A stretch of DNA of 64,000 nucleotides from Dyadobacter flavalbus (lineage in GTDB: Bacteria > Bacteroidota > Bacteroidia > Cytophagales > Spirosomataceae): positions 434,001 through 498,000 of the forward strand of contig NZ_VBSN01000049.1 in the NCBI RefSeq assembly GCF_006149045.1, in the 5' to 3' direction. This document shows positions 1 to 64,000 of the stretch, in pieces. The translations under genes and the position numbers were made by a program. The notes under the pieces were generated by a model. The model was not told the DNA's origin. It saw nothing but the letters and a program-made list of their open reading frames with translations, and ran no database searches. How positions within the stretch are numbered: the stretch's first letter is position 1; every line of letters starts with the position of its first letter.

Positions 1-72
1 CCCGTTTCCATATTATTTAACCAAAAATTAAAGATGCTTTAAGAATTCCGGAAAGAATTTTAATGTTAATTT

Positions 73-1497
73 TTAAAACTGAAAGTAAATGAACTGGCCT
101 CCGTCGAATACGCCAATGGAGAGTATCAGCAAAATAATAAGTGCGTAAGAGCCGATCCTTATTGCCGCATTTTCACTCCTGAGGGCAAGCTTATATTGAG
201 GGAAATATTCCGGAACAAATTCTGAAATGAAGAGAATTCCAATGGCCATCAGTCCATAAAACATGGTTTCATTCTTATACAAGCTTCCTTCGAACCGGCT
301 TATTCTGCCAATAATCTTAAAGGCATCGCTTATACTGTTCGCCCTGAAGAAAATCCATGTAAAGCATATAAGGATAAATGTGGTGACGATTTGGACAAAA
401 AGATATATTCTTGGAAAACCTGTAATTCCAATCCAGTTGTTAAACGCAGCTTTGGGTTTCGCCAGGATAATTGCTGCGACTAAGTATATTCCATTAAGCG
501 CTCCCCATATAATATAGGTCCAATTGGCCCCATGCCATAAACCACTTACAACAAAAACAATGAACAGATTCAGGTACCATCTGGGCACCGAAACCCGGTT
601 GCCGCCAAGTGAAATATATAAATAATCTTTAAACCATGTTGACAGGGATATGTGCCAGCGGGACCAGAATTCCGAGATGGTTTTAGAAAAATACGGCCGT
701 TTGAAATTTTCCATCAAGGTAAATCCCATTACCTGTGCCGAGCCTAATGCGATATCAGCATAACCGGAGAAGTCACAATAGATTTGAATGGCGAAAAATA
801 TGGTAGCAACAATTAAAGTACTGGAAGAATGATGCCCAATATTATTATAAACGGCGTCGACATATAATGAAAGCCTGTCAGCAACAACCAGCTTTTTAAA
901 CAACCCCCATAACATCCTTTTCAGACCTTCTTTGACGCGGAAATAATCGAAATTGTGTTTTTCATAAAACTGATACAATAAGTTCTGTGGTCTTTCAATT
1001 GGCCCGGCAACGAGTTGAGGATAAAACATTACATACAACGAATAAATGCCAAACTCTTTTACTGCTTTCTGATTGCCTCTGTACACTTCTATGGTGTAAC
1101 TCATTGCCTGGAATGTGTGAAAAGAAAGACCAATCGGCAGCAGAATTGTTAAAAGAGGTACAGAAATATCCAATCCCAGTGCCTGTAACAAATTTGTTAA
1201 ATTCTCTGAAATGAAATTGTAGTATTTGAATACAGCAAGAATACCAATGTTGGCTACAAGACTGACGGTTAACAAAAGCTTTCGCCTGGCCCCAATGGCG
1301 TTTTCAATATAAATACCGGCGTAATAGTCAATTACAATTGTGAAGCCGAGAATAAGTATATAAATCGGCACAAACGCCATATAAAATATACAACTTGCAA
1401 CCAGCAGTAAAAACCATCGGTATTTATGCGGTAACAGGAAATATAAAGAAGTGACTATTAGAAAGAAAAAAACAAAAGAGATGGAATTAAAAAGCAT
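73..1497 (-). CDS. MBOAT family membrane-bound O-acyltransferase (AlgI-like)
   Basis: This 474-residue integral membrane protein probably transfers acyl (typically acetyl) groups across the inner membrane to an exported glycan, as AlgI, DltB and PatA do. About ten hydrophobic segments are visible from residue 5 onward. The family signature is present: FWSRWHISLSTWFKDYL around residues 277-293, with His282, and SGLWHGANW around 318-326, where His322 corresponds to the expected catalytic histidine. The length matches the family, so the gene looks intact. The SGNH-type partner that usually accompanies MBOAT proteins is not visible; it could lie beyond position 1. The acceptor polysaccharide is unknown. 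Polysaccharide-lyase-like genes lie 4 kb away, but no direct link can be shown. Confidence 0.93.
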   Translation of the reverse strand: MLFNSISFVFFFLIVTSLYFLLPHKYRWFLLLVASCIFYMAFVPIYILILGFTIVIDYYAGIYIENAIGARRKLLLTVSLVANIGILAVFKYYNFISENLTNLLQALGLDISVPLLTILLPIGLSFHTFQAMSYTIEVYRGNQKAVKEFGIYSLYVMFYPQLVAGPIERPQNLLYQFYEKHNFDYFRVKEGLKRMLWGLFKKLVVADRLSLYVDAVYNNIGHHSSSTLIVATIFFAIQIYCDFSGYADIALGSAQVMGFTLMENFKRPYFSKTISEFWSRWHISLSTWFKDYLYISLGGNRVSVPRWYLNLFIVFVVSGLWHGANWTYIIWGALNGIYLVAAIILAKPKAAFNNWIGITGFPRIYLFVQIVTTFILICFTWIFFRANSISDAFKIIGRISRFEGSLYKNETMFYGLMAIGILFISEFVPEYFPQYKLALRSENAAIRIGSYALIILLILSIGVFDGGQFIYFQF

Positions 1498-2611
1498 TTC
1501 TCAAAGTGTTAATATGTATAAAATTCAAAATGACAACTTCCAGGCAATTGCACTATTTCAGATTATTAAATAGTTTCCTTGCTCTTCTAATCTTTTTCGA
1601 AGAGCATTGATTTTCTTATTGTATAATATCTTCCATTTTTCATCTTATATAATTTTTTCTGATTGTAGAAACAGTTGAATCCTAAATTTCCTAAGCGTAT
1701 GAAGAAAGGATATTTATTCATGTCAACTTAGTTTCAAATCAAAGGTTTCCTGATCATACTGGAATACTGATATTAGATATTTCAATGTCAATAAAGGATG
1801 AAACATCCAATTGTTGGTTCAAAAACCTCATCATTGCAATAGAATAGTTCTTATAACGGTACCTGTTATACGTAAAACTCTTTTATTATATGATGCTACC
1901 TATTTCTACGCCCGTCTGTCCTATTTTCAATTTTACAAAGTATACCTGTAACTGTACATAAGCCATTATATTGATCTTGCACCGTTTGTTTTTCGCTGTG
2001 GGAACCATCGTTTGTGTAATGTATTTTTTACTGGTTTTCATCGCATCCAGTTGCCTGAATGCAATATGTTATGTGTCACTGTTTTTCTTTTTTAAATTTC
2101 TTTTATGAATACCCTTAGAAGTAAAAAATGTTTCTGCTCACATATTGTTAATTATCAGATCAGAAATATAGATCCGATAAAGATCTTTACGGTTTTTCTC
2201 TTCTGCTGCGCATCTGAGCATGAATCCTACTTCACCCGCGCTACAACTATCCTTAGCCAACAAGTCATGAAAAATGCAGCACAAGTGCATCTGCTGAATT
2301 GTAAAAATGTTTTGTTATTATATTTAAATCAGCTAATAAGCTTAGAAATAATAAATCAATTTGAATGCAGACCTATTAAGTTAATTGATATTATTGGTAG
2401 TAATTTATTATTTTACAGGTAATGAATGCTCCTGTTTACTCCGTTAAATTACTTATGTTACAATCTATTTACGTCTTCAAATATACTTAATGTATTACCT
2501 GACCCCTCTTTTCAAATTATAATTTTGAAAATATTTAGTTAACGGTAACAAAAAAACAACAAGTATTCGCTGTAACAATCAATATATAAACTTGTATGTG
2601 TATGCTTTTTA
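1498..2611. other. AT-rich intergenic stretch, about 1.1 kb
   Basis: No convincing gene was found. The base composition is clearly more AT-rich than the flanking genes. A 105-codon frame at 2105-2422 has cysteine-rich, low-complexity content without a family resemblance and is treated as spurious. An 8-bp stem (TGCTCTTC/GAAGAGCA, 1580-1606, 11-nt loop) lies about 85 bp upstream of the MBOAT start; its role is unknown. Confidence 0.6.
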
Positions 2612-2937
2612 GACGGATAGCAGCAACCCTTGTTCGCATTCCAGCTGCTGCAATACTTGTATGACTTTACTGACAGGAATCAAATAATCCGCATGTGCTG
2701 CGAATGCTTCTCTGCCAGTAAATCCATGACAACTAATGTTCGCACACGTCTGCCGGAGGGAAGAGCATCACCGACAAAGTCCATACCGTGCGGCGGACCT
2801 TTTTCGCTGACCACTTTTGCGGATCTGTGATCAAGAGCCAATTCGGCCAGCTCAGATGCTCTCATGATGATGTATTTCCGGCGCCAGTTGTACAGTGTAG
2901 CTTTGTAGACCAGGTTATCCCTGCATGAATAGCTCAC
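2612..2937 (-). pseudogene. IS3-family transposase relic (orfA/orfB fragments)
   Basis: A decayed transposase. The reading frame starts with the end of an OrfA helix-turn-helix (ATLYNWRRKY), continues into the usual LALDHR-type OrfA tail, then jumps to the catalytic core of OrfB (MDFVGDALPSGRRVRTLVVMD), so several hundred bases between them have been deleted. After VVMDLLA the homology continues in another frame (EAFAAHADYLIPVSKVIQVL), showing a further 1-nt frameshift. One DDE-domain aspartate (MDF) remains; the rest of the catalytic triad is gone. No terminal inverted repeats were recognised. It cannot move on its own. Confidence 0.8.
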
Positions 2938-3043
2938 AAAAATGCCTGGCCGGGCGCAGCCAGTATTAATGACCCAGATTCAAGAAGATTCTGTTGACAG
3001 CATTCTTAAATACTGTATGTTTTAGGGTGTGGGAAGGTACCTG

Positions 3044-3514
3044 CTATCTGGCATCCATTTCCGGTGGCCAGATTTCGGTTATGTTCAGCTGGTAAATGAT
3101 GTCAACCAGGCTTTCTACCTGATGGTAAGACAGTCCGTTTTGACTTTTACAAGCTTTTCTGACCCGTGCTGAATCCTGAACTGAAAGCTGTATGGCCTTT
3201 ACACATACGACTTCCTTCCTGATGGAAGCATCGGAGATAAAGAGCATAAAGGTCAGCTTTTCGGCTTTAAGCCAGCAAGTAGCATTCAAATGAGTTAAAA
3301 GCACATGATTCAGGTGTATCAGTGTATTGCAGCCGCCGTTTTCCGGGCTGAATAACAGTACCGGAACTGAGCAGAAAATCTTCAGCCTGTAAGTCCAGTT
3401 TTGCGATGCTGCCAGCTCCGGAGTGGTTTTCCTTAGTTTGACATGCACATCTAAGTGGGTCCGGGTAGGCTGAAAATAACTTTCTTCTTTGTCAAAGTTT
3501 GCAAAATCCCTCAT
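3044..3514 (-). CDS. Hypothetical protein, 156 residues
   Basis: An open frame of 156 codons with ATG start. I do not recognise a family. No clear signal peptide or transmembrane helix is seen; the middle (around residues 50-100) is rich in Leu, His, Asn and Cys. It lies between an IS3 relic and a poorly coding stretch, so it could be a degraded or chance frame. It is listed because it is the longest frame here and its first 40 residues look ordinary. Low confidence. Confidence 0.33.
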   Translation of the reverse strand: MRDFANFDKEESYFQPTRTHLDVHVKLRKTTPELAASQNWTYRLKIFCSVPVLLFSPENGGCNTLIHLNHVLLTHLNATCWLKAEKLTFMLFISDASIRKEVVCVKAIQLSVQDSARVRKACKSQNGLSYHQVESLVDIIYQLNITEIWPPEMDAR

Positions 3515-3983
3515 GGCAGTTCAATCTTTTTTATGGCAGCATTCCGGTTAAAGGGCAGCCTGTCTGGACATGCCCCTTAAATCACGTTGAGTAAATCCTT
3601 ATCAATTTACCGCTGAACCGGCAACTCACAAAGGGCCCTGCTGTTTATTGACGTAAAGTCCTGCTTTACAGGGGTAGCGGCAATATACCTTGGGGTGAAG
3701 AAAGCAGCGGCTTCACGGCGGTAATCATCTCAAATGCCTTCCGAGTGCTGTCTAAGGATGTGACTATGGCATTTACGGTTGATCTGGCAAGTTCGGAAAA
3801 TAACCCGGGGCGTGCCGCCGGCCAGTCTGCACAAAAACAAAAAGCCGAGATGCCACCGCTCCTAAAAGATTAATCCCGGATAAATTGTTGTAAAATCCGG
3901 ATTTGCACTTTTTTAAGCAGTACTACATGAGATGTAAAAAATTTATTACTATTTTAGCTAAATAATCCACTTTATAATATAGA
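3515..3983. other. Intergenic stretch with a startless coding-like frame
   Basis: No complete gene was found. A plus-strand frame at 3652-3873 (between a TGA and a TAA) reads like protein in its second half but has no good upstream start; the first ATG is at the codon reading MAFTVDL. It may be the tail of a lost gene. It is followed by a weak stem CCGGAT/ATCCGG (3876-3900) and a T-rich tract, which could be the terminator of that lost gene. Confidence 0.4.
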
Positions 3984-4208
3984 ATGATTGATATAAAACT
4001 TTACAGCAAATCAAGTAATCTCAGGAATGTATACGAGTTTACGGCTTATTGTTACAAGAACCTTCAGGCGGGAGCGTACTTTCGGCATAACGGCCATGAG
4101 TATCTTATTACATCCGATCCGGTGTACCAGGAAGATAAAGAAACTGAACCCAGTATCAGTGAAGCCAACTTTATGGCTGTCCAGATAGGTTCTTACCTGA
4201 TGGCATAA
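3984..4208 (+). CDS. Small hypothetical protein, 74 residues
   Basis: A 74-residue soluble acidic protein with ATG start and ordinary codon use. I do not recognise a family. There is no signal peptide or membrane segment. The C-terminal half is rich in Glu/Asp and Ser (QEDKETEPSISEANF), and the start is preceded by an AT-rich stretch that could hold a promoter. It stands alone on this strand with a small frame 73 bp downstream. It is probably a genuine small gene because the composition differs from the surrounding AT-rich DNA. Confidence 0.5.
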   Translation: MIDIKLYSKSSNLRNVYEFTAYCYKNLQAGAYFRHNGHEYLITSDPVYQEDKETEPSISEANFMAVQIGSYLMA

Positions 4209-4281
4209 GGGTTTTAATCTTTCACGTTACTGGAGGTCCTATCTTCACTTTTTTCTAATCTATTCACCAAGGCGCAGCAAA

Positions 4282-4527
4282 GTGTCTGATTTTACTTTAT
4301 GCCACGTTCAGGCCTTATTCTTTGGTGAAGATGAGGATGATCAGCTGTTCATCACTCCGGCATTAAGAGAGATTGGAATTGTAAACGAAAAGACAGATTG
4401 CCAAAATGAATTCTGTCAATCTCAGAAACTCCATATTCCTGAGCATTTCGTTATTGACAGCATTCTGAAAAACAACTGTATAAAGATATCAAGATGCATC
4501 AATCCGGTTTCTTTTCCTGCTCCGTAA
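4282..4527 (+). CDS. Possible small protein, 81 residues, GTG start
   Basis: An 81-codon frame that must start with GTG. The acidic stretch FGEDEDDQLF near residues 14-23 and later cysteines (EFCQSQK, NNCIKISRC) give it protein-like composition, but no family is recognised. Its last 29 bases overlap the 3' end of the opposite-strand frame at 4499-4738, so the two would be convergent genes. It may equally be a chance frame. Confidence 0.28.
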   Translation: MSDFTLCHVQALFFGEDEDDQLFITPALREIGIVNEKTDCQNEFCQSQKLHIPEHFVIDSILKNNCIKISRCINPVSFPAP

Positions 4528-4738
4528 GATCAATCCACTGATTAAAAAATTGCTGTGACAAGTGACTCAATTCGCATGCATGCCGCAAAAGCATTTTGGA
4601 TTTAAAATCTTCACTTTCGTTATTGAGCTCACTTGCCAAGACTTCCGCTTTGTGCTTTTCAAGCAGGGCATCGCTTCTTAGCTGATGTTTTTCAGCAAGT
4701 AGCTTTTCTTCTTCGTTAGGGTTGTCAGCTGGTTGCAT
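4499..4738 (-). CDS. Small charged helical protein, 79 residues
   Basis: A 79-residue, highly charged protein rich in Glu, Lys and Leu and lacking glycine, which predicts an almost entirely helical, possibly coiled-coil protein (LLAEKHQLRSDALLEKHKAE around residues 13-32). No signal peptide or family was recognised. It is convergent with the frame at 4282-4527. Composition supports a real gene more than chance, but function is unknown. Confidence 0.42.
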   Translation of the reverse strand: MQPADNPNEEEKLLAEKHQLRSDALLEKHKAEVLASELNNESEDFKSKMLLRHACELSHLSQQFFNQWIDLTEQEKKPD

Positions 4739-4753
4739 AGGACAAGGTTTATA

Positions 4754-4789
4754 CCCTGCAACTGCATAACTATCATTCCAGTTGCAGGG
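4754..4789 (+). terminator. Strong hairpin with T-run
   Basis: An 11-bp perfect stem CCCTGCAACTG/CAGTTGCAGGG with a 14-nt loop is followed directly by ATTTTT on the plus strand, as in an intrinsic terminator. It would stop plus-strand transcription from the small genes to its left. It lies immediately upstream of the minus-strand start at 4738, where it is not followed by a T-run in the other direction. Confidence 0.65.
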
Positions 4790-4898
4790 ATTTTTCGGGC
4801 TGAAATTGCACCATCCGATCCAGGCACCGAATGCCGGTTACCCTTGGGAAAAGTCTGAAGATATTATCCGTTATCGTAAGGAATGAGAACCCATAAAA

Positions 4899-4947
4899 TA
4901 TGCATTGTAAAAAGCAAAAACGATGTTTTTACTTTTTACAATGCATA
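4899..4947. repeat. 49-nt near-perfect hairpin (long inverted repeat)
   Basis: A 16-bp perfect stem, one mismatch, then a 6-bp inner stem (AAAAAC/GTTTTT) around a 3-nt loop GAT. The outer arm begins TATGCATTGTAAAAAG. It is symmetrical, has no flanking T-run, and lies in the gap downstream of the lyase-like gene at 5167-7401. It may be a bidirectional transcript end, a mini transposable element or a protein binding site. Confidence 0.7.
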
Positions 4948-5166
4948 CATCATTAACAAATACTATACAAATATTTTTTTAATCATTAAAATTTATGTTG
5001 ATATTCAATAGATTACATCCACTCAGGCACAATATTTATAAAGTCCGACTGGACAATGCAAGTAAGCAGAATTCCCCATTATGAGAAAGGCGGATCCGTT
5101 TTGATATCCAGATTATGAAGCAAGAAAGATACCGCTGCCAAATTTGGCATTACATACAGGCCGGTT

Positions 5167-7401
5167 TTACACAATTAACAATGGGTTTGCAATACGGGAT
5201 TGCAGCGACGAACTATGCTGTACTTCCATGTTTGCATATTGAATGACTACTTTCTCGGGCATAGGCGACCTGTAAACACCAAACTTCCAGTAAGGACCGG
5301 TTGCATCCGGATAGCCCAGCCCGATGTTGGCAATGTTGACGAGTTCCTTTCCGTCCTTCCACCATTGCAGCTGCCCTTTTGTCGGAGAGAAGCGGATACG
5401 CATGACATTTTTATGCCAGATTCCGCGCGTAAACTGCGTGGTCCCTCTCAATACGGACTTCGGGCTTTTTGTATGTGGGTTCTCCGTTGTCGCACAGGTA
5501 TAGACGTTTGCAGTGTCAAGGCCATCCAGCCTCAGCCCGAGTACAGGCGGCGAGCTGATGTCGCCCGGGTCTTCACTGGCATGGAACTGACCAATGTAGC
5601 AGAATTCGGATGGTTCCAGGGTCAGCGGCGCGCCGGGTTCAATTTTGATGGCAAACGAAAGCCAGACATCTCTGTCGTAAGGCATCTGGTAATTTTTCAG
5701 ATAAAACTCTGAACGCTCCCTGTACTGATTGGTATAATCGCCTGTCCAGACTTCTTTTGCATTTACTTCTACGCGGTACACCGGTGAAGTCTTGTTGATT
5801 GCTTTCTGAAGAGACCATTGCTTGTTAGGCGTTTGGGTATTATAGAGTTTGTCGAACATGGTCAGCATGGTTCCGCTGGCTCCTACCGAAACAAACTCTT
5901 CCGGAAACAGCGTCAGTGCTGTTTCTTCATGAGCATTGCTTATTTCATTTGTATCATAAAAACTGATCAGCTGGATCTCGTTTTCAGAAGGTACCACTTC
6001 ATAGTCAGCAACTGTCTGTTTTGCCCAGTCACCGCCATTTTTCCTTTGTATGAAAACATCGAATGTACCCTCGGTACTTGGTCTGGCGAGTTTGACGATG
6101 TCCGCCTTGCGTGTAGCAGCACCTGCGCCGGTCCGGATATAACTGGTGGCCACCTCACTTTTTTCGAGTTGTACGCCCCATACCAGAATTCCGCTTGATC
6201 CATTTCCGGCATAAGATTGCTGGCCGTTGCTTATTTCAGGCCCGATAACTGTCGAAGTTGCCGACTTTGTGGCAATAAAAGTAGCAGAACATCTCAGCCA
6301 TCCGTTCCCGGCCCGTTCAATGGCTGAATTAATGAAGACGCTGCTTTTGTTACCGATGATTCCTGTGGAAAGATCAAAGTGGATCGTCAGGCCATTCACG
6401 TTGAAATAAGCCCATTTGCGTTCAGCTGCTTTAAAGAATGCACTTAAGGTATAGGTGTTCCCCAGGTCTGTTGCAATCGTTGGGTTCGGGACAATGTAAT
6501 GAGAGGAAGTATTGCTGCTTTCCCTGATCTTGAATCCATTGGTTATGCCATCCGGTGATTTGATACCCGTCGCGACAATCGTTGCATACTGCTTGCGCCA
6601 TCCGGCTTCATCCAGCTGCTGCGAAAAAGGGACCAGGTTCGTTGCTTCCGGTTCTATCAAAGCGCCCATTAACTCAGGAGCAGATCCTGCAAGACTGTAA
6701 TTATATCTTAAACCTATATAAGCCGCATTCAGCGTAGGCGTATAAGCGGTCATTGTACTTCCGGGCTCCATTTGAGCTCCCCATGCATAAATGTATTTGT
6801 CCGGGCTTCCCAGATAACTGGTATTGTTACTGTCATTAAGTATATAAATATGAAAACCGGATGCAATGCCAAGATCGGGCATTGCCGTAATCTGAAGTCT
6901 CCACCAGCCGTTTCCACTGTCTACTGCCTTACAGCTAACCAGGTTAGAGCTTTTGGAAATAAAAGTGCCGGTGGCAAGATTGAATTTTATGGTCGGATTG
7001 CCGCCTGTATAAGTAGTGGCATTGGAAAAGCTGAACTGAACCCGGCTGCGTGTGCCGGCTTTCAGGTAAACGCTGACGGTAACCGGCTGCCCAAGCGGAA
7101 CATTCAGGTTCCGTGAAATCCTGTGTTCTCCCTTTGTGGAAGTTTCCGATATCCTGTTTGCCGTAGACGTTCCGTCGGCTGCCATCACTTCACTCGTTAC
7201 GGAAGGTGTAACCCGTACATTAATCCAGGGATTATTGGCGCAGTTCTGACTTTGTGCCAGCCAGTTTATGCCGGATTGGGCAAAGTGCAAATAGCCATCA
7301 GCGCCGTAATACGATGCTTCACTTTCTCTTGAAAATAAAATACTGCTATTGAATGCGGATGGCTCTTGCCTGAAATCGAAGGTTTGTGCAGGTGTTGGCA
7401 T
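5167..7401 (-). CDS. Phage-spike-like modules fused to heparin-lyase-I-like domain (copy 1)
   Basis: A 744-residue protein that probably binds and cleaves an acidic polysaccharide. Residues about 20-60 and 245-262 (LMGALIEPEATNLVPFSQ) resemble the phage tail/head-spike fibre layout. Two tandem modules follow the same scheme: GNGWWRL plus YAWGAQMEPGSTMTAYTPT (to about 223) and GNGWLRC plus VWGVQLEKSEVATSYIRT (to about 424). From about residue 515 the chain looks like the heparin lyase I/alginate lyase jelly roll (PF14099 type), with RERSEFY, DVWLSFAIKIEPG and QFHASED. There is no signal peptide at the N-terminus, which is unusual for such an enzyme. A full-length paralogue of identical length lies upstream at 7937-10171. 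Family assignment is by motif recognition only; substrate is unknown. Confidence 0.75.
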   Translation of the reverse strand: MPTPAQTFDFRQEPSAFNSSILFSRESEASYYGADGYLHFAQSGINWLAQSQNCANNPWINVRVTPSVTSEVMAADGTSTANRISETSTKGEHRISRNLNVPLGQPVTVSVYLKAGTRSRVQFSFSNATTYTGGNPTIKFNLATGTFISKSSNLVSCKAVDSGNGWWRLQITAMPDLGIASGFHIYILNDSNNTSYLGSPDKYIYAWGAQMEPGSTMTAYTPTLNAAYIGLRYNYSLAGSAPELMGALIEPEATNLVPFSQQLDEAGWRKQYATIVATGIKSPDGITNGFKIRESSNTSSHYIVPNPTIATDLGNTYTLSAFFKAAERKWAYFNVNGLTIHFDLSTGIIGNKSSVFINSAIERAGNGWLRCSATFIATKSATSTVIGPEISNGQQSYAGNGSSGILVWGVQLEKSEVATSYIRTGAGAATRKADIVKLARPSTEGTFDVFIQRKNGGDWAKQTVADYEVVPSENEIQLISFYDTNEISNAHEETALTLFPEEFVSVGASGTMLTMFDKLYNTQTPNKQWSLQKAINKTSPVYRVEVNAKEVWTGDYTNQYRERSEFYLKNYQMPYDRDVWLSFAIKIEPGAPLTLEPSEFCYIGQFHASEDPGDISSPPVLGLRLDGLDTANVYTCATTENPHTKSPKSVLRGTTQFTRGIWHKNVMRIRFSPTKGQLQWWKDGKELVNIANIGLGYPDATGPYWKFGVYRSPMPEKVVIQYANMEVQHSSSLQSRIANPLLIV

Positions 7402-7511
7402 ATTTGGATCATGAATAGGATAATGTGCAGTAACGGGTATTTACCTTGATTACTATAATCATCCGGGTTAAACAGATTACCAAAATTAGGTAAGCACCTG
7501 AACCTGTAATA

Positions 7512-7523
7512 TGACCTTTGTCA
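7512..7523 (-). promoter_or_regulatory. TGAC-N4-GTCA palindrome upstream of copy 1
   Basis: TGACCTTTGTCA lies 111-122 bp upstream of the start at 7401. The same element with similar flanks and spacing occurs upstream of the second copy at 10287-10298. Conservation inside a duplicated leader suggests a regulator binding site; the regulator is unknown. Confidence 0.5.
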
Positions 7524-7558
7524 GTTTAGAAATTGACATTTGAGTAATAAAACGGATA

Positions 7559-7915
7559 CTACGCCAAGGGCTGCTGCATAAAGCTGCCTTGTGAACCGGG
7601 CAGCAAGTGCAGTCCGGATGCATCCTGATCGATGTGAACGGTCAAAGGCGTAAAACCGTCTTCGGCCATATACCTGATTTCACAGGAATGTGACGGCGTT
7701 TTAAGCTTTCCCTTTTTATTGACAAGGTTTACAACCTGTTTGATACCATCCACATGAAATTCGTAGCTGCCGTTCTTGCAGGGCATTTCAATAGTCAATG
7801 ATCTTGTATAGGAACCGGCAAGCTGTTGCTGGTTTTCAGGCATTTTGAATCCGGTCACGATTGTACCCAATCCCAATGAAACCGCCTGGATAAAGTTTCT
7901 GCGTTTGATGGCCAT
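7559..7915 (-). CDS. Small exported protein with Tat-like signal, 118 residues
   Basis: A 118-residue protein whose N-terminus, MAIKRRNFIQAVSLGLGTIV, has a twin arginine followed by a hydrophobic stretch, as in twin-arginine (Tat) signals. The mature part is beta-rich with two cysteines (about residues 46 and 79) and no recognised family. It starts 21 bp after the stop of copy 2 (7937-10171) on the same strand, so the two are probably cotranscribed, with copy 1 following 157 bp later behind its own leader. Its position between the two lyase-like genes suggests a helper or co-substrate role, but this is inference. Confidence 0.72.
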   Translation of the reverse strand: MAIKRRNFIQAVSLGLGTIVTGFKMPENQQQLAGSYTRSLTIEMPCKNGSYEFHVDGIKQVVNLVNKKGKLKTPSHSCEIRYMAEDGFTPLTVHIDQDASGLHLLPGSQGSFMQQPLA

Positions 7916-7936
7916 TTTATTGCTGATATAAGATGG

Positions 7937-10171
7937 TTATACAATCAGTAAAGGATCTGTTATTCTGGATTCGAGCGAAGTATTGTATTGTACTTCCATG
8001 TTTGCGTATTCTACCGCAACCGTCTGCGGCATGGGGGAACGATAGATGCCGAACTTCCAGTAAGGGCCGACGGCATCCGGATAGCCGATTCCGATTCCGG
8101 AAATATTCACCAGTTCCACGCCGTCTTTCCACCATTGAAACTGCCCGTCGGTCGGAGAAAAGCGGATTCGCATGACGTTTTTGTGCCATATTCCGCGGGT
8201 AAACTGGCCGCTTGCCCTCAGAAAAGCTTTCGGGCTTATTGTATGCGGCGTAATGGTAGTAGAACAAGTGTAGGCTTTGATCGTATCCAGACCTTCCAGC
8301 CGGAAGCCCAGAACGGGCGGTGAACTGATGTCGCCTTCGTCTTCGCTGGCATGGAACTGGCCGAGGTAACAGAAATCGGAAGGATCCAGGTTCAGCGCTT
8401 CACCCGGCTCGATCTTGATGGCAAACGAAAGCCACACATCCTGATCATAAGGCATCTGCGCGTTTTTCATGTAAAATTCGGAACGCTCGCGGTACTTGTT
8501 GGTATAATCGCCCGACCAGACTTCACCGGCATTTACCTGTGCACGGTAAAGCGGAGATGATTTGTTGATTGCTTTTTGCAGAGACCATTGCTTGTTTGGC
8601 GTCTGTATCATAAACGTTTTGTCAAACATGCTGAGCATGGTGCCCGAACTGCCAACAGAAACGAAGTTTTCAGGGAACAATTCCACGGCTATATCTTCAT
8701 GCTCCGTACTGATCACATCGGAATCATAGAAATTGATGATCTGGATTTCGTTTTCAGATTGTTCAATCTGGTAATTGGCACTGGTTTGTTTGATCCAGTT
8801 TCCGCCATTGATTCTTTGTGTAAAAATATCCGATGCAGCGCTGGCGGATGGCCTGTTCAAAATGACGATATCTGCATTCCGCGTCGCTGCGGTGGCGTTG
8901 GTGCGGATATAGCTGGTCATGGCCGCCGCTTTTTCCAGCTGAATACCCCAAATCAGCACGCCGCTTGTGCCGTCGCCTGCATAGGATTGCTTGCCATTGC
9001 TGATTTCACAACCGATTACCGTGGATGTATTGGATGAAGATGCAATGAAAGTGGCCGCACAGCGGTACCAGCCGTTCCCAGCATTTTCAATGGCAGCATC
9101 GATGAAAATACTACTCTTGTTTCCAAGAATTCCGTTTAATACATCGTAATGAATTGTGAGCCCACTTACATTGAAATAGACCCATGTGCGTTCGGCCGCT
9201 TTGAAAAATGCACTGATCGTATAAACATTTCCTGCTTCGGTAGCAATGACAGGATTGGGTACAATATAGTGTGCTGAACTGGCGGTGCTTTCCTTGATCT
9301 TATAACCAAATGTCACGCCGTCCGGAGATTTTACGGTAGCAAGCGGTGTGCTGGCTGCCTGCTTGCGCCATGGAGTTCCTTCCAGCTTTTGAGAATACGG
9401 CACCAGATTGGTGCTTTCCGGTTCAATCAATGCACCAGCCAGTACAGGCGCGGCATCCGAAAGCCTGTAATTATAACGCAAACCCAGGTAAGCATCTTCA
9501 GCAGTCGGCGTATAGGCAGTCATATCCATACCTGGTTCCACCTGAGCGCCCCACGCGTACATATAATGATCTACACTCCCTTCATAGCTGATACTACCGT
9601 TCTCATTGAGCATGTAAATATGAAAACCGGTTGTGGAACCCAGATCCGGAATGGCAGTCAGCTGAACTCTCCACCAGCCGTTACCGCTGCTTACCGCCTG
9701 ATAACGGATCACGTTGGAACTTGCAGCCATCACTGTTCCGGCGGCAAGATCAAATTGTATAGTAGGATTGCCTCCTGTAAAAGAAGCTGATTCGCTGAAA
9801 CTGATCTGTACTTTGCTGCGTGTTCCTTCTTTGAGGTACAGGCTGATAGTAACCGGCTGACCTTGCGGAACCTGAATGCTTCGGGAAAGCCTGTGTTCGC
9901 CGGGCGTATATTCTTCAGAAACCTTGCAGGTTGTGTCCGAACCATCCGGAGCCGGAATATTGCTGACGGTTGACACAAAGGCCAACACCTGAACCCACGG
10001 ACTAACGGCCAGGTTCTGGCTCTGCGATAACCAGTTTCTTCCCGGTTTGGCAAAGTGCAGGTATCCGTCCGAGCCGTAGTAAGAGGCTTCACTTTCTCTT
10101 GAAAAAGAAAGGTTGTTGTTAAGCGTGGAAGTCTCTGCTCTGAAATCAAAGGCTTGTACAGGTGCTAGCAT
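7937..10171 (-). CDS. Phage-spike-like modules fused to heparin-lyase-I-like domain (copy 2)
   Basis: A 744-residue paralogue of the protein at 5167-7401, matching along its whole length and ending in the same PLLIV. It has the same layout: an N-terminal FDFRAE...FSRESEASYYG start, a first module ending YAWGAQVEPGMDMTAYTPT, a second ending IWGIQLEKAAAMTSYIRT, and a C-terminal lyase-like region with RERSEFY, DVWLSFAIKIEPG, QFHASED and QFTRGIWHKNVMRIRFSPT. No signal peptide is visible. It is the first gene of a probable short operon with the Tat-type gene. Conserved length and strong similarity indicate a tandem duplication with both copies under selection; divergence is spread throughout, greatest in the first module. 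Confidence 0.75.
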   Translation of the reverse strand: MLAPVQAFDFRAETSTLNNNLSFSRESEASYYGSDGYLHFAKPGRNWLSQSQNLAVSPWVQVLAFVSTVSNIPAPDGSDTTCKVSEEYTPGEHRLSRSIQVPQGQPVTISLYLKEGTRSKVQISFSESASFTGGNPTIQFDLAAGTVMAASSNVIRYQAVSSGNGWWRVQLTAIPDLGSTTGFHIYMLNENGSISYEGSVDHYMYAWGAQVEPGMDMTAYTPTAEDAYLGLRYNYRLSDAAPVLAGALIEPESTNLVPYSQKLEGTPWRKQAASTPLATVKSPDGVTFGYKIKESTASSAHYIVPNPVIATEAGNVYTISAFFKAAERTWVYFNVSGLTIHYDVLNGILGNKSSIFIDAAIENAGNGWYRCAATFIASSSNTSTVIGCEISNGKQSYAGDGTSGVLIWGIQLEKAAAMTSYIRTNATAATRNADIVILNRPSASAASDIFTQRINGGNWIKQTSANYQIEQSENEIQIINFYDSDVISTEHEDIAVELFPENFVSVGSSGTMLSMFDKTFMIQTPNKQWSLQKAINKSSPLYRAQVNAGEVWSGDYTNKYRERSEFYMKNAQMPYDQDVWLSFAIKIEPGEALNLDPSDFCYLGQFHASEDEGDISSPPVLGFRLEGLDTIKAYTCSTTITPHTISPKAFLRASGQFTRGIWHKNVMRIRFSPTDGQFQWWKDGVELVNISGIGIGYPDAVGPYWKFGIYRSPMPQTVAVEYANMEVQYNTSLESRITDPLLIV

Positions 10172-10286
10172 TGTTAAATTGTTGTTTTCCAGTAATCATT
10201 TACAACAATCAGGATTGGTCCCGATCATAGTAAATATTAGATTTGAGTTGAACCGCAAAATTATACAGGCACCTACACCTAAAACA

Positions 10287-10298
10287 TGACATTTGTCA
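10287..10298 (-). promoter_or_regulatory. TGAC-N4-GTCA palindrome upstream of copy 2
   Basis: TGACATTTGTCA is a perfect palindrome apart from its central two bases, 116-127 bp upstream of the start at 10171. Its flanks (GGCACCT..ACCT before it, AAAATTGA after it, plus strand) match those of the site at 7512-7523, so the leader was duplicated with the gene and the palindrome kept. Confidence 0.5.
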
Positions 10299-10711
10299 GG
10301 ATGAAAATTGATATAAGTTGAGTTTTATGAATCTTAAAAGTTTAATAATGCTCTGAAAAAACCTGGAAAGGCCATTGTAATTGCTGTTTCAGCAAAATAC
10401 ACCGATGAGAGCTTTGAGATATACGGACGTACACGGGGCACTTCCCCCGCTAAGAATCTAATTTTATTCTATTGAATCTTTTTAAAAATTCAGTCTGCAT
10501 TCCGGGGACAGAGCGTTAATTTAAACACCCTTTTGACTACATCATCAAGCCATTTGGCTATTCCTGTCCTGTCCTTGCTGATGCACTTTGCATTAACAAA
10601 ACAGCAGACAAATGCAGTTAAGAAACAGCCAATCGGGATCACAATAAAGCAATGTTACCTGATATGTAGTTTGTAATGCCCATTGAAAATGCTTGAATAC
10701 GGAAAATCGTG
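10299..10711. other. Intergenic stretch of about 410 bp
   Basis: No gene was recognised. A startless plus-strand frame at about 10338-10475 reads like protein but has no start codon and no recognised family. The rest is AT-rich and shows no clear terminator. Confidence 0.45.
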
Positions 10712-11881
10712 TCAAAAAGATTTGGCACGTACTTCGTGGCTTCGGACTGGTGACTTTTTCTTTTTATTCCACCAAATGTAAAAACCGGTGACGGGTAACG
10801 TGGAGCATGCCAGAGCGGCAAGGAAAGAAAGGACTTTACCAAACAAACCCATGTACGCGCCCGTATGTAAATCGAAATTGAGCTGATAAACCTTGTCACC
10901 GTTATTAAGGCTTTGAAAGGAGTTGCTGGAAAGTATTTTTCCCGAGTACCGGTCATAAACGATCAGCACGCGGTCGAAGCGGTTCCAGTCTTTTTTATAT
11001 ACCAGTGTGTTGATTGCAGACGTGGCTTTGACAGGTAATAATACGAGGTATGCATACGCATCCGGGTAGCGGGTGACGGTTGTCGCGAATGCCTTGTCCA
11101 ACCCTGAAACAGCCTGTGAATGCAGTGTATCTGAAACCAGAAGAGCAGGCGCTTCTATATGTTTGCCACCGTTTGCAACAAAACGCACGGTATCCTGCAC
11201 CCAGTCAAATGCCCATACAAGGCCGGTCAGGGAGGTTAGTAACAGGATAAAAAATGCATACAGTCCAAGGATCTGATGCAGGTCATAGTTTAGCCTTTTC
11301 CATTTTGCACCCCATTTAATCGTGAAATTCTTCCTAATGCTTTTGGCTGACCATTTCCTGGGAAACCAGAGGAAAAAGCCGGAGAGCAATACGACAACAA
11401 AGCTGAGCACGGAATACCCGACAACATAATGCCCGACTTTTTCTCCGAATAGCATTCGCATGTGCAATGCAAGCACAAGCTGAAAAAACTCGTTTTCCGA
11501 ATCTTCCACATAAATTACCTTCCCGGAATACGGATTGATGTATACCCGGTAATAATACTCGAAATAGTCCCAGTGGGTCAATCCATCGGGGTTATTCTTT
11601 TGCGACCTGAAAGTCACGGACCGGTCCGGAGCATTGCCCATCTCGATTCTGGTGATGATCTTGTCCTTTCCGAGTGTATGTTGGGCAATGCTCAGCAGTT
11701 GGGTCAAAGGAAGTTTTTCCTTGTTTTCCGGGTTTACAAAAAGGCGCTCACGGTAAACGATGGGTTTAAGCTCGTCGACAAAAACATAGAGGCAGCCGCT
11801 GACCGCAATCAAAAACACAAAAAGCCCGGACACAAGTCCGAGCCAAAGGTGTAAAAATCCGATCCCTTTTTTGATTTTCAT
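10712..11881 (-). CDS. PepSY-associated transmembrane protein (iron-uptake linked)
   Basis: A 389-residue inner-membrane protein of the PepSY_TM family, which in Bacteroidota and Proteobacteria accompanies siderophore receptors and is thought to act in periplasmic iron or ferrisiderophore handling, in some cases as a reductase. Four hydrophobic helices are visible: residues about 9-31 (LHLWLGLVSGLFVFLIAVSG), 145-170, 200-222 and 345-365. Conserved His residues occur in LHLWLG, LHMRMLFG, LHQILGLY and LHTGAYMG, a typical arrangement for haem or metal coordination. The start lies 5 bp after the stop of the TonB receptor at 11887-14238, so the two form an operon. Confidence 0.88.
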   Translation of the reverse strand: MKIKKGIGFLHLWLGLVSGLFVFLIAVSGCLYVFVDELKPIVYRERLFVNPENKEKLPLTQLLSIAQHTLGKDKIITRIEMGNAPDRSVTFRSQKNNPDGLTHWDYFEYYYRVYINPYSGKVIYVEDSENEFFQLVLALHMRMLFGEKVGHYVVGYSVLSFVVVLLSGFFLWFPRKWSAKSIRKNFTIKWGAKWKRLNYDLHQILGLYAFFILLLTSLTGLVWAFDWVQDTVRFVANGGKHIEAPALLVSDTLHSQAVSGLDKAFATTVTRYPDAYAYLVLLPVKATSAINTLVYKKDWNRFDRVLIVYDRYSGKILSSNSFQSLNNGDKVYQLNFDLHTGAYMGLFGKVLSFLAALACSTLPVTGFYIWWNKKKKSPVRSHEVRAKSF

Positions 11882-11886
11882 AAAAG

Positions 11887-14238
11887 CTAAAAACGATACC
11901 CAACGGTTAAATTAAATCTGCGCCCGTTTCCTCTCCGGTAATCGATGGCTGTTCCGTAAAACTGTGCAATAGCCGGGTAATAAACTGTGTTAAGCAAATT
12001 TTCAATACCCAGATCAGCTTTCAGGCTTTGCGTAATTTTGTATCCCAAAGACAAATTAAAGGTGTTATAAGATTCGATTGGCCCTTCCCCGATTGGATAA
12101 ACACCTTTTTCGTTGGGTACAAACCGGTCCCTTTTACCTACGTACAACCAGTTCAGGTCTGCGTTAAACCGGGCCTTGTTATACCTGGCGTAAGTGGCGA
12201 TTTTCGCGGGCGTGATGCGGTTCGAATTCAGGTATTTATCGGTTGGGCCATTGAAATTGCCGTCGCCGTCTTTATCCCCTTTGCCTTCCACAAAAGCATA
12301 GTTGCCCCCTAAAACAAAGTTGTCAGTTAATTGATAGTCAACCTGGAATTCGTAACCCCAAACCCGCTCCGGCAATCTTTCGGCAACGTATTTACCATCC
12401 ACCAGAAGTAAATTGGAACCCAGTTTCGATGTACTGTAATAATAGGCAGCCGACACATTCAATGGTCCCAATGCACTGCTGAAACCAACTTCATAATTGT
12501 TTACAATAATCGGTTCGGTTTGCAGACCTGCCACCGTGTTTTCGTTTGCAGCCCTTAATATTCTGCCCAGATCAAAAATAGAAAATGACTGGGAATAGCT
12601 GAAAAACGGATTGAACCGCTTGAACTTTGAATACCTAAGTCCTGCATTGAATACGAACGCATTGTAATCCAGCTTTCCGCCCGTTACGTCAATGCTTCCT
12701 GCACCGTCGGGACCAGTAGCCAAAGTGGCATAATCGGCAATATCCATCTTGATATTTTCCGCACGCAAACCCGTTTTCAGGTTCAGGTAATCAAACCATT
12801 GTGTCGTAAGCTGTGCATAAGGCGCAAGGTTGTTCATATTGATGCGCGGCACCCAGGAACGGCCGTCAACCAGATTTTGTTCCGTCTTATCGTTCAGTAT
12901 ATCCACTCCGTAAGTTACGTCTCCCGACAGTTTCGGCGATATGGTAAAAGGAGTATTCAGGTTGAGCCTGAAACCTTTCTTGGTTGAAATAATAGCCGAT
13001 TGACCGCTGCCAAAAAATGATTCTGAATTGGAATAAACCGTCCAGAAATCCTGCAAATACACATTGGCAGCCAGAGAAGTCCGTCCAAAAATGTTTTTGT
13101 TCGTATACTGGATATTGGCATTGTGATTGTAGCGCGTACCCTCGTCGATTCCTTTCCGGGTTCCCCACACACCTATTGCGGGAGACTGTCTGTAAATACC
13201 GGCCTTGGCAATGTAAGCCGAATGCTGATTGGAGCTGTAATAGTTATACATCGCCTCGATGCGCTGAGAACCGCTGATATTATAACCTGCCTTTGCAAAT
13301 GCATTGTATATTTTGGTTTCTCCCAGTCCATAATCAGGAGATATCACCAATCCTTCCGGGTCCCGGTAAACGCCTGTTTTTTCGTACATTCCGCTTACCA
13401 CGTAATCAAATTTAGCTATCCGTCCGTACAGTTGCTGTGAAGCCCGGAAACCCAGCGTACTGTCTCCCCTGGTATTGCCTGTGAGACTCAATTGACTGTA
13501 CCCATTGATTTTCTGGTCTGTTTTTGGTGTTTTCGTAATGTAGTTAATCAATCCGCCGTCGGCACCATTTCCGTAGATTGCCGTCGCGCCTTTAATCACT
13601 TCCACCCGCTCGATCACCGAGGGATCAATCGTGCGGATATCCCGTCCTCCGGCTCTTAGCGGTGTTGATTGCGGTATTCCATCAATCAGGACCAGCAGGT
13701 TACGGCCGCGCAATGTTTGTCCCGAGTTCCCGGTTTGATTGGTAGATGCTCCCAAACCGGGAACCGAAAACGCCAGAATGTTAGCGATGTTGGGGCTTAT
13801 GGTAGAGAGTGCGCCTATTTCCTTTGCGTTCACAACGGTCACGGACGACGGCGTTTCAGCCAGCGACTCTACCCTGCGTCCTGCGGAAACAATGACTTCG
13901 TCGAGCTGGGAAGAACTTTCTTTTAATTCAAAATCCAGGCTTTGTTCCGTATCAGCGTCAAGCATAATTTCTTTTTCCTGAATCGTATATCCGATAAAAG
14001 AAGCTCTGATCGAAACGTTTCCTTTGGGTAAATTATCAAGCCGGTAACTTCCGTCACGGTTTGCAGTAGTACCTATATTAGTCCCTTTCACGATGATGGA
14101 AGCGAACGGGACAGGCTGCCTGTTGTTATCCATCACGATACCCCGGATATCCCCCGAAGCAGCTGACTGGGCGCAGGCAAGGTTGAAAGAACAAACGGAA
14201 ACGGCAAAGAATAGTACTGATTGTAATTTTATTTTCAT
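11887..14238 (-). CDS. TonB-dependent siderophore receptor
   Basis: An outer-membrane receptor of about 783 residues that imports a ferric siderophore or similar chelate using TonB energy. From the ATG at 14238 it has a signal peptide (MKIKLQSVLFFAVSVCSFNL, cleavage near ACAQS), a carboxypeptidase-like regulatory domain (DIRGIVMDNNRQPVPFASII), a TonB box region (LDEVIVSAGRR), a plug domain (GQTLRGRNLLVLIDG, IERVEVIKGATAIYGNGADGG) and a beta-barrel ending NLTVGYRF with the C-terminal Phe expected for outer-membrane proteins. The frame extends to a TTG at 14262, but the ATG gives the proper signal peptide. It is followed at once by the PepSY gene, and iron regulation is likely. Confidence 0.92.
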   Translation of the reverse strand: MKIKLQSVLFFAVSVCSFNLACAQSAASGDIRGIVMDNNRQPVPFASIIVKGTNIGTTANRDGSYRLDNLPKGNVSIRASFIGYTIQEKEIMLDADTEQSLDFELKESSSQLDEVIVSAGRRVESLAETPSSVTVVNAKEIGALSTISPNIANILAFSVPGLGASTNQTGNSGQTLRGRNLLVLIDGIPQSTPLRAGGRDIRTIDPSVIERVEVIKGATAIYGNGADGGLINYITKTPKTDQKINGYSQLSLTGNTRGDSTLGFRASQQLYGRIAKFDYVVSGMYEKTGVYRDPEGLVISPDYGLGETKIYNAFAKAGYNISGSQRIEAMYNYYSSNQHSAYIAKAGIYRQSPAIGVWGTRKGIDEGTRYNHNANIQYTNKNIFGRTSLAANVYLQDFWTVYSNSESFFGSGQSAIISTKKGFRLNLNTPFTISPKLSGDVTYGVDILNDKTEQNLVDGRSWVPRINMNNLAPYAQLTTQWFDYLNLKTGLRAENIKMDIADYATLATGPDGAGSIDVTGGKLDYNAFVFNAGLRYSKFKRFNPFFSYSQSFSIFDLGRILRAANENTVAGLQTEPIIVNNYEVGFSSALGPLNVSAAYYYSTSKLGSNLLLVDGKYVAERLPERVWGYEFQVDYQLTDNFVLGGNYAFVEGKGDKDGDGNFNGPTDKYLNSNRITPAKIATYARYNKARFNADLNWLYVGKRDRFVPNEKGVYPIGEGPIESYNTFNLSLGYKITQSLKADLGIENLLNTVYYPAIAQFYGTAIDYRRGNGRRFNLTVGYRF

Positions 14239-14259
14239 CAGGGAACATTTTGTTTTCCG

Positions 14260-14296
14260 CAAAAGTAATATTATTTATACTAATTAAAAATAGTAT
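14260..14296 (-). promoter_or_regulatory. Promoter -7 box with overlapping palindrome for the TonB receptor operon
   Basis: On the minus strand TACTTTTG (14260-14267) fits the Bacteroidota -7 consensus TANNTTTG. Just upstream, in the -33 region, lies an AT-rich palindrome with arms ATACTA and TAGTAT (14277-14296, 8-nt spacer). A repressor bound there would block the promoter, as a Fur- or DtxR-type iron regulator would. The identity of the regulator is a guess. Confidence 0.42.
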
Positions 14297-14459
14297 TAAT
14301 ATGGTCTCCAAATGCCTGAACTCTGGTTTCAGGTTTGAACCCGTGAGAAGGAAACTGGTTACAACAGTTAACCCATGAATGTTAAGAGGCGAGTACTACG
14401 CTGAGGGCCTTGAGTGCCACCCGGTTTTACAAGTGAAATGGACCATATAAAGCGCAATA

Positions 14460-14660
14460 TTGAGCAACCTGGGAACCGTAGGCATCAGCTATGAGTATGG
14501 CAAGATGGTAAATTGGCAAATCAAACAAGGTCCTGACTTTTCACGCGACTTTTCAACGGATAGCCTCGCCATGATCATCAACGAAAGTGCCGCCAGGTTC
14601 ATGGGGCTCAAACAAGCCGTTGGGACGGTTGTCCAGTGGAACGGAGCACCATCAGAGTGA
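14460..14660 (+). pseudogene. Fragment of MacB/FtsX-type ABC permease
   Basis: A 66-codon remnant. The sequence VGISYEYGKMVNWQI, DFSRDFSTDSLAMIINESAARFMGL and VGTVVQWNG is typical of the MacB-like periplasmic domain of the PadR-linked permeases found in Dyadobacter-like genomes. Both the N-terminal membrane part and the FtsX domains are missing. A complete relative occurs at 47695-50337. The fragment ends at a TGA fused to the start of the next broken gene, marking a recombination junction. Confidence 0.75.
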
Positions 14661-15488
14661 ATGTATCCATCCGCACGTTTTGAAATTAAAAATAATGGTG
14701 GTTTCAGCCTTCTTTACGGTTTTCAAAGTCGTTTTTTCAACCATTGGTTTATTGATTTTGCACTGGGCATTTATCAGAAAGAGATTAGTAAAGATTCCTA
14801 TCTGGATTATCGTTCAGGTATTTCTGGTATCAACAATTTTGTTTTAGGCACGCAGGCGCGAATCGGGATTGCACTGGGTGATTGGAAAAGAAGCCGGACC
14901 AGCCCGTTATGTGATGTAATGATCTGCGATGAGCTGATACAGGATCAGCTTAAAATTGAAATGCCGAATATTGCAATCGGCTTTAAGCAGCAAACATTCA
15001 ACCCGGGTCTGGCTTACGAAATCAAACTGGCCAACAGCCCTTTTTCGATCCAGGCCAATGCTGCGCTTTTTTATCGTAAAGACGGCATGTCGGGCGCCGG
15101 CCTTACATTTCTTTCCACCGGAGCCGGACTCGAATTGCGTTACTATTACCTGCAGAAACTAATGATCAGGCTTGGCAGGGCAGGCGGCAATTTATCCGGC
15201 CTTTATACCGGGATCAAAGGAAGTTACGACATTACAACACTGAAACGAAGGGATGATTTACTGCGTTATCCAATCATTTCAACAGCGCGGGATTTCAATA
15301 CGGCACTATCCCTTGGATATCAGCAGCGCCTCTTCAGAAGAATCTACATCGACGGATCTGTATTCTATAATAAAACATCTCCAACGGCTGAAAAATTTAC
15401 TGTTTTCCCATTTCCTCTGGGTTACCGGACTTTTGGAATTTCGCGCGGCTTTATATCATCAAAAATGTCCATCGGGTTTACATTTTAA
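14661..15488 (+). pseudogene. Headless outer-membrane beta-barrel protein
   Basis: A 275-codon frame made of alternating amphipathic strands, ending FGISRGFISSKMSIGFTF with the terminal Phe of outer-membrane barrels. No signal peptide is present, and the frame begins directly at the stop of the MacB-type fragment (TGAATG), so the 5' part including the export signal has probably been lost. The exact family is unknown. If translated, the product would stay in the cytoplasm, so it is listed as a probable pseudogene; an alternative is a genuine protein with a different start. Confidence 0.55.
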
Positions 15489-15654
15489 CAGCATGACTCT
15501 CGTTAAACCAACTTCCGAATGCTAGTCTGGTGCCTAATCCCTTGGTTACTCGAGGTCCACTATTCATAAATTTGGCGTTATTCTGCAAGCGTCCTCTTGA
15601 AGTGATCATTTGAAAAAAGAATTTTCCTATTAATTTTCACAAAAGGGAAGAAAA

Positions 15655-16053
15655 ATGAAGAAGAACCGATTTAGTGAGCTCAGATCGCGGCCGTTCCGAA
15701 ACAGCTGGAAAACGGGCAAACAGTTGTCCAGATTACCCGTGAACATGGAATCAGCAAAGCCACTTTTTACAACCACGCGGCGGTCGCCTGAGTTAATCAG
15801 CATTGCGTTGACGGAATGGTGCGAATCAAATGAAACAGCATTGCGTTGGATACAACCCGGTAAACCGGCACAAAATGGGTACATTGAACGATTTAATGGC
15901 ACTTTTCGCCGTGAAGTTCTGAATGCTTACTTATTCCGGAGTTTGCAACAAGTTCGGGAAGTGGTTGACCGCTGGATCAACGATTACAATACGCAAAGAC
16001 CCCATCAAGCACTTGGCTTTTTAATACCAAATGCGTTTAGACAAACGGGATAA
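15655..16053 (+). pseudogene. Internally deleted IS3-family element
   Basis: The frame begins like an IS3 OrfA (MKKNRFSE) and then shifts; in the next frame the expected OrfA helix-turn-helix is readable (QLENGQTVVQITREHGISKA). At about 15780 it jumps to the C-terminal part of OrfB (RWIQPGKPAQNGYIERFNGT, then NDYNTQRPHQALG), keeping the last catalytic glutamate of the DDE triad but losing both aspartates. The element is thus a frameshifted deletion relic. Clear terminal inverted repeats were not found. Confidence 0.85.
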
Positions 16054-16140
16054 GCTCTATTCAGCCATTGATCGCCAAAGGGGAAAAACATCCCATTAAC
16101 TTCCTTATTCCGCAAAGGCCTTTAATCGTCTAAATTGCGG

Positions 16141-17037
16141 TCAATTAAAACTTTCGCGGAATTCCATCGGCGACATGTTCGTCTTGTTCTTGAACAGCTT
16201 GTGAAAGGACTGTGGATATTCAAAGCCCATTTGATAGGCAATTTCACTCACCTGTAAATTGGTGGTTGTCAGCAGCTCCTTGGCCTTTTCTATTACTCTG
16301 GCCTGGATGTGCTGCTGGGCAGTCTGGCCGGATACCGCGCGCAGCATATCGCTCAGATAATCGGCCGACACGTTCAGTTCCCTGGCGATCTGTTGTACAG
16401 TCGGCAGCCCTTTTTGCGCATCCAGAAACTGGTTAAGGACATTTTCAAGGCGAACCAAAATCTCGTCGGTGGCCACCTTCCGGGTGATGAACTGCCGGGC
16501 ATAGAACCTGCTGCTGTACTGCAGCAGAAGCTCGATGTGGGCAATCATCACTTCGTGGCTGAAACGGTCTATCCCGCTTTGATATTCGGTTTCTATGCTG
16601 GAAAACAAGTCTTTAATCTTCACCTCTTCCTGCTCGGACAAATGAAGGGCTTCATGAAGCTCATAGGAGAAAAACCCCAGGCTCCGGATTTTGGTAGCCA
16701 GTGGTGTGCCGGCGATGAAATCGGGATGGAACATGAGCGTCATACCGCCCGGCGGTTTTGTGCCGGGGTCGAGCTTCATCAGCAGTTGATTGGGCGATAT
16801 AAAGGCCATCATGCCCCCATCAAAGTCATAATGGCGGTGCCCGTACTTGAGCTTACCGTCGTAATCCGTTTTGATGGAAATACAGTAGAAGTTCAGCGTA
16901 AAATGCTGCAATTCCACCAGGCTGGCGTAATCGGCATCTTCGTGCCGGAATACGCTGATCAGTGGATGTTTGGGCCCGGTCAATCCGAGCAGGCGGTGCT
17001 GCTCGGAGATGGAATTGATGAGGTACGGCTTGTTCAT
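16141..17037 (-). CDS. AraC family transcriptional regulator
   Basis: A 298-residue regulator with a ligand-sensing N-terminal half (residues about 1-185) and two C-terminal helix-turn-helix motifs (IARELNVSADYLSDMLRAVSG and VSEIAYQMGFEYPQSFHKLFK). It starts 9 bp after the stop of the alcohol dehydrogenase at 17047-18087 and is very probably cotranscribed with it. The same protein type recurs at 41226 and 43378, each again directly downstream of a small enzyme gene. Shared marks are KHPLIS near the start, FHPDF, GFFSYxxxEALHLS and RQFITRK. It likely controls its own operon in response to a small molecule. Confidence 0.92.
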   Translation of the reverse strand: MNKPYLINSISEQHRLLGLTGPKHPLISVFRHEDADYASLVELQHFTLNFYCISIKTDYDGKLKYGHRHYDFDGGMMAFISPNQLLMKLDPGTKPPGGMTLMFHPDFIAGTPLATKIRSLGFFSYELHEALHLSEQEEVKIKDLFSSIETEYQSGIDRFSHEVMIAHIELLLQYSSRFYARQFITRKVATDEILVRLENVLNQFLDAQKGLPTVQQIARELNVSADYLSDMLRAVSGQTAQQHIQARVIEKAKELLTTTNLQVSEIAYQMGFEYPQSFHKLFKNKTNMSPMEFRESFN

Positions 17038-17046
17038 TGATTAAAA

Positions 17047-18087
17047 TTACAGGGTTTTCATATCAATGACAAAACGGTACCGGACATCGCCTTTCTGCAT
17101 CCGGTCGTAAGCGGTATGGATATCCTTGATATCGATCAGTTCGATGTCAGAGACGATACCATGCTCTGCACAAAAATCCAGCATCTGCTGCGTTTCCGGA
17201 AGGCCGCCCGCACCAGACCCGGCAATGACCTTGTTACCGGTCGCCAGCGTAAAGGAGCTTACTTCCCAAGGTTTGGCGGGCATACCGACATTGACGTAAA
17301 TGCCATTGGTTTTTAAAATAGCCAGGTAAGGGTTGACATCGCTGTTGCCCGAAACCGTATCGAGCACAAAATCGAACGTTTTAAATGCCGCTTTCATTTC
17401 GGACTCTTCCCTGGAAATGATAAAATGGTCTGCTCCGAGCTGCTTTGCAGCTTCTTTTTTACTCGGAGAAGTGCTTATAACCGTTACCTCTGCCCCTAAG
17501 GCCTTACCGAATTTGACGCCCATATGGCCCAATCCGCCCAGACCGACCACCGCCAGCTTGTGTCCTTTGCCAACGTTCCATCTTTTCAGCGGAGAATAGG
17601 TCGTGATGCCCGCGCAAAGCAAGGGCGCTACTCCTGCCAGGTCAAGCTTTTCGGAGATATGGTGCACAAAATCTTCGTTGACAACGAGGATGTTGGAATA
17701 ACCGCCATACACCGGCAGGCCGTCATGGCCCAGGTTATTGTAGGTCTGGACCGGGGCAACACTGCAAAACTGCTCCTGACCGTTTTTGCAGTCGGCGCAC
17801 TCCCGGCAGGAATCCACCATGACGCCGACACCGCCCAGATCGCCGATCCTGAACTTTCGGGCATCGGAACCAATGGCACTGATCCGTCCAACAATCTCGT
17901 GACCGGGAACCATCGGGAAGATTCCGGGAAACCATTCGTTGCGGGTCAGGTGGATGTCGGTGTGACAGACACCGCAGTACAGAATTTCGATCTGCACATC
18001 GTGCGCGCCGACCTCGCGTCTTTCAAATTGCCAGGGCGCTAGCGGGCTCTCTGCCGTTTGCGCCGCATATCCTTTTGCTGCTATCAT
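17047..18087 (-). CDS. Zinc-dependent NAD(P) alcohol dehydrogenase (YahK/cinnamyl type)
   Basis: A medium-chain dehydrogenase that interconverts an alcohol and an aldehyde with NADP(H). From the ATG at 18087 (346 residues) it has Cys38 in CGVCHTDIH, GHEIVG with His63/Glu64 for the catalytic zinc, four structural-zinc cysteines in CRECADCKNGQEQFC (94-108), and the Rossmann motif GLGGLGHMG. A frame extends 18 codons upstream to 18141 but the added residues are not family-like, and ATGATAGCAGCAAAAGG fits the usual start. An aldehyde detoxification role is likely. The AraC regulator follows 9 bp downstream. Confidence 0.93.
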   Translation of the reverse strand: MIAAKGYAAQTAESPLAPWQFERREVGAHDVQIEILYCGVCHTDIHLTRNEWFPGIFPMVPGHEIVGRISAIGSDARKFRIGDLGGVGVMVDSCRECADCKNGQEQFCSVAPVQTYNNLGHDGLPVYGGYSNILVVNEDFVHHISEKLDLAGVAPLLCAGITTYSPLKRWNVGKGHKLAVVGLGGLGHMGVKFGKALGAEVTVISTSPSKKEAAKQLGADHFIISREESEMKAAFKTFDFVLDTVSGNSDVNPYLAILKTNGIYVNVGMPAKPWEVSSFTLATGNKVIAGSGAGGLPETQQMLDFCAEHGIVSDIELIDIKDIHTAYDRMQKGDVRYRFVIDMKTL

Positions 18088-18104
18088 ATTTTCTTTTTTT
18101 AATG

Positions 18105-18142
18105 CAAACTTAGAAAGCAACCCGCAGCGGCAGTTATCCAAA
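18105..18142 (-). promoter_or_regulatory. Putative promoter of the alcohol dehydrogenase/AraC operon
   Basis: TAAGTTTG (minus strand, 18105-18112) matches the TANNTTTG -7 consensus about 18 bp before the ATG. A TTTG lies at 18139-18142, giving a 26-nt spacing that is longer than usual. GGAAAA/TTTTCC arms slightly upstream (about 18149-18170) may be a regulator site. Confidence 0.35.
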
Positions 18143-18425
18143 TCCGGGGAAAAGGTATCCGGATTTTCCGGTTCCGTACAGGATTCTGGAAACCCCTGAT
18201 ACCCTGTTCACGATACTTGGCTGCAGTACTCGTTTCACCAGTTCTGCGGGCCGGCTCAGGTTCATAAAGAATTGAATACACTTTACGGGCTTGTTGTCGG
18301 TGCCGGTGGACCCAGTGTACATATTCGAAGGTCTTTACTTTAATCAAGACGGTCGCTTCGCTCTAGGAGAGCAAATGCCGGGAGATTTGTATAAATTGCT
18401 TTTTTTAACCAAACATCCTTTCCAC

Positions 18426-18845
18426 ATGGCACATACTACCTCCAATCCGAAGATCCACGAAGGCCGTAATTTGAAGCGTTTCAGAGAAATGATGTCCGTA
18501 AAGCAAGACGCGCTGGCGTTTGAGCTTGGCGAAGACTGGAACCAGCAAAAAATCTCGCTGCTCGAACAAAAAGAAAAAATCGATTCCGACATTTTGGAGC
18601 AAGTGGCCGCGATTTTGAAAATTCCGGCCGAGGCGATCCGAAATTTCAATGAAGATCAAGCTATTAATATTATTACGAATACTTTCAATGATAGCCCCTT
18701 TGGCAATTCTACCAATTACGGAGCTGTACACTTTAATCCGCTTGACAAGATTATTCAGCTTCATGAAGAGAAAATTGCTTTGTATGAGCGGATGTTAAAG
18801 GAGAAGGATGAGATGATGACGAGGTTGGAGCGGTTGATTGGTTAA
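18426..18845 (+). CDS. Helix-turn-helix (XRE-like) DNA-binding protein with coiled-coil tail
   Basis: A 139-residue protein with an N-terminal XRE-like helix-turn-helix (GRNLKRFREMMSVKQDALAF, then LGEDWNQQKISLLEQKEKI) and a C-terminal helical segment (IIQLHEEKIALYERMLKEKD) that probably dimerises. This type is common in Bacteroidota and is usually a stand-alone regulator. The frame extends to 18291, but the ATG at 18426 begins the family-like sequence. It stands alone, with a 225-bp gap before the radC relic on the opposite strand. Targets are unknown. Confidence 0.82.
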   Translation: MAHTTSNPKIHEGRNLKRFREMMSVKQDALAFELGEDWNQQKISLLEQKEKIDSDILEQVAAILKIPAEAIRNFNEDQAINIITNTFNDSPFGNSTNYGAVHFNPLDKIIQLHEEKIALYERMLKEKDEMMTRLERLIG

Positions 18846-19070
18846 ATCCTTTTCTACAAATTGGGCATAAATCTTAGAGCAATTAGCTGCAAATTATATA
18901 ATATATTTAAGGTAGTTTTACAAGACTAGCCCATATAACTTAGCCGACCTGTTCCGTATAAAAAGTCTAACCATCTTGCTAATCATAATAAGTTGGGAGG
19001 GTTATTGTTGGTCTGTAAGATTCTATTAAGATTTACCAATCAATGAATATCACAGCAATACTTGATTTCG

Positions 19071-19302
19071 TTAGATATATTCATCATCCGAAAACGAACA
19101 AAACCCTTCCACCATCACGATCAAACGACCCAAAACCCAAATATTCAGTAACTCACCAGCCTTTCTCATATTTTCAGTAACATACTTAACAGCATCACTC
19201 GGTACAAACTGGGCCGAAAGGGTAATTTTGTACCAGAATAATCCCTCTTGCATTGGCTTTCAAAGCAGCTGCAAAAACGATCCTTACATCGGCACTTGCA
19301 CC
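19071..19302 (-). pseudogene. RadC (JAB/MPN domain) relic
   Basis: The C-terminal part of a RadC family protein, broken by a frameshift. One frame reads GASADVRIVFAAALKANARG then IILVQNYPFGPV; the other continues PSDAVKYVTENMRKAGELLN then IWVLGRLIVMVEGFCSFSDD. This matches the RadC layout, but the metal-binding HNHPSG motif has become QNYPFG, so both histidines are lost. Only about 75 codons remain. RadC genes in Bacteroidota often sit on mobile or integrative DNA, so this may be the scar of a former island. Confidence 0.78.
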
Positions 19303-19309
19303 TGAAATT

Positions 19310-19696
19310 TTAACTAATCAGGGAGCTGTCCAGATCAGAACTTACAATTTGTTTCAAAATTACATTCCGCAACCGTTTTTCGTGTTCATCGCTCCATTGC
19401 CCCAGTGCGGCAATCACGGGGATTAATGTCTTGCCAAATTCGGTAAGGCTGTATTCTACTTTGGGCGGTACAACGGGATAAATTTTTTTCGTGATCAGTT
19501 CGTGTTCTTCCAACTCTTTCAACTGAACATTCAGAACCCTGCGTGACGCATCGGGGATTTTGCGCTGCAGTTCGCTCGGGCGCTGATGCCCTTCATTGAT
19601 AAACCACAGCAAACGGATTTTCCATTTGCCATAAAGCACTTCACCGATCAGGTCAAGTCCGCAGTTCAGGTTCGGAGTTGTTTTTCTCTCATACAT
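19310..19696 (-). CDS. HxlR family transcriptional regulator
   Basis: A 128-residue winged helix regulator of the HxlR/YodB type. The typical features are CGLDLIGEVLYGKWKIRLLW, RPSELQRKIPDASRRVLNVQ, LKELEEHELITKKIYPVVPP and KVEYSLTEFGKTLIPVI. Some relatives sense electrophiles or oxidants through a conserved N-terminal cysteine, here Cys12. It is divergent from the SDR/NTF2 pair at 19838-20965, which it probably controls. Its stop lies 8 bp from the radC relic. Confidence 0.93.
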   Translation of the reverse strand: MYERKTTPNLNCGLDLIGEVLYGKWKIRLLWFINEGHQRPSELQRKIPDASRRVLNVQLKELEEHELITKKIYPVVPPKVEYSLTEFGKTLIPVIAALGQWSDEHEKRLRNVILKQIVSSDLDSSLIS

Positions 19697-19700
19697 ATAG

Positions 19701-19753
19701 CAAATCTAAACGTATGTCTCAATGCGTGCAATAGGGGATCAATTTATCCCTAT
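19701..19753. promoter_or_regulatory. HxlR promoter and candidate HxlR operator
   Basis: On the minus strand TAGATTTG (19701-19708) preceded 20 nt upstream by TTG fits the Bacteroidota promoter, but it lies only 5 bp before the HxlR ATG, so the transcript may be nearly leaderless. ATAGGG/CCCTAT arms (19731-19753, 11-nt spacer) in the divergent region to the SDR gene could be the HxlR binding site. Confidence 0.38.
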
Positions 19754-19837
19754 ATGAATCGTAATTCCGTACTTGTAGGAACTGCTTTTACCATCCAATT
19801 TTGTCCTATCATTCATTCTTAAAAGTACGACAATAAA

Positions 19838-20629
19838 ATGGAACAGTTTAATTTCAACAATGAGTTATCAGGCCAGATTGCGCTGGTAACAGGAGGTACA
19901 AAAGGGGCCGGACAAGCCATTGCAGAAAGGCTTTTACAAGCTGGTGCAACGGTTATTGTTACCGCAAGAAACGCACCGGAAAATGAAAACAGCCAATTGC
20001 ATTTCATTGCGTCCGATTTAAGCAAAAAAGAAGGGGCGCAAAAGGTCGTCAGCGAGGTGCTGTCGACATATGGAAGGCTGGATATTCTGGTGAATAACCT
20101 GGGGTCTTCCGTAACACCGGCTGGCGGTTTCGCCGCATTATCCGATGAAGACTGGGAATCAACGCTGCAGGCCAACTTGCTTGCTCCGGTTCGGCTGGAC
20201 AGAGGATTTTTACCACAGATGGTGGATCGAAAAAGTGGCGTTATCATTCACATCGCTTCCATACAGGGCAAGCTCCCGTTGTACGATTCTACTTTGCCTT
20301 ACGCAGCTGCAAAAGCAGGATTGAGAAACTACAGTAAAAGTTTATCGAATGAAGTGACCCCCAAGGGTGTCCGGGTGCTAACGGTTTCGCCGGGCTGGAT
20401 CAATACGACCGCATCGGAAGCCTGGCTGGGCGAAATTGCAAGAAACGCGAATACGACTGTAGAAGAAGCACAACAAGGTGTCATGGATGCATTGGGCGGA
20501 ATACCATTCGGAAGACCGGCTGAACCCAAAGAAGTTGCAGAGCTGGTTGGCTTTCTGGTTTCGCCAAGGGCAAAGTACCTCACAGGGACGGAATTTGTGA
20601 TTGACGGCGGAACAGTACCCACGATTTAA
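19838..20629 (+). CDS. SDR family oxidoreductase
   Basis: A 263-residue classical short-chain dehydrogenase. The cofactor motif is TGGTKGAGQAIAERLL, then NNLGS in the usual NNAG position, a catalytic IASIQ-type serine, and Tyr/Lys in YAAAKAGLRNYSKS. The C-terminus has YLTGTEFVIDGGTVP. It probably reduces a carbonyl with NAD(P)H. It is divergent from HxlR and followed 12 bp later by an NTF2-like gene, a combination common in electrophile or quinone-responsive clusters. Confidence 0.93.
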   Translation: MEQFNFNNELSGQIALVTGGTKGAGQAIAERLLQAGATVIVTARNAPENENSQLHFIASDLSKKEGAQKVVSEVLSTYGRLDILVNNLGSSVTPAGGFAALSDEDWESTLQANLLAPVRLDRGFLPQMVDRKSGVIIHIASIQGKLPLYDSTLPYAAAKAGLRNYSKSLSNEVTPKGVRVLTVSPGWINTTASEAWLGEIARNANTTVEEAQQGVMDALGGIPFGRPAEPKEVAELVGFLVSPRAKYLTGTEFVIDGGTVPTI

Positions 20630-20641
20630 CAGCTAAAAAAA

Positions 20642-20965
20642 ATGAACTTACCGAAAATAGTAGCAGATTTAGTAAAAACGCAGAACAGCTTTGACAGCGT
20701 TGCGTACGCGAATTGCTTTTCCGAAACAGCCGTAGTCTTTGACGAAGGCAGAACGCATAATGGACGAAAGGAAATTGAGCACTGGATTGCCGATTCCAAC
20801 GAGCGGTACAAGGCAACTATAAAGCCGGTCAGCTTTGAAGAAAAAGAAACGGAGAGCCTTTTGAAGGCTGAAACCTCCGGAAATTTTGAAGGAAGTCCTA
20901 TCATACTGAATTATCATTTAGTGATAGCGAATGAATTGATACAATCCCTGAAGGTTTCAGGGTAA
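20642..20965 (+). CDS. NTF2-like (SnoaL-type) small protein
   Basis: A 107-residue protein with the NTF2-like fold: an N-terminal helix with VKTQNSFDSVAYANCFSETA, then AVVFDEGRTHNGRKEIEHWI, and a beta-sheet half. Proteins of this type bind or isomerise small hydrophobic molecules. It is cotranscribed with the SDR gene and likely handles its substrate or product. The gene is followed by a strong hairpin that overlaps its stop codon. Confidence 0.85.
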   Translation: MNLPKIVADLVKTQNSFDSVAYANCFSETAVVFDEGRTHNGRKEIEHWIADSNERYKATIKPVSFEEKETESLLKAETSGNFEGSPIILNYHLVIANELIQSLKVSG

Positions 20966-20997
20966 CTGGGAATGGCTAGATTTAGCCGTTTTCAGTT
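20964..20997 (+). terminator. 15-bp hairpin at the end of the SDR/NTF2 operon
   Basis: Arms at 20964-20978 and 20983-20997 pair over 15 positions if G-U pairs are allowed, with a 4-nt loop GATT. The left arm begins inside the stop codon of the NTF2 gene. There is no clear T-run after it, so it may be a terminator or an mRNA 3' end stabiliser. Confidence 0.5.
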
Positions 20998-21060
20998 AAA
21001 ATTGGCTGATTGTATAAATATAATCCGTTCCAAAGGCCGTAAAATCGTAAACGAATTGTA

Positions 21061-21424
21061 GTGAACATTGGCTACTGGCGTGCAGGATCCGGCCGCGGCA
21101 TCTTGCCATCTTTAAGTCTCAAAGATCGCATTGCCTGTTTAGAAGATTTTACAGCCAGGATGGTCAGCAGGCGCGACGGATATCATTTGGCTTATTGTCT
21201 GGGGAGTAGGAAAAGCATTCCCGATGCTGGAAAGGAGTTCGACCGCACTGTTGATTCTATCCGGAAATGATCTTGTCAGCAAAGAGCCTTCGTAACTGCA
21301 ATATCTTTTTTGATACACGACAGCATTTTATTGGTCAGACAAAGGAAGTACCGCACGGTACAGTGCGCTGTATGGGTCCGTTTGACTATCCATCAAATGA
21401 AACTTTTACAACGCTGATCTAATG
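21061..21424 (+). pseudogene. Aldehyde dehydrogenase (GapN-like NADP-dependent) relic
   Basis: Pieces of one aldehyde dehydrogenase N-terminal half lie in changing frames: RIACLEDFTARMVSRRD, then in another frame IIWLIVWGVGK, then back KSIPDAGKEFDRTVDSIRK, and later GTVRCMGPFDYPSNETFTTL. This order is that of NADP-dependent glyceraldehyde-3-phosphate/aldehyde dehydrogenases of the GapN type. At least three frame changes and the loss of the remainder show the gene is dead. The sequence after it, to 21650, holds nothing recognisable. Confidence 0.72.
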
Positions 21425-21649
21425 TCAGGATCAAACAACAAATCATATCGGCCAGCCTTTCAAGCCGGCCCGATAGCCAGTAAATCGGATCGTTTCCGAA
21501 GGAACCCAGCCCGTCATGTCTTAGAAAAACAGGCCATTACCGAATAAAACGGCACCATTCGGATTGTAAATTTCAGCGGCTATTTTAACCGATGGTCTCC
21601 ATTTTGGGGAGTATTACCGTTTAGCTTGGGCTACAAACCAGTCCAAAGA

Positions 21650-22264
21650 TTAAAGCGGTCCAGGAACTTTGCCCGATGACAGCGCCCAGAATATCCAGAG
21701 TGAAACACAGATTGCAATAGCCGCAGCGGGATAAACAAAAGAAATGGCAAATGCAGCCAGGTAGGTAGGCAAACCATACAGATAGTTTCTACTTATTCTT
21801 AAGATCGCCGCATCGGTCATGCCCGGCCTGAGCAGTTCCTTATCCCGGCTTGCAGCATACCATAACAGGTTGTAGGAAAGGTTGATCAGCACGAATATGC
21901 CTGTGTAAAGTGCCACGACCAACCCGGCAGACGAGGTGTTGTAAAACCGTGACAACAGCGCCGTAGGGTACGATACAGAGGTAACCAGAAACAGGATCAA
22001 ACCATTGGCAAACATCACGGTTGAATTGCGTTTGTAGATCTGCTTGAAAATCTTATGATGATTGACCCACATGATAAAAATACTGGAAAATGAGATTGTA
22101 AAGGCCATATAGGAAGGCCAGGCTTGCTGCAACCGACTGATTAACATGGAAGTGTTTTTGATATCTTCCGGTTTAGGCACATGAAGGTCCAGCACCAGCA
22201 GTGTAATTGCAATAGCAAAAACCCCGTCACTAAAAGCCTCAATCCGGGCTGTTTCTTTTTCCAT
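21650..22264 (-). CDS. DUF1211/TMEM175-type membrane protein
   Basis: A 204-residue integral membrane protein with the family signature RIEAFSDGVFAIAITLLVLD at residues 7-26 and about six hydrophobic helices. Bacterial and lysosomal TMEM175 members form potassium-selective channels. The RxxxFSDG motif and WVNHHKIFK are intact. It lies downstream of the YoaK gene by 150 bp on the same strand and may be the tail of that transcript. Physiological role here is unknown. Confidence 0.88.
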   Translation of the reverse strand: MEKETARIEAFSDGVFAIAITLLVLDLHVPKPEDIKNTSMLISRLQQAWPSYMAFTISFSSIFIMWVNHHKIFKQIYKRNSTVMFANGLILFLVTSVSYPTALLSRFYNTSSAGLVVALYTGIFVLINLSYNLLWYAASRDKELLRPGMTDAAILRISRNYLYGLPTYLAAFAISFVYPAAAIAICVSLWIFWALSSGKVPGPL

Positions 22265-22414
22265 CGTAATTTTAGTCAGGTTTGTCAGCTATCGTCTGTC
22301 GCCAGGGTCGCTTTGACTCTTGTTTCCTGCATCAGGCAGCATCTGTCAAAGTTTCAATCGGATAAACCTCTGAAACAAAGAAATCAGGAATGCTCCAAAG
22401 GTGAGCAAATTTAC

Positions 22415-23089
22415 TTACTTAGAACTTTGGGTAAATTTATAACATGTGACCATCCCCAGCCCTGGTAAAATGATAGCGGCCAGCCCGTAATCTTTGCCAA
22501 GCAAAGCACCTAACAGACAGCCGATCAGAAATCCTGAGATTGTTGACAGCTGCTTTTTGAAACTTAAAAAAACGGCAGCATCTTTAAAGCCGCCCGTCAA
22601 GAGTCCACCCAGATCCAGCGAAGCCTGGGTTACGTTTCCTGTCATCATCGTTGTCGGGCCATGCGTTTCTTTTGCGTATAATTTCCCAAAGGCATTTTGA
22701 AGTCCCATCGCAAACACCACCAACATGGCCAGCAAATAAAGCATCCAGCTGTACGCATCCATCATTTCCAAAACGGTCAGTACCATAAAGGCAATACCGG
22801 AAAGAATCAGGATCATCCCTTCTGTAAAAAGTAAGGTATAACGGTTGTTCACCCGTGCTGCCATCCATCCGCCAACCATAACGGACAGGACAAATACGGG
22901 AAACGTAAGCAATTTTACCCAGGCCTGTGCATCGGAACCTTTTACCATTTGGTAGGCAAACACGATAAAGTTTCCTGTCACATGGGCTGAAAAAACAGAG
23001 TCCGCAGCAACGAAAGTTACCGTGTCGCAAAATCCGGCAACGGATGAGAGAAGCAGTGTAACGTACCAGATATTCTTTTGCTGTTCCAT
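22415..23089 (-). CDS. YoaK (DUF1275) family membrane protein
   Basis: A 224-residue membrane protein with about six helices. The start is typical of the family: LSSVAGFCDTVTFVAADSVF followed by SAHVTGNFIV, and GLQNAFGKLYAKETHGPTTM then MTGNVTQASLDLG in the middle. Its function is unknown; relatives are annotated as transporter-like or gas-handling proteins without firm proof. It is 104 bp downstream of dps on the same strand. Confidence 0.88.
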   Translation of the reverse strand: MEQQKNIWYVTLLLSSVAGFCDTVTFVAADSVFSAHVTGNFIVFAYQMVKGSDAQAWVKLLTFPVFVLSVMVGGWMAARVNNRYTLLFTEGMILILSGIAFMVLTVLEMMDAYSWMLYLLAMLVVFAMGLQNAFGKLYAKETHGPTTMMTGNVTQASLDLGGLLTGGFKDAAVFLSFKKQLSTISGFLIGCLLGALLGKDYGLAAIILPGLGMVTCYKFTQSSK

Positions 23090-23193
23090 AGGTTTGTAGC
23101 GGTTGCATTAAGCTATGGGCGGTCAGCCCAACAATTAATCGATTGCCGATTCATTAATGAAGTAACATATACCGGATTTTGGTCATATACGTT

Positions 23194-23682
23194 TCAGGTT
23201 AAATGTGCCCTGAGCATCCAGGCCATTTTTTCGTGTTTTTCCATCAGGCCGGTAATAAAATCGCTGCTGCCCATGTCATGCAGGGCAACTCCATAACCAT
23301 TGATATTTTCACGTAAACGGATCAGAATACTTTCATGATCGGCCAGCAGGTCTTTGATAAAACCCATGCTGCTGTTTTCTTCCCTGGACTGCTCGGACAA
23401 ATGCGTAAGTGCCAGAAATTCCTTTAACGTAGCCGGAGCGTAATGTCCGAGCGTGCGGATACGTTCGGCCACATCGTCTGTAATCTGCTCCAGCTGGGTA
23501 TACTGATCTTCGAAAAACTTGTGTTTGTTATAAAAATCAGGGCCTTCAATATTCCAGTGTGCTTTTCTGCTTTTGGTATAAAGTACAAATTCGTCAGCCA
23601 GAATACTATTGAGCGAATGTGCTACCTCAGACAACTGATCCGGTTTGATGCCAATTTTAGCGTCCATCGTTTTTCTTTTCAT
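23194..23682 (-). CDS. dps: Dps-family DNA-binding ferritin-like protein
   Basis: A 162-residue Dps/miniferritin that oxidises iron with peroxide and protects DNA. The ferroxidase residues are in KAHWNIEGPDFYNKHKFFED (His in AHWN, then His/Asp/Glu spaced as in Dps) and in EHEKMAWMLRAHL at the C-terminus. The start could be the first ATG at 23682, directly adjacent to the DoxX stop, or an ATG five codons later. It is encoded within a reverse-strand run of stress and detoxification genes. Confidence 0.92.
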   Translation of the reverse strand: MKRKTMDAKIGIKPDQLSEVAHSLNSILADEFVLYTKSRKAHWNIEGPDFYNKHKFFEDQYTQLEQITDDVAERIRTLGHYAPATLKEFLALTHLSEQSREENSSMGFIKDLLADHESILIRLRENINGYGVALHDMGSSDFITGLMEKHEKMAWMLRAHLT

Positions 23683-24114
23683 TTAGTTCAACAAATACTT
23701 AAGAATATAATAATCAACAGAATACGTACCGCTTCCGATTGCCAGCAAAAACAGAAAGCACAACGTATACATGTAAGGAACATCCCGGACTTCGGCAGAG
23801 TCGTTCCGGTGAACAACAAAATATCCAATTGCCGTAACACCGATTGTGGGCAAAACAGCAAACCGGGTTCCTGATCCCAGAATGACCAGAAAGGGCACGA
23901 CAGTATCTGAAAAAGCGGCAACAAGTCCGTTCAGTTTATCGGGTAAATGCAACGGATTAGGAACATGCTCTTTTTGTCCGTTCTGTACCCGGAATTTTTT
24001 CATACCATGCACCCTGAAAAGCTCAATGGACAGCAGAATCCTGAAAACCATTAATGCCAGATTGTTGACCGTACTGCCTGCATCCGAGTAGAGAATCGAT
24101 TTTATAATTTCCAT
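23683..24114 (-). CDS. DoxX family membrane protein
   Basis: A 143-residue protein with four hydrophobic helices and the DoxX features RILLSIELFRVHGMKKF and FSDTVVPFLVILGSGTR. DoxX proteins are small quinone or thiosulfate-linked subunits and appear in redox-defence complexes. It starts 8 bp after the amidohydrolase stop and ends immediately before the dps start, so it belongs to the same transcript. Confidence 0.88.
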   Translation of the reverse strand: MEIIKSILYSDAGSTVNNLALMVFRILLSIELFRVHGMKKFRVQNGQKEHVPNPLHLPDKLNGLVAAFSDTVVPFLVILGSGTRFAVLPTIGVTAIGYFVVHRNDSAEVRDVPYMYTLCFLFLLAIGSGTYSVDYYILKYLLN

Positions 24115-24122
24115 GGCGGTAT

Positions 24123-26018
24123 TTAAAATGCAAAACAGGAACAGCCCAGCGCACCCCAGAAAGCGGTATAATGATTGACCGGCACATTACTAAGCCTGGC
24201 TTTATCATGGTCGTGCCCGTGAATATCACAGCTACCCGTGCAGCAATGGACAGCATTTGTAATTTCCGAAGCAGCTGAATTTTCGCCTGAAATACTGCCT
24301 GAAGCATTCTTTCCGTGGCTCTTTCCGGAGTAAAACCCATTGTAAATCCTGGTTGGTGACCAGTCCGGAAGAATAGGAACAGGTTCGGGTGAGAGGGAAG
24401 AAAAATCATCTTTTGCATAGACAATCCGCCCGCCAACGATCGTGAGAACCGATTCGATACTTTGGATACTTTCTTCATCCACGGTGAAATAATCCTGATC
24501 CAGCACGGCCAGATCGGCCAGCATACCTATTTTTATATCTCCTTTTTTACCCTGCTCACTGGAAAACCAGGCTCCGCCTCTTGTATATAACTCCAGTGCG
24601 GTTTCCCGGCTCAGTCGTGTTTCCTGATTGTATAACTGCAAACCACCAACTGTACGTCCGGCCGAAAGCCAGTACATGGAAACCCATGGATTATAACTGC
24701 TTACCCGCGTGGCATCGGAACCGCCGCCGACGGGCACACCCATTTCCAGCATCCGTTTTACGGGCGGTGTATGCAGTGCAGCGGATGCACCATAGCGATC
24801 TGTAAAATATTCGCCCTGATAAGCCATTCTGCTTTGGATGGCAATGCCGCCACCCAGTGCTTTTACACGGTCGATATTGCGCTCGTCAATCGTTTCTGCG
24901 TGATCAAATATCCAGTGCAAACCGTTGAACGGAATTTCGCTGTTCACTTTTTCGAACACGTTCAGAAACCGCGTAATACTTTCGTTGTAAGTCGCATGCA
25001 GACGGAACGGCCAGCGTTTTTCCACCAGATGCCTCACCACTTTTTCGAGTTCGGCTTCCATATTTTCATGCAGATCCGGACGCGGCTGCAAAAAATCTTC
25101 AAAATCTGCTGCTGAAAAAACCAGCATCTCCCCCGCCCCGTTGTGCCGGTACATGTCATTGCCCTGATGCAGTTTTACGGAGCCGGTCCAGTTTTCAAAA
25201 TCTTCCAGTTCATGTTTTGGCCGCTGTGTAAACAGGTTGTAGGCAATGCGGACAGTCAGTTGCTTCTGCTCATTCAATTCACTTACAACCTGATAATCCT
25301 GTGGGAAATTCTGAAAACCGCCACCGGCATCAATGACGCTTGTTATGCCAAAACGGTTGAGTTCTGTCATAAAATGACGCGTGGAATTGATCTGGTGTTC
25401 CAGCGAAAGTTTGGGTCCTTTTGCCAGTGTGGCATACAATATCATCGCATTCGGTGTAGCGATGATCAGTCCGGTCGGTTCTCCGTTGGCATCCCTTTGG
25501 ATTTCACTACCGGCAGGCGCCGGTGTATCTCTGGTAAACCCTACTGCTTTCAACGCTGCGCGGTTCAAAAGTGCCCGGTCATATAAATGAAGAATAAATA
25601 CCGGTGTTTCGGGTGCAATCGCATTGATTTCATCCAAAGTCGGCAGGCGTCTTTCAGCAAACTGGAATTCGTACCAGCCTCCCACCACACGCACCCACTG
25701 CGGCGAGGGTGTCCGGTAAACCTGCTCTTTAAGCATTCTTAAAGCATCGGCCAGTGAAGGCACTCCGTCCCACCGGAGTTCCAGATTGTAATTCAGCCCG
25801 CCGCGGATCAGGTGAATGTGCGAATCATTGATTCCGGGAATGACCCGTTTCTTTTTCAGATCAATACTTTTGGTGCCTTCTGAGATATAGGGCATGATTT
25901 CACTGTCACTTCCAACGGCTATAAATTTTCCGTCCTGAATGGCAACGGCCGTAATGCCTGAGGTTTGATTTTCAATGATATGTATTTTACCGTTGTACAG
26001 AACAAGGTCAGCTTTCAT
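24123..26018 (-). CDS. Amidohydrolase family protein (YtcJ-like) with Cys/His-rich tail
   Basis: A 631-residue metal-dependent hydrolase of the amidohydrolase_3/YtcJ group, probably acting on an amide or cyclic amide. It has the metal motif NDSHIHL near residue 65, HATYNESITRF, HAETIDERNID, GGGSDATRVSSYNPW and a C-terminal sandwich segment with KIGMLADLAVLDQDYF. The catalytic domain ends near residue 545. An additional tail of about 80 residues ends with CCTGSCDIHGHDHD and GCSCFAF, which looks like a metal-binding extension. No signal peptide is seen. It sits between an exported M17 N-domain gene (56 bp upstream) and doxX. Confidence 0.9.
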   Translation of the reverse strand: MKADLVLYNGKIHIIENQTSGITAVAIQDGKFIAVGSDSEIMPYISEGTKSIDLKKKRVIPGINDSHIHLIRGGLNYNLELRWDGVPSLADALRMLKEQVYRTPSPQWVRVVGGWYEFQFAERRLPTLDEINAIAPETPVFILHLYDRALLNRAALKAVGFTRDTPAPAGSEIQRDANGEPTGLIIATPNAMILYATLAKGPKLSLEHQINSTRHFMTELNRFGITSVIDAGGGFQNFPQDYQVVSELNEQKQLTVRIAYNLFTQRPKHELEDFENWTGSVKLHQGNDMYRHNGAGEMLVFSAADFEDFLQPRPDLHENMEAELEKVVRHLVEKRWPFRLHATYNESITRFLNVFEKVNSEIPFNGLHWIFDHAETIDERNIDRVKALGGGIAIQSRMAYQGEYFTDRYGASAALHTPPVKRMLEMGVPVGGGSDATRVSSYNPWVSMYWLSAGRTVGGLQLYNQETRLSRETALELYTRGGAWFSSEQGKKGDIKIGMLADLAVLDQDYFTVDEESIQSIESVLTIVGGRIVYAKDDFSSLSPEPVPILPDWSPTRIYNGFYSGKSHGKNASGSISGENSAASEITNAVHCCTGSCDIHGHDHDKARLSNVPVNHYTAFWGALGCSCFAF

Positions 26019-26074
26019 AAGACAATACCGGTTTTATTGAAAGACATTCACCTGGAAGCAAAGTCTTTGAAGAT

Positions 26075-26815
26075 TTAATTATGGAATGTGGCAATGGCTT
26101 CTTTGATCCCTTCTCCGGCTACGGTATAAAATGCAGGTCCGGCAAGCAGCGTGATTTTGGCAAGCGGTTTATAAGCGGCCATCTTTTTGCTTTTCAGATA
26201 AGCCTGCGTGCGGTAAGCTTCAAAAGATCCTTTTACGACATTGGCTGCAACAAGCGCCGTGGGAGAATCAATACCTGCATCCTTCAGATCACTGGCAAAT
26301 GCGTAACTGCTCACACCAAGCCGCAATGCTTCGCGCATGGCTGCAGCACCAATGGCTGTCATCAGATCCGGACTAAATTTGTTTCTGTCTCCCAAACCAA
26401 TCAGTAAAACCTGCCTGGGCGAAACCATGCCTGCGGGCGGCGTGATCAGCAGTGTCTCAAAGGCATGACCTGTAAATTTGCCGCTTTTACGAAGATCCGT
26501 AATGATGCCTTTCAGGTCATGGTCCAGGTGTACCATGCCGTTGATGGCAGCCGGTAAAGCGGGCGGAGAATTAAAAATATCCCCTTCGGTATATTCAAAA
26601 ACACAGGCGATCTGCAGAGGCGTTGATTCGGTGGAAGGGCCTTGTACCATACCTTCAATCTGAACGCCGTCAATCGTTCCCCAGATCGTGTGTGTTCCAA
26701 CGGCACTTGCGGTCTGCTTTTCAGTTGTTGTTTCTTGTGCGATTGCCAGTGAAAAGAGCATCACTGACAGAAAGCAGATCAAAACGGACTGTCTTGACAA
26801 AATCAGTATTTTCAT
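26075..26815 (-). CDS. Exported protein consisting only of an M17 peptidase N-terminal domain
   Basis: A 246-residue protein with a signal peptide (about residues 1-26, LICFLSVMLFSLAIAQ). The rest resembles the macro-like N-terminal domain of leucyl aminopeptidases (PF02789 type): DHDLKGIITDLRKSGKFTGH, LLIGLGDRNKFSPDLMTAIG and the final VAGEGIKEAIATFHN. The catalytic two-metal peptidase domain is absent, so it cannot cleave peptides in the usual way. It may bind a small ligand in the periplasm. It is cotranscribed with the amidohydrolase and porin genes. Confidence 0.72.
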   Translation of the reverse strand: MKILILSRQSVLICFLSVMLFSLAIAQETTTEKQTASAVGTHTIWGTIDGVQIEGMVQGPSTESTPLQIACVFEYTEGDIFNSPPALPAAINGMVHLDHDLKGIITDLRKSGKFTGHAFETLLITPPAGMVSPRQVLLIGLGDRNKFSPDLMTAIGAAAMREALRLGVSSYAFASDLKDAGIDSPTALVAANVVKGSFEAYRTQAYLKSKKMAAYKPLAKITLLAGPAFYTVAGEGIKEAIATFHN

Positions 26816-26862
26816 CTTAACATGGATTTGGAAAAAGGTTGATAATTTTTTGCGCGCATGTC

Positions 26863-28329
26863 TCAGAATTTGAAAACAGCGCGGGTATTGATAAAAAGAC
26901 CATCTTTGGAACCGGGAATGATATCATCAATAAAACCGCCTGTTTTGAAATACTGAATTCCTGTATTCAATGAAATGAACCTGTTCAATCCGTACATAAG
27001 ACTGGCCAGACAGGCCGTACCGATGTATCTTTTTTTTGAACCGGACCCCGCCAGATTGAACGTACCGCTGGGCCTGTAAACGCCATCGCTGAGCGAGTAG
27101 CGCCAGTTACAAACCACATCCAGCTGAAGGTTCAGCCTGGTGGACAGTGCCATGGTTCCATAAGGATGAATATCCATGAGGTTAACCGGTCCGACCTGCG
27201 GGCTGAACCCGAAATAACCTCCTTTGGGATAAAGCGGATTAAAGGTCTGCAGATTTCCGTCGCCTGCCTTTTTATCACCGGAAATGTAATCGTGGCGAAG
27301 GTTGATGCTGGGCTTGAACCTTACGTTCTCAAACAAGTAACCTATGTCCAGCGAACCTGTCCAGGCTTTGATATGCCCTTCACCGAATTTACCAAACTGA
27401 TAAGCTGCTTCCAGATTATAGATAAACCCACCGCCGTATTTCCAAAACCGGCCACCAAGCGTATGGCGCAGCTCCTTTTCATTTCCCTCTTCAAAAATGG
27501 AATGATCTCTTCTGATACCCAGGTAATACAGGTCCAGATTGCCTGCTTTGGGGACGATTGTTTTGGAATATGCACCCCACAGGTTTGCCTGTTTTACGGT
27601 TATGTTGTCAAATACACCGGTTCGTATTATATCAGCCATCATGATAAACCCGTCCAGAAACAGCCGTTCAGAAGCATACATTACTTTGGCTCCGGTAAAA
27701 TATAACCGTGCATTGGGACCTTCACGAACCGAAATCAGACGACCAGATCCATAATCCATTTCCTGTCTCCCGGCCCGGCCTGTCAACGTCCTTTTCTGAT
27801 CATGCCCAACTCTGAACTCCAGAAACAGATTCTGGATATTAAGCTGATCTTCGTCAATCGGCCTCGGACCGTTTTTTCTTCCGCCCTGCAAGGCACTTCT
27901 CAATTGACCGAATATCCTGAACCGTTCACCAAGATGAAGATCCCCATGCAGATCGTAACGCTGAAGGAGAAAGTTATTGCTTCCGATTTTCAGTCTTCCC
28001 CAGTCTTCATTATCAAAATTCACAACTTCCAGCCGGGCTTCTCCTCCGAAGGATGCATACGCATTTTTATCGGATGCGAGCGGAACGTATTTAATCCGGT
28101 TGTAAACGGTCCGTGCTGAATCCTGCCAGGATTTATAATTTTCATCATAACGCATAAGCTTATACGTCTGCGCCTGCAATCCCTTCCTTACGCAACAGCA
28201 GCAGAGCATCAGCAATACAACCCGGGACAACCCGGACAAAGAACGGCGATGATTCAAGGGACAGCTTACTCTCCGGCAGACCGGGCTGTACGGTAAAATA
28301 AGGTTAATGTTTAAGCATGTTGTGGGCAT
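26863..28329 (-). CDS. Alginate-export-type outer-membrane porin
   Basis: An outer-membrane beta-barrel of the alginate_exp (AlgE-like, PF13372) family. Recognisable parts are EARLEVVNFDNEDWG, LQRYDLHGDLHLGERFRIFG, QLRSALQGGRKNGPRPIDED, LTGRAGRQEMDYGSGRLISV and the C-terminal TRAVFKF with terminal Phe. The family includes both exporters and importers of small or sugar-like molecules, so alginate need not be the substrate. The start is uncertain: the frame opens at 28329, overlapping the YcaC gene by 26 bp, and the hydrophobic signal segment LSRVVLLMLCCCC begins only at about residue 34. Confidence 0.86.
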   Translation of the reverse strand: MPTTCLNINLILPYSPVCRRVSCPLNHRRSLSGLSRVVLLMLCCCCVRKGLQAQTYKLMRYDENYKSWQDSARTVYNRIKYVPLASDKNAYASFGGEARLEVVNFDNEDWGRLKIGSNNFLLQRYDLHGDLHLGERFRIFGQLRSALQGGRKNGPRPIDEDQLNIQNLFLEFRVGHDQKRTLTGRAGRQEMDYGSGRLISVREGPNARLYFTGAKVMYASERLFLDGFIMMADIIRTGVFDNITVKQANLWGAYSKTIVPKAGNLDLYYLGIRRDHSIFEEGNEKELRHTLGGRFWKYGGGFIYNLEAAYQFGKFGEGHIKAWTGSLDIGYLFENVRFKPSINLRHDYISGDKKAGDGNLQTFNPLYPKGGYFGFSPQVGPVNLMDIHPYGTMALSTRLNLQLDVVCNWRYSLSDGVYRPSGTFNLAGSGSKKRYIGTACLASLMYGLNRFISLNTGIQYFKTGGFIDDIIPGSKDGLFINTRAVFKF

Positions 28330-28936
28330 AATGTATACCTAAACCGTAAGAACCGCCGTATTTTTTCATCAGATCCGTGACGGCCACATAGCTTTCCTGT
28401 CTTGCCCAGTCGCGCTGCAGTTCCAGAAGATACTGAACAGAAGTGACCGGCTTCACCCCGGCATGCACCATGCGCTGAATGGCCCGTTCATGTGCCTCGA
28501 CCGACACATCACCACAAGCATCGGTAATTACAAAAACTTCGTAACCCTCCGTTAGTGCAGATAAGGCAGGTCCCACAATGCAAACACCCGTCCATAATCC
28601 GGCCAGTACCAGCTTTTGTTTTCCGGTACCGACAATGGCATTATAAGCCGCTTCGTCCTCCCAGGTATTCATGGTAGTCCGGTCAAGGTACCCGGAAGTT
28701 GCCACAGGATAAAATTCTTCCACATCCGGAAAAACTGGTCCTGAAAAACTTTCCTCTGCAACGGTCGTGACAATGGTAGGAACGTTGAAAATTTTGGAAG
28801 CGCCTGCGATGATGGCTACATTGGTTCTCAGCTCGCTGATGTCGATGCTGTGTGTCGCAAAGGCCATCTGGCCTTCGAAATCAATCAATACCAAGGCATG
28901 GTTTTCCGGAGAGAGTAAATTTGGAGATGGTTTCAT
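28304..28936 (-). CDS. Isochorismatase-like hydrolase (YcaC type)
   Basis: A cysteine hydrolase of about 210 residues related to YcaC. Family features are LLSPENHALVLIDFEGQMAF with the catalytic Asp, a Lys in TGKQKLVLAG, and the catalytic Cys in GLWTGVCIVGPAL. An ATG at 28963 is also possible; the second ATG at 28936 gives the usual start. These enzymes cleave small amides or act on isochorismate-like compounds. The 3' end overlaps the porin frame, pointing to translational coupling. Confidence 0.88.
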   Translation of the reverse strand: MKPSPNLLSPENHALVLIDFEGQMAFATHSIDISELRTNVAIIAGASKIFNVPTIVTTVAEESFSGPVFPDVEEFYPVATSGYLDRTTMNTWEDEAAYNAIVGTGKQKLVLAGLWTGVCIVGPALSALTEGYEVFVITDACGDVSVEAHERAIQRMVHAGVKPVTSVQYLLELQRDWARQESYVAVTDLMKKYGGSYGLGIHYAHNMLKH

Positions 28937-29065
28937 ACAAAAAACACCAATTTTAAATGACATATTTATTAATCAACAAGATGATTACGCTATAACATAC
29001 CGACACCGATAAGAACCAATGTCGGAAGTCATTAACACGTTCATTCATCAAAAAGCATTGGCTGA

Positions 29066-29887
29066 TCAGGATTCAATAAAAGCCAACAGATCGGCATTGA
29101 TCGTAGCCGCTTCGGTGGTGGGCATACCATGCGGAAAGCCTGGGTAAGAAATCAGTTTTCCATTTTTCAATAATTTAACAGCCTTGGCACCGGAGATCGA
29201 AAACGGAACGATCTGGTCATCCTCACCATGCAATACCAAAACCGGAATATCCACACTTTGAAGGTCTTCGGTAAAGTCCGTTTCGGAAAAAGCCCTGATT
29301 CCGTCATAATGCGCTTTAATGCTACCCATCATGCCCTGACGCCACCAGTTATCCCGAATGCCTTGCGACACATTGGCTCCTTCCCGATTGTAGCCATAAA
29401 AGGGCAGCGTAAAATCCTGGAAATATTGTGGGCGATGGGTCGCCGTACCTTCCCGTATTTCATCGAAAACCGACATCGGAATACCGTCGGGGTTCGTTTC
29501 AGTTTGAACCATGAGCGGTGTAACCGCGCTAATTAAAACAGCTTTAACAACCCTTTCCCCGCCATATTTGGCTACATAACGGATCACTTCACCGCCTCCG
29601 GTTGAGTGGCCGATGTGAATGGCATCTTTTATATCAAGAAACTCCATCAGCTCTGCGACATCAGCTACATACGTTTCCATGTTATGCCCCTGGGACGTTT
29701 GGGACGAACGTCCATGCCCACGTCGGTCATGGGCAATTACACGAAATCCCTTGTTTACAAAAAACATCATCTGCGCATCCCAGTCATCGCTTGACAAAGG
29801 CCAGCCATGATGAAAAACAATGGGTTGCCCTGTTCCCCAATCCTTGTAATAAATTTCTGTTCCGTCAGTTACCGTGATCTTGCTCAT
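29066..29887 (-). CDS. Alpha/beta hydrolase (non-haem chloroperoxidase-like)
   Basis: A 273-residue alpha/beta hydrolase close to the so-called non-haem chloroperoxidases. The oxyanion region is HHGWPLSSDDWDAQM, the nucleophile Ser95 is in GHSTGGGE, the acid is in LHGEDDQIVPF and the histidine in FPHGMPTT. The triad is complete. It is the first gene of a reverse-strand run down to about 23.2 kb and likely hydrolyses an ester. No signal peptide is present. Confidence 0.9.
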   Translation of the reverse strand: MSKITVTDGTEIYYKDWGTGQPIVFHHGWPLSSDDWDAQMMFFVNKGFRVIAHDRRGHGRSSQTSQGHNMETYVADVAELMEFLDIKDAIHIGHSTGGGEVIRYVAKYGGERVVKAVLISAVTPLMVQTETNPDGIPMSVFDEIREGTATHRPQYFQDFTLPFYGYNREGANVSQGIRDNWWRQGMMGSIKAHYDGIRAFSETDFTEDLQSVDIPVLVLHGEDDQIVPFSISGAKAVKLLKNGKLISYPGFPHGMPTTEAATINADLLAFIES

Positions 29888-30203
29888 AATTGTAAAGATT
29901 AAATGTTGATTGTCATTAAAAGTCAGCTACATGCATTCCGCATTTTCACAGGCATACCTTTACGCATCGTTTGCTTGCTATTGCGGCGTATGGATAACCT
30001 TATCAAATAGTTGGAAGAAGTAATGATTGAATCTCTTTTGCCGGAACAAACTTACAGGATGCAGGGAGGCTCATTGCAGTACAAATTGATGATATTCCAG
30101 TAAAAACAGGGGATTTCATCCTTGACCAGGCCCGGCGGAAGGTAGCCAGTTCAATAAAAACATAAGTATAGAAGCACCATTTCTGATGGATGCACGGCAG
30201 GCA
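29888..30203. other. Intergenic stretch of about 316 bp
   Basis: No gene, relic or strong hairpin was found. It should contain the promoter of the reverse-strand run that starts at 29887, but no clear TANNTTTG box was recognised. Confidence 0.5.
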
Positions 30204-30674
30204 CTACGGGTTATCGGGACCACTGCTCCATATATGCTGCCCGTTTGGGAGAAAATCCGGTCTGTTCCCTTCCGGCTGCAGGCGGTACAGGAGTTTGGCA
30301 GAGTTCCAGTAAAATACCCTTAGTTCAACAACTTTCTCAGCCTTTATTTGCCAGGAATGCACAAAAGGTAACACGCTTGGCTCGTTGTCAATTCTTAGAA
30401 TACCTTCAAACAAACCAGTTGTAATGATGGAATCTTGTTGATCATCTTCCGGGGTGAAATAGATCAGCGAGTGAACACGCAGGTTCTCACAGATTGTATA
30501 GAGTTGCGACATCATGGTTAAGAATCCGCTTCTGCCCTGGTATTCACGATCCGTTGGCCCGTGTCCAACGATATATATCGCGATTTTCTCATCCAGTAGC
30601 GGCAGAATTCGACTTAAATTATTGTCTGTAAAAACACTGTAAACATTTTCAACAATTTGCTTGGGATCTGCCAT
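30204..30674 (-). CDS. NTF2-like/SnoaL-type protein
   Basis: A 156-residue soluble protein with the NTF2-like pattern: IVENVYSVFTDNNLSRILPL, DEKIAIYIVGHG, then EYQGRSGFLTMMSQL and a beta-rich end SWQIKAEKVVELRVFYWNS. No catalytic residues can be assigned. It is divergent from the response regulator at 31117 with a 442-bp gap. Function unknown beyond a probable small-ligand pocket. Confidence 0.75.
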   Translation of the reverse strand: MADPKQIVENVYSVFTDNNLSRILPLLDEKIAIYIVGHGPTDREYQGRSGFLTMMSQLYTICENLRVHSLIYFTPEDDQQDSIITTGLFEGILRIDNEPSVLPFVHSWQIKAEKVVELRVFYWNSAKLLYRLQPEGNRPDFLPNGQHIWSSGPDNP

Positions 30675-30955
30675 AGGACAACAAGAGTAAATAGATTTAC
30701 CAAAGGGGTTATCAAGAGGAATGCCAGGCTGTTCAACGAACCAAAAAATGGGTTTTATATTAGAATTACGGCCTCAATATGCTCATTATCAGCCCAGCCT
30801 GGACCTTGCTTAATGCTGACTGACCTGCTTGTATCACATCTTATTCTGGAGGAATCCAAAATAACTGGAGTTTTTAGAATTTTCCGTAGAAAATACCAGT
30901 GCTAGGCAGGTCTGCTCCATTTACACCCGTGTTTTATTCGCATTATTTTTGTTCA

Positions 30956-30983
30956 TTTGCCACCGTTATATGTCCTAATTTTG
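30956..30983 (+). promoter_or_regulatory. Putative promoter of the two-component operon
   Basis: TTTG (30956-30959) and TAATTTTG (30976-30983) with a 16-nt gap fit the Bacteroidota -33/-7 pattern, about 133 bp upstream of the response regulator start. The rest of the 442-bp gap (30675-31116) holds nothing else recognisable. Confidence 0.42.
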
Positions 30984-31116
30984 AGCTGAGAACAGAATTA
31001 GCGGCGCTGGCCTGCAGCACACTGCCGCTTGTACAAACCCCGGTACGAAAGGGTATAATTCTTGTATTCCCCTGACGATGCATTCTGTACATGCTTTCTT
31101 TAATCGATTTTGAGCT

Positions 31117-33174
31117 ATGCAACCAATCATCAATACTTCTCTTTCCTCCACTTCATCCTGTAAAATTCTCATTGTAGAAGACGAATACATCATTGCAAAT
31201 GATCTGGAATTGATTTTAAGCGAGGCGGGCTACCCGGTCATCGGCATTGCTGACTCCTTTGGAGAAGCTTTGTCTCTTATAGCGGAGCAAAGACCCGATA
31301 TGATCTTGCTGGACATTTATCTGAAGGGACGTGAAACAGGGATTGATCTGGCCAAGCGACTGGAAGAGCTTGGCATTCCATTTATTTATATATCTGCAAA
31401 CGACAACAGAAGTGTGCTGGAAGCGGTAAAAGCTACGCAGCCAATTGGCTATATTGTTAAACCATTTCGGGAAAAAGATCTTCTTACGACTCTGGAAATC
31501 AGCCGCTACCGCCACGCTCACAGTGTTGAGATGAAATTAAGGGAAGAAAAGGCTCTTCAGATTGCCCTCACTGACGCTATGTCGGGTACAGGAAATTGGG
31601 AGCAGAAGCTTCTGAAGGCGGCCAAGGTCTTCCAGCCACATATCTCGTTTGATTTCATATCGATTCGATACCAAAAGAAGGACAACGTCACCTTTTATAA
31701 TTACTATCGTGTCGGCTCCGACGAGTATGAAATCATTAACATGCCTGCTATCGGACAAATGACGAATGAAGCTCCGGAGCCTCTATTATCTGAAACCAAG
31801 GACGCACCTTCCGGCCCTGTACTCTATACCAGGGAAACTTTCCCTATCTTCTTTGAACAATCTCCTTTGGGACAGTTACTGGTTAAAACATTCCGACTGG
31901 AATCGGCCATAGTCATGCCACTGAAAGTGGGGCAAATGGAAACATTCTATCTCACGTTTCTAAGTCGCAAGCCTCATACTTATTCTTTGGGGCATATCCG
32001 GTTACTGGAGCGGCTCGAACAACCCATTGTGCTGATCATGGAGCGGGTTCTGGCCTTTGAGGAAGTGGCCCGACTCAGCGAAAAACTAAGACAGGAAAAC
32101 AACTATTTACAGGAAGAGGTAAAAACGTTTGCTAATTTCGAAGAGATCATTGGCCGGAGCCAACAGCTGCTGCACGTTTTTGATCAGGTAACCCAGGTGG
32201 CCAATACGGATACGACTGTACTTGTGTTAGGTGAAAGCGGGACCGGAAAGGAACTGATAGCCCGTGCACTCCATAACCTGTCGGCAAGGAAAGATAAGAT
32301 TCTGGTGAAGATCAACTGCGCAACCCTGCCGGCCAATTTAATCGAATCCGAGCTTTTTGGCCATGAGAAGGGCGCATTTACCGGCGCTTTTGAAAAACGG
32401 ATCGGCAAGTTTGAGTTAGCGCATGGCGGAACCATTTTTCTGGATGAAGTGGGCGAGCTGCCGCTTGAGTTACAAGCCAAACTTCTGCGTGTACTTCAGG
32501 AAAAAGAGATTGAACGAGTCGGCGGCAAGACGATTATCAAAACGGATGTACGCGTGCTGGCCGCTACAAACCGGTATCTTGAAAAGGAAGTAGCCGAAGG
32601 CCGGTTCAGGATGGATCTGTACTTTCGGCTGGCTACATTTCCGATTACCCTGCCTTCCTTACGGGAAAGGCCTGGTGACATACCTCTTCTAGCTCAGTTT
32701 TTTGCCCAGCGGTCGGCCCGTAAATTAGGTAAACCGTTTATCGGAATGAGTGAATCTCTCTTGAATGAGCTGGTTAAATACAGCTGGCCGGGCAACATTC
32801 GTGAACTGGAGAATGTGATTGAACAGGCTGTCATTATCAATGATGGCCAGACAACGCTGAAACTGGGCCGTCCATTGGTCAATACCCTGTTCGCTACGAC
32901 TTTTTCAGCTTCCGTACTTCAGCCGGATGCCGGTTTCAAAACTGGCAGTTCAACGCCAAAGGATTTGCATGACGTTAAACAGATTCAGCAGGATACAGAA
33001 CGGGAATATATCCTGGCAATTCTGAAACAAACTAATGGCCGGATCCGGGGAAGCGGCGGAGCTGCCGAGCTAATGAATCTAAAGCCAACAACACTCGAAT
33101 ATCGAATGGATAAACTAGGTATCCGGAAAGTACTTTCAGTGCAGCCGCCCAAGGCTCATTCTGACATTGCCTGA
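31117..33174 (+). CDS. Sigma54-dependent response regulator (REC-GAF-AAA-HTH)
   Basis: A 685-residue activator of sigma54 promoters. Residues 15-130 form a receiver domain with acidic residues at 21-23, phospho-acceptor Asp66 in [10 protein letters not shown] and Lys115 in IVKPF. A GAF-like region spans about 155-310. The AAA domain follows with Walker A GESGTGKE (about 372-379), the sigma54 contact loop GAFTGA (419-424), Walker [12 protein letters not shown] and [12 protein letters not shown] Fis-type helix-turn-helix closes the protein ([20 protein letters not shown]). The histidine kinase gene follows directly, so the two likely form one signalling pair. Target promoters are not evident here. 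Confidence 0.93.
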
Positions 33175-33199
33175 ATGCCGTTTATTCAGGCGAGCAGAA

Positions 33200-35602
33200 A
33201 TGCAGAAGCTTGAAACGGTCGTGCTTCCAGTTGGTCAATACCTAATTTTCCGAATTCATCTGATGTATATTCCGCTGTTCTTCCCGCAACGAATCACCGT
33301 GTCAACTTCTGTGCGTTCAGCCAGAATGGCTTGTTTATGCCTGTTGGGAATTGCCTGTCAATGGTTGCTGCCTTTTCCTGTTTCAGCGCAAAACATCACC
33401 CGGACTATGGCTAATCAGTTGCTGGCCGGTTTGCAGAAAAATACGGCCGATACAACCCGGATTTCTGCGCTAATCGAACTCGGTAAATTTCAGATTTACA
33501 AAGCCGGCGAAGTCCGGTCGGACTTGGACAGTGCGATTGCCTATTTACAGGAAGCCAAGGATTTAAGCAGAAAACTGATGCTGCAAAGAAAGCTGCACAA
33601 AGTGGAAAGCTTGTTAAGTGTTGCTTATGTAGAGCGTGGTGATTTTCAAACCGGAAAAGCCCATTTTGATAACCTGATTGCGGAATGCCGGGTCAGCGGG
33701 GATAAAGAAGCAGAAGCTGAAGCGAACTATCGGTTTGCAACTTGTATACGCTATATCCTCCAGAATTACCCTGATGCCTTTTCTTACTATCATGAAGCCG
33801 AAAATCTTTATAAAGCTTTACACGATCAGGAGAAGGAAATTCAGGTGGCTGAACAGATTGCTTCACTCCATGAAGACCTCGGCCATCTGGACCTGGCAGA
33901 AGCAAAATTTCTGGTTGTCCTAAACCGGTACAAAGCAATTAAGTTTCCCCGGTTACATTATATCTACAGCAGTTTGGCCAGCGTAAACCGGTTAAAAGGA
34001 AATTATGATAAAGCTCTTTTTTATTCCCTGCAATGCCTGGAAAGTATGAACCGGACGCAGGACACATTGTCAGCGGCGGCTTTTTATGGCACGCTGGCAG
34101 AAATTTACGGGGATTTGAATAAGCCTGCTGAAAGTGTTTACTGGTATAAAAAAACCCTCCAGCAATGGCGCTATGAAAAGCTGCCGAATTTTTCCTTATA
34201 CAATGCTGCCTATCATATTGTTCAGGATTTGGTAGCTCATCACAAAACACAGGAAGCACTGCGTTTGCTAGCCAGCCTTGTTCGTGAAATTAAGCCTATC
34301 AACAATATCCAGAAAGGCTGTGTGGCGCAGGCGCAGGCTTTTTGTTATGAAGATTTGAAAAACTATGCGCTGGCCGAAAAATATTATCTGGAATCCGTTG
34401 ATTGGTTTGATCAGTCGGGCAGCGATTTCGAAATGTCACAAAAGGTGCAGGTGGATGTTGGTGCGTTCTATCTCAAACGCAACAACTATAAGAAAGCCGG
34501 TTTATTTCTCCGGAAAGCACTGAGCTATTCGCCCGTAAAAAACTCCCTGTCAACGATCAAGGATGTTCATTTCATGTTATTCAAAGTGGACTCGACCGCT
34601 GGAAATTACACCTCGGCGATAAATCACTTCAGACAGCATAAAATCCTGAATGACAGCATCTTCAATGAAACTAAATCAAGGCAGCTAGCTGAACTGGAGG
34701 TGCGGTATGCTACTGCCCAGAAGGAACAGCAAATTCAGCGTCAGCAACATGAGCTGGAAAAAGGGAAAACAATGCGTAACAGTATTCTGGCCGGGGCGAC
34801 ACTGCTTTTAGGCCTTCTGGCTATTAGTTATAACCAATACCGCCTGAAACAACAGAGTAACAAGCTCCTGGAAGCCAAACAGCAGGAAATCAATCAAAAA
34901 AATGAATCGCTTCAACACATTCTGATAGATAAAGATTCGCTGCTGAAAGAAAAGGAAGAACTGTTGGAAGAAAAGGAGTGGATGCTGAAAGAGATTCATC
35001 ACAGGGTTAAAAACAATTTACAGATCATTACCAGCCTGCTTCATTCGCAGGGCGTTTATCTGAAAGACAAAGCTGCGCTTTCAGCCATTCGCGAGAGTCA
35101 GAACCGGGTGCATGTGATGGCACTGATCCATCAGAAGCTATACCAGTCAGACAGACTTGCAACGATTTCAATGGCTGAATACATTGACGAAATTGTCGAT
35201 TATTTACTGGTTACGTTTGACCGGCAAAACTCGGTTATAAAAAAAGTAACCGTCACGCCTGTGAATCTGGATATTATTCTGGCAGTTCCCATTGGACTTA
35301 TCCTTAACGAGGTCGTTACCAACTCTTTGAAATACGCCTTTCCCGCCGGTCAAAAAGGAACGATTGGTATTGAACTGATCGAAGTGGCCAGCCAAACCTA
35401 CCGACTCACGCTCAGTGATGATGGCGTAGGTTTCCCCCCCGACTTGAATCCAAACCGCAGTCGTACGCTGGGAATGAGCCTCATCCGCGGGCTCAGTAAA
35501 CAACTTGGGGGCAAACTTGAGATCAATCAGGAATCAGGCGTGGTAATCAGTCTGCTGTTTAATGAAGAAAAAGTTGGTGTGACAGAAACTGCCTGCATCT
35601 AG
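33200..35602 (+). CDS. TPR histidine kinase (HisKA_2 type)
   Basis: A hybrid sensor of about 800 residues. After a hydrophobic segment (MACLCLLGIACQWLLPFPVS) there is a long helical region with TPR-like repeats (to about residue 480), one transmembrane helix (ILAGATLLLGLLAISYNQYR), a coiled coil, and a HisKA_2 domain with the phospho-His in EIHHRVKNNLQIITSLLHSQ. The ATPase domain has NEVVTNSLKYAF and SDDGVGFPPDLN. The start is uncertain: TTG at 33167 overlaps the regulator stop, and ATGs at 33200 and 33263 are alternatives. The layout suggests a periplasmic TPR sensor that phosphorylates the adjacent regulator. Confidence 0.9.
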   Translation: MQKLETVVLPVGQYLIFRIHLMYIPLFFPQRITVSTSVRSARMACLCLLGIACQWLLPFPVSAQNITRTMANQLLAGLQKNTADTTRISALIELGKFQIYKAGEVRSDLDSAIAYLQEAKDLSRKLMLQRKLHKVESLLSVAYVERGDFQTGKAHFDNLIAECRVSGDKEAEAEANYRFATCIRYILQNYPDAFSYYHEAENLYKALHDQEKEIQVAEQIASLHEDLGHLDLAEAKFLVVLNRYKAIKFPRLHYIYSSLASVNRLKGNYDKALFYSLQCLESMNRTQDTLSAAAFYGTLAEIYGDLNKPAESVYWYKKTLQQWRYEKLPNFSLYNAAYHIVQDLVAHHKTQEALRLLASLVREIKPINNIQKGCVAQAQAFCYEDLKNYALAEKYYLESVDWFDQSGSDFEMSQKVQVDVGAFYLKRNNYKKAGLFLRKALSYSPVKNSLSTIKDVHFMLFKVDSTAGNYTSAINHFRQHKILNDSIFNETKSRQLAELEVRYATAQKEQQIQRQQHELEKGKTMRNSILAGATLLLGLLAISYNQYRLKQQSNKLLEAKQQEINQKNESLQHILIDKDSLLKEKEELLEEKEWMLKEIHHRVKNNLQIITSLLHSQGVYLKDKAALSAIRESQNRVHVMALIHQKLYQSDRLATISMAEYIDEIVDYLLVTFDRQNSVIKKVTVTPVNLDIILAVPIGLILNEVVTNSLKYAFPAGQKGTIGIELIEVASQTYRLTLSDDGVGFPPDLNPNRSRTLGMSLIRGLSKQLGGKLEINQESGVVISLLFNEEKVGVTETACI

Positions 35603-35652
35603 TACCAGCGTCTTTTGGAAAACGCGTCAATCGCAGGTTATGATGTAGCTTT

Positions 35653-36564
35653 TTACCAAGGGTCAGAAATGGCTTGTAAGTAACTGCTTCCGGCGCGGTT
35701 TTGAACAAGTAAGCTTCGCCGGTATTCCGTTGGCGTAGTCTGATAATAGCGTTTGAAAAGTTTGTTAAGATGACAGATATCGGTGAAGCCAAATTCGTCC
35801 GCTATCTGCGAGATACTCATACTACTGCGTCGTAACCTGGTTTCAACGAGCTGAAGCTTGTAGCGGATAATATACTGACTGATCGATTCACCAGCCTGTT
35901 GCCTGAAAAGCGCACACAAATGACTCTGCGAGTAATTGAATACCTCTGCAATCCTTTCCATTCGCAGGTGATCCGGCATGGTAATATGATGGCAGATATA
36001 CATACTGATCCGGTGCATGAGTGACGCTGCCGCAACACTCGATGCGCTGATTCCCTGTTGCTCGGCAAGCTGGCGGTCCACTAAACCCAGAATCGTTTTC
36101 ATCAAGGTATCAACTATTTGATTTGAAGCGAGTTGCCGCATGTTATTCTGTTCCGCCAAAATGATTTCAATAAGCGCATTCAGATTTTGCTGTTCTCTGG
36201 CATTGGTTAAAATACTCTCTGCCAGGTGCCTGCTTGCCCTTTGGCCTCTTTGCCGAATCTGTGACCAGGAGTCTGTACCCGGATTGGTTAGCTTCCCCAT
36301 GTACAGCTCTGTGAAGGAAAGACAGCAGAAACAAGTGAGGTTATCGACTTCAAAATAATGATTATCCAAAGGTCCGAGGAAAAACACATCACCAGCCTGA
36401 TAGGTGTAACGATTCCCGTTAACGATATGCCGACCACTTCCTTTCCGAGTCAAAATCAATTCAAAGTGGTTGTGGTCATGAATAGGATAAGGCCATTGGC
36501 TGGTTTCGAAGAGTTGAACGGTGAGGAGTTCATGCTGAATGTTACGTTTCATTTTGAGCGTCAT
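35653..36564 (-). CDS. AraC family regulator with cupin sensor
   Basis: A 303-residue regulator with an N-terminal cupin domain (PIHDHNHFELILTRKGSGRH, YQAGDVFFLGPLDNHYF) typical of sugar-responsive AraC proteins, and two C-terminal helix-turn-helices (MERIAEVFNYSQSHLCALFR and ISQIADEFGFTDICHLNKLF). It is convergent with the kinase gene (50-bp gap) and has no partner on its own strand. The cupin may sense a sugar or uronate. This is a different subtype from the three paralogues at 16141, 41226 and 43378. Confidence 0.9.
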   Translation of the reverse strand: MTLKMKRNIQHELLTVQLFETSQWPYPIHDHNHFELILTRKGSGRHIVNGNRYTYQAGDVFFLGPLDNHYFEVDNLTCFCCLSFTELYMGKLTNPGTDSWSQIRQRGQRASRHLAESILTNAREQQNLNALIEIILAEQNNMRQLASNQIVDTLMKTILGLVDRQLAEQQGISASSVAAASLMHRISMYICHHITMPDHLRMERIAEVFNYSQSHLCALFRQQAGESISQYIIRYKLQLVETRLRRSSMSISQIADEFGFTDICHLNKLFKRYYQTTPTEYRRSLLVQNRAGSSYLQAISDPW

Positions 36565-36766
36565 TTTAGAGAGCAGTCTGGAGAATCAACAACAATGAAC
36601 TACTTCACCAATAAAATGCCAATCTGAAAACCCGTTAAAGTCAACAGCAGAATCGTCTTAAATCATTAAATATTAGTAATTTATATAATTATCAATAGCA
36701 TATTCCACCTACGGATAAATTGGAGTGTCCATTATATCTGGAGGCATACTTTGGAGCCTTAGCTCG

Positions 36767-37135
36767 TTAACTTGGTGCAAAACTGGTATAATGCGGTATA
36801 GCGCTTGCTGCCGGAGCAGTAAAGGCAAGTACCTGGAATCCGGACATCGCAATGGGTTGTTTACTCCGGCATCGCAGTGCATTGGTAATTGTCACACATA
36901 AAAGGAAGAAAGCCAGAAGCATGAGAATTCTTTTGATTGCAGCTACTTTTTCCTGCTTGGCCTGCATGGCGACATGGCTGGATTTTAATTTGATGGCAGC
37001 TGCGTTCAGTTTTTTGACCAACGGCCGTTCCGGATCGGGAGTAATCATGCGATCATTGGCTGCCATCACGTACCGAACTTTTAAAAGCTTTCTGATCAAA
37101 GTCATGATGTTCGTAATCGCTTCTACCTTTAACAA
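36767..37135 (-). CDS. Hypothetical protein with one transmembrane segment
   Basis: A 122-codon frame with one hydrophobic segment (KRILMLLAFFLLCVTITNAL, about residues 68-87) and basic flanks. No family is recognised. It starts 12 bp after the stop of the membrane protein at 37148 on the same strand, so it may be the next gene of that unit. An internal ATG at residue 24 is another possible start. The opposite-strand frame at 36852-37151 is considered its shadow. Confidence 0.32.
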   Translation of the reverse strand: MLKVEAITNIMTLIRKLLKVRYVMAANDRMITPDPERPLVKKLNAAAIKLKSSHVAMQAKQEKVAAIKRILMLLAFFLLCVTITNALRCRSKQPIAMSGFQVLAFTAPAASAIPHYTSFAPS

Positions 37136-37147
37136 AATAGCATGTAA

Positions 37148-37639
37148 CTAACAACTTGCATTATTTATTCTCCTTTGATTCCTGAATTGCAAAATCGAAC
37201 TTACAAGAAATAGCAGGAATAGTGTGAGTAGCGTTTTGGCAATCAACGGATCTGCCGGCCCGCTTGCCAGAGGATGTCCTACCGGCACACGAGTAAACGT
37301 TTCATTTACGGCCGGAAGCAGCGAGAGAAAGAAGCTGAATGATAGAAAAAAGTTTTCAAAAAAACGTGAACGATTGTTTCCCGGCTTCCTGACATGTAAA
37401 TAGTAGGCCCATAAAATCAGGATCACAATTAAAAGTGCAAGAATATGCCCGGGGTTGACACCTTTGACACTGGAAAGCCCCAAAGCAGACAGCGAAGCAA
37501 TCAGTGTGAAGTAGAAATATATTTTTCCGGACAATTTGCCTAAATCTATTTTGGCGCTTCTGAACAGAGATACACATGCGGCGATAATTGCAACGACACC
37601 AATAATGGTATGAAAAATACCTAAATGCGAGAGTCCCAT
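37148..37639 (-). CDS. DUF2306-like membrane protein
   Basis: A 163-residue integral membrane protein with about five hydrophobic helices. The pattern LGIFHTIIGVVAIIAACVSL, LSGKIYFYFTLIASLSALGL and VNPGHILALLIVILIL resembles DUF2306/SdpI-like small membrane proteins. Function is unknown. It is on the same strand as, and downstream of, the AraC gene at 37769, separated by 130 bp. Confidence 0.7.
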   Translation of the reverse strand: MGLSHLGIFHTIIGVVAIIAACVSLFRSAKIDLGKLSGKIYFYFTLIASLSALGLSSVKGVNPGHILALLIVILILWAYYLHVRKPGNNRSRFFENFFLSFSFFLSLLPAVNETFTRVPVGHPLASGPADPLIAKTLLTLFLLFLVSSILQFRNQRRINNASC

Positions 37640-37768
37640 AGTTTTTGTGTTTAGTTAACAACACAAAGTTGGGGTAATCAGAAAAGATTGGTTTTGCGGA
37701 TCGGGTCAGATATTTGGCAATTCGGATCACTGAAACAACACTTCCTACTGTAGACGATATACATCCAG

Positions 37769-38617
37769 CTATTCTTGTTGTGTTGACCGGTAATTGGAAG
37801 GAGAAGTGCCGTATTTGTCATGAAAGCTTTTGGTAAAATTTGCCAGATCATTGAAGCCGCAATCAAAAGCAATATCGGTAATACGCTCGCCGGAAGCACA
37901 GAGCAGCTCCGCCGCTTTCTCCAGACGCCTGTTTCTGATATAATTGGCAGGGGAGTCGTTATATAGCTTCTTGAATTCCCGTTTAAACGAAGAAACACTC
38001 AGATTGCTTTGCTGTGCCAGGTCTTCTATGCCGACCTGGGAGAACAAATTGGCTTCTATGATCTGTTTAAAGGTATAGGTTGTTGAAGAAAAAAGCTGAG
38101 ACAGTATGACTTGCACGATCTCCGCATCCTGCGTTTGTGCCAGAAGAAGGATAATTTCTTTCAGCTTCAAAACCAGAATTTCGTCACTGACCAGGGATGG
38201 ATTCTCAAAATAGAAAAGAAGCCCGTCGATATACTTCTGAATCAGGAAATCATTGTTAACCGCGGCTCGTGACTGATTACTTATGCGGCTGTTCGGTTTT
38301 AAGATCTGAGGGATTTCTCGTTCGTAAATTTTTTTCAGGATGTCTGTATGAAACGTAACAATTACAATCTCACCGTTGCTGTCTGCATGACTGTTTTGAA
38401 TTTGTTTTCCGGAATTCAAACAATTTAGCAACAAGGACTGATGCGTTTTTATTTTCAAGTGATCATCTCCTGATTGATAATCTATTTCTCCCTTCAACAT
38501 ATACAAGAAGCAAGCTTGCTCCGCCACCGGAAATGCAAATTCAAAAGGTGGCTTTAAATCCACCTTTTGAATAAGCGTCTTCCCGAACAAATCAAATTTT
38601 TTATAGTCTGTGATCAT
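37769..38617 (-). CDS. AraC family transcriptional regulator
   Basis: A regulator of about 282 residues with a cupin-like N-terminal half and a C-terminal pair of helix-turn-helices (IEDLAQQSNLSVSSFKREFK and ITDIAFDCGFNDLANFTKSF). The frame extends to 38677, but the ATG at 38617 is preferred because it overlaps the stop of the OsmC relic by ATGA, and the residues before it are the other frame of that gene. The coupling suggests the regulator was once, and maybe still is, translated together with the broken OsmC gene. Ligand unknown. Confidence 0.87.
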   Translation of the reverse strand: MITDYKKFDLFGKTLIQKVDLKPPFEFAFPVAEQACFLYMLKGEIDYQSGDDHLKIKTHQSLLLNCLNSGKQIQNSHADSNGEIVIVTFHTDILKKIYEREIPQILKPNSRISNQSRAAVNNDFLIQKYIDGLLFYFENPSLVSDEILVLKLKEIILLLAQTQDAEIVQVILSQLFSSTTYTFKQIIEANLFSQVGIEDLAQQSNLSVSSFKREFKKLYNDSPANYIRNRRLEKAAELLCASGERITDIAFDCGFNDLANFTKSFHDKYGTSPSNYRSTQQE

Positions 38618-38841
38618 TTGAAAACAAGTACCGCTTCTGATGTTACAGGGATCTTCAATACTTTCGCAATTAAGCAATTCTGTTCTGCGCCTTTCGCGAT
38701 TGAACCAGATTCTTCTGAACTGACGCCCGGAACATTTCGGGTTACTGAAAGATGTACTCCGGTAATCCCTGTTCCATCCATGGATACAATCGCTTCCGTA
38801 TCCAGTGAAGCCGGGATTATTCCCTTCTCTTCGTATTGCAT
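38614..38841 (-). pseudogene. C-terminal fragment of an OsmC-like peroxide resistance protein
   Basis: A 75-codon piece of the OsmC family. The recognisable part is SLDTEAIVSMDGTGITGVHL, GSIAKGAEQNCLIAKVLKIP and VTSEAVLVF, which correspond to the second half of OsmC, including the second redox cysteine (NCLIAK). The first half with the first cysteine is missing upstream (normal length about 140), so peroxidase activity is not expected. Upstream DNA to 39343 shows no trace of the missing part. Confidence 0.7.
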
Positions 38842-39343
38842 AAAAGAAAGATATCTTTTTCGAAATGTATACTCATGACAGAGGGTCTGATTCTTTTAAA
38901 ATAGGATTTGAATGCTTAAAGTTCTTTTAAATTTAAAAATCTTAGCCAAGGGTGCATTATGAAATAGCTTTCTGATCAACAGCATTCTGCCAACTACCAG
39001 GCCTTTCTTGGAATCCATACATAGAGCTTATAAAGTACCGTTCTCTCATACAAAGTTAGAACATAGTAAGAAATGCTATTACCATACTGGTCATGACAGC
39101 TGATCTGGCTTAGCGCTGCGGCATTGTTTCAACGAGCCTTGGTATAGGATTGCTGCAACAATGCCACCATCATTGCCTGAAATTGGGACCTTTAATAAAT
39201 TACATCAAAATAATTAATAGCAGATCGTATTTTTTTACGCATCGCGGAGCCTTGTACCAGTGTGTGTGAATATGTACTTCCAACCGTTTGTTAATAAATG
39301 GCATAGTTTTAATCGCAATTGATCAACTCATCAGCTGCACTTT
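38842..39343. other. Intergenic stretch of about 500 bp
   Basis: AT-rich DNA without recognised genes. It separates the broken OsmC gene from selO. No terminal repeats or clear promoter were identified. Confidence 0.5.
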
Positions 39344-40903
39344 ATGGAAAATTTAAGTTCTAAGCTATTCAAAACAAATTTTGTGAATACCTTCCCAGGT
39401 GATCACAGCGGTAATCTGCAGCCACGTCAAACTCCCGGAGTTTTATATAGCAAGGCAGTACCCACACCCGTACAGAGACCCGAACTTTTAGCCTGGTCCG
39501 CCGAACTGGCAGACAGCCTGGGCATCGCAGAACCTGGTCCGGACGACATACAAATTCTGGGCGGCAACCTGGTTACCCCGTCCATGTACCCCTATGCAGC
39601 CTGCTATGCCGGCCACCAATTTGGCAACTGGGCAGGGCAACTTGGTGACGGTCGGGCTATTACTTTAGGCGAATGGGAAACCCCTATGGGTAATACCTGG
39701 GAGTTGCAGTTAAAGGGCGCCGGCCCTACGGCATATTCACGGAGAGCCGACGGCCGGGCAGTTTTACGCTCATCCGTACGGGAATACCTCATGAGCGAAG
39801 CGATGCATTACCTGGGTGTCCCTACTACGCGGGCATTGGCGCTAGTTACCACGGGCGACAAGGTGGTACGTGATATGTTTTACGACGGGCGACCTGCTGA
39901 TGAGCCGGGTGCCATTGTAATGCGTGCAGCCCCAAGCTTTTTACGTTTTGGTAACTTTCAAATGCTTGCCGCCAGAGGCGAGATCGACAACCTCACGCAA
40001 TTGGTGAACTGGACGATCGAGCAATTTTATCCGCATATTGAAGGCGAGGACAAAGTCCTGCGCTGGTTTGGCGAAGTCGTCGAACGTACAGCCACGATGA
40101 TCGTTGAGTGGCTGAGGGTAGGCTTTGTGCATGGGGTTATGAACACGGATAATATGTCGGTGCTTGGTTTAACCATTGACTATGGCCCGTATTCTTTTCT
40201 TGACAACTACGACCCTAAATTTACGCCTAACACCACCGACCTGCCAGGCAAGCGATATGCGTTCGGCAAACAGGCCAATATAGCTTACTGGAACCTCAGC
40301 CGGCTGGCTAATGCGTTGGTACCATTGATTCCGGAAACGGACAAACTAGAAATTCAACTGAAAGCCTATAAAGATGATTTTTCGCGTAAGTACTACGCCA
40401 TGATGGCAAATAAGCTGGGTTTGGACGGTATAAACGATGAGGATGATGTGAAACTTGTGGCCGAATTCGAAAAAGTATTGACGGCAATCCAGCCAGATAT
40501 GACGATCTTTTATCAGCTACTGATCGATCTGCCGACAGAATTAGCCACCGAGCAGGACATGCTCAGTTATTTTAAGAGCAGCCTGTATAATGACCCTGAA
40601 CCGGGAGGTGCCACTCAGCTTTACACGCTTTTGAAGAGCTATCAGGCTCGTTTAAGTACGAACACCTGCACAAGGGAAGATAGCTTACAGCGTATGCGCA
40701 AAGCCAACCCAAGGTTTATTCTAAGGAATTACCTGCTTCATATGGCGATTGAAGAATTGCAAAAAGGAGAGAACCAACTTTTTTTGAAACTTCAGCAGGC
40801 CATTAAGGATCCATACTCGACAAGCCATGATGAGTTCTTTGAAATGCGCCCCGGCTGGGCGGCCACGAAGCCTGGCTCCTCAACCTTGTCATGCAGCTCA
40901 TAA
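39344..40903 (+). CDS. selO: SelO/YdiU protein AMPylase
   Basis: A 519-residue member of the SelO (UPF0061) family, pseudokinase-fold enzymes that transfer AMP to Ser, Thr or Tyr residues in redox-related proteins. Signature stretches are YAACYAGHQFGNWAGQLGDG, ELQLKGAGPTAYSRRADGRA, VLRSSVREYLMSEAMHYLGV and VHGVMNTDNMSVLGLTIDYG. The end LSCSS corresponds to the C-terminal site that carries selenocysteine in eukaryotic SelO; here it is Cys. Full length and intact. It stands alone between intergenic regions. Confidence 0.94.
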   Translation: MENLSSKLFKTNFVNTFPGDHSGNLQPRQTPGVLYSKAVPTPVQRPELLAWSAELADSLGIAEPGPDDIQILGGNLVTPSMYPYAACYAGHQFGNWAGQLGDGRAITLGEWETPMGNTWELQLKGAGPTAYSRRADGRAVLRSSVREYLMSEAMHYLGVPTTRALALVTTGDKVVRDMFYDGRPADEPGAIVMRAAPSFLRFGNFQMLAARGEIDNLTQLVNWTIEQFYPHIEGEDKVLRWFGEVVERTATMIVEWLRVGFVHGVMNTDNMSVLGLTIDYGPYSFLDNYDPKFTPNTTDLPGKRYAFGKQANIAYWNLSRLANALVPLIPETDKLEIQLKAYKDDFSRKYYAMMANKLGLDGINDEDDVKLVAEFEKVLTAIQPDMTIFYQLLIDLPTELATEQDMLSYFKSSLYNDPEPGGATQLYTLLKSYQARLSTNTCTREDSLQRMRKANPRFILRNYLLHMAIEELQKGENQLFLKLQQAIKDPYSTSHDEFFEMRPGWAATKPGSSTLSCSS

Positions 40904-41225
40904 ATCTGGTCTAAGTCAACACCACTAAATAAAGTTGAAACGATATGTAACGAACATTACGACCGGCAGGACCGGTTCACGTGATATAACCAAGGCTATC
41001 CATAAGTTTTCAGAACCCGGCACCAATTTCCCGATGCTTGGGGTTTAAGCTTGCCACTACCTGCTTTGAAACTCGGGATTTCTTTAACTCGTCCACTGGA
41101 ATAAGGGGCGAGTAACTTTCAACCATTTAACCTTTTCCTCCCAATCGAGAAAGGGATCGGGTTGAATAGAGGCTATGCGACGTTGTTAGCCTTCAGAATA
41201 ATGGTTTGCTGTACCCGAATATGCT
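40904..41225. other. Intergenic stretch with a possible 38-codon fragment
   Basis: No gene was recognised. A minus-strand frame at 41010-41126 (ATG to TGA, 38 codons; LIPVDELKKSRVSKQVVASL) reads like a piece of a real protein but is too short to assign. Nothing else of note. Confidence 0.4.
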
Positions 41226-42140
41226 TTAATTGAAGGAACGCCTGAAATCCAAAGGCGACACACTGGTTTTGAGCTTGAAAAGTTTACTAAAGGATTGGGG
41301 ATGTTCGAACCCCAATTCATACGCTATTTCGCTGATTGAGGCATCACCCGCTGATAACTGTTCCTTTGCCTTATCAATCAGATGGTTATGAATATGCTGC
41401 TGTGTATTTTGCCCGGTAAGTGATCGCAGCATATCACTTAAATAACTTGCACTGACGTTTAACTGCTCAGACATAAACTGGACAGTTGGAAGCCCCTGCC
41501 TTTTCGCGTGTGGTGACTGAAAGTAGGCGTGTAAGATGTCTTCTACCTTTTGAAGGAGATCGCTGCTTACCGCCTTCCGGGTAATGAATTGCCGGTTGTA
41601 GAAACGGTTCGCATAATTCAGCAGCAGTTCGATCTGAGAAATAACAACGTCCTGGCTGAAATTATCCATTCTGTCCTTTAATTCTTCTTCAATACTTTCA
41701 AAAACAGAAATGATCGTGGTTTTTTCTTTTTCCGATAAGTGCAGCGCTTCATTAATAGAATAGGAAAAAAATCCGTACGCCTTGATTTTCCTGGCGAGTT
41801 CGTAACCCAATAAAAAATCCGGGTGGAAAAGTAACGTATAACCCGATTGATCACTGAGTGGTGCATGGCCTCCTGTGATCTGATTAGGCGAAACAAAGAA
41901 CATTCCACCTTCATCGAAATCGTAGTAATGCTGGCCGTATTTGAACTTCCCCTGGAAGTTCATCTTATAGGAAATCTTATAGAAGTTCAGGATATGCGGA
42001 TTAGGTAATTTTCCCAACGGAACAGCACCATCTGCATTATTTATTAAACTTACCAATGGGTGCATAGGTGCCGGTATGTCCAGCGCCTTATGCAGCCTTG
42101 ATAAGGAATGGAATCTATGGTTAGACATCTCATCCTTCAT
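41226..42140 (-). CDS. AraC family regulator (paralogue of the genes at 16141 and 43378)
   Basis: A 304-residue regulator with the same layout as the other two paralogues: MHPLVSLINN near the start, a sensing half with YTLLFHPDFLLGYELARKIK and GFFSYSINEALHLSEKE, RFYNRQFITRK, and two helix-turn-helices (MSEQLNVSASYLSDMLRSLT; ISEIAYELGFEHPQSFSKLF). It begins 12 bp after the stop of the alpha/beta hydrolase at 42153-43079 and is almost certainly cotranscribed. An ATG four codons later is also possible. Confidence 0.92.
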   Translation of the reverse strand: MKDEMSNHRFHSLSRLHKALDIPAPMHPLVSLINNADGAVPLGKLPNPHILNFYKISYKMNFQGKFKYGQHYYDFDEGGMFFVSPNQITGGHAPLSDQSGYTLLFHPDFLLGYELARKIKAYGFFSYSINEALHLSEKEKTTIISVFESIEEELKDRMDNFSQDVVISQIELLLNYANRFYNRQFITRKAVSSDLLQKVEDILHAYFQSPHAKRQGLPTVQFMSEQLNVSASYLSDMLRSLTGQNTQQHIHNHLIDKAKEQLSAGDASISEIAYELGFEHPQSFSKLFKLKTSVSPLDFRRSFN

Positions 42141-42152
42141 ATTGTCTGTTTT

Positions 42153-43079
42153 TTATTTACTTTCAATGCTGCCCAATGCACCCGGTACGCCGTTCAGCGC
42201 TTTCTTGGCTTCTTCCCAACTTAAATCGTTCGGATCGAATGTACTCCGAATATACGCCAGAATGCTTTCGCATACAAAGGCAACACGCTCCGGATTCTCA
42301 TCACTTGTCTCGCGGGCATCATACCCTGATATGCCACCAAAGATGTGTTCGGCGCCAAATACGGTCAGCAGGTCCTTCGGGCCGGGACTTTGATAATAGG
42401 CGTCTGCGCGCCAGTTGTCTACATCAGAGAACATGAGGTTTTTGTCCTGGTCCCCGTTCACAACGAGCGCTGGCAAATCCATGGTGCTGAAATGGCCGGC
42501 CGCCAATACCGGATAGTGCTGTCTGTTTACTCCGTTAAATCCTTCGGGCCCACCGCTCGCGCCAATCAGCACCCGGGCCTTTAATCTTGGTTCTGCGGCA
42601 TTCACTATGTTACCTGTTGCAGGATCTGTTACTTCCATACCTGCCAGCATCGCTACGGTGTGGCCGCCCATGGAATGGCCGATGGCAGCAACTTTTGCTT
42701 TATCGACTCTTCCGGTTAACCCGGGTACAGTTGCAATAATTTCGTCTAAATGATCCAGGATAAATTTCATGTCCGTTGCCCGTGAACTCCAAAACAAGGG
42801 TGCTTCAGGAAGGGATGACGAAAGCCCAAGTGCTCTGGAATTTTGATGAGTTGGCTGAATGACGACAAACCCTTCTGCCGCAAAAAAATCTACAATGGGA
42901 CCATATCCTCTGTACGAAGAGAGAAAATTAGAGGGGCCGTGCCCATGCGAAAGAAGAATGACCGGCAGGTTGTTTCCGCTGGCAGGAGCAGAAACTTTTA
43001 TTTCAAGATCTACGTGACGGCCGGAAACCGGTAATACAACCGGACTGAAGCTGATGATGGGTGTTTGTGACTGTTTCAT
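42153..43079 (-). CDS. Alpha/beta hydrolase (chlorophyllase/PAF-acetylhydrolase-like)
   Basis: A hydrolase of about 308 residues. The oxyanion motif is ILLSHGHGPSNFLSS, the nucleophile is in IGHSMGGHTVAML, and the acid and histidine are expected in VVNGDQDKNLMF and FGAEHIFGG. The start at 43079 (second ATG, MKQSQTP) is preferred over the frame start at 43109. No signal peptide is seen. It probably cleaves a lipid-like or aromatic ester and is the enzyme half of an enzyme/AraC module. Confidence 0.88.
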   Translation of the reverse strand: MKQSQTPIISFSPVVLPVSGRHVDLEIKVSAPASGNNLPVILLSHGHGPSNFLSSYRGYGPIVDFFAAEGFVVIQPTHQNSRALGLSSSLPEAPLFWSSRATDMKFILDHLDEIIATVPGLTGRVDKAKVAAIGHSMGGHTVAMLAGMEVTDPATGNIVNAAEPRLKARVLIGASGGPEGFNGVNRQHYPVLAAGHFSTMDLPALVVNGDQDKNLMFSDVDNWRADAYYQSPGPKDLLTVFGAEHIFGGISGYDARETSDENPERVAFVCESILAYIRSTFDPNDLSWEEAKKALNGVPGALGSIESK

Positions 43080-43377
43080 TTTATTACTGGTTAAATTTTG
43101 ATACAGCAAAGTTCATCAGCCTTCAGCACTTCGGCGTAGTGAAATCGGGGCATTGCGTAGCCAAACTCCGGAAAAAGAATCCATCAATTGATGTAGCATG
43201 TCAGAGGGAAAGTAAAAAGCATGACAAGCATTCACGTCTAAACGCGAATTTTACAGATTCAGGCGCATATAGTACTCAATGGACTGGCTACGACGGCTGT
43301 TTCTATTGCGCAGGATAAGTTGTTCTCACGTCACCGATATGCTCTGGAAAGCCCTTAAAATTCATAGCCTGACTTTC

Positions 43378-44301
43378 TTAATTAAAGCTCGCTCTGAATT
43401 CCAGAGGGGAAAAGTTTGTCTTTGATTTAAATAACTTACTAAAAGACTGCGGATGCTCGAAACCGAGCTGATAGGCGATCTCCCCTACCGACAAATCGCT
43501 GAATGTCAATATTTCCTTTGCTTTTTCGATCAGCTTGTTGTGAATGTGCTGCTGCGTGTTCTGGCCGGTCAGTGCGCGGAGCATGTCGCCCAGATAGCGG
43601 GGCGAAACGTGGAGTTCGTCCGAAAGGTACTGGACGCTCGGCAGCCCTTTCAGCAGGGCGGTTTCGTCGTTGAAATAGTTGTTCAGCAGCTGATCAAACT
43701 TTTCCAGCAATGCATTATTGATCGACTTGCGGGTCATAAACTGGCGTTTGTAAAAGCGCTGACTGTAATTCAGCATCAGTTCCAGCTGCGAAATCAGCAC
43801 ATCCTGGCTCAGGTCGTCGATGGCCGTTTCGAGCTCGTCGCCGATGTTGGCGGCAATGCCCTCGATGATCAACTGTTCTTTGTCCGACAAATGCAGCGAC
43901 TCGTTAACAGCGTAAGAGAAAAAGCCATACTGTTTGATTTTGGCGTCCAGTGGATAGTTCCGCAGAAAATCAGGATGGACCAGCAAGGTAAATCCCAGGG
44001 TCGATTCGGCCATCTCAATGCCTGTCAGCGGCTGCCCCGGCGAGGTAAAAAACATTCCGGCTTGCTGAAAATCGTAGGTTGTTTGCCCGTACCGCATCCG
44101 GCAGCCCGCCGATTCGTTGTAGGTGATGTTATAAAAATCCATGGCAAAAGTGTCGGTCAGCATTTTGGCCGTGATCTGCACCTTATTGAAATCCAGCAGG
44201 CTGATCAGCGGGTGCAAAGGTTGCGGCAGGCCGAATGCGCTCTGCATTTCGGATATAGTATGGTACACGCGCGGTTTGAGATGTTCCCTTTTCATAATCA
44301 C
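43378..44301 (-). CDS. AraC family regulator (third paralogue)
   Basis: A 307-residue regulator of the same subtype as those at 16141 and 41226: LHPLISLLDFN, FTLLVHPDFLRNYPLDAKIK, GFFSYAVNESLHLSDKEQ, RFYKRQFMTRK and two helix-turn-helices (LSDELHVSPRYLGDMLRALT; VGEIAYQLGFEHPQSFSKLF). It lies 55 bp downstream of the SDR gene at 44357-45157 on the same strand. The opposite strand carries a long accidental frame here because of codon bias. Confidence 0.92.
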   Translation of the reverse strand: MIMKREHLKPRVYHTISEMQSAFGLPQPLHPLISLLDFNKVQITAKMLTDTFAMDFYNITYNESAGCRMRYGQTTYDFQQAGMFFTSPGQPLTGIEMAESTLGFTLLVHPDFLRNYPLDAKIKQYGFFSYAVNESLHLSDKEQLIIEGIAANIGDELETAIDDLSQDVLISQLELMLNYSQRFYKRQFMTRKSINNALLEKFDQLLNNYFNDETALLKGLPSVQYLSDELHVSPRYLGDMLRALTGQNTQQHIHNKLIEKAKEILTFSDLSVGEIAYQLGFEHPQSFSKLFKSKTNFSPLEFRASFN

Positions 44302-44356
44302 ATAATAGGCTGCCGGCGCAAATCGTTCCAGCCTGCGCCGGCACGCCGTCTGATTT

Positions 44357-45157
44357 TTAAACAGCGGCTAACAATTGTTTGATCCCGTCCCTGAAAGCCT
44401 CGTCGCCTTCAGCCAGGCGCCGGGCATAGAGTTCTTTGGCATCCTCGCCACAGACGTACCTTAGTGTGTTGGTACCATCGGTAGCCGCGCCGTACACCAC
44501 TTCGGCGATTTGCTGCGAAGTCGACGCAGCATTGTCAGGTTCCATCATGGCCATGAATTTGCTGGTCAATGCTTCATAAGCCGGGTGCATGGCAAACACC
44601 GACTTCGCACCAATTTCCGTCGCCACCAATCCGGGTTCAATGGTTTTAATCCCGATTCCAAATTCATTCAGCTCATAAGACAAGCTTTCCGCCCAGCCTT
44701 CCAGCGCAAATTTACTGGCATCGTACATCGAGCTTACCGGGAAAGCCATCAGCCCTGCCGAGGAGCCGGTCGTGATAAAAAGTCCCGCTTTTCGCTCACG
44801 GAAATAGGGAATAAAGGCCTGCGTCACCCGCACGACACCGAAAAAATTGGTTTCCATTTGCTGTACCAGCTGCTCGTCAGTGATCGCTTCCAATGCGCCG
44901 AACAATCCATAACCCGCATTGTTGAATACCACATCAATATCGCCCAAAGCCAACACTTGCTGCACGGTTTCACGGATTTGCGCCGGGTTGGTCACGTCCA
45001 GGGGCAGCACCGTTATATTGTCCAGCGCATGGAGTTCTGTTTCATTTTCAGGCTTGCGCATGGTCGCGATCACCTTCCAGCCTTTGGCCGCAAACAATTG
45101 GGCAGTAGCCCTTCCGATACCTGTTGAAGCACCGGTAATAAAAATCGTCTTTGTCAT
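44357..45157 (-). CDS. SDR family oxidoreductase
   Basis: A 266-residue short-chain dehydrogenase. It has TGASTGIGRATAQLFAAKGW for the cofactor, NNAGYGLFGALE, a catalytic TGSSAG serine and YDASKFALEGWAESLSYEL with the Tyr/Lys pair. The layout fits the group acting on retinol-like or small carbonyl compounds with NADP(H). It forms the enzyme half of an enzyme/AraC module with the gene at 43378-44301. The region upstream (45158-45568) is shared with a divergent AraC gene. Confidence 0.92.
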   Translation of the reverse strand: MTKTIFITGASTGIGRATAQLFAAKGWKVIATMRKPENETELHALDNITVLPLDVTNPAQIRETVQQVLALGDIDVVFNNAGYGLFGALEAITDEQLVQQMETNFFGVVRVTQAFIPYFRERKAGLFITTGSSAGLMAFPVSSMYDASKFALEGWAESLSYELNEFGIGIKTIEPGLVATEIGAKSVFAMHPAYEALTSKFMAMMEPDNAASTSQQIAEVVYGAATDGTNTLRYVCGEDAKELYARRLAEGDEAFRDGIKQLLAAV

Positions 45158-45568
45158 TTACCTTGTTTGTTAATTTCGGAAGACAAATTTCTGCGGCGCG
45201 CGGCTGGCGCTTGTAGCGGATATGGAGATTTTTGTAGCCAAAATGGCCCTGGCTATCCTTTGCGTCTCGCTAACCGGTGCCAGCCCTTATTGCGTATTTT
45301 CATCCAATCCCATCCTGAGCAGCGCGGGCGGAAATCGATCCTATCCATGATGGCCCAAAACGGAATAGGACGTTACCTCTTACTTAAGCCACTTACCAAC
45401 AGGAGACTAAGCTTGCTATCACTGACAAGTATTTAAAAGGTATCATTAGCAATTAAGTCAGAGGAAAGATTTTTGTACCAGTGATCTCTTTCACTTTGGA
45501 ATAAATCAGACGAACCATATTTATTAACGATATTTGCCTTTGAAGGCCATTCAGCTACTTTTTAAGGC
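45158..45568. other. Divergent intergenic region of about 410 bp
   Basis: It separates the SDR gene from an AraC gene on the opposite strand. GC content is mixed, and no relic or strong hairpin was recognised. It probably carries both promoters, but no convincing TANNTTTG box was found. Confidence 0.45.
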
Positions 45569-46423
45569 ATGCGAAATAAAAATTTGTTTCCAGAGAAATT
45601 CAGTCAGAATAATCAACTGCCAATAAGGCTTGTCACCCCGGACTTTGGACATTTATCTACCGAAACTGCTGCTAAACTCGGCCTTACGCATCGTTTGAAA
45701 TATTACTTTTTCCTTTTTGTTTTAGATGGCCATAGCCAACATACAATAGATCTGGATACAATTGAGATTGGAAAGCATGAATTGTTTTTCGCTCTACCCC
45801 ATCAAATCCAACAGTACCCTGCAACCACACATGGCTCCAACTATTACAAACTTAGATTTGATGAAGAATGCTTCTCACGGTTACCTAAACAATTTCCTTT
45901 CCTGCTTAACCCGTTGAACCATCAAAAGATCAGCTTTTCATCTGCGGCGGCTGGCAGGCTTACAGCCATTTTTGAAATTCTTCTTAGCCTGTTGAGCATT
46001 GCCGATACCGATCCAGAACTGATTCTGGCTCATGTGAATAGCCTTTTGACAGAAATGAATACAGCTTATTTCGCGGCTGACAGAAAGCTTGGGGATGACA
46101 AAATTGAGAAGTTTATCGGATTTAAGGTGTTTGTTGAAAACAACCTGACAGATCACCCGAGTATCCGAAGCATTGCGGAAGAACTTGCGGTAAGTACAGA
46201 CAGCTTATATCAGATCGTTAAACATTTCTCGGGTCTTTCACCGAAAGAATTTATAACGAACCGTTTGATACTGGAAGCCCGAAGGCGCTTGTATTACAAT
46301 GAACGGACTTCGGTGAAAGAACTGGCCTTCGATCTCGGATTTAATGACCCGGATTATTTTTCCCGCTTGTTCAAGAAGGTAACTGGCAAAACCATTGCCG
46401 GTTTTTTTCAGGATTTGTCCTGA
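45569..46423 (+). CDS. AraC family transcriptional regulator
   Basis: A 284-residue regulator with a cupin-like sensing half (YYFFLFVLDGHSQHTIDLDT and ELFFALPHQIQQYPA) and a C-terminal AraC domain (IRSIAEELAVSTDSLYQIVK; VKELAFDLGFNDPDYFSRLF). It stands 69 bp upstream of the NAD-dependent epimerase-like gene at 46493 on the same strand and may control it. It is of a different subtype from the three paralogues downstream of enzymes. Confidence 0.9.
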   Translation: MRNKNLFPEKFSQNNQLPIRLVTPDFGHLSTETAAKLGLTHRLKYYFFLFVLDGHSQHTIDLDTIEIGKHELFFALPHQIQQYPATTHGSNYYKLRFDEECFSRLPKQFPFLLNPLNHQKISFSSAAAGRLTAIFEILLSLLSIADTDPELILAHVNSLLTEMNTAYFAADRKLGDDKIEKFIGFKVFVENNLTDHPSIRSIAEELAVSTDSLYQIVKHFSGLSPKEFITNRLILEARRRLYYNERTSVKELAFDLGFNDPDYFSRLFKKVTGKTIAGFFQDLS

Positions 46424-46492
46424 GCACATCGTTTTTCGTCCAGTTTTCCCGCTAACATTCTTCCGAGCTTTGTTGTAAAAAAACAGGAAGAT

Positions 46493-47323
46493 ATGAACAA
46501 AGAATTGAAGCCCATATTGATAACGGGCGTGACTGGGCTGGTTGGCGCCCGCCTTGTGCCGCGTCTTGTTGACGCCGGTTTTTACTGCCGGGCCTTGGTA
46601 CGCGACGGGAAGGATGCTCCGGCCGGGGCCACCGTCATAGAAGCGGATCTGCTGAATGCGGCGTCTCTGGCTGCGGCAGTAAAAAATGTTTCAGCAATCA
46701 TCCATCTGGCAGCAGTGTTCCGCACGCAAGACGTTGATCTAATCTGGAAAAGTAATCTGGAAGGCACCCGCAACCTGATTCAAGCAGCAAAGGCTTATGC
46801 ACCCGGTGCCCGCTTCATTTTGGCAAGCACAACGCATGTCTACAATAAATCCAATCCGCATCCGGGCCGCGAGAGTGATCCTGCAGATCCGCATCATGCG
46901 TATCCGGCCAGTAAAGCCGCAGCTGAAAAGGAACTCCGTGAAAGCGGGCTTAACTGGTCAATTCTGCGATTTCCTTTTGTGTATGGTGATAGCGACAAAC
47001 ATCTGGAAACCATACCTGAGCACTTCATTGCAGCCAAATGGCATCCCGCTATGAGAATGAGCACCATTCATCATCGTGACATAGCCACCGCTGTGAACAT
47101 TGCGCTGGAAGGAACCATGGATAGCCGGATCGTAAATATTGCGGACGAAGCCCCGACTACGCTTTATGAATTATGCAAACTTGTCGGCGTTACAATGGAA
47201 TCATCATCGGAGCCTCTTACAGACCCCTGGTATCTGCATTCCGACAGTTCGCTTGCACGTAGCCTAGGTTTTCAGCCAGTAGTAAGGACAGTTTACCAGG
47301 CAGTGCAGGAAAAGCTGCTTTGA
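46493..47323 (+). CDS. NAD-dependent epimerase/dehydratase family protein
   Basis: A 276-residue extended short-chain dehydrogenase. It has the cofactor motif ITGVTGLVGARLVPRL, IHLAAVFRTQDVD, and the Tyr/Lys pair in YPASKAAAEKELRES. It ends soon after the substrate domain (LARSLGFQPVVRTVYQ). It probably acts on a nucleotide sugar or a lactone-like substrate, and resembles small atypical SDRs of unknown substrate. A hairpin follows the stop. Confidence 0.9.
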   Translation: MNKELKPILITGVTGLVGARLVPRLVDAGFYCRALVRDGKDAPAGATVIEADLLNAASLAAAVKNVSAIIHLAAVFRTQDVDLIWKSNLEGTRNLIQAAKAYAPGARFILASTTHVYNKSNPHPGRESDPADPHHAYPASKAAAEKELRESGLNWSILRFPFVYGDSDKHLETIPEHFIAAKWHPAMRMSTIHHRDIATAVNIALEGTMDSRIVNIADEAPTTLYELCKLVGVTMESSSEPLTDPWYLHSDSSLARSLGFQPVVRTVYQAVQEKLL

Positions 47324-47340
47324 TTCAGATGTTCGGAAAT

Positions 47341-47388
47341 TCATCTGGCCACGAATTCTGCCGAAACGGACATTTCACGGCCAGATGA
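47341..47388 (+). terminator. 10-bp inverted repeat after the epimerase gene
   Basis: TCATCTGGCC/GGCCAGATGA with a 28-nt loop begins 17 bp after the stop codon at 47323. The stem is GC-rich and perfect but not followed by a T-run, so it may be a terminator or a transcript end structure. Confidence 0.45.
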
Positions 47389-47694
47389 TACTGACTTGCT
47401 GCATAGAGCCCTTCAACTTAAAAGTCAATCCTTACCCCACATCCGGTTTTAACAATATCTGTAATGGATAATGAATTTCGATCGTAAAATTAACGTTTAT
47501 GATTAGACCGTTAGCAATGAAAATGTCTCAAAAAACCCTCCTTACGGAGATAAAAATGGAAAATATTGATCTTTACCGGGTTCAGGAGCCGCAACGGTTT
47601 CTCCTTTATCAGTCTATCTCGTAATGAGAAGGTTTTCCTGACCGACAATATCAGAAGGCCAATAAGCAAAAGAGCCTTTTGGAAAATACCTGTA
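47389..47694. other. Intergenic stretch of about 300 bp
   Basis: A 35-codon plus-strand frame at 47517-47624 is present, with ATG start, but no family is recognised and it is probably chance. Nothing else of note before the stop of the permease gene. Confidence 0.4.
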
Positions 47695-50337
47695 TCACTC
47701 CAGCCTCAGATTATCTACAGGATTAGTATTGGCAGCCTTCCAAGTTTGAGAGAAGATGGTCGTCAGTCCAAGGGCTAACACGAGGGCCAGGCTGGTGACG
47801 ACTTCAAAGGCGCCAATGGGTGCGTTGTAATACTGTGCCTCCTGCAGCGTCAGCTCCATTAGGAAATAGACACCTGGAATGGTGAGGATGCCCGCGATGA
47901 CCAGCAGCATAATGAAGTCCCTGGATAACATGTATACCAGACTTCCCGAAGAAGCGCCCATCACCTTCCGGATGCTCACTTCCTTGACGCGGTTTTTGAT
48001 CGTGAACACGACCGTGCCCAAAAGCCCCAGACAAGCGATAGTGACGGCCAGCAGTCCCATGAATCCCCATAGCTTCATAATTTTGTTGTAAAACGAATAG
48101 GTATCGCGGATCTGGTCGGCGAGGAATTCGGCCTTAAACTTTTCGCCTTTCCCGACAGCTTTCCAGGCTGCCCCCATTTCCTGAAAAGCATGGCGCCCGT
48201 TGGTTGATTGAAGGTGAAAATTCGCATAGTTAAATTTTTCAGGTGCATATTCGAAGAAAAAGTTTCCAATGGGTGATTGCAGGCTCGCGTAATGGAAATC
48301 TTTCAAGATACCCACTACGTTCACCTCTCTTTTATCGGGCAGGATGAGCACCTGATCAATGGCTCCCGAAGCATCACCCGGGCTCAATTTTTTTGCAAAT
48401 ACTTCATTGATGATGATCCGACGCGAGTTTTCGACGGCATCGTTGCTGAAATTCCTTCCCAGCACAAGATGCAAACCCATGTTTGTAATAAAGTTCTCAT
48501 CGATAGCCATCCTGCTCGTGTTTATGGAATCCGATTGGGCCATCCGCCTCACATACAACCCCGGTACACTTTTGGCGCCCAGTGGATGTGACGACATAGA
48601 GATCAGCGAAACGAAGGAAAGCTTTCCAAATTCATTTTTGACCAATTGCGGATCCGCCTGTTGAAGGTCAACATTCAGTATTTTCTCCTGGTCAAATCCA
48701 AAATCATAATTGATGGAGTATTGATACTGTTGACCCATAATCAGCACGGCAAAAGTAAAACCAAGAGACAGGATGAATTGCAGTGTAATTACAAGCTTAC
48801 GTAAGGAAAACAGGCCGCCCGTTTTTGTTTGCAGCTCCTTGCCTTTCAGTGCCAGTAAGGGACTGGTCTTTGAAAAATAAAGTGCCGGAACAATGCCGGA
48901 AACAAAACCAACAAGGATGGCGAAAGTGACGAAACCGGCAAACGTCCCAGGAGTAGGATTCAGATCGATCCAATCCAGTTCGGTGGTAAGCGACAGGGTT
49001 TCACCCCGGATGATCTCAAAGAAAAAATACGACAGAGTCACAGCCAGCAGCATCGTGATCGTGCTTTCCATCACAAACTGCATAAAGATATGTCTCTTTC
49101 GTGCACCCATTACCTTCCGCACACCGATCTCTTTCATTCGTTTGAGCGACAGGGATATAGCAAGGCTAACGTAGTTGCTGCACGCCGCGAGCAATATAAT
49201 CATGGGCAGAACGCCCATCAGCAGCATTTCCTGATAGCTCCATTCGTTGCCCATGTCATTGTCAAGCTCAGGACCGGGAACAATCTTATCGAACCGCTGA
49301 AGTTCGAACGAAGCCTGGAACTCAGGATTCTTGTATTTTTCTTTTGCCATGCCGTTGAGGAACGCTTCAAGGGCAACGGGATTCAAATTGTCTGAGAGTT
49401 GCAGATAAGCATATGAATTATAGAAGTTGTTCCAATTTTTTTCATCATCCGTAAAAGACGCACCATGATGAGATGTGAGCGTGGCGAATGAGACCAGGGC
49501 TTCGGTCCTCAGGTGCGAGTTCTTCGGCATGTTTTTCGCTACACCCGTGACCATCACTTCACCATATGGTTCTATCGATACCCGTTGGCCTATCGGGTCC
49601 TTTTTCCCGAAAATCCTGGCAGCTGCTGCCTCGGTAATGACCATCGTGTTAGGATTTGCAAGCGACGTAGCGGCATTGCCCTGCAGCAGCGGAAAGTTGA
49701 ACATCGAAAGATACGCTGCATCCACAAAATATCCGTTTAAAGGCATTTTGACATCCGCATAACGAACATCGCGGGGAAGCGACTGGTGGATGCGGACAAC
49801 CTTTTCCACTCCGGCGAAATTGCTTTTCAGAAGTTGGGCGGCACCGACAGGCACGGATGCGAACGAGGGGTTGTCATGCCGATCCCGGACGTGCGTGATA
49901 ACCCGGTACATGTGCTCGCTATTCGGATGGAAGTTGTCGAACTGGTAGATGAACACAACCATGGCAACAAACAGCAGGTTGAGCGACATGCCCAGTGCCA
50001 GGCCAAAGACATTTAGAGTGGTGAAGAATGTGTTTTTTAAAAGGTTTCGGGTAGCAGTCTTGAAATAATTTGCCAACATATCGAAGTTGAAGAATGCTCC
50101 TGACGGAAGGGATGAATTTCGTCTGGCAATAATGGATGGCCGTACCAGCCCCAGTACTTCTTTCATATAAAAACAGTTTGCTTTCTTAACACCGAAACGG
50201 GTCACACGCAGTGCATACCGTTCATGAAGATCACCCATCACCGTTTCACGGACATGTGGAGCACATAGGCGCATGGCAATGCGATTGAGCCAGCTGGGCG
50301 GAGATGGTGCAGGAGGCGTTGTTTGTTTGGGTGGCAT
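47695..50337 (-). CDS. MacB/FtsX-type ABC permease with PadR-associated prefix domain
   Basis: A permease of about 880 residues. The first 70 residues after the ATG at 50337 (PSWLNRIAMRLCAPHVRETV, MGDLHERYALRV) match the prefix domain that precedes PadR-controlled permeases. Then come a membrane helix (LALGMSLNLLFVAMVVFIYQ), a MacB-like periplasmic domain, two FtsX domains (KRMKEIGVRKVMGARKRHIF and VKEVSIRKVMGASSGSLVYM) and a second periplasmic domain with LVLGRNFSNDAVENSRRIII. No ATPase gene is adjacent. The frame opens at 50370, but the ATG 20 bp after the PadR stop is preferred. Role: efflux or signalling permease; substrate unknown. Confidence 0.92.
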   Translation of the reverse strand: MPPKQTTPPAPSPPSWLNRIAMRLCAPHVRETVMGDLHERYALRVTRFGVKKANCFYMKEVLGLVRPSIIARRNSSLPSGAFFNFDMLANYFKTATRNLLKNTFFTTLNVFGLALGMSLNLLFVAMVVFIYQFDNFHPNSEHMYRVITHVRDRHDNPSFASVPVGAAQLLKSNFAGVEKVVRIHQSLPRDVRYADVKMPLNGYFVDAAYLSMFNFPLLQGNAATSLANPNTMVITEAAAARIFGKKDPIGQRVSIEPYGEVMVTGVAKNMPKNSHLRTEALVSFATLTSHHGASFTDDEKNWNNFYNSYAYLQLSDNLNPVALEAFLNGMAKEKYKNPEFQASFELQRFDKIVPGPELDNDMGNEWSYQEMLLMGVLPMIILLAACSNYVSLAISLSLKRMKEIGVRKVMGARKRHIFMQFVMESTITMLLAVTLSYFFFEIIRGETLSLTTELDWIDLNPTPGTFAGFVTFAILVGFVSGIVPALYFSKTSPLLALKGKELQTKTGGLFSLRKLVITLQFILSLGFTFAVLIMGQQYQYSINYDFGFDQEKILNVDLQQADPQLVKNEFGKLSFVSLISMSSHPLGAKSVPGLYVRRMAQSDSINTSRMAIDENFITNMGLHLVLGRNFSNDAVENSRRIIINEVFAKKLSPGDASGAIDQVLILPDKREVNVVGILKDFHYASLQSPIGNFFFEYAPEKFNYANFHLQSTNGRHAFQEMGAAWKAVGKGEKFKAEFLADQIRDTYSFYNKIMKLWGFMGLLAVTIACLGLLGTVVFTIKNRVKEVSIRKVMGASSGSLVYMLSRDFIMLLVIAGILTIPGVYFLMELTLQEAQYYNAPIGAFEVVTSLALVLALGLTTIFSQTWKAANTNPVDNLRLE

Positions 50338-50356
50338 ACAGCGGTTGGAAAAAGCG

Positions 50357-50704
50357 TTACGAAAGGCCAAAACTTAACTTAGATAAAACCTCGGGTAAAA
50401 TTCGGTCCCATAGATTGTTACGTATGGTCCTGGTTTCTGTCAAAGTGCGGACCCCAAAAGCAGTGATTGCAAAAAGCCTCTTCCTGCGTCCTCCTCGTTC
50501 AGGAGTTGCCTCCCCGAACGCGGAATTCAGATAACCCTTTTCTTCAAGCCGTTGCAGGGCAGCGTGGACTGCTCCGGTGCTCACAGAGCGGTTTGTTTCC
50601 TTCTCCAGTTCATCAGCTATTACTGCCGCATATGCCCGGGGCGACAGCGCAGCAACGGCAAGTAGCACGACCTCTTCAAATTCACCCAGATCGCTTCGTC
50701 TCAT
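50357..50704 (-). CDS. PadR family transcriptional regulator
   Basis: A 115-residue winged helix regulator of the PadR type, beginning with DLGEFEEVVLLAVAALSPRA, then ADELEKETNRSVSTGAVHAA and LQRLEEKGYLNSAFGEATPE, with the family turn RGGRRKRLFAIT. It is cotranscribed with the permease, whose ATG follows 20 bp after this stop; the pairing is common in Bacteroidota. It likely represses the operon. Confidence 0.93.
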   Translation of the reverse strand: MRRSDLGEFEEVVLLAVAALSPRAYAAVIADELEKETNRSVSTGAVHAALQRLEEKGYLNSAFGEATPERGGRRKRLFAITAFGVRTLTETRTIRNNLWDRILPEVLSKLSFGLS

Positions 50705-51250
50705 AACATATCGTCTATCACATTTTTTTATATTATCTATTTCTGTATATAAAATAAGTACCAGGCTGAGAAAATCATCAATCTGACCTCACAAGGCCAT
50801 TATCAAACTCGGTCGCAGTGATTCAATGTTCATTTTCGAACAGAAATGGTACGTTTTTGAACAGCAATCAGGGTATAGGCATTTTAATACTCGACTGTAC
50901 AAGAATCTACTCGGGACGATCATTCCGAGGTTAGCAGGTAATATAGCCTGTCACCATCTCTTCTAAAAATGTGCAAACAAAAGGTATTTAGATAACTGCA
51001 GGAATGGCCTAAGGAACTCTTGTTCGCGCGTTGATCCGCCACTGCGCGTACTGTTCAACAAATAAATTAATCACGGACAGGTCAGGAAAAAAAGACTACC
51101 ATTTGCCTGACACACCTGCTCCGGGAAATGCAAGTTCATACCAAATAGTACCATTCTGATTTCAGGGTAGGATTACTAAACCTCAGTCGTAGTTATAGCC
51201 ACATAAGACTAAACCTTAATGGCTTCTATTTCAATCCTAACCATTTTCTC
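50705..51250. other. Divergent intergenic region of about 550 bp
   Basis: It separates PadR from susC1 on opposite strands. No gene or strong hairpin was recognised, and no operator similar to the one at 57471-57502 was found. Confidence 0.5.
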
Positions 51251-54200
51251 ATGAAAGAAAGATTATTTACCAGACGGCTTTTTATTTTTTATAAGCGTTT
51301 TGGAATGACACAGTTTGTATTGGCCATATTCGTATACGGGGTTACATTCGACAGCCGCTTACATGCAGGAATACTGTCAGGAATCGATCGGAACATTTCA
51401 GGAACTGTTAAAGATGATAAAGGAGAAGTACTCCCTGGCGTAAGCGTGGTGGTTAAAGGATCCCAGCGCGGGACATCCACGAATGTGGACGGCTCATACC
51501 AGCTGAGCGTTCCCGATGGTTCAAATACATTGATTTTCAGTTTTGTGGGCTATCTTCCTCAGGAAATTGCGGTGTCTGACCAGACTGTACTGGACGTTGT
51601 TCTCCAGACAGACACAAAATCCCTGGAAGAGGTGGTTGTGGTGGGTTACGGCACGCAGAAAAGAGCCAATGTAACGGCCGCTATCTCTTCGGTTCCCATG
51701 AGTGAGGTCAAGGACATGCCTGTATCCAACGTTGCTACGGCTCTTCAGGGTAAGATTCCGGGGGTAGTTATTCAGCAAAACACTGGAACACCCGGCAGTA
51801 CGCCAGCAATTAAAGTACGTGGATTTGGATCGATCAGCGCCGGGAATGCCCCTTTGATTGTTGTAGATGGCAATATCGTCAATGCCAGTATTTTCAGCAA
51901 CCTAAGCCCCAATGATATCGAGAGTATTGATGTGTTGAAAGATGCATCTTCCACAGCCATTTATGGTTCAAAAGGCTCTAACGGCGTAATACTGGTTACA
52001 ACCAAAAGGGGAAAAAGCGGAAAGCCAAGTGTCAATCTGGATGTTTTTACCGGTTTTCAGCAGGTAAGCAAAAAAATTGACCTGATCAATTCGCAGCAGT
52101 TTGCCGAATTTGGTAAAGATGCTTCCAATAATGCTTATCTGGATAACATCCCAGGCGCCAACATCACGGACCCGAACAGCGCAAGACCTACGGATTATTT
52201 ACGCTACCGTTATCCGAGAGGTGAGGTATTTGACTGGCTGAATTTTGACGATCCCGCCAAAGTTGCAGCACTTCCCTACACCGATTATCAGGATAAGATT
52301 TTCAGGACGGCTAAAATGAACAGCTATCAGCTCTCTGCATCCGGCGGAAGCGAAAAGGCACGGTACAGCATCAGTGGCGGCTACTTGCAGCAGGACGGGA
52401 TCATTCGCAGGTCTTCCCTGGACCGTTATACATTACGCGCCAATGTGGAAGTTGATGTTTTGCCAATACTTAAAATCGGATTGAACCTGAACCCTACTTA
52501 CAGAATCCAGCAGGAAGTAAGAGATGCAGGCCACTGGGCGGACAACGCAGTAATTAACGCTGCTTTGTCGGTGATGCCCATGATACCGATTTATGCGGCA
52601 GATGGCTCTTATACTTCACAAGCGGCTTTTGCAGCGCCCTACAATTACCCGGGCATTACCAATCCGGTTGCCAATATCACCGAGTACAACAGCCAGTATC
52701 TAACGACTAATTTACTGGGCAATACGTATGCCGAACTCAAACTCTTTAAAGACCTTAATTACCGGATTTCGGGAAACATCAATTTTAGTGGCAACCGGCG
52801 GAATGCATACCGTACTTCCAGGATGCCGCTAAACCAGATCCTGCCACCCACGGTATCCACCGGAACAGCCTACTCCGATCAGAGCCTGAGCTGGCTTTTT
52901 AACCAGACGCTGAATTACAGCAAATCACTGAACGATATTCATAATTTCGACATTCTGATCGGGATGGAATCCACCAAATTTCAGTTTCAGGATAGCCAGG
53001 GAACCGGCAGCTCCTACCCCAACGACGTCGTGGAAACTTTAAACGGAAGCGCTAGCGGCACCACGACAACCGCAGTTTCCTCCAAACTGGAAAATGCCTC
53101 GGCTTCCTATTTTGCAAGGGCGAATTACAATTACAGGGGAAAATACCTGATTAATGTTTCAGTCCGCCGTGACGGGTCGTCGATCTTTGGGGCGGATAAC
53201 CGCTGGGGAACATTTCCGGCAGGATCCCTGGGATGGCGCATCAGTGAGGAGGGATTTATGAAAAGCATCGCAGCTGTATCCGAAGCCAAGTTACGGGTAA
53301 GTTATGGATTGGCCGGAAACAATGCGTTTACCAACAATTATCCCTATGTCGCTACGCTTAGATCGGATAATTACAGCTTTAACAACAATCTGGTCAATGG
53401 GCTGGCACCATCATCCCTGGCCAACCCGCAACTTGGCTGGGAACGCAGCCAGCAGCTGGATGCCGGCATTGATCTGGGCCTTTTCAGCAATCGTGTTTTC
53501 CTTATTGTTGATTATTACCAGCGTACGACCAAAGACCTGCTGCTTTCTGTAAATGTGCCAACTGTAACCGGTTTCAGCACTGCAGTAAAGAATATCGGCA
53601 AAATGGAGAATAAAGGTTGGGAATTTGCAGTAAATACCCGGAACCTGACCAAAGCCCTGACCTGGAACACCAGTCTGAACCTATCTTTTAACCGAAACAA
53701 AGTTGTTGCACTGGGACCAACCGGCGATCCGATCCGCAGTGGCAGCGGAATCGGCGAAACAAACATTACACAGATCGGCTCACCGATCGGCAGCTTTTAC
53801 GGGTACAAACAACTGGGTGTTTTTAAAGATCAGGCCGACCTGGACAGCCATCCGCATGATCCTACCTCCAGGCCCGGAGATGTAAAATATGAAGATGTAA
53901 ATGGGGACAAAAAAATAGATGCCAATGACCGTACGATCATTGGCAACAACCAGCCGGACTTTATTTACGGAATGACAAATACATTCAGTTACAAAGGCTT
54001 TGACCTGAGCATTGCCATACAGGGATCACAGGGAGGAGAAATCCTGAACCTGAGCCGTCGTTTTTTTGAAAACCTGGAAGGAAATGCCAATCAGCTGACC
54101 ACGGTTCTGAACCGGTGGCGCTCACCGGCAGATCCTGGTGATGGTGTGACGCCCCGTGCCAATGCCCGTACAACCGGCAACAACAATGCTGTTTCAACAC

Positions 54201-54457
54201 GCTGGATAGAAGACGGTTCTTACCTGCGAATCCAGAATGTCAGTCTGGGCTATCAGCTTCCTGCATCTTTCATTAATAAAGCCAGATTGTCACAGGTAAG
54301 GATCTACGCGTCGGCACAGAACCTGTTTACTTTCACCAAATACCTTAATTTCAATCCGGAAGTAAGCAATTATGAGGGCCCGCTCACCGGTGGGGTCGAT
54401 TATGGTGTATATCCATTGGCCAAGACTTTTACAATCGGGATCAACATTGGCCTGTAA
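51251..54457 (+). CDS. SusC/RagA family TonB-linked outer-membrane protein (1)
   Basis: A 1068-residue outer-membrane transporter that imports glycans or peptides together with its SusD partner. It has a signal-anchor-like start, a carboxypeptidase-like domain (ISGTVKDDKGEVLPGVSVVV), a TonB box region (LEEVVVVGYGTQKRANVTAA), a plug with the SusC hallmark (IESIDVLKDASSTAIYGSKG, SNGVILVTTKRGKSG) and a beta-barrel ending in TFTIGINIGL. The gene is complete. It is followed 45 bp later by its SusD partner. No degradative enzyme is nearby on this strand. Confidence 0.95.
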   Translation: MKERLFTRRLFIFYKRFGMTQFVLAIFVYGVTFDSRLHAGILSGIDRNISGTVKDDKGEVLPGVSVVVKGSQRGTSTNVDGSYQLSVPDGSNTLIFSFVGYLPQEIAVSDQTVLDVVLQTDTKSLEEVVVVGYGTQKRANVTAAISSVPMSEVKDMPVSNVATALQGKIPGVVIQQNTGTPGSTPAIKVRGFGSISAGNAPLIVVDGNIVNASIFSNLSPNDIESIDVLKDASSTAIYGSKGSNGVILVTTKRGKSGKPSVNLDVFTGFQQVSKKIDLINSQQFAEFGKDASNNAYLDNIPGANITDPNSARPTDYLRYRYPRGEVFDWLNFDDPAKVAALPYTDYQDKIFRTAKMNSYQLSASGGSEKARYSISGGYLQQDGIIRRSSLDRYTLRANVEVDVLPILKIGLNLNPTYRIQQEVRDAGHWADNAVINAALSVMPMIPIYAADGSYTSQAAFAAPYNYPGITNPVANITEYNSQYLTTNLLGNTYAELKLFKDLNYRISGNINFSGNRRNAYRTSRMPLNQILPPTVSTGTAYSDQSLSWLFNQTLNYSKSLNDIHNFDILIGMESTKFQFQDSQGTGSSYPNDVVETLNGSASGTTTTAVSSKLENASASYFARANYNYRGKYLINVSVRRDGSSIFGADNRWGTFPAGSLGWRISEEGFMKSIAAVSEAKLRVSYGLAGNNAFTNNYPYVATLRSDNYSFNNNLVNGLAPSSLANPQLGWERSQQLDAGIDLGLFSNRVFLIVDYYQRTTKDLLLSVNVPTVTGFSTAVKNIGKMENKGWEFAVNTRNLTKALTWNTSLNLSFNRNKVVALGPTGDPIRSGSGIGETNITQIGSPIGSFYGYKQLGVFKDQADLDSHPHDPTSRPGDVKYEDVNGDKKIDANDRTIIGNNQPDFIYGMTNTFSYKGFDLSIAIQGSQGGEILNLSRRFFENLEGNANQLTTVLNRWRSPADPGDGVTPRANARTTGNNNAVSTRWIEDGSYLRIQNVSLGYQLPASFINKARLSQVRIYASAQNLFTFTKYLNFNPEVSNYEGPLTGGVDYGVYPLAKTFTIGINIGL

Positions 54458-54502
54458 GAAAAGGCCGGGCAACTATTTACAATTTTAAAGCTAAATACCG
54501 CA

Positions 54503-55954
54503 ATGAAAATCATTAAGCCATATATAGTCCTTTTAACTACTGTTTTACTTAGTTCCTGCAGCGAGGAATTTCTGGATTTAAAACCGATTTCAACAGCAAC
54601 CAGTGACATTTTTTATAAAACCGCTGATGATTTCAAAAATGCATTGAACGGAGGTTATGCAGGTCTGCAGGCTGGCGGGCTGGCAGGAAACAGTTATGTT
54701 TTTGGAGAAATTACCTCGGATAATACCGTTGCCGTTGCTTCCGGATCGGTTACGGATCAGGATGAATTTGACCGTTTTTATATTAAAACGACCAATCCGT
54801 TTATTTCGGGCCGCTGGAATGACGCTTACAATGTAATTGCCCGGTACAATACCATTCTGGACAAAATTGACGAAGTCACCATGGATGAAACGCTGAAAAC
54901 CAGATACATCGCCGAGACCAAATTCCTGCGGGCAGTAGTTTACTTTACATTGGTACAAACTTTCGGGGATGTTCCGCTAATACTCAAACCCGTATCAACA
55001 CCCGATGAAGGCTATTCCTTTGGGCGCACGCCAAAAGCCGAAGTTTATGCACAAATTGAAAAAGACCTTACCGATGCTGAAAATGTTCTGCCCGTCACCT
55101 ATGCGGCGGCCGACATGGGAAGAGCTACAAAAGGAGCTGCAAAAGCATACCTGGGCAAAGTGTATTTAACTCAGAAGAAATATGCTGATGCTGCCTCAAA
55201 GCTCAAAGAAGTCATTGATCTGGGCGTTTATGAATTGCTGCCTTCCTATGCAGATGTATTCAAGGTCGCCAATAAAAACAATAAAGAATCTGTGTTTGAT
55301 GTTCAGTACAAATCGGGCGGTGCCGGAGAGGGAAATGCATGGCCCAATTCCTTTGCCCCGCAAAACTCGGGCAATGCGGTGATCGCATTTGGAGGCGATG
55401 GCAACAACCAGCCTACTAACGACATCATCAATGCTTATGAAGCCGGCGATCTGCGCAAGGATGTTTCTGTTGCCACTTCTTATACCAATGCGGCGGGTCA
55501 GGTTATTCCCGATAAGTATATCAAAAAGTATTACGACGTTCCGGTTGCCAAAAATGACAACGGCAACAACATTCCGCTGATCCGTTATGCAGATGTTTTA
55601 TTGATGTACGCCGAGGCATTGAACGAAGTAGGTTACCAGCCCAACGCAGCTGCATTCACGTACCTGAACATGGTCCGCACAAGGGCCGGCCTGGCAAAGA
55701 AAACGGCAGCAGATCTGCCCACACAGCAGGCTTTCCGCCTGGCAATCGAACAGGAAAGACGTGTTGAACTGGCATTTGAAGGCCACCGCTGGTTTGACCT
55801 GGTTCGTACAGGCCGGGCGATACCTGTGCTAAACAGCAAAAAAGAGCAGATCAGGCTGGTTTCCGATCTCACAGAAAACAATCTTGTTTTCCCTGTTCCG
55901 CAAAGTCAGATTGATATCAACAAAGATAAGATTAAACAAAACCCTGGCTATTAG
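54503..55954 (+). CDS. SusD/RagB family surface lipoprotein (1)
   Basis: A 483-residue lipoprotein of the SusD/RagB family that binds substrate at the cell surface above the SusC channel. The signal is LLTTVLLSSCSEEFLDLKP with the lipid-modified Cys19 and acidic residues just after it, which favour surface export. TPR-like helices follow, with ETKFLRAVVYFTLVQTFGDV, RYADVLLMYAEALNEVG and LAIEQERRVELAFEGHRWFD. The end has FPVPQSQIDINKDKIKQNPG. The family assignment is certain; substrate unknown. Confidence 0.95.
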   Translation: MKIIKPYIVLLTTVLLSSCSEEFLDLKPISTATSDIFYKTADDFKNALNGGYAGLQAGGLAGNSYVFGEITSDNTVAVASGSVTDQDEFDRFYIKTTNPFISGRWNDAYNVIARYNTILDKIDEVTMDETLKTRYIAETKFLRAVVYFTLVQTFGDVPLILKPVSTPDEGYSFGRTPKAEVYAQIEKDLTDAENVLPVTYAAADMGRATKGAAKAYLGKVYLTQKKYADAASKLKEVIDLGVYELLPSYADVFKVANKNNKESVFDVQYKSGGAGEGNAWPNSFAPQNSGNAVIAFGGDGNNQPTNDIINAYEAGDLRKDVSVATSYTNAAGQVIPDKYIKKYYDVPVAKNDNGNNIPLIRYADVLLMYAEALNEVGYQPNAAAFTYLNMVRTRAGLAKKTAADLPTQQAFRLAIEQERRVELAFEGHRWFDLVRTGRAIPVLNSKKEQIRLVSDLTENNLVFPVPQSQIDINKDKIKQNPGY

Positions 55955-55963
55955 TAACCATTG

Positions 55964-56007
55964 TCCAACCGGAGTCGTAAAGATAATTCAGTACTTCTCC
56001 GGTTGGA
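55964..56007 (+). terminator. 11-bp inverted repeat after susD1
   Basis: TCCAACCGGAG/CTCCGGTTGGA arms at 55964-55974 and 55997-56007, 22-nt loop, begin 10 bp after the stop of susD1. The stem is GC-rich and perfect, without T-run. It lies between convergent transcripts and likely marks the end of the susCD1 message. Confidence 0.5.
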
Positions 56008-56195
56008 TAAACCGTAGGATTATACAGGCATGCAACATTTTCTCAGCCTATCATTTTCACAAACTATGCCATGTTGGTGGCTTTCCTGCTAAATTTGATT
56101 CAACCCTGCCCGTCTCCTTTTTACATTAACCGAGTTGCCGGATATCCAATATCAGAAGTCGGCAGGCAAAATACATTATGCCTTCAAACAGTGAT

Positions 56196-57368
56196 TTAAA
56201 TGTCGCATACACGCCTGGATGATCCTCGTACGACTAATTCTGTTTTAAGTATTTTTTGTGTTGGCATTGCAATCTCTGTTTCCGAATCCACCATTTGTAA
56301 AATCCATTCCGCAGTGGTTGCTCCCATTTCCAGAGTGGGCTGGCGGACTGTTGTAAGACCGGGCCCGATATAAGCAGATTCCGGATTATCGCTAAACCCG
56401 ACTACACCAAGCTCTTCGGGTATTCTGATCCCTTTTTCCATGGCCAGTAACATGATTTCTATAGCCGCAGAATCATTGACGGCAAAGATTGCATCCGGAC
56501 GGTTTTCAAGTTCCAGTAAATATTTTCCGTAAATCCGGGCTTTCTGCTGAGAGAACATCCCTTGAATGATCATATTTTCCTCAATGCTCTTGCCATGCTT
56601 TTCCATTGCGGCCCTGTAGCCGCGCAAACGTTCCCGGCTGACAAGCAACGTGAGCGGCCCACCCAGATGAGCAATGCGTTCATAACCATTCAAAATCAAG
56701 TGTTCGACAGCCGAAAACGATGCGTCAAAATCATTGACTACTACTTTGGGAACTTCTACATGATCGCAAACCCGGTTAAAAAGAATCAGCGGGATGCCTC
56801 TTTTTTCAAAGACTTTTAGATGATCGAAATTATTGGTTTCCTGCGTCATGGATATAAGCAAGCCATCAATCCGGTTTGCCAGCATGGCCTTCGTATTGGA
56901 CACTTCTACCGGGTATGATTCATTGGACTGCATAATGGTGAGATTGTAACCCGCCTCTGTCAGCACATGATGCGCTCCGATGATCACATTCGGGAAAAAT
57001 GGATTATGAAACTCCGGCACGATCATTCCGATGGTGTTCGTCCTGCTTTTTACCAGATTATACGCCAGCTGATTGGGCTGGTAATCCATCTGAGAAGCCA
57101 TGTTCAGTACAGCCTGCCGTGTTTCCGGACTAATATCTGCATGCCCGTGCAAAGCTCTGGAAACCGTTGAGTTTGAAACGCCGATGGAACGGGCGATATC
57201 AATAATCGTCGTTTGGTGCCGCCTTGCCTTTTTCCTGGGAACCGGACTTTCCGGATTGGTGAGTGTGAAAAAATAGTTACAATCCTTGCAAACGTACCGC
57301 TGTTTATTGCGGACGTACCCGGCCTTCATAATCGATCCCACCTCGGAACATTTCGGACAGCTTATCAT
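56196..57368 (-). CDS. LacI family regulator with N-terminal zinc ribbon
   Basis: A 390-residue regulator. The first 35 residues form a zinc ribbon like that of IS1-type InsA transposase proteins: CPKC at 4-7 and CKDC at 27-30 with RYVCKDCNYFF. Next come a basic linker and a LacI helix-turn-helix (TTIIDIARSIGVSNSTVSRA; HADISPETRQAVLNMASQMD) and a periplasmic-binding-protein-like sensor domain (TNTIGMIVPEFHNPFFPNVI, DAIFAVNDSAAIEIMLLAME). It is convergent with susCD1 and divergent from susC2; a strong palindrome lies upstream of its start. It likely controls susCD2. The zinc ribbon is an unusual addition to LacI proteins. Confidence 0.9.
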   Translation of the reverse strand: MISCPKCSEVGSIMKAGYVRNKQRYVCKDCNYFFTLTNPESPVPRKKARRHQTTIIDIARSIGVSNSTVSRALHGHADISPETRQAVLNMASQMDYQPNQLAYNLVKSRTNTIGMIVPEFHNPFFPNVIIGAHHVLTEAGYNLTIMQSNESYPVEVSNTKAMLANRIDGLLISMTQETNNFDHLKVFEKRGIPLILFNRVCDHVEVPKVVVNDFDASFSAVEHLILNGYERIAHLGGPLTLLVSRERLRGYRAAMEKHGKSIEENMIIQGMFSQQKARIYGKYLLELENRPDAIFAVNDSAAIEIMLLAMEKGIRIPEELGVVGFSDNPESAYIGPGLTTVRQPTLEMGATTAEWILQMVDSETEIAMPTQKILKTELVVRGSSRRVCDI

Positions 57369-57412
57369 TGTACTTTTTTAATATTTGTTACATATTCCCA
57401 AAAACAGGATTA

Positions 57413-57420
57413 CAAAACTA
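57413..57420 (-). promoter_or_regulatory. Putative -7 box of the LacI gene
   Basis: TAGTTTTG on the minus strand fits TANNTTTG, about 45 bp upstream of the start at 57368. The -33 element is unclear. Confidence 0.32.
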
Positions 57421-57470
57421 GCGATAATCCGAATGAAAATATTTTCATATTTAAAATAATCATAACCATA

Positions 57471-57502
57471 TATCGGTAACGTATTCGCAAACGTTACCGA
57501 TA
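57471..57502. promoter_or_regulatory. Candidate LacI-type operator between lacI and susC2
   Basis: Perfect inverted repeat with 11-bp arms TATCGGTAACG (57471-57481) and CGTTACCGATA (57492-57502), 10-nt spacer. It lies in the 333-bp divergent region, 103 bp from the LacI start and 200 bp from susC2. Central GCAAACGTT resembles LacI-family operator halves. No similar site was found upstream of susC1. Confidence 0.6.
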
Positions 57503-57701
57503 CTTTTTGTTTTAATTCTATACTTAATTGGCTTTATTCACTCTTGACAGCTTATCCCGGTACCTGTATCTTCAACATAGTTATCGGTTAAAGCAGCTAA
57601 TCAGCCCATTTTTGAACTTCGGCTACTATTTAAAATTTGCGGCAAACATTTGAAAATATTGGTACTATTTCAATAACAAACCCTTTTTACCCTTACTATT
57701 T

Positions 57702-60700
57702 ATGCAAAAAAAAATACTCGGTTTATTTTTACTGATGTTCCTGCAGTTGAGCTTGGTAAATAAAGGTCTGGCGCAGAACAGCACCGTTACGGGCAAAGTA
57801 ACAGACGAAAAAGGCGAAGGAATTCCCGGCGCAAGTGTTGCCGTTAAAGGGACCCAGCAGGGGACGCTTACGAATGTTGAAGGTGTTTATACACTGGAAG
57901 TTTCACCTTCCGCTACGCTGGTCATTTCGTTTGTAGGTTATTTACGCGAAGAAACCGGCATCAACAATCGCTCTGAGGTAAATGTTACATTGAAAGCGGA
58001 TACCAAAGCGCTGGAAGAAGTGGTGGTGGTAGGTTACGGCACACAGCGGAAAATTGAGACAACCGGATCCATTGCTTCCGTAAAATCAGATGAACTTACC
58101 CAGTTACCGATTACGAATGTGGCGCAGGGATTGCAATCCCGGGTTTCGGGTGTGCAGATCAGCCAGAACTCCGGCTCGCCGGGCGGTAACATCAGCGTCA
58201 GGATACGGGGCACGAACTCCATCAACGGAAATGCAGAGCCTCTGTATGTAATCGACGGAATCCAGATCTCCAACAGCGGCGGAATCAATGACGTAAGCCC
58301 TCTTTCAACCATTAACCCCAATGATATTGAATCGGTTGAAGTATTAAAGGACGCCTCTGCCTCTGCCATTTACGGCGCACGGGCAGCCAATGGCGTGATC
58401 CTGATCACGACCAAACGCGGAAAGGCCGGCAAGACGAATGTGTCGCTGGAAAGTTATTACGGCGTACAGCAGGTTACCAAAAAGCTGGACGTTCTGAATG
58501 CCGCCGAATTTGCGCAGCTCGAAAATGAGACCTTCAAAAACAATACGTATCCGGATCCGGCCAGCCTTGGAGAAGGTGTGGACTGGCAGGACCTGATTTT
58601 CCAGAAAGCGCCGATCCAGAATCATCAGCTTACGATCAGCGGAGGTTCTGAAAAAACGCAGCTTTCGCTCTCCGCCAATTACTTTGATCAGGATGGCGTG
58701 ATCATTAATTCGGACTTCAAACGTTTTACATACCGCCTCAATATTGACCATACTGTCAGCAAACGAATTCGGGTAGGCACGAGCGTAATGGGCAGCTTTT
58801 CCAATAACAACGGAATAGAGGCCGCAAGTACCACGATAGGCGATGCTGCGGTCGTAACCGGCAGTGTGCTGGGTGCGGCGATTGGCGCTCCGCCGACTTT
58901 GCAGCCTTATAAAGAAGACGGCTCCATTTTCCCGTTTGCAGAACAGGGCAACGGCCAGTACCGCGAGGTCATTAACCCGCTGAACTACACCTCTATCATG
59001 CGGAAACGGAATATCAAACGGGCGCTGATCAACCTTTACGGAGAATACACGATCCTTCCCGGCCTTACTTACCGCGCTTCCTTTAACGCGGATGTGGATT
59101 CCAGACTTTACGATACCTATCTGCCGATTTCGATCATTGCACTGAAAGACCGCAACGATAATTCGGGAACTGCCGCGAAGTTCAACTCCAATTTCCTTGG
59201 CCTGCTGCATGAGAGTGTGCTTTCATACAGTACCAAAATTGCTGCCAACCATAGTTTAAAATTCACAGGCTTGTTTGCAACACAAACTGAGAAATACAAC
59301 AGTAATCAGATCAATGCAACGGGCTTCCCGAATGATGCGACCAGAAACGAAGCATTACAATTGGCATTGAACCGTACTATTTCGAGCAGCCGGAACATGC
59401 AGCGGCTGGACTCGTACATGGGCAGGATCAATTATGGTTTCAAAGACCGGTATTTTATTGATGTTACTGCCCGCGTCGATGGTTCGAGCAAGTTTGGGGC
59501 AAACCACAAGTATGGATTTTTCCCGGCCGTTTCGGCAGCATGGCGCATCATTGAAGAACCGTTTATGAAAGATGTTTCGTGGCTTTCGGATATGAAAGTG
59601 CGTGGAAGCTATGGAATTACCGGAAATGCCGGCGGCATTGATCCTTATCAGTCCCTGGCCACGGTGGAATCGGGCGGCGGTTACAACATTAACCATACGT
59701 ATTTCACGGCTATCCGTCCTTCCGGCATTTCAAACCCCGACCTTCGCTGGGAAAAGTCGACGCAGACCAACATCGGTATCGATGCCAGCTTGCTCAACAA
59801 CCAATTCTCACTGATTGTTGATTATTACATCAAGAAAACTGAAGATCTTCTGTATATCAAGACGCTGCCGCTTTCATCGGGTTACAGCAGCATAACCGGA
59901 AATTATGGTTCTCTTGAAAATAAAGGACTTGAAATCGCGGTCAATGCAAACCTGCTCAACGGCCCTTTGAAATGGAGCATCAATGGCAATCTTACGCTGA
60001 ACCGCAACAAAGTACTTGATCTGGACGGAGGCACTACCAACGAAAGATTTATTACCAACTACACCATTCTTAAAGTCGGCGAGCCGCTGGGTGTTTTCAA
60101 AACGTATGTTTTCGACGGCATCAACCAGACCGGCGAAACGATTGTGCCGGGCTATGACGGAAGATTAGGCGGACATAAGGTAAAAGATATCAACAGCGAC
60201 GGCGTTATCAACTCGGCTGATCAGGTGATTACCGGAAATCCCAATCCGAAGTTCATTTACGGTTTTTCAACCAATGTCACTTTTAAAAACTTTGATCTGA
60301 GCGCGTTTTTCTCGGGAACACAGGGCAATGACATTTACAACATCAGCAGGCTTTCGTTCGAAAATCCGCTGGGCCAGCGCAATCTGTTGCAAGGCGTTGA
60401 AAACCGCTGGACCCCGGAAAACCCGAGCAACCAATACGTAAGTCCTGCCGTTGCAGGCCGTCTGCCGATTTCATCCTACGCAGTTGAAGACGGCTCCTAT
60501 CTGCGCTTCAAAAACCTGATGCTCGGCTACACGCTTCCAGCGATCAAGGGAATAAGCAGGCTGCGGATTTATGTGAGCGGCAATAACCTGTTTACGTTTA
60601 CGAAATACTCCGGCTTTGATCCTGAGGTCAATACATATGCCGGTTCCAACACGACTATCGGAATTGACAACCTGGTTTATCCGCAGTCGAAATCATTTCT

Positions 60701-60725
60701 GGGAGGCATTCAGCTGACTTTCTAA
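57702..60725 (+). CDS. SusC/RagA family TonB-linked outer-membrane protein (2)
   Basis: A 1007-residue SusC transporter. It has a signal peptide (ILGLFLLMFLQLSLVNKGLA), VTGKVTDEKGEGIPGASVAV, TonB box region LEEVVVVGYGTQRKIETTGS, plug IESVEVLKDASASAIYGARA and ANGVILITTKRGKAG, and a barrel ending FLGGIQLTF. The gene is complete. It lies opposite the LacI gene, with a candidate operator between them, and is followed 21 bp later by its SusD partner. A long antisense frame in its middle is a codon-bias shadow. Confidence 0.95.
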   Translation: MQKKILGLFLLMFLQLSLVNKGLAQNSTVTGKVTDEKGEGIPGASVAVKGTQQGTLTNVEGVYTLEVSPSATLVISFVGYLREETGINNRSEVNVTLKADTKALEEVVVVGYGTQRKIETTGSIASVKSDELTQLPITNVAQGLQSRVSGVQISQNSGSPGGNISVRIRGTNSINGNAEPLYVIDGIQISNSGGINDVSPLSTINPNDIESVEVLKDASASAIYGARAANGVILITTKRGKAGKTNVSLESYYGVQQVTKKLDVLNAAEFAQLENETFKNNTYPDPASLGEGVDWQDLIFQKAPIQNHQLTISGGSEKTQLSLSANYFDQDGVIINSDFKRFTYRLNIDHTVSKRIRVGTSVMGSFSNNNGIEAASTTIGDAAVVTGSVLGAAIGAPPTLQPYKEDGSIFPFAEQGNGQYREVINPLNYTSIMRKRNIKRALINLYGEYTILPGLTYRASFNADVDSRLYDTYLPISIIALKDRNDNSGTAAKFNSNFLGLLHESVLSYSTKIAANHSLKFTGLFATQTEKYNSNQINATGFPNDATRNEALQLALNRTISSSRNMQRLDSYMGRINYGFKDRYFIDVTARVDGSSKFGANHKYGFFPAVSAAWRIIEEPFMKDVSWLSDMKVRGSYGITGNAGGIDPYQSLATVESGGGYNINHTYFTAIRPSGISNPDLRWEKSTQTNIGIDASLLNNQFSLIVDYYIKKTEDLLYIKTLPLSSGYSSITGNYGSLENKGLEIAVNANLLNGPLKWSINGNLTLNRNKVLDLDGGTTNERFITNYTILKVGEPLGVFKTYVFDGINQTGETIVPGYDGRLGGHKVKDINSDGVINSADQVITGNPNPKFIYGFSTNVTFKNFDLSAFFSGTQGNDIYNISRLSFENPLGQRNLLQGVENRWTPENPSNQYVSPAVAGRLPISSYAVEDGSYLRFKNLMLGYTLPAIKGISRLRIYVSGNNLFTFTKYSGFDPEVNTYAGSNTTIGIDNLVYPQSKSFLGGIQLTF

Positions 60726-60746
60726 AAGCCCTAAACAATTTGAAAC

Positions 60747-62243
60747 ATGAAACTTCTGAAAAATACATTCAAGAAAATAATTCCGATTGCGGCATTAACA
60801 CTGGGACTGGGTTCCTGTCAGCTTGACGAAGAAATTTACTCTTCCATCTTTGTGGAGTCTTTCTATAAAACAGCTTCGGACGCTGAAAAAGGTCTGCTGG
60901 CCGTATACGATGCGCTGGGCGGATTATACGGCGGCCCGGCAGCGACCATGGTGCCCGATTACAGCGCCGATCAGGTTTATCCGAGAGGTGTTGTGGGCCG
61001 CAATTCATTGACGTTGTTTACAGTAGAGCCGACTTATACCGTTCAGAAAAGTGCCGGCCGGACAAACGAGTCACCTCAGCAGCTCTGGATTTCCTCATAC
61101 AGCGGCATTGAAAAGGCCAACTGGATTATTGCCAAAGTTCCGGATGCGGCCATGGATGAAACCCGCAAGAAGCAGATCATCGGAGAAGCTTATTTTCTGA
61201 GGGCATTTTACCTGTGGACACTGGCAAAAAACTTTGGAGACGTGGTAATTAAAACCGAACCGAGTGTAACGGAAGCGAAAGCCTATTTCCCGAAAAGCCC
61301 GAAAGCGGATGTTTACAGGCAGATTTACAGCGATCTGGATGCAGCTTCACAGGCAGGATTGCCTTCCTATCCGGCCAATGAAAAAGGACGCCCGTCGAAA
61401 GAAGCCGTGGACGCGCTTTATGCCAAAGCCGCACTTTACAATGAAGACTGGGCCAGGGCGCTGGAAAAAGCACAGGCAGTAATTGCATCCGGGAAATATG
61501 CACTCATGCCCAATGTAATGGATGTATACAGTTACCTGAAAGAAGATGAGGCACGTGTGGAAAATATCTGGGCCTTTGAGGCAGATCCCATCACGCCCGG
61601 CAACAGTCATCAGCTCGTGGGGCTGACCGGCCCGGTCGGAAGCGCCGGCGTGGAATATGCCAAAACTTCGTACGGCTCCATGTTCGCGTACATGTCATTC
61701 TTCAATTCCTTTGATCCCAAAGACAAGCGCAGGCAATTGCTGGACACCACATTTCTTGACAAAGCGGGAAAATGGGTTCCGCAGAAAAGCATTACGCCCA
61801 TTACAACGGACGCTGTTTTGATCAAGAAATACCAGGACCCGGTTTCCAGCACCGGTTTGATCCCGAACATTCCTATTCTTCGGATGGCCGATATGTACCT
61901 CATTGCAGCAGAAGCGGAAGCACGATTGAACGGTCCGTCTGCGAAAGCTTACGAGTACATGAATGTCGTTCGCACAAGAGCAAGCCTTCCGGAGCTAACC
62001 AAAGGGCTGGGCAAAGATGCCTTTCTGGATGCAGTGATTCAGGAACGTTCGTGGGAATTTTTTGCAGAAGGCGATCGCTGGTATGATCTCACCAGGACAA
62101 ACAAATACCTTACCGTGATTCCCAAAGCCATAAATTCGGTTTATCCCAGCCGTCCGGTTCAGGCCAAACACAAGTATTTCCCAATTCCGCAGGACGAGAT
62201 CAATGCCAATCCGCAGCTGGAACAAAATCCCGACTGGAAGTAG
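60747..62243 (+). CDS. SusD/RagB family surface lipoprotein (2)
   Basis: A 498-residue SusD lipoprotein with the lipobox in IAALTLGLGSCQLDEEIYSS, typical helical repeats (EAYFLRAFYLWTLAKNFGDV, RMADMYLIAAEAEARLNGPS, QERSWEFFAEGDRWYDLTRT) and the end FPIPQDEINANPQLEQNPDW. It binds the substrate at the surface for SusC2. The family is certain; the substrate is unknown. Confidence 0.95.
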   Translation: MKLLKNTFKKIIPIAALTLGLGSCQLDEEIYSSIFVESFYKTASDAEKGLLAVYDALGGLYGGPAATMVPDYSADQVYPRGVVGRNSLTLFTVEPTYTVQKSAGRTNESPQQLWISSYSGIEKANWIIAKVPDAAMDETRKKQIIGEAYFLRAFYLWTLAKNFGDVVIKTEPSVTEAKAYFPKSPKADVYRQIYSDLDAASQAGLPSYPANEKGRPSKEAVDALYAKAALYNEDWARALEKAQAVIASGKYALMPNVMDVYSYLKEDEARVENIWAFEADPITPGNSHQLVGLTGPVGSAGVEYAKTSYGSMFAYMSFFNSFDPKDKRRQLLDTTFLDKAGKWVPQKSITPITTDAVLIKKYQDPVSSTGLIPNIPILRMADMYLIAAEAEARLNGPSAKAYEYMNVVRTRASLPELTKGLGKDAFLDAVIQERSWEFFAEGDRWYDLTRTNKYLTVIPKAINSVYPSRPVQAKHKYFPIPQDEINANPQLEQNPDWK

Positions 62244-62276
62244 CAAGAACAAAAGCTGAAACTTAAAAAGTAGCCG

Positions 62277-62369
62277 ATGAAGTCGCTTCGTGTATTTATT
62301 TTTTACACAGATAAAGCGGGCAAACTGAATACGTATGTTACGGATGGAATAAAAGATCTGATTTTATGA
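62277..62369 (+). CDS. Possible 30-residue leader protein overlapping the next gene
   Basis: A 30-codon frame from ATG at 62277 to TGA at 62369. It begins MKSLRVFIFYTDKAGKLNTY and its stop overlaps the ATG of the next gene by ATGA, the classic layout for translational coupling. It starts 33 bp after susD2. It may be a real small protein that sets the expression of the hydrolase-like gene, or a remnant. No family is recognised. Confidence 0.35.
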   Translation: MKSLRVFIFYTDKAGKLNTYVTDGIKDLIL

Positions 62370-64000
62370 AATGTTCCCTTACCCTGTTACTAAGCATTAT
62401 TTTTCTGTCGAACGTTGCTGCACAGCGCCGCCCTGCCGCCAGCCTGATGAATGATCACATTCATGTAAGCTGGACCAGCGCCAATAAACCTGACTGGAAT
62501 GTGGATCAGCTTCAGGTAAAAAAAGACGGCAAGTGGGTTAACGTGGCGGCTCCTTCCGGAGCCTATACATTGCTTTTCAGCGAGACAAAACCTTCATCTG
62601 AACCCAGGGAAACCTTTGAAAAGATCACAGGCGGCAAGTTTCCCGAAGATAATTACCACTATCAGCAGGCGCAATGGAAGGAAAGCACTACCGAAGTTTC
62701 CCTGAACACGGCCGGTACCGCCTATCATTTTTTTCCCTCGTCGGTTTTGATCAAAAAAAACGAGCTGGAATTTAAAAAGGAAACCGAAGCAGCAACGGTA
62801 ATCGCCAACTGGAAACTGGACCCGGAATTCCCGACTGATATTCAGGTCACATTGACTTTAATCCCGAAGAAGAAAGGATTTTTCTCACTGGCTACTCCTA
62901 CCCTTGCCGCCATTTCTACTGAAAACATGGCCTGGGCTTCGGTTCCGGGCTACTTTCAGGGAAATTTCATGCAGGAGAATTTTGCACTGGCATATGCGTA
63001 CGGCCACGGCATTCCGGGCCGGCCGGCCATTTACAGAGAACGCTGCGCTTCTACACTGAGCCCGCTGGTCAGCACAAAAAATGGGATTACGATTTCGGTG
63101 ATTCCTCAACCGGGTTTGGCGCGCGATCCATGGGAATCGGATAAAATCACGCAGACCGACTGGCATCTGGGCTTGTCGCACATGAACCGGAAAGCGGAGC
63201 TTTCGCCTACGCTGTATTATCCGGTTTTGGGAGAAGAAAACTCGGAAAGGAACATCGGGGAGAAAATCAGTTATTCGTTCCGTTACAGCCTCATTGCAGG
63301 GGACTGGTTTGCAGCAATCAAGCATGCGGCCTATGACATTTACAAGTTTAACGAAACACTTGCGCTGCGCCAGAGCAAGCAGTCATTGACGGACCGCATC
63401 GAAAAAATGCATCATTATCTGACCGATCCTGAAACTTCACTCTGGAACACGGAGGAGTTTAAAGGCAAACAGATCGGCGCACAATCTTACCTCGGCGGTG
63501 TGGTGGGATCCAATAAGGATGCGATGAAAAATTCGGATTACGGTGCCATGTGGATGCTTGCGAAGGCTACTGATGATCCTGAACTGACCCAAAAAGTGCT
63601 TCCGCCGGCAGAAAACTTCAAGCTCGTTCAGCAGCAGACTGAAAACGGCTTTTTCAAGGGAGCTGTGGAAGGACAGTATTATCTGGCGAAAAGCAAAAAG
63701 TTTGTTGAAGAATGGGGCGAGCTCGTCGAGCCGATCGCACTGACTTACTATGTGATGCTCGACATCGGCAACATGCTTTTGTTTGATCCGGCCAACATGG
63801 AATTGAAAGAACGCCTGAAACTCGGAGCTGAAAAATTGCTGAGCTGGCAAAATGCGGATGGAAGCTGGGCTGTGGCTTACGACCGCAAAACCGAGCAGGA
63901 ACTATTCAGGGATATCAAAGATGTGCGTCCGACTTTTTACGGCATGATCGTCGCTTACCGGATGCTGAAAGATGAAAAATACCTGAAAGCTGCCCAGAAA
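62366..64000 (+). CDS. Secreted hydrolase-like protein, cut by the window end
   Basis: An open frame of 545 codons running to the last base without a stop, so the gene is partial at its 3' end. The N-terminus is a signal peptide (MKCSLTLLLSIIFLSNVAAQ). The first about 300 residues look like a beta-sandwich and the remainder like a helical (alpha/alpha) toroid: HYLTDPETSLWNTEEFKG, NSDYGAMWMLAKATDDPELT and LLSWQNADGSWAVAYDRK. The layout suggests a carbohydrate-active enzyme such as a glycosidase of six-hairpin type, but I cannot name the family. It is the third or fourth gene of the susCD2 operon, so it probably processes what SusCD2 imports. Confidence 0.72.
   Translation, partial: MKCSLTLLLSIIFLSNVAAQRRPAASLMNDHIHVSWTSANKPDWNVDQLQVKKDGKWVNVAAPSGAYTLLFSETKPSSEPRETFEKITGGKFPEDNYHYQQAQWKESTTEVSLNTAGTAYHFFPSSVLIKKNELEFKKETEAATVIANWKLDPEFPTDIQVTLTLIPKKKGFFSLATPTLAAISTENMAWASVPGYFQGNFMQENFALAYAYGHGIPGRPAIYRERCASTLSPLVSTKNGITISVIPQPGLARDPWESDKITQTDWHLGLSHMNRKAELSPTLYYPVLGEENSERNIGEKISYSFRYSLIAGDWFAAIKHAAYDIYKFNETLALRQSKQSLTDRIEKMHHYLTDPETSLWNTEEFKGKQIGAQSYLGGVVGSNKDAMKNSDYGAMWMLAKATDDPELTQKVLPPAENFKLVQQQTENGFFKGAVEGQYYLAKSKKFVEEWGELVEPIALTYYVMLDIGNMLLFDPANMELKERLKLGAEKLLSWQNADGSWAVAYDRKTEQELFRDIKDVRPTFYGMIVAYRMLKDEKYLKAAQK

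Follow-up and report, generated by a model that had tools for sequence, protein, structure and literature searches.

The two enzymes encoded in the window, the whole 64,000-nucleotide stretch of the Dyadobacter flavalbus genome analysed here, are lyases joined to phage-type spike-fibre modules, an assignment that is well supported. The arrangement of their genes and of those of their relatives is best read, at about an even chance, as an export system in which an enzyme hitchhikes through Tat with a co-encoded partner and reaches the surface through the T9SS, which would be a new combination of two known mechanisms. An earlier note on the same DNA, made from the letters alone, had described tandem proteins of this composition and had seen in them a domesticated phage-type depolymerase or a cargo protein; its observation is confirmed by our analysis, and its interpretation is supported in part.

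Both spike-lyases are 744 aa long, as that note had read them, and both lie on the minus strand, spike-lyase 1 at 5167–7401 and spike-lyase 2 at 7937–10171 (window position being contig position minus 434000). They align without gaps over their full length, with 501/744 residues identical (67%). The two-fold, phage-spike-like module is identified by the NCBIfam profile NF048003 (GTA/phage head spike fibre domain), which matches two stretches per enzyme: 6721–7266 and 6103–6660 for the first and second module of spike-lyase 1, and 9497–10039 (G000:C39:443497-444039) and 8873–9430 for those of spike-lyase 2, all on the minus strand. The E values are 4e-86 and 5e-81, and the scores 288.1 and 271.5 bits against a curated cut-off of 36. 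A PHROG tail family also matches both enzymes (E 5e-59 and 3.5e-56), and phmmer with spike-lyase 2 returns 6tb9, the head spike fibre of RcGTA, at E 4e-28, together with two fibres of phages. In the C-terminal part, the Pfam family PF14099 (Polysacc_lyase) matches at 5257–5775 and 8027–8515, minus strand, with E values of 9.5e-18 and 1.4e-17 and scores of 65.3 and 64.7 bits against a gathering score of 29.9. All these domain matches are far beyond chance.

The assignment extends to the level of fold. In an AlphaFold2 model (mean pLDDT 82.7), the spike part matches the fibres of phages Pa193 (9b45, Z 23.1) and E217 (8env, Z 20.2), and 351 matches with E values up to 1e-3 came from a viral structure library. 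The jelly-roll lyase domain, at about residues 502–732 of the model, is closest to heparin lyase I of family PL13 (3ina, Z 21.7 over 217 residues, 2.9 A, 19% identity), followed by the PL20 glucuronan lyase 2zzj (Z 19.8, 15% identity), GH131 proteins and then PL7 alginate lyases. The heparin-lyase-like jelly roll seen by the earlier note is thus borne out by family, fold and invariant residues: R563/E565, Q605/H607 and K706/Y710 (R-x-E, Q-x-H, K-x-G-x-Y) are unchanged in 28/28 aligned enzymes. A phmmer search of the PDB with the lyase domain alone returned nothing; a profile search did match, and in its alignment Y710 falls on position 357 of heparin lyase I (20-bit segment), where Tyr357 is presumably a catalytic residue. 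H607 aligns to position 151, in a segment of 0.3 bits that is not significant alone; a PDB entry exists for the H151A mutant of heparin lyase I. H607 and Y710 are the likely catalytic His and Tyr. From this fold and these catalytic-type residues, the likely substrate is a polysaccharide that is acidic and contains uronate, and the spike-lyases are probably active uronate-type polysaccharide lyases built of phage modules.

The window pair belongs to a larger set. The 6.5 Mb genome of D. flavalbus encodes nine spike-lyases, accounting for 18 NF048003 matches, and further copies are found in Dyadobacter sediminis (G006, nine), G004 (three), D. bucti (G026, three) and G012 (four intact and one interrupted). 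The chimeras are thus present in 5/37 Dyadobacter genomes searched and absent from 32/37, and the five carriers occupy four separate places in an rpoB tree, which was built from 30 of these genomes. Four genomes that have no spike-lyase (G009, G013, G030, G034) encode other NF048003 proteins above the cut-off; in the three inspected (G009, G013, G034), these lie amid phage-like ORFs. Full spike-plus-lyase chimeras were not found outside Dyadobacter in a 390-genome sample of the order, in phage records or in genome contigs. In the order sample, for which the top candidates per genome were scored, 11 genomes had a match, six of them outside Dyadobacter and matching in the spike part only; five further Dyadobacter genomes in the sample were without a match. 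Searching phage records with tblastn matched 82, none covering 80% of the query, and all of the 40 records listed match in the spike part; a scan of genome contigs gave 9 loci, all in Dyadobacter. With the lyase profile, a 395-genome sample of the phylum yielded the D. flavalbus genome itself and two genomes with weaker lyases. The spike-lyases are under purifying selection, with dN/dS between 0.05 and 0.14 in nine enzyme pairs of D. flavalbus and D. sediminis orthologues.

Genomic context gives some indication of the target. The neighbours of the copies on contig C21 include a heparinase II/III, a UDP-glucose/GDP-mannose dehydrogenase, a Sec-type PF14099 lyase, a DUF5723 protein and a pyruvyl transferase, and one G004 copy adjoins a Wzi-type protein; this neighbourhood points to exopolysaccharide. 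Near the window pair, Pfam identifies a TonB receptor and a PepSY-TM protein, and at a distance of 3.7 kb an MBOAT acyltransferase. Among these neighbours and others tested further along, a set outside the small ORFs at 2105–4738, no genes of a virion or GTA were recognised.

Whether the enzymes derive from phage can be approached through the lyase domain. Our tree comprises 40 lyase domains; it leaves aside the lyases L063 and L085, which are near-duplicates, together with the interrupted enzyme of G012 and the nine from D. sediminis. In this tree, 19 spike-lyase domains group with four phage-context lyases and with two lyases that carry a Sec signal and whose C-terminal tail is similar; 14 other PF14099 lyases of the genus stand apart, and the G045 row sits alone on a long branch. 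The tree evidence for this grouping with phage-borne lyases is moderate, with supports of 94/79 and 85/74 at the split. Two of the phage-borne Dyadobacter lyases, L060 (the protein in L122) and L061 (that in L126), also lie on contigs classed as viral in IMG/VR. They resemble the spike-lyases in having a PF14099-type domain, 41% and 34% identical to the lyase part of the latter, and a similar C-terminal tail (SLWSRVENPLPIA, LKGRVASPLPIN), but differ in their viral contigs with adjoining terminase- and portal-like ORFs, as read by eye, and in the lack of an NF048003 module in the part seen. Phage genes around L122, L126, L127 and L132-L134 were recognised by reading the ORFs, and Pfam assigned no family to two such phage-region ORFs other than the lyases. 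Because spike and lyase modules each occur separately in Dyadobacter phage-like regions, both building blocks are present there, which supports a phage-type origin, the direction of transfer being left aside. The domestication of a phage-type depolymerase suggested by the earlier note thus gains support from the grouping and from the separate modules, at a strength that stops short of proof.

None of this accounts for how the enzymes would leave the cell. No in-frame upstream extension provides either window enzyme with a signal peptide, in agreement with the earlier note, and the T9SS sorting domain profiles TIGR04183 and PF18962 match neither of them nor the enzyme at L048:9455-11782. A search of three frames up to 300 nt upstream of 28 enzymes found a signal on 0/24 of those outside G012; one of these (L032) has a 50-codon in-frame upstream stretch without a clear signal. 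A hidden export signal, which the earlier note regarded as contrary to its reading, was not found in the window enzymes, whereas the G012 relatives carry an RR-x-F-L Tat-type motif themselves (4/4 intact enzymes and the interrupted fifth; TIGR01409, the NCBIfam Tat model, gives 14.1 bits against a cut-off of 16.7 on the one scanned).

Between the window enzymes lies a short gene at 7559–7915 (minus strand, 118 aa), whose start codon is 21 bp past the stop of spike-lyase 2. Its product combines a small beta domain with the N-terminal motif MAIKRRNFIQ and has no match to a T9SS sorting domain. The Tat-type gene noted earlier stands on this motif, read by eye; TIGR01409 does not report it even at an E limit of 10 with HMMER filters on. 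It is a member of a family whose full-length members add a T9SS sorting domain, suggesting partner-assisted export. This family (A2, 14 aligned rows) contains nine full-length proteins of 196–213 aa, in which a signal is followed by a small domain and by a T9SS sorting domain of type A (CTD), and five short members without the CTD, the window partner included. The RR-x-F Tat-type motif is present in 12/14 partners and in 7/9 full-length ones, the two closely similar remaining full-length proteins reading as Sec; TIGR01409 matches 2/14, the one score shown being 15.0 bits against a cut-off of 16.7. TIGR04183 matches 9/14 aligned members and exceeds its cut-off (23 bits) in 9/9 full-length partners tested, namely 6/6 of the family and 3/3 of a G012 type, and PF18962 passes its own cut-off in 6/9 partners. 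In the model of one full-length partner (L058), the N-domain is confidently predicted, with strands within residues 41–107, and the CTD matches those of mirolase, PorU and NucA (Z 10.7, 9.7 and 9.6) among many Ig-like folds of similar Z; these CTD matches fill the structure search, which barely probes the fold of the N-domain.

Tat-type signals are rare among other T9SS-sorted proteins. Of 101 TIGR04183 matches in the D. flavalbus genome, five are partners, and a single Tat motif rule, devised for this analysis and later widened, is passed by 12/14 partners versus 3/96 of the other T9SS-sorted proteins of that genome, at least 6/96 of which have no readable N-terminus. Only one of the three (L149) has a plausible Tat signal by eye; in L174 the motif begins 190 residues into the protein, and the L175 signal reads as a Sec one. 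Between D. flavalbus and D. sediminis, dN/dS is 0.019 and 0.029 for two Tat+CTD partners and 0.07 for a Sec+CTD one, and the two short partner pairs measured evolve faster (0.11 and 0.21). The D. sediminis counterpart of the window partner is interrupted by stops.

The genes of enzyme and partner are coupled. The partner N-domain occurs in 4/59 genomes (G000, that is D. flavalbus itself, G004, G006 and G026), exactly those with signal-less enzymes, the remaining matches of this search covering the CTD; in the phylum sample of 395 it was found in 0/394 other genomes, with the best candidates scored. An intact partner lies directly downstream of 11/24 signal-less enzymes at gaps of 11–125 bp, six of these being Tat+CTD and five Tat only. 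The remaining 13/24 have no intact direct partner (one broken, 12 none), and spike-lyase 1, with no partner directly downstream, is among them. Distances among enzymes and among partners are correlated (Mantel r 0.83, 0/20,000 permutations, for 8 pairs that include one separated by 2.8 kb), a result that, like the co-occurrence, would also arise if the genes had duplicated together and their products did not bind. At C21, a Tat-only partner and then a Sec+CTD one come after the second enzyme, so that both addresses are present, on two proteins. Among the G012 enzymes with their own Tat-type motif, 3/4 intact ones have a Sec+CTD protein downstream; the N-part of this protein does not align with, and shows no relation to, the partner N-domain of the main family, so any swap would be one of function and not of the same protein. 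Taken together, the Tat+CTD pairs, C21 and G012 indicate that complete sets hold a Tat address and a T9SS address, with the CTD on the partner. The window set is incomplete, its partner lacking the CTD.

In the export route that we favour, the enzyme would fold in the cytoplasm without a signal and bind, as a folded protein, a small protein that is encoded alongside it and bears a twin-arginine signal. Still folded, the two would pass the inner membrane through Tat, and the complex would then be handed to the T9SS translocon by a sorting domain of type A, carried either by this partner or by another companion protein. At the cell surface, the probable site of action, the two spike-fibre modules would probably hold an acidic exopolysaccharide, the cell's own or a neighbour's, and the heparin-lyase-I/PL20-like jelly roll would cut it. 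TatC and SprA are present in 5/5 enzyme genomes, and the check for secretion or contractile-injection genes proposed earlier finds TatC, SprA and an eCIS cluster in the D. flavalbus genome. We regard export by a partner along this path as an evenly balanced proposition. Against it stand the 13/24 enzymes without an intact partner, the absence of the CTD from 5/11 direct partners, the window's included, the faster evolution of the two short partner pairs measured, the stops in the D. sediminis counterpart of the window partner, the few TIGR01409 matches in the partner family, the 6/9 partners that pass PF18962, the unrelated N-part of the G012 partner and the eCIS encoded in 5/5 enzyme genomes. 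A stronger form, in which a single Tat+T9SS protein escorts the folded, signal-less, phage-derived depolymerase from cytoplasm to surface and so displays a diversified set of enzymes that trim the cell's own exopolysaccharide or mask it from phages, is possible, but we hold it to be doubtful.

The lack of a signal may also be read as the lack of any dedicated export. Phage lyases are normally freed by lysis, and the spike-lyases might likewise be released by lysis or in vesicles, the partner being an independent surface protein. The 24/24 enzymes without a signal outside G012 and the many without an intact direct partner agree with such release; the tight gene coupling and joint distribution of enzyme and partner do not, and the Tat-type motifs of the G012 enzymes suggest selected export there, so that we consider release of this kind rather unlikely. 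Alternatively, the partner could encounter the enzyme only once this has been exported by another route, and serve it in the periplasm or at the surface as an inhibitor, chaperone or anchor. The small, confidently predicted N-domain would suit such a role, and the short CTD-less partners would stay periplasmic. However, the search of the enzymes found no other signal for export, and a partner acting after export needs no Tat signal of the kind so seldom found on other T9SS-sorted proteins; we judge this role quite improbable.

A different reading, in line with the cargo protein of the earlier note, would have the enzymes loaded into an extracellular contractile injection system (eCIS), or serving as its fibres, with no signal needed. 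Pvc16 occurs in the same 9/37 Dyadobacter genomes as a homologue of the contractile sheath, namely in 5/5 enzyme genomes versus 4/32 others (naive p 2.9e-4, with species treated as independent; the carriers lie in the four separate rpoB-tree places). As eCIS and enzymes go together, the cargo reading stays a rival. An eCIS cluster (eCIS core, CIS tube, Pvc16, sheath) also adjoins one D. flavalbus copy, whose D. sediminis counterpart has the same sheath neighbour. Yet this is the only one of the nine D. flavalbus copies so placed, the other 8/9, window pair included, lying elsewhere, and none of the G004, G012 and G026 copies is near a sheath gene. All five G012 copies carry the Tat-type motif, and there is no extension common to all copies ahead of the FDFR start. 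An association with the eCIS is improbable on balance, and hitchhiking through Tat and the T9SS remains our preferred account.

If correct, hitchhiking would establish a path from Tat to the T9SS and a two-chain T9SS substrate, and would provide a means of sending signal-less enzymes to the surface of Bacteroidota. A natural protein with a Tat signal that is sorted by the T9SS would mean that already-folded proteins, perhaps complexes, can enter this system. Independently of the route, a bacterial chromosome has here multiplied phage-type receptor-binding and depolymerase modules and maintains them under purifying selection, and the spike-lyases bring a testable link to contractile injection systems.

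Several known systems offer points of comparison. The spike-lyases share the jelly roll with heparin lyase I of PL13 and with the glucuronan lyase of PL20, and 2zzj and PL7 enzymes match alongside PL13; the R-x-E, Q-x-H and K-x-G-x-Y residues are invariant among the spike-lyases, which differ in their spike modules in front and in having no signal peptide. Their spike modules resemble the RcGTA head spike fibre Rcc01080 (6tb9) and the phage fibres 9b45 and 8env in sequence and fold, differing in that two modules are fused to a lyase, that nine copies exist and that no virion or GTA genes are recognised beside the window pair. The RcGTA fibre is described in passages of PMC10218006 as binding capsular polysaccharide, and the RcGTA tailspike TspA is reported, in part of PMC13420450, to degrade biofilm. 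TspA likewise sets a phage-type protein against a bacterial exopolysaccharide; it is part of a GTA particle, and the likeness drawn here is one of role.

For the export route, the closest parallels are Tat hitchhikers such as the MelC1/MelC2 complex of Streptomyces. Excerpts of PMC10924467 describe further cases, for example Ni-Fe hydrogenases, in which a signal-less protein is exported with a Tat-signal partner. The passages retrieved from the open-licence PMC literature held no precedent for Tat acting with the T9SS, or for CTD-less proteins carried by it. According to sections of PMC12618676, all T9SS effectors possess a Sec-dependent signal; sections of PMC9251779 state that proteins pass through the T9SS in folded form and that T9SS substrates depend on Sec, and both sources give these substrates a sorting domain of their own. 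The candidate pair would resemble a hitchhiker complex in pairing a signal-less enzyme with a partner that has a Tat-type motif, but no cofactor is evident, and the full-length partner also bears an outer-membrane (T9SS) address. In the same way, full-length partners resemble T9SS type A cargo in having a CTD above the TIGR04183 cut-off, and differ from it in that most are Tat-type, not Sec.

Among the 37 Dyadobacter genomes, Pvc16 and the sheath, the markers of an extracellular contractile injection system (eCIS), are found in all five genomes that encode spike-lyases, as against 4 of the 32 others; in D. flavalbus itself an example region lies at G000:C28:585000-610000. Adjoining an eCIS cluster at locus L036 is a gene pair (4912-6735 and 6931-8337) whose products resemble each other at the N-terminus (YLVHASDAPQH and YLIHASDAVQH), one with three PKD stretches and the other with no Pfam match, and we regard both as candidate eCIS-related proteins.

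The Sec-type partner, a small protein co-encoded with a spike-lyase, lies in a block of about 700 bp that recurs with sharp borders and 97–99% identity at three unrelated loci of the D. flavalbus genome (L031:14998-15708, L123:9155-9865 and L124:9096-9791). The gene is likewise present three times in D. sediminis. The block looks like a small mobile cassette or the product of concerted evolution.

In G012, the Dyadobacter genome whose enzymes themselves carry the Tat-type motif, the interruption of the fifth enzyme may be a sequencing indel, since sprA and rpoB are each split in the same assembly.

The window also encodes an alginate export porin homologue (PF13372; 26863-28329), with an amidohydrolase gene nearby on the same strand. 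In another genus of the family, locus L234 of genome G149 holds a long tail-like open frame in which, by eye, several short repeats precede three spike-type modules. Three fibre-like proteins of Dyadobacter phage-like regions (L122:7697-9361, L122:11715-13937 and L126:7662-9698) open, again by eye, with Sec-like signal peptides, which are unusual in virion proteins.
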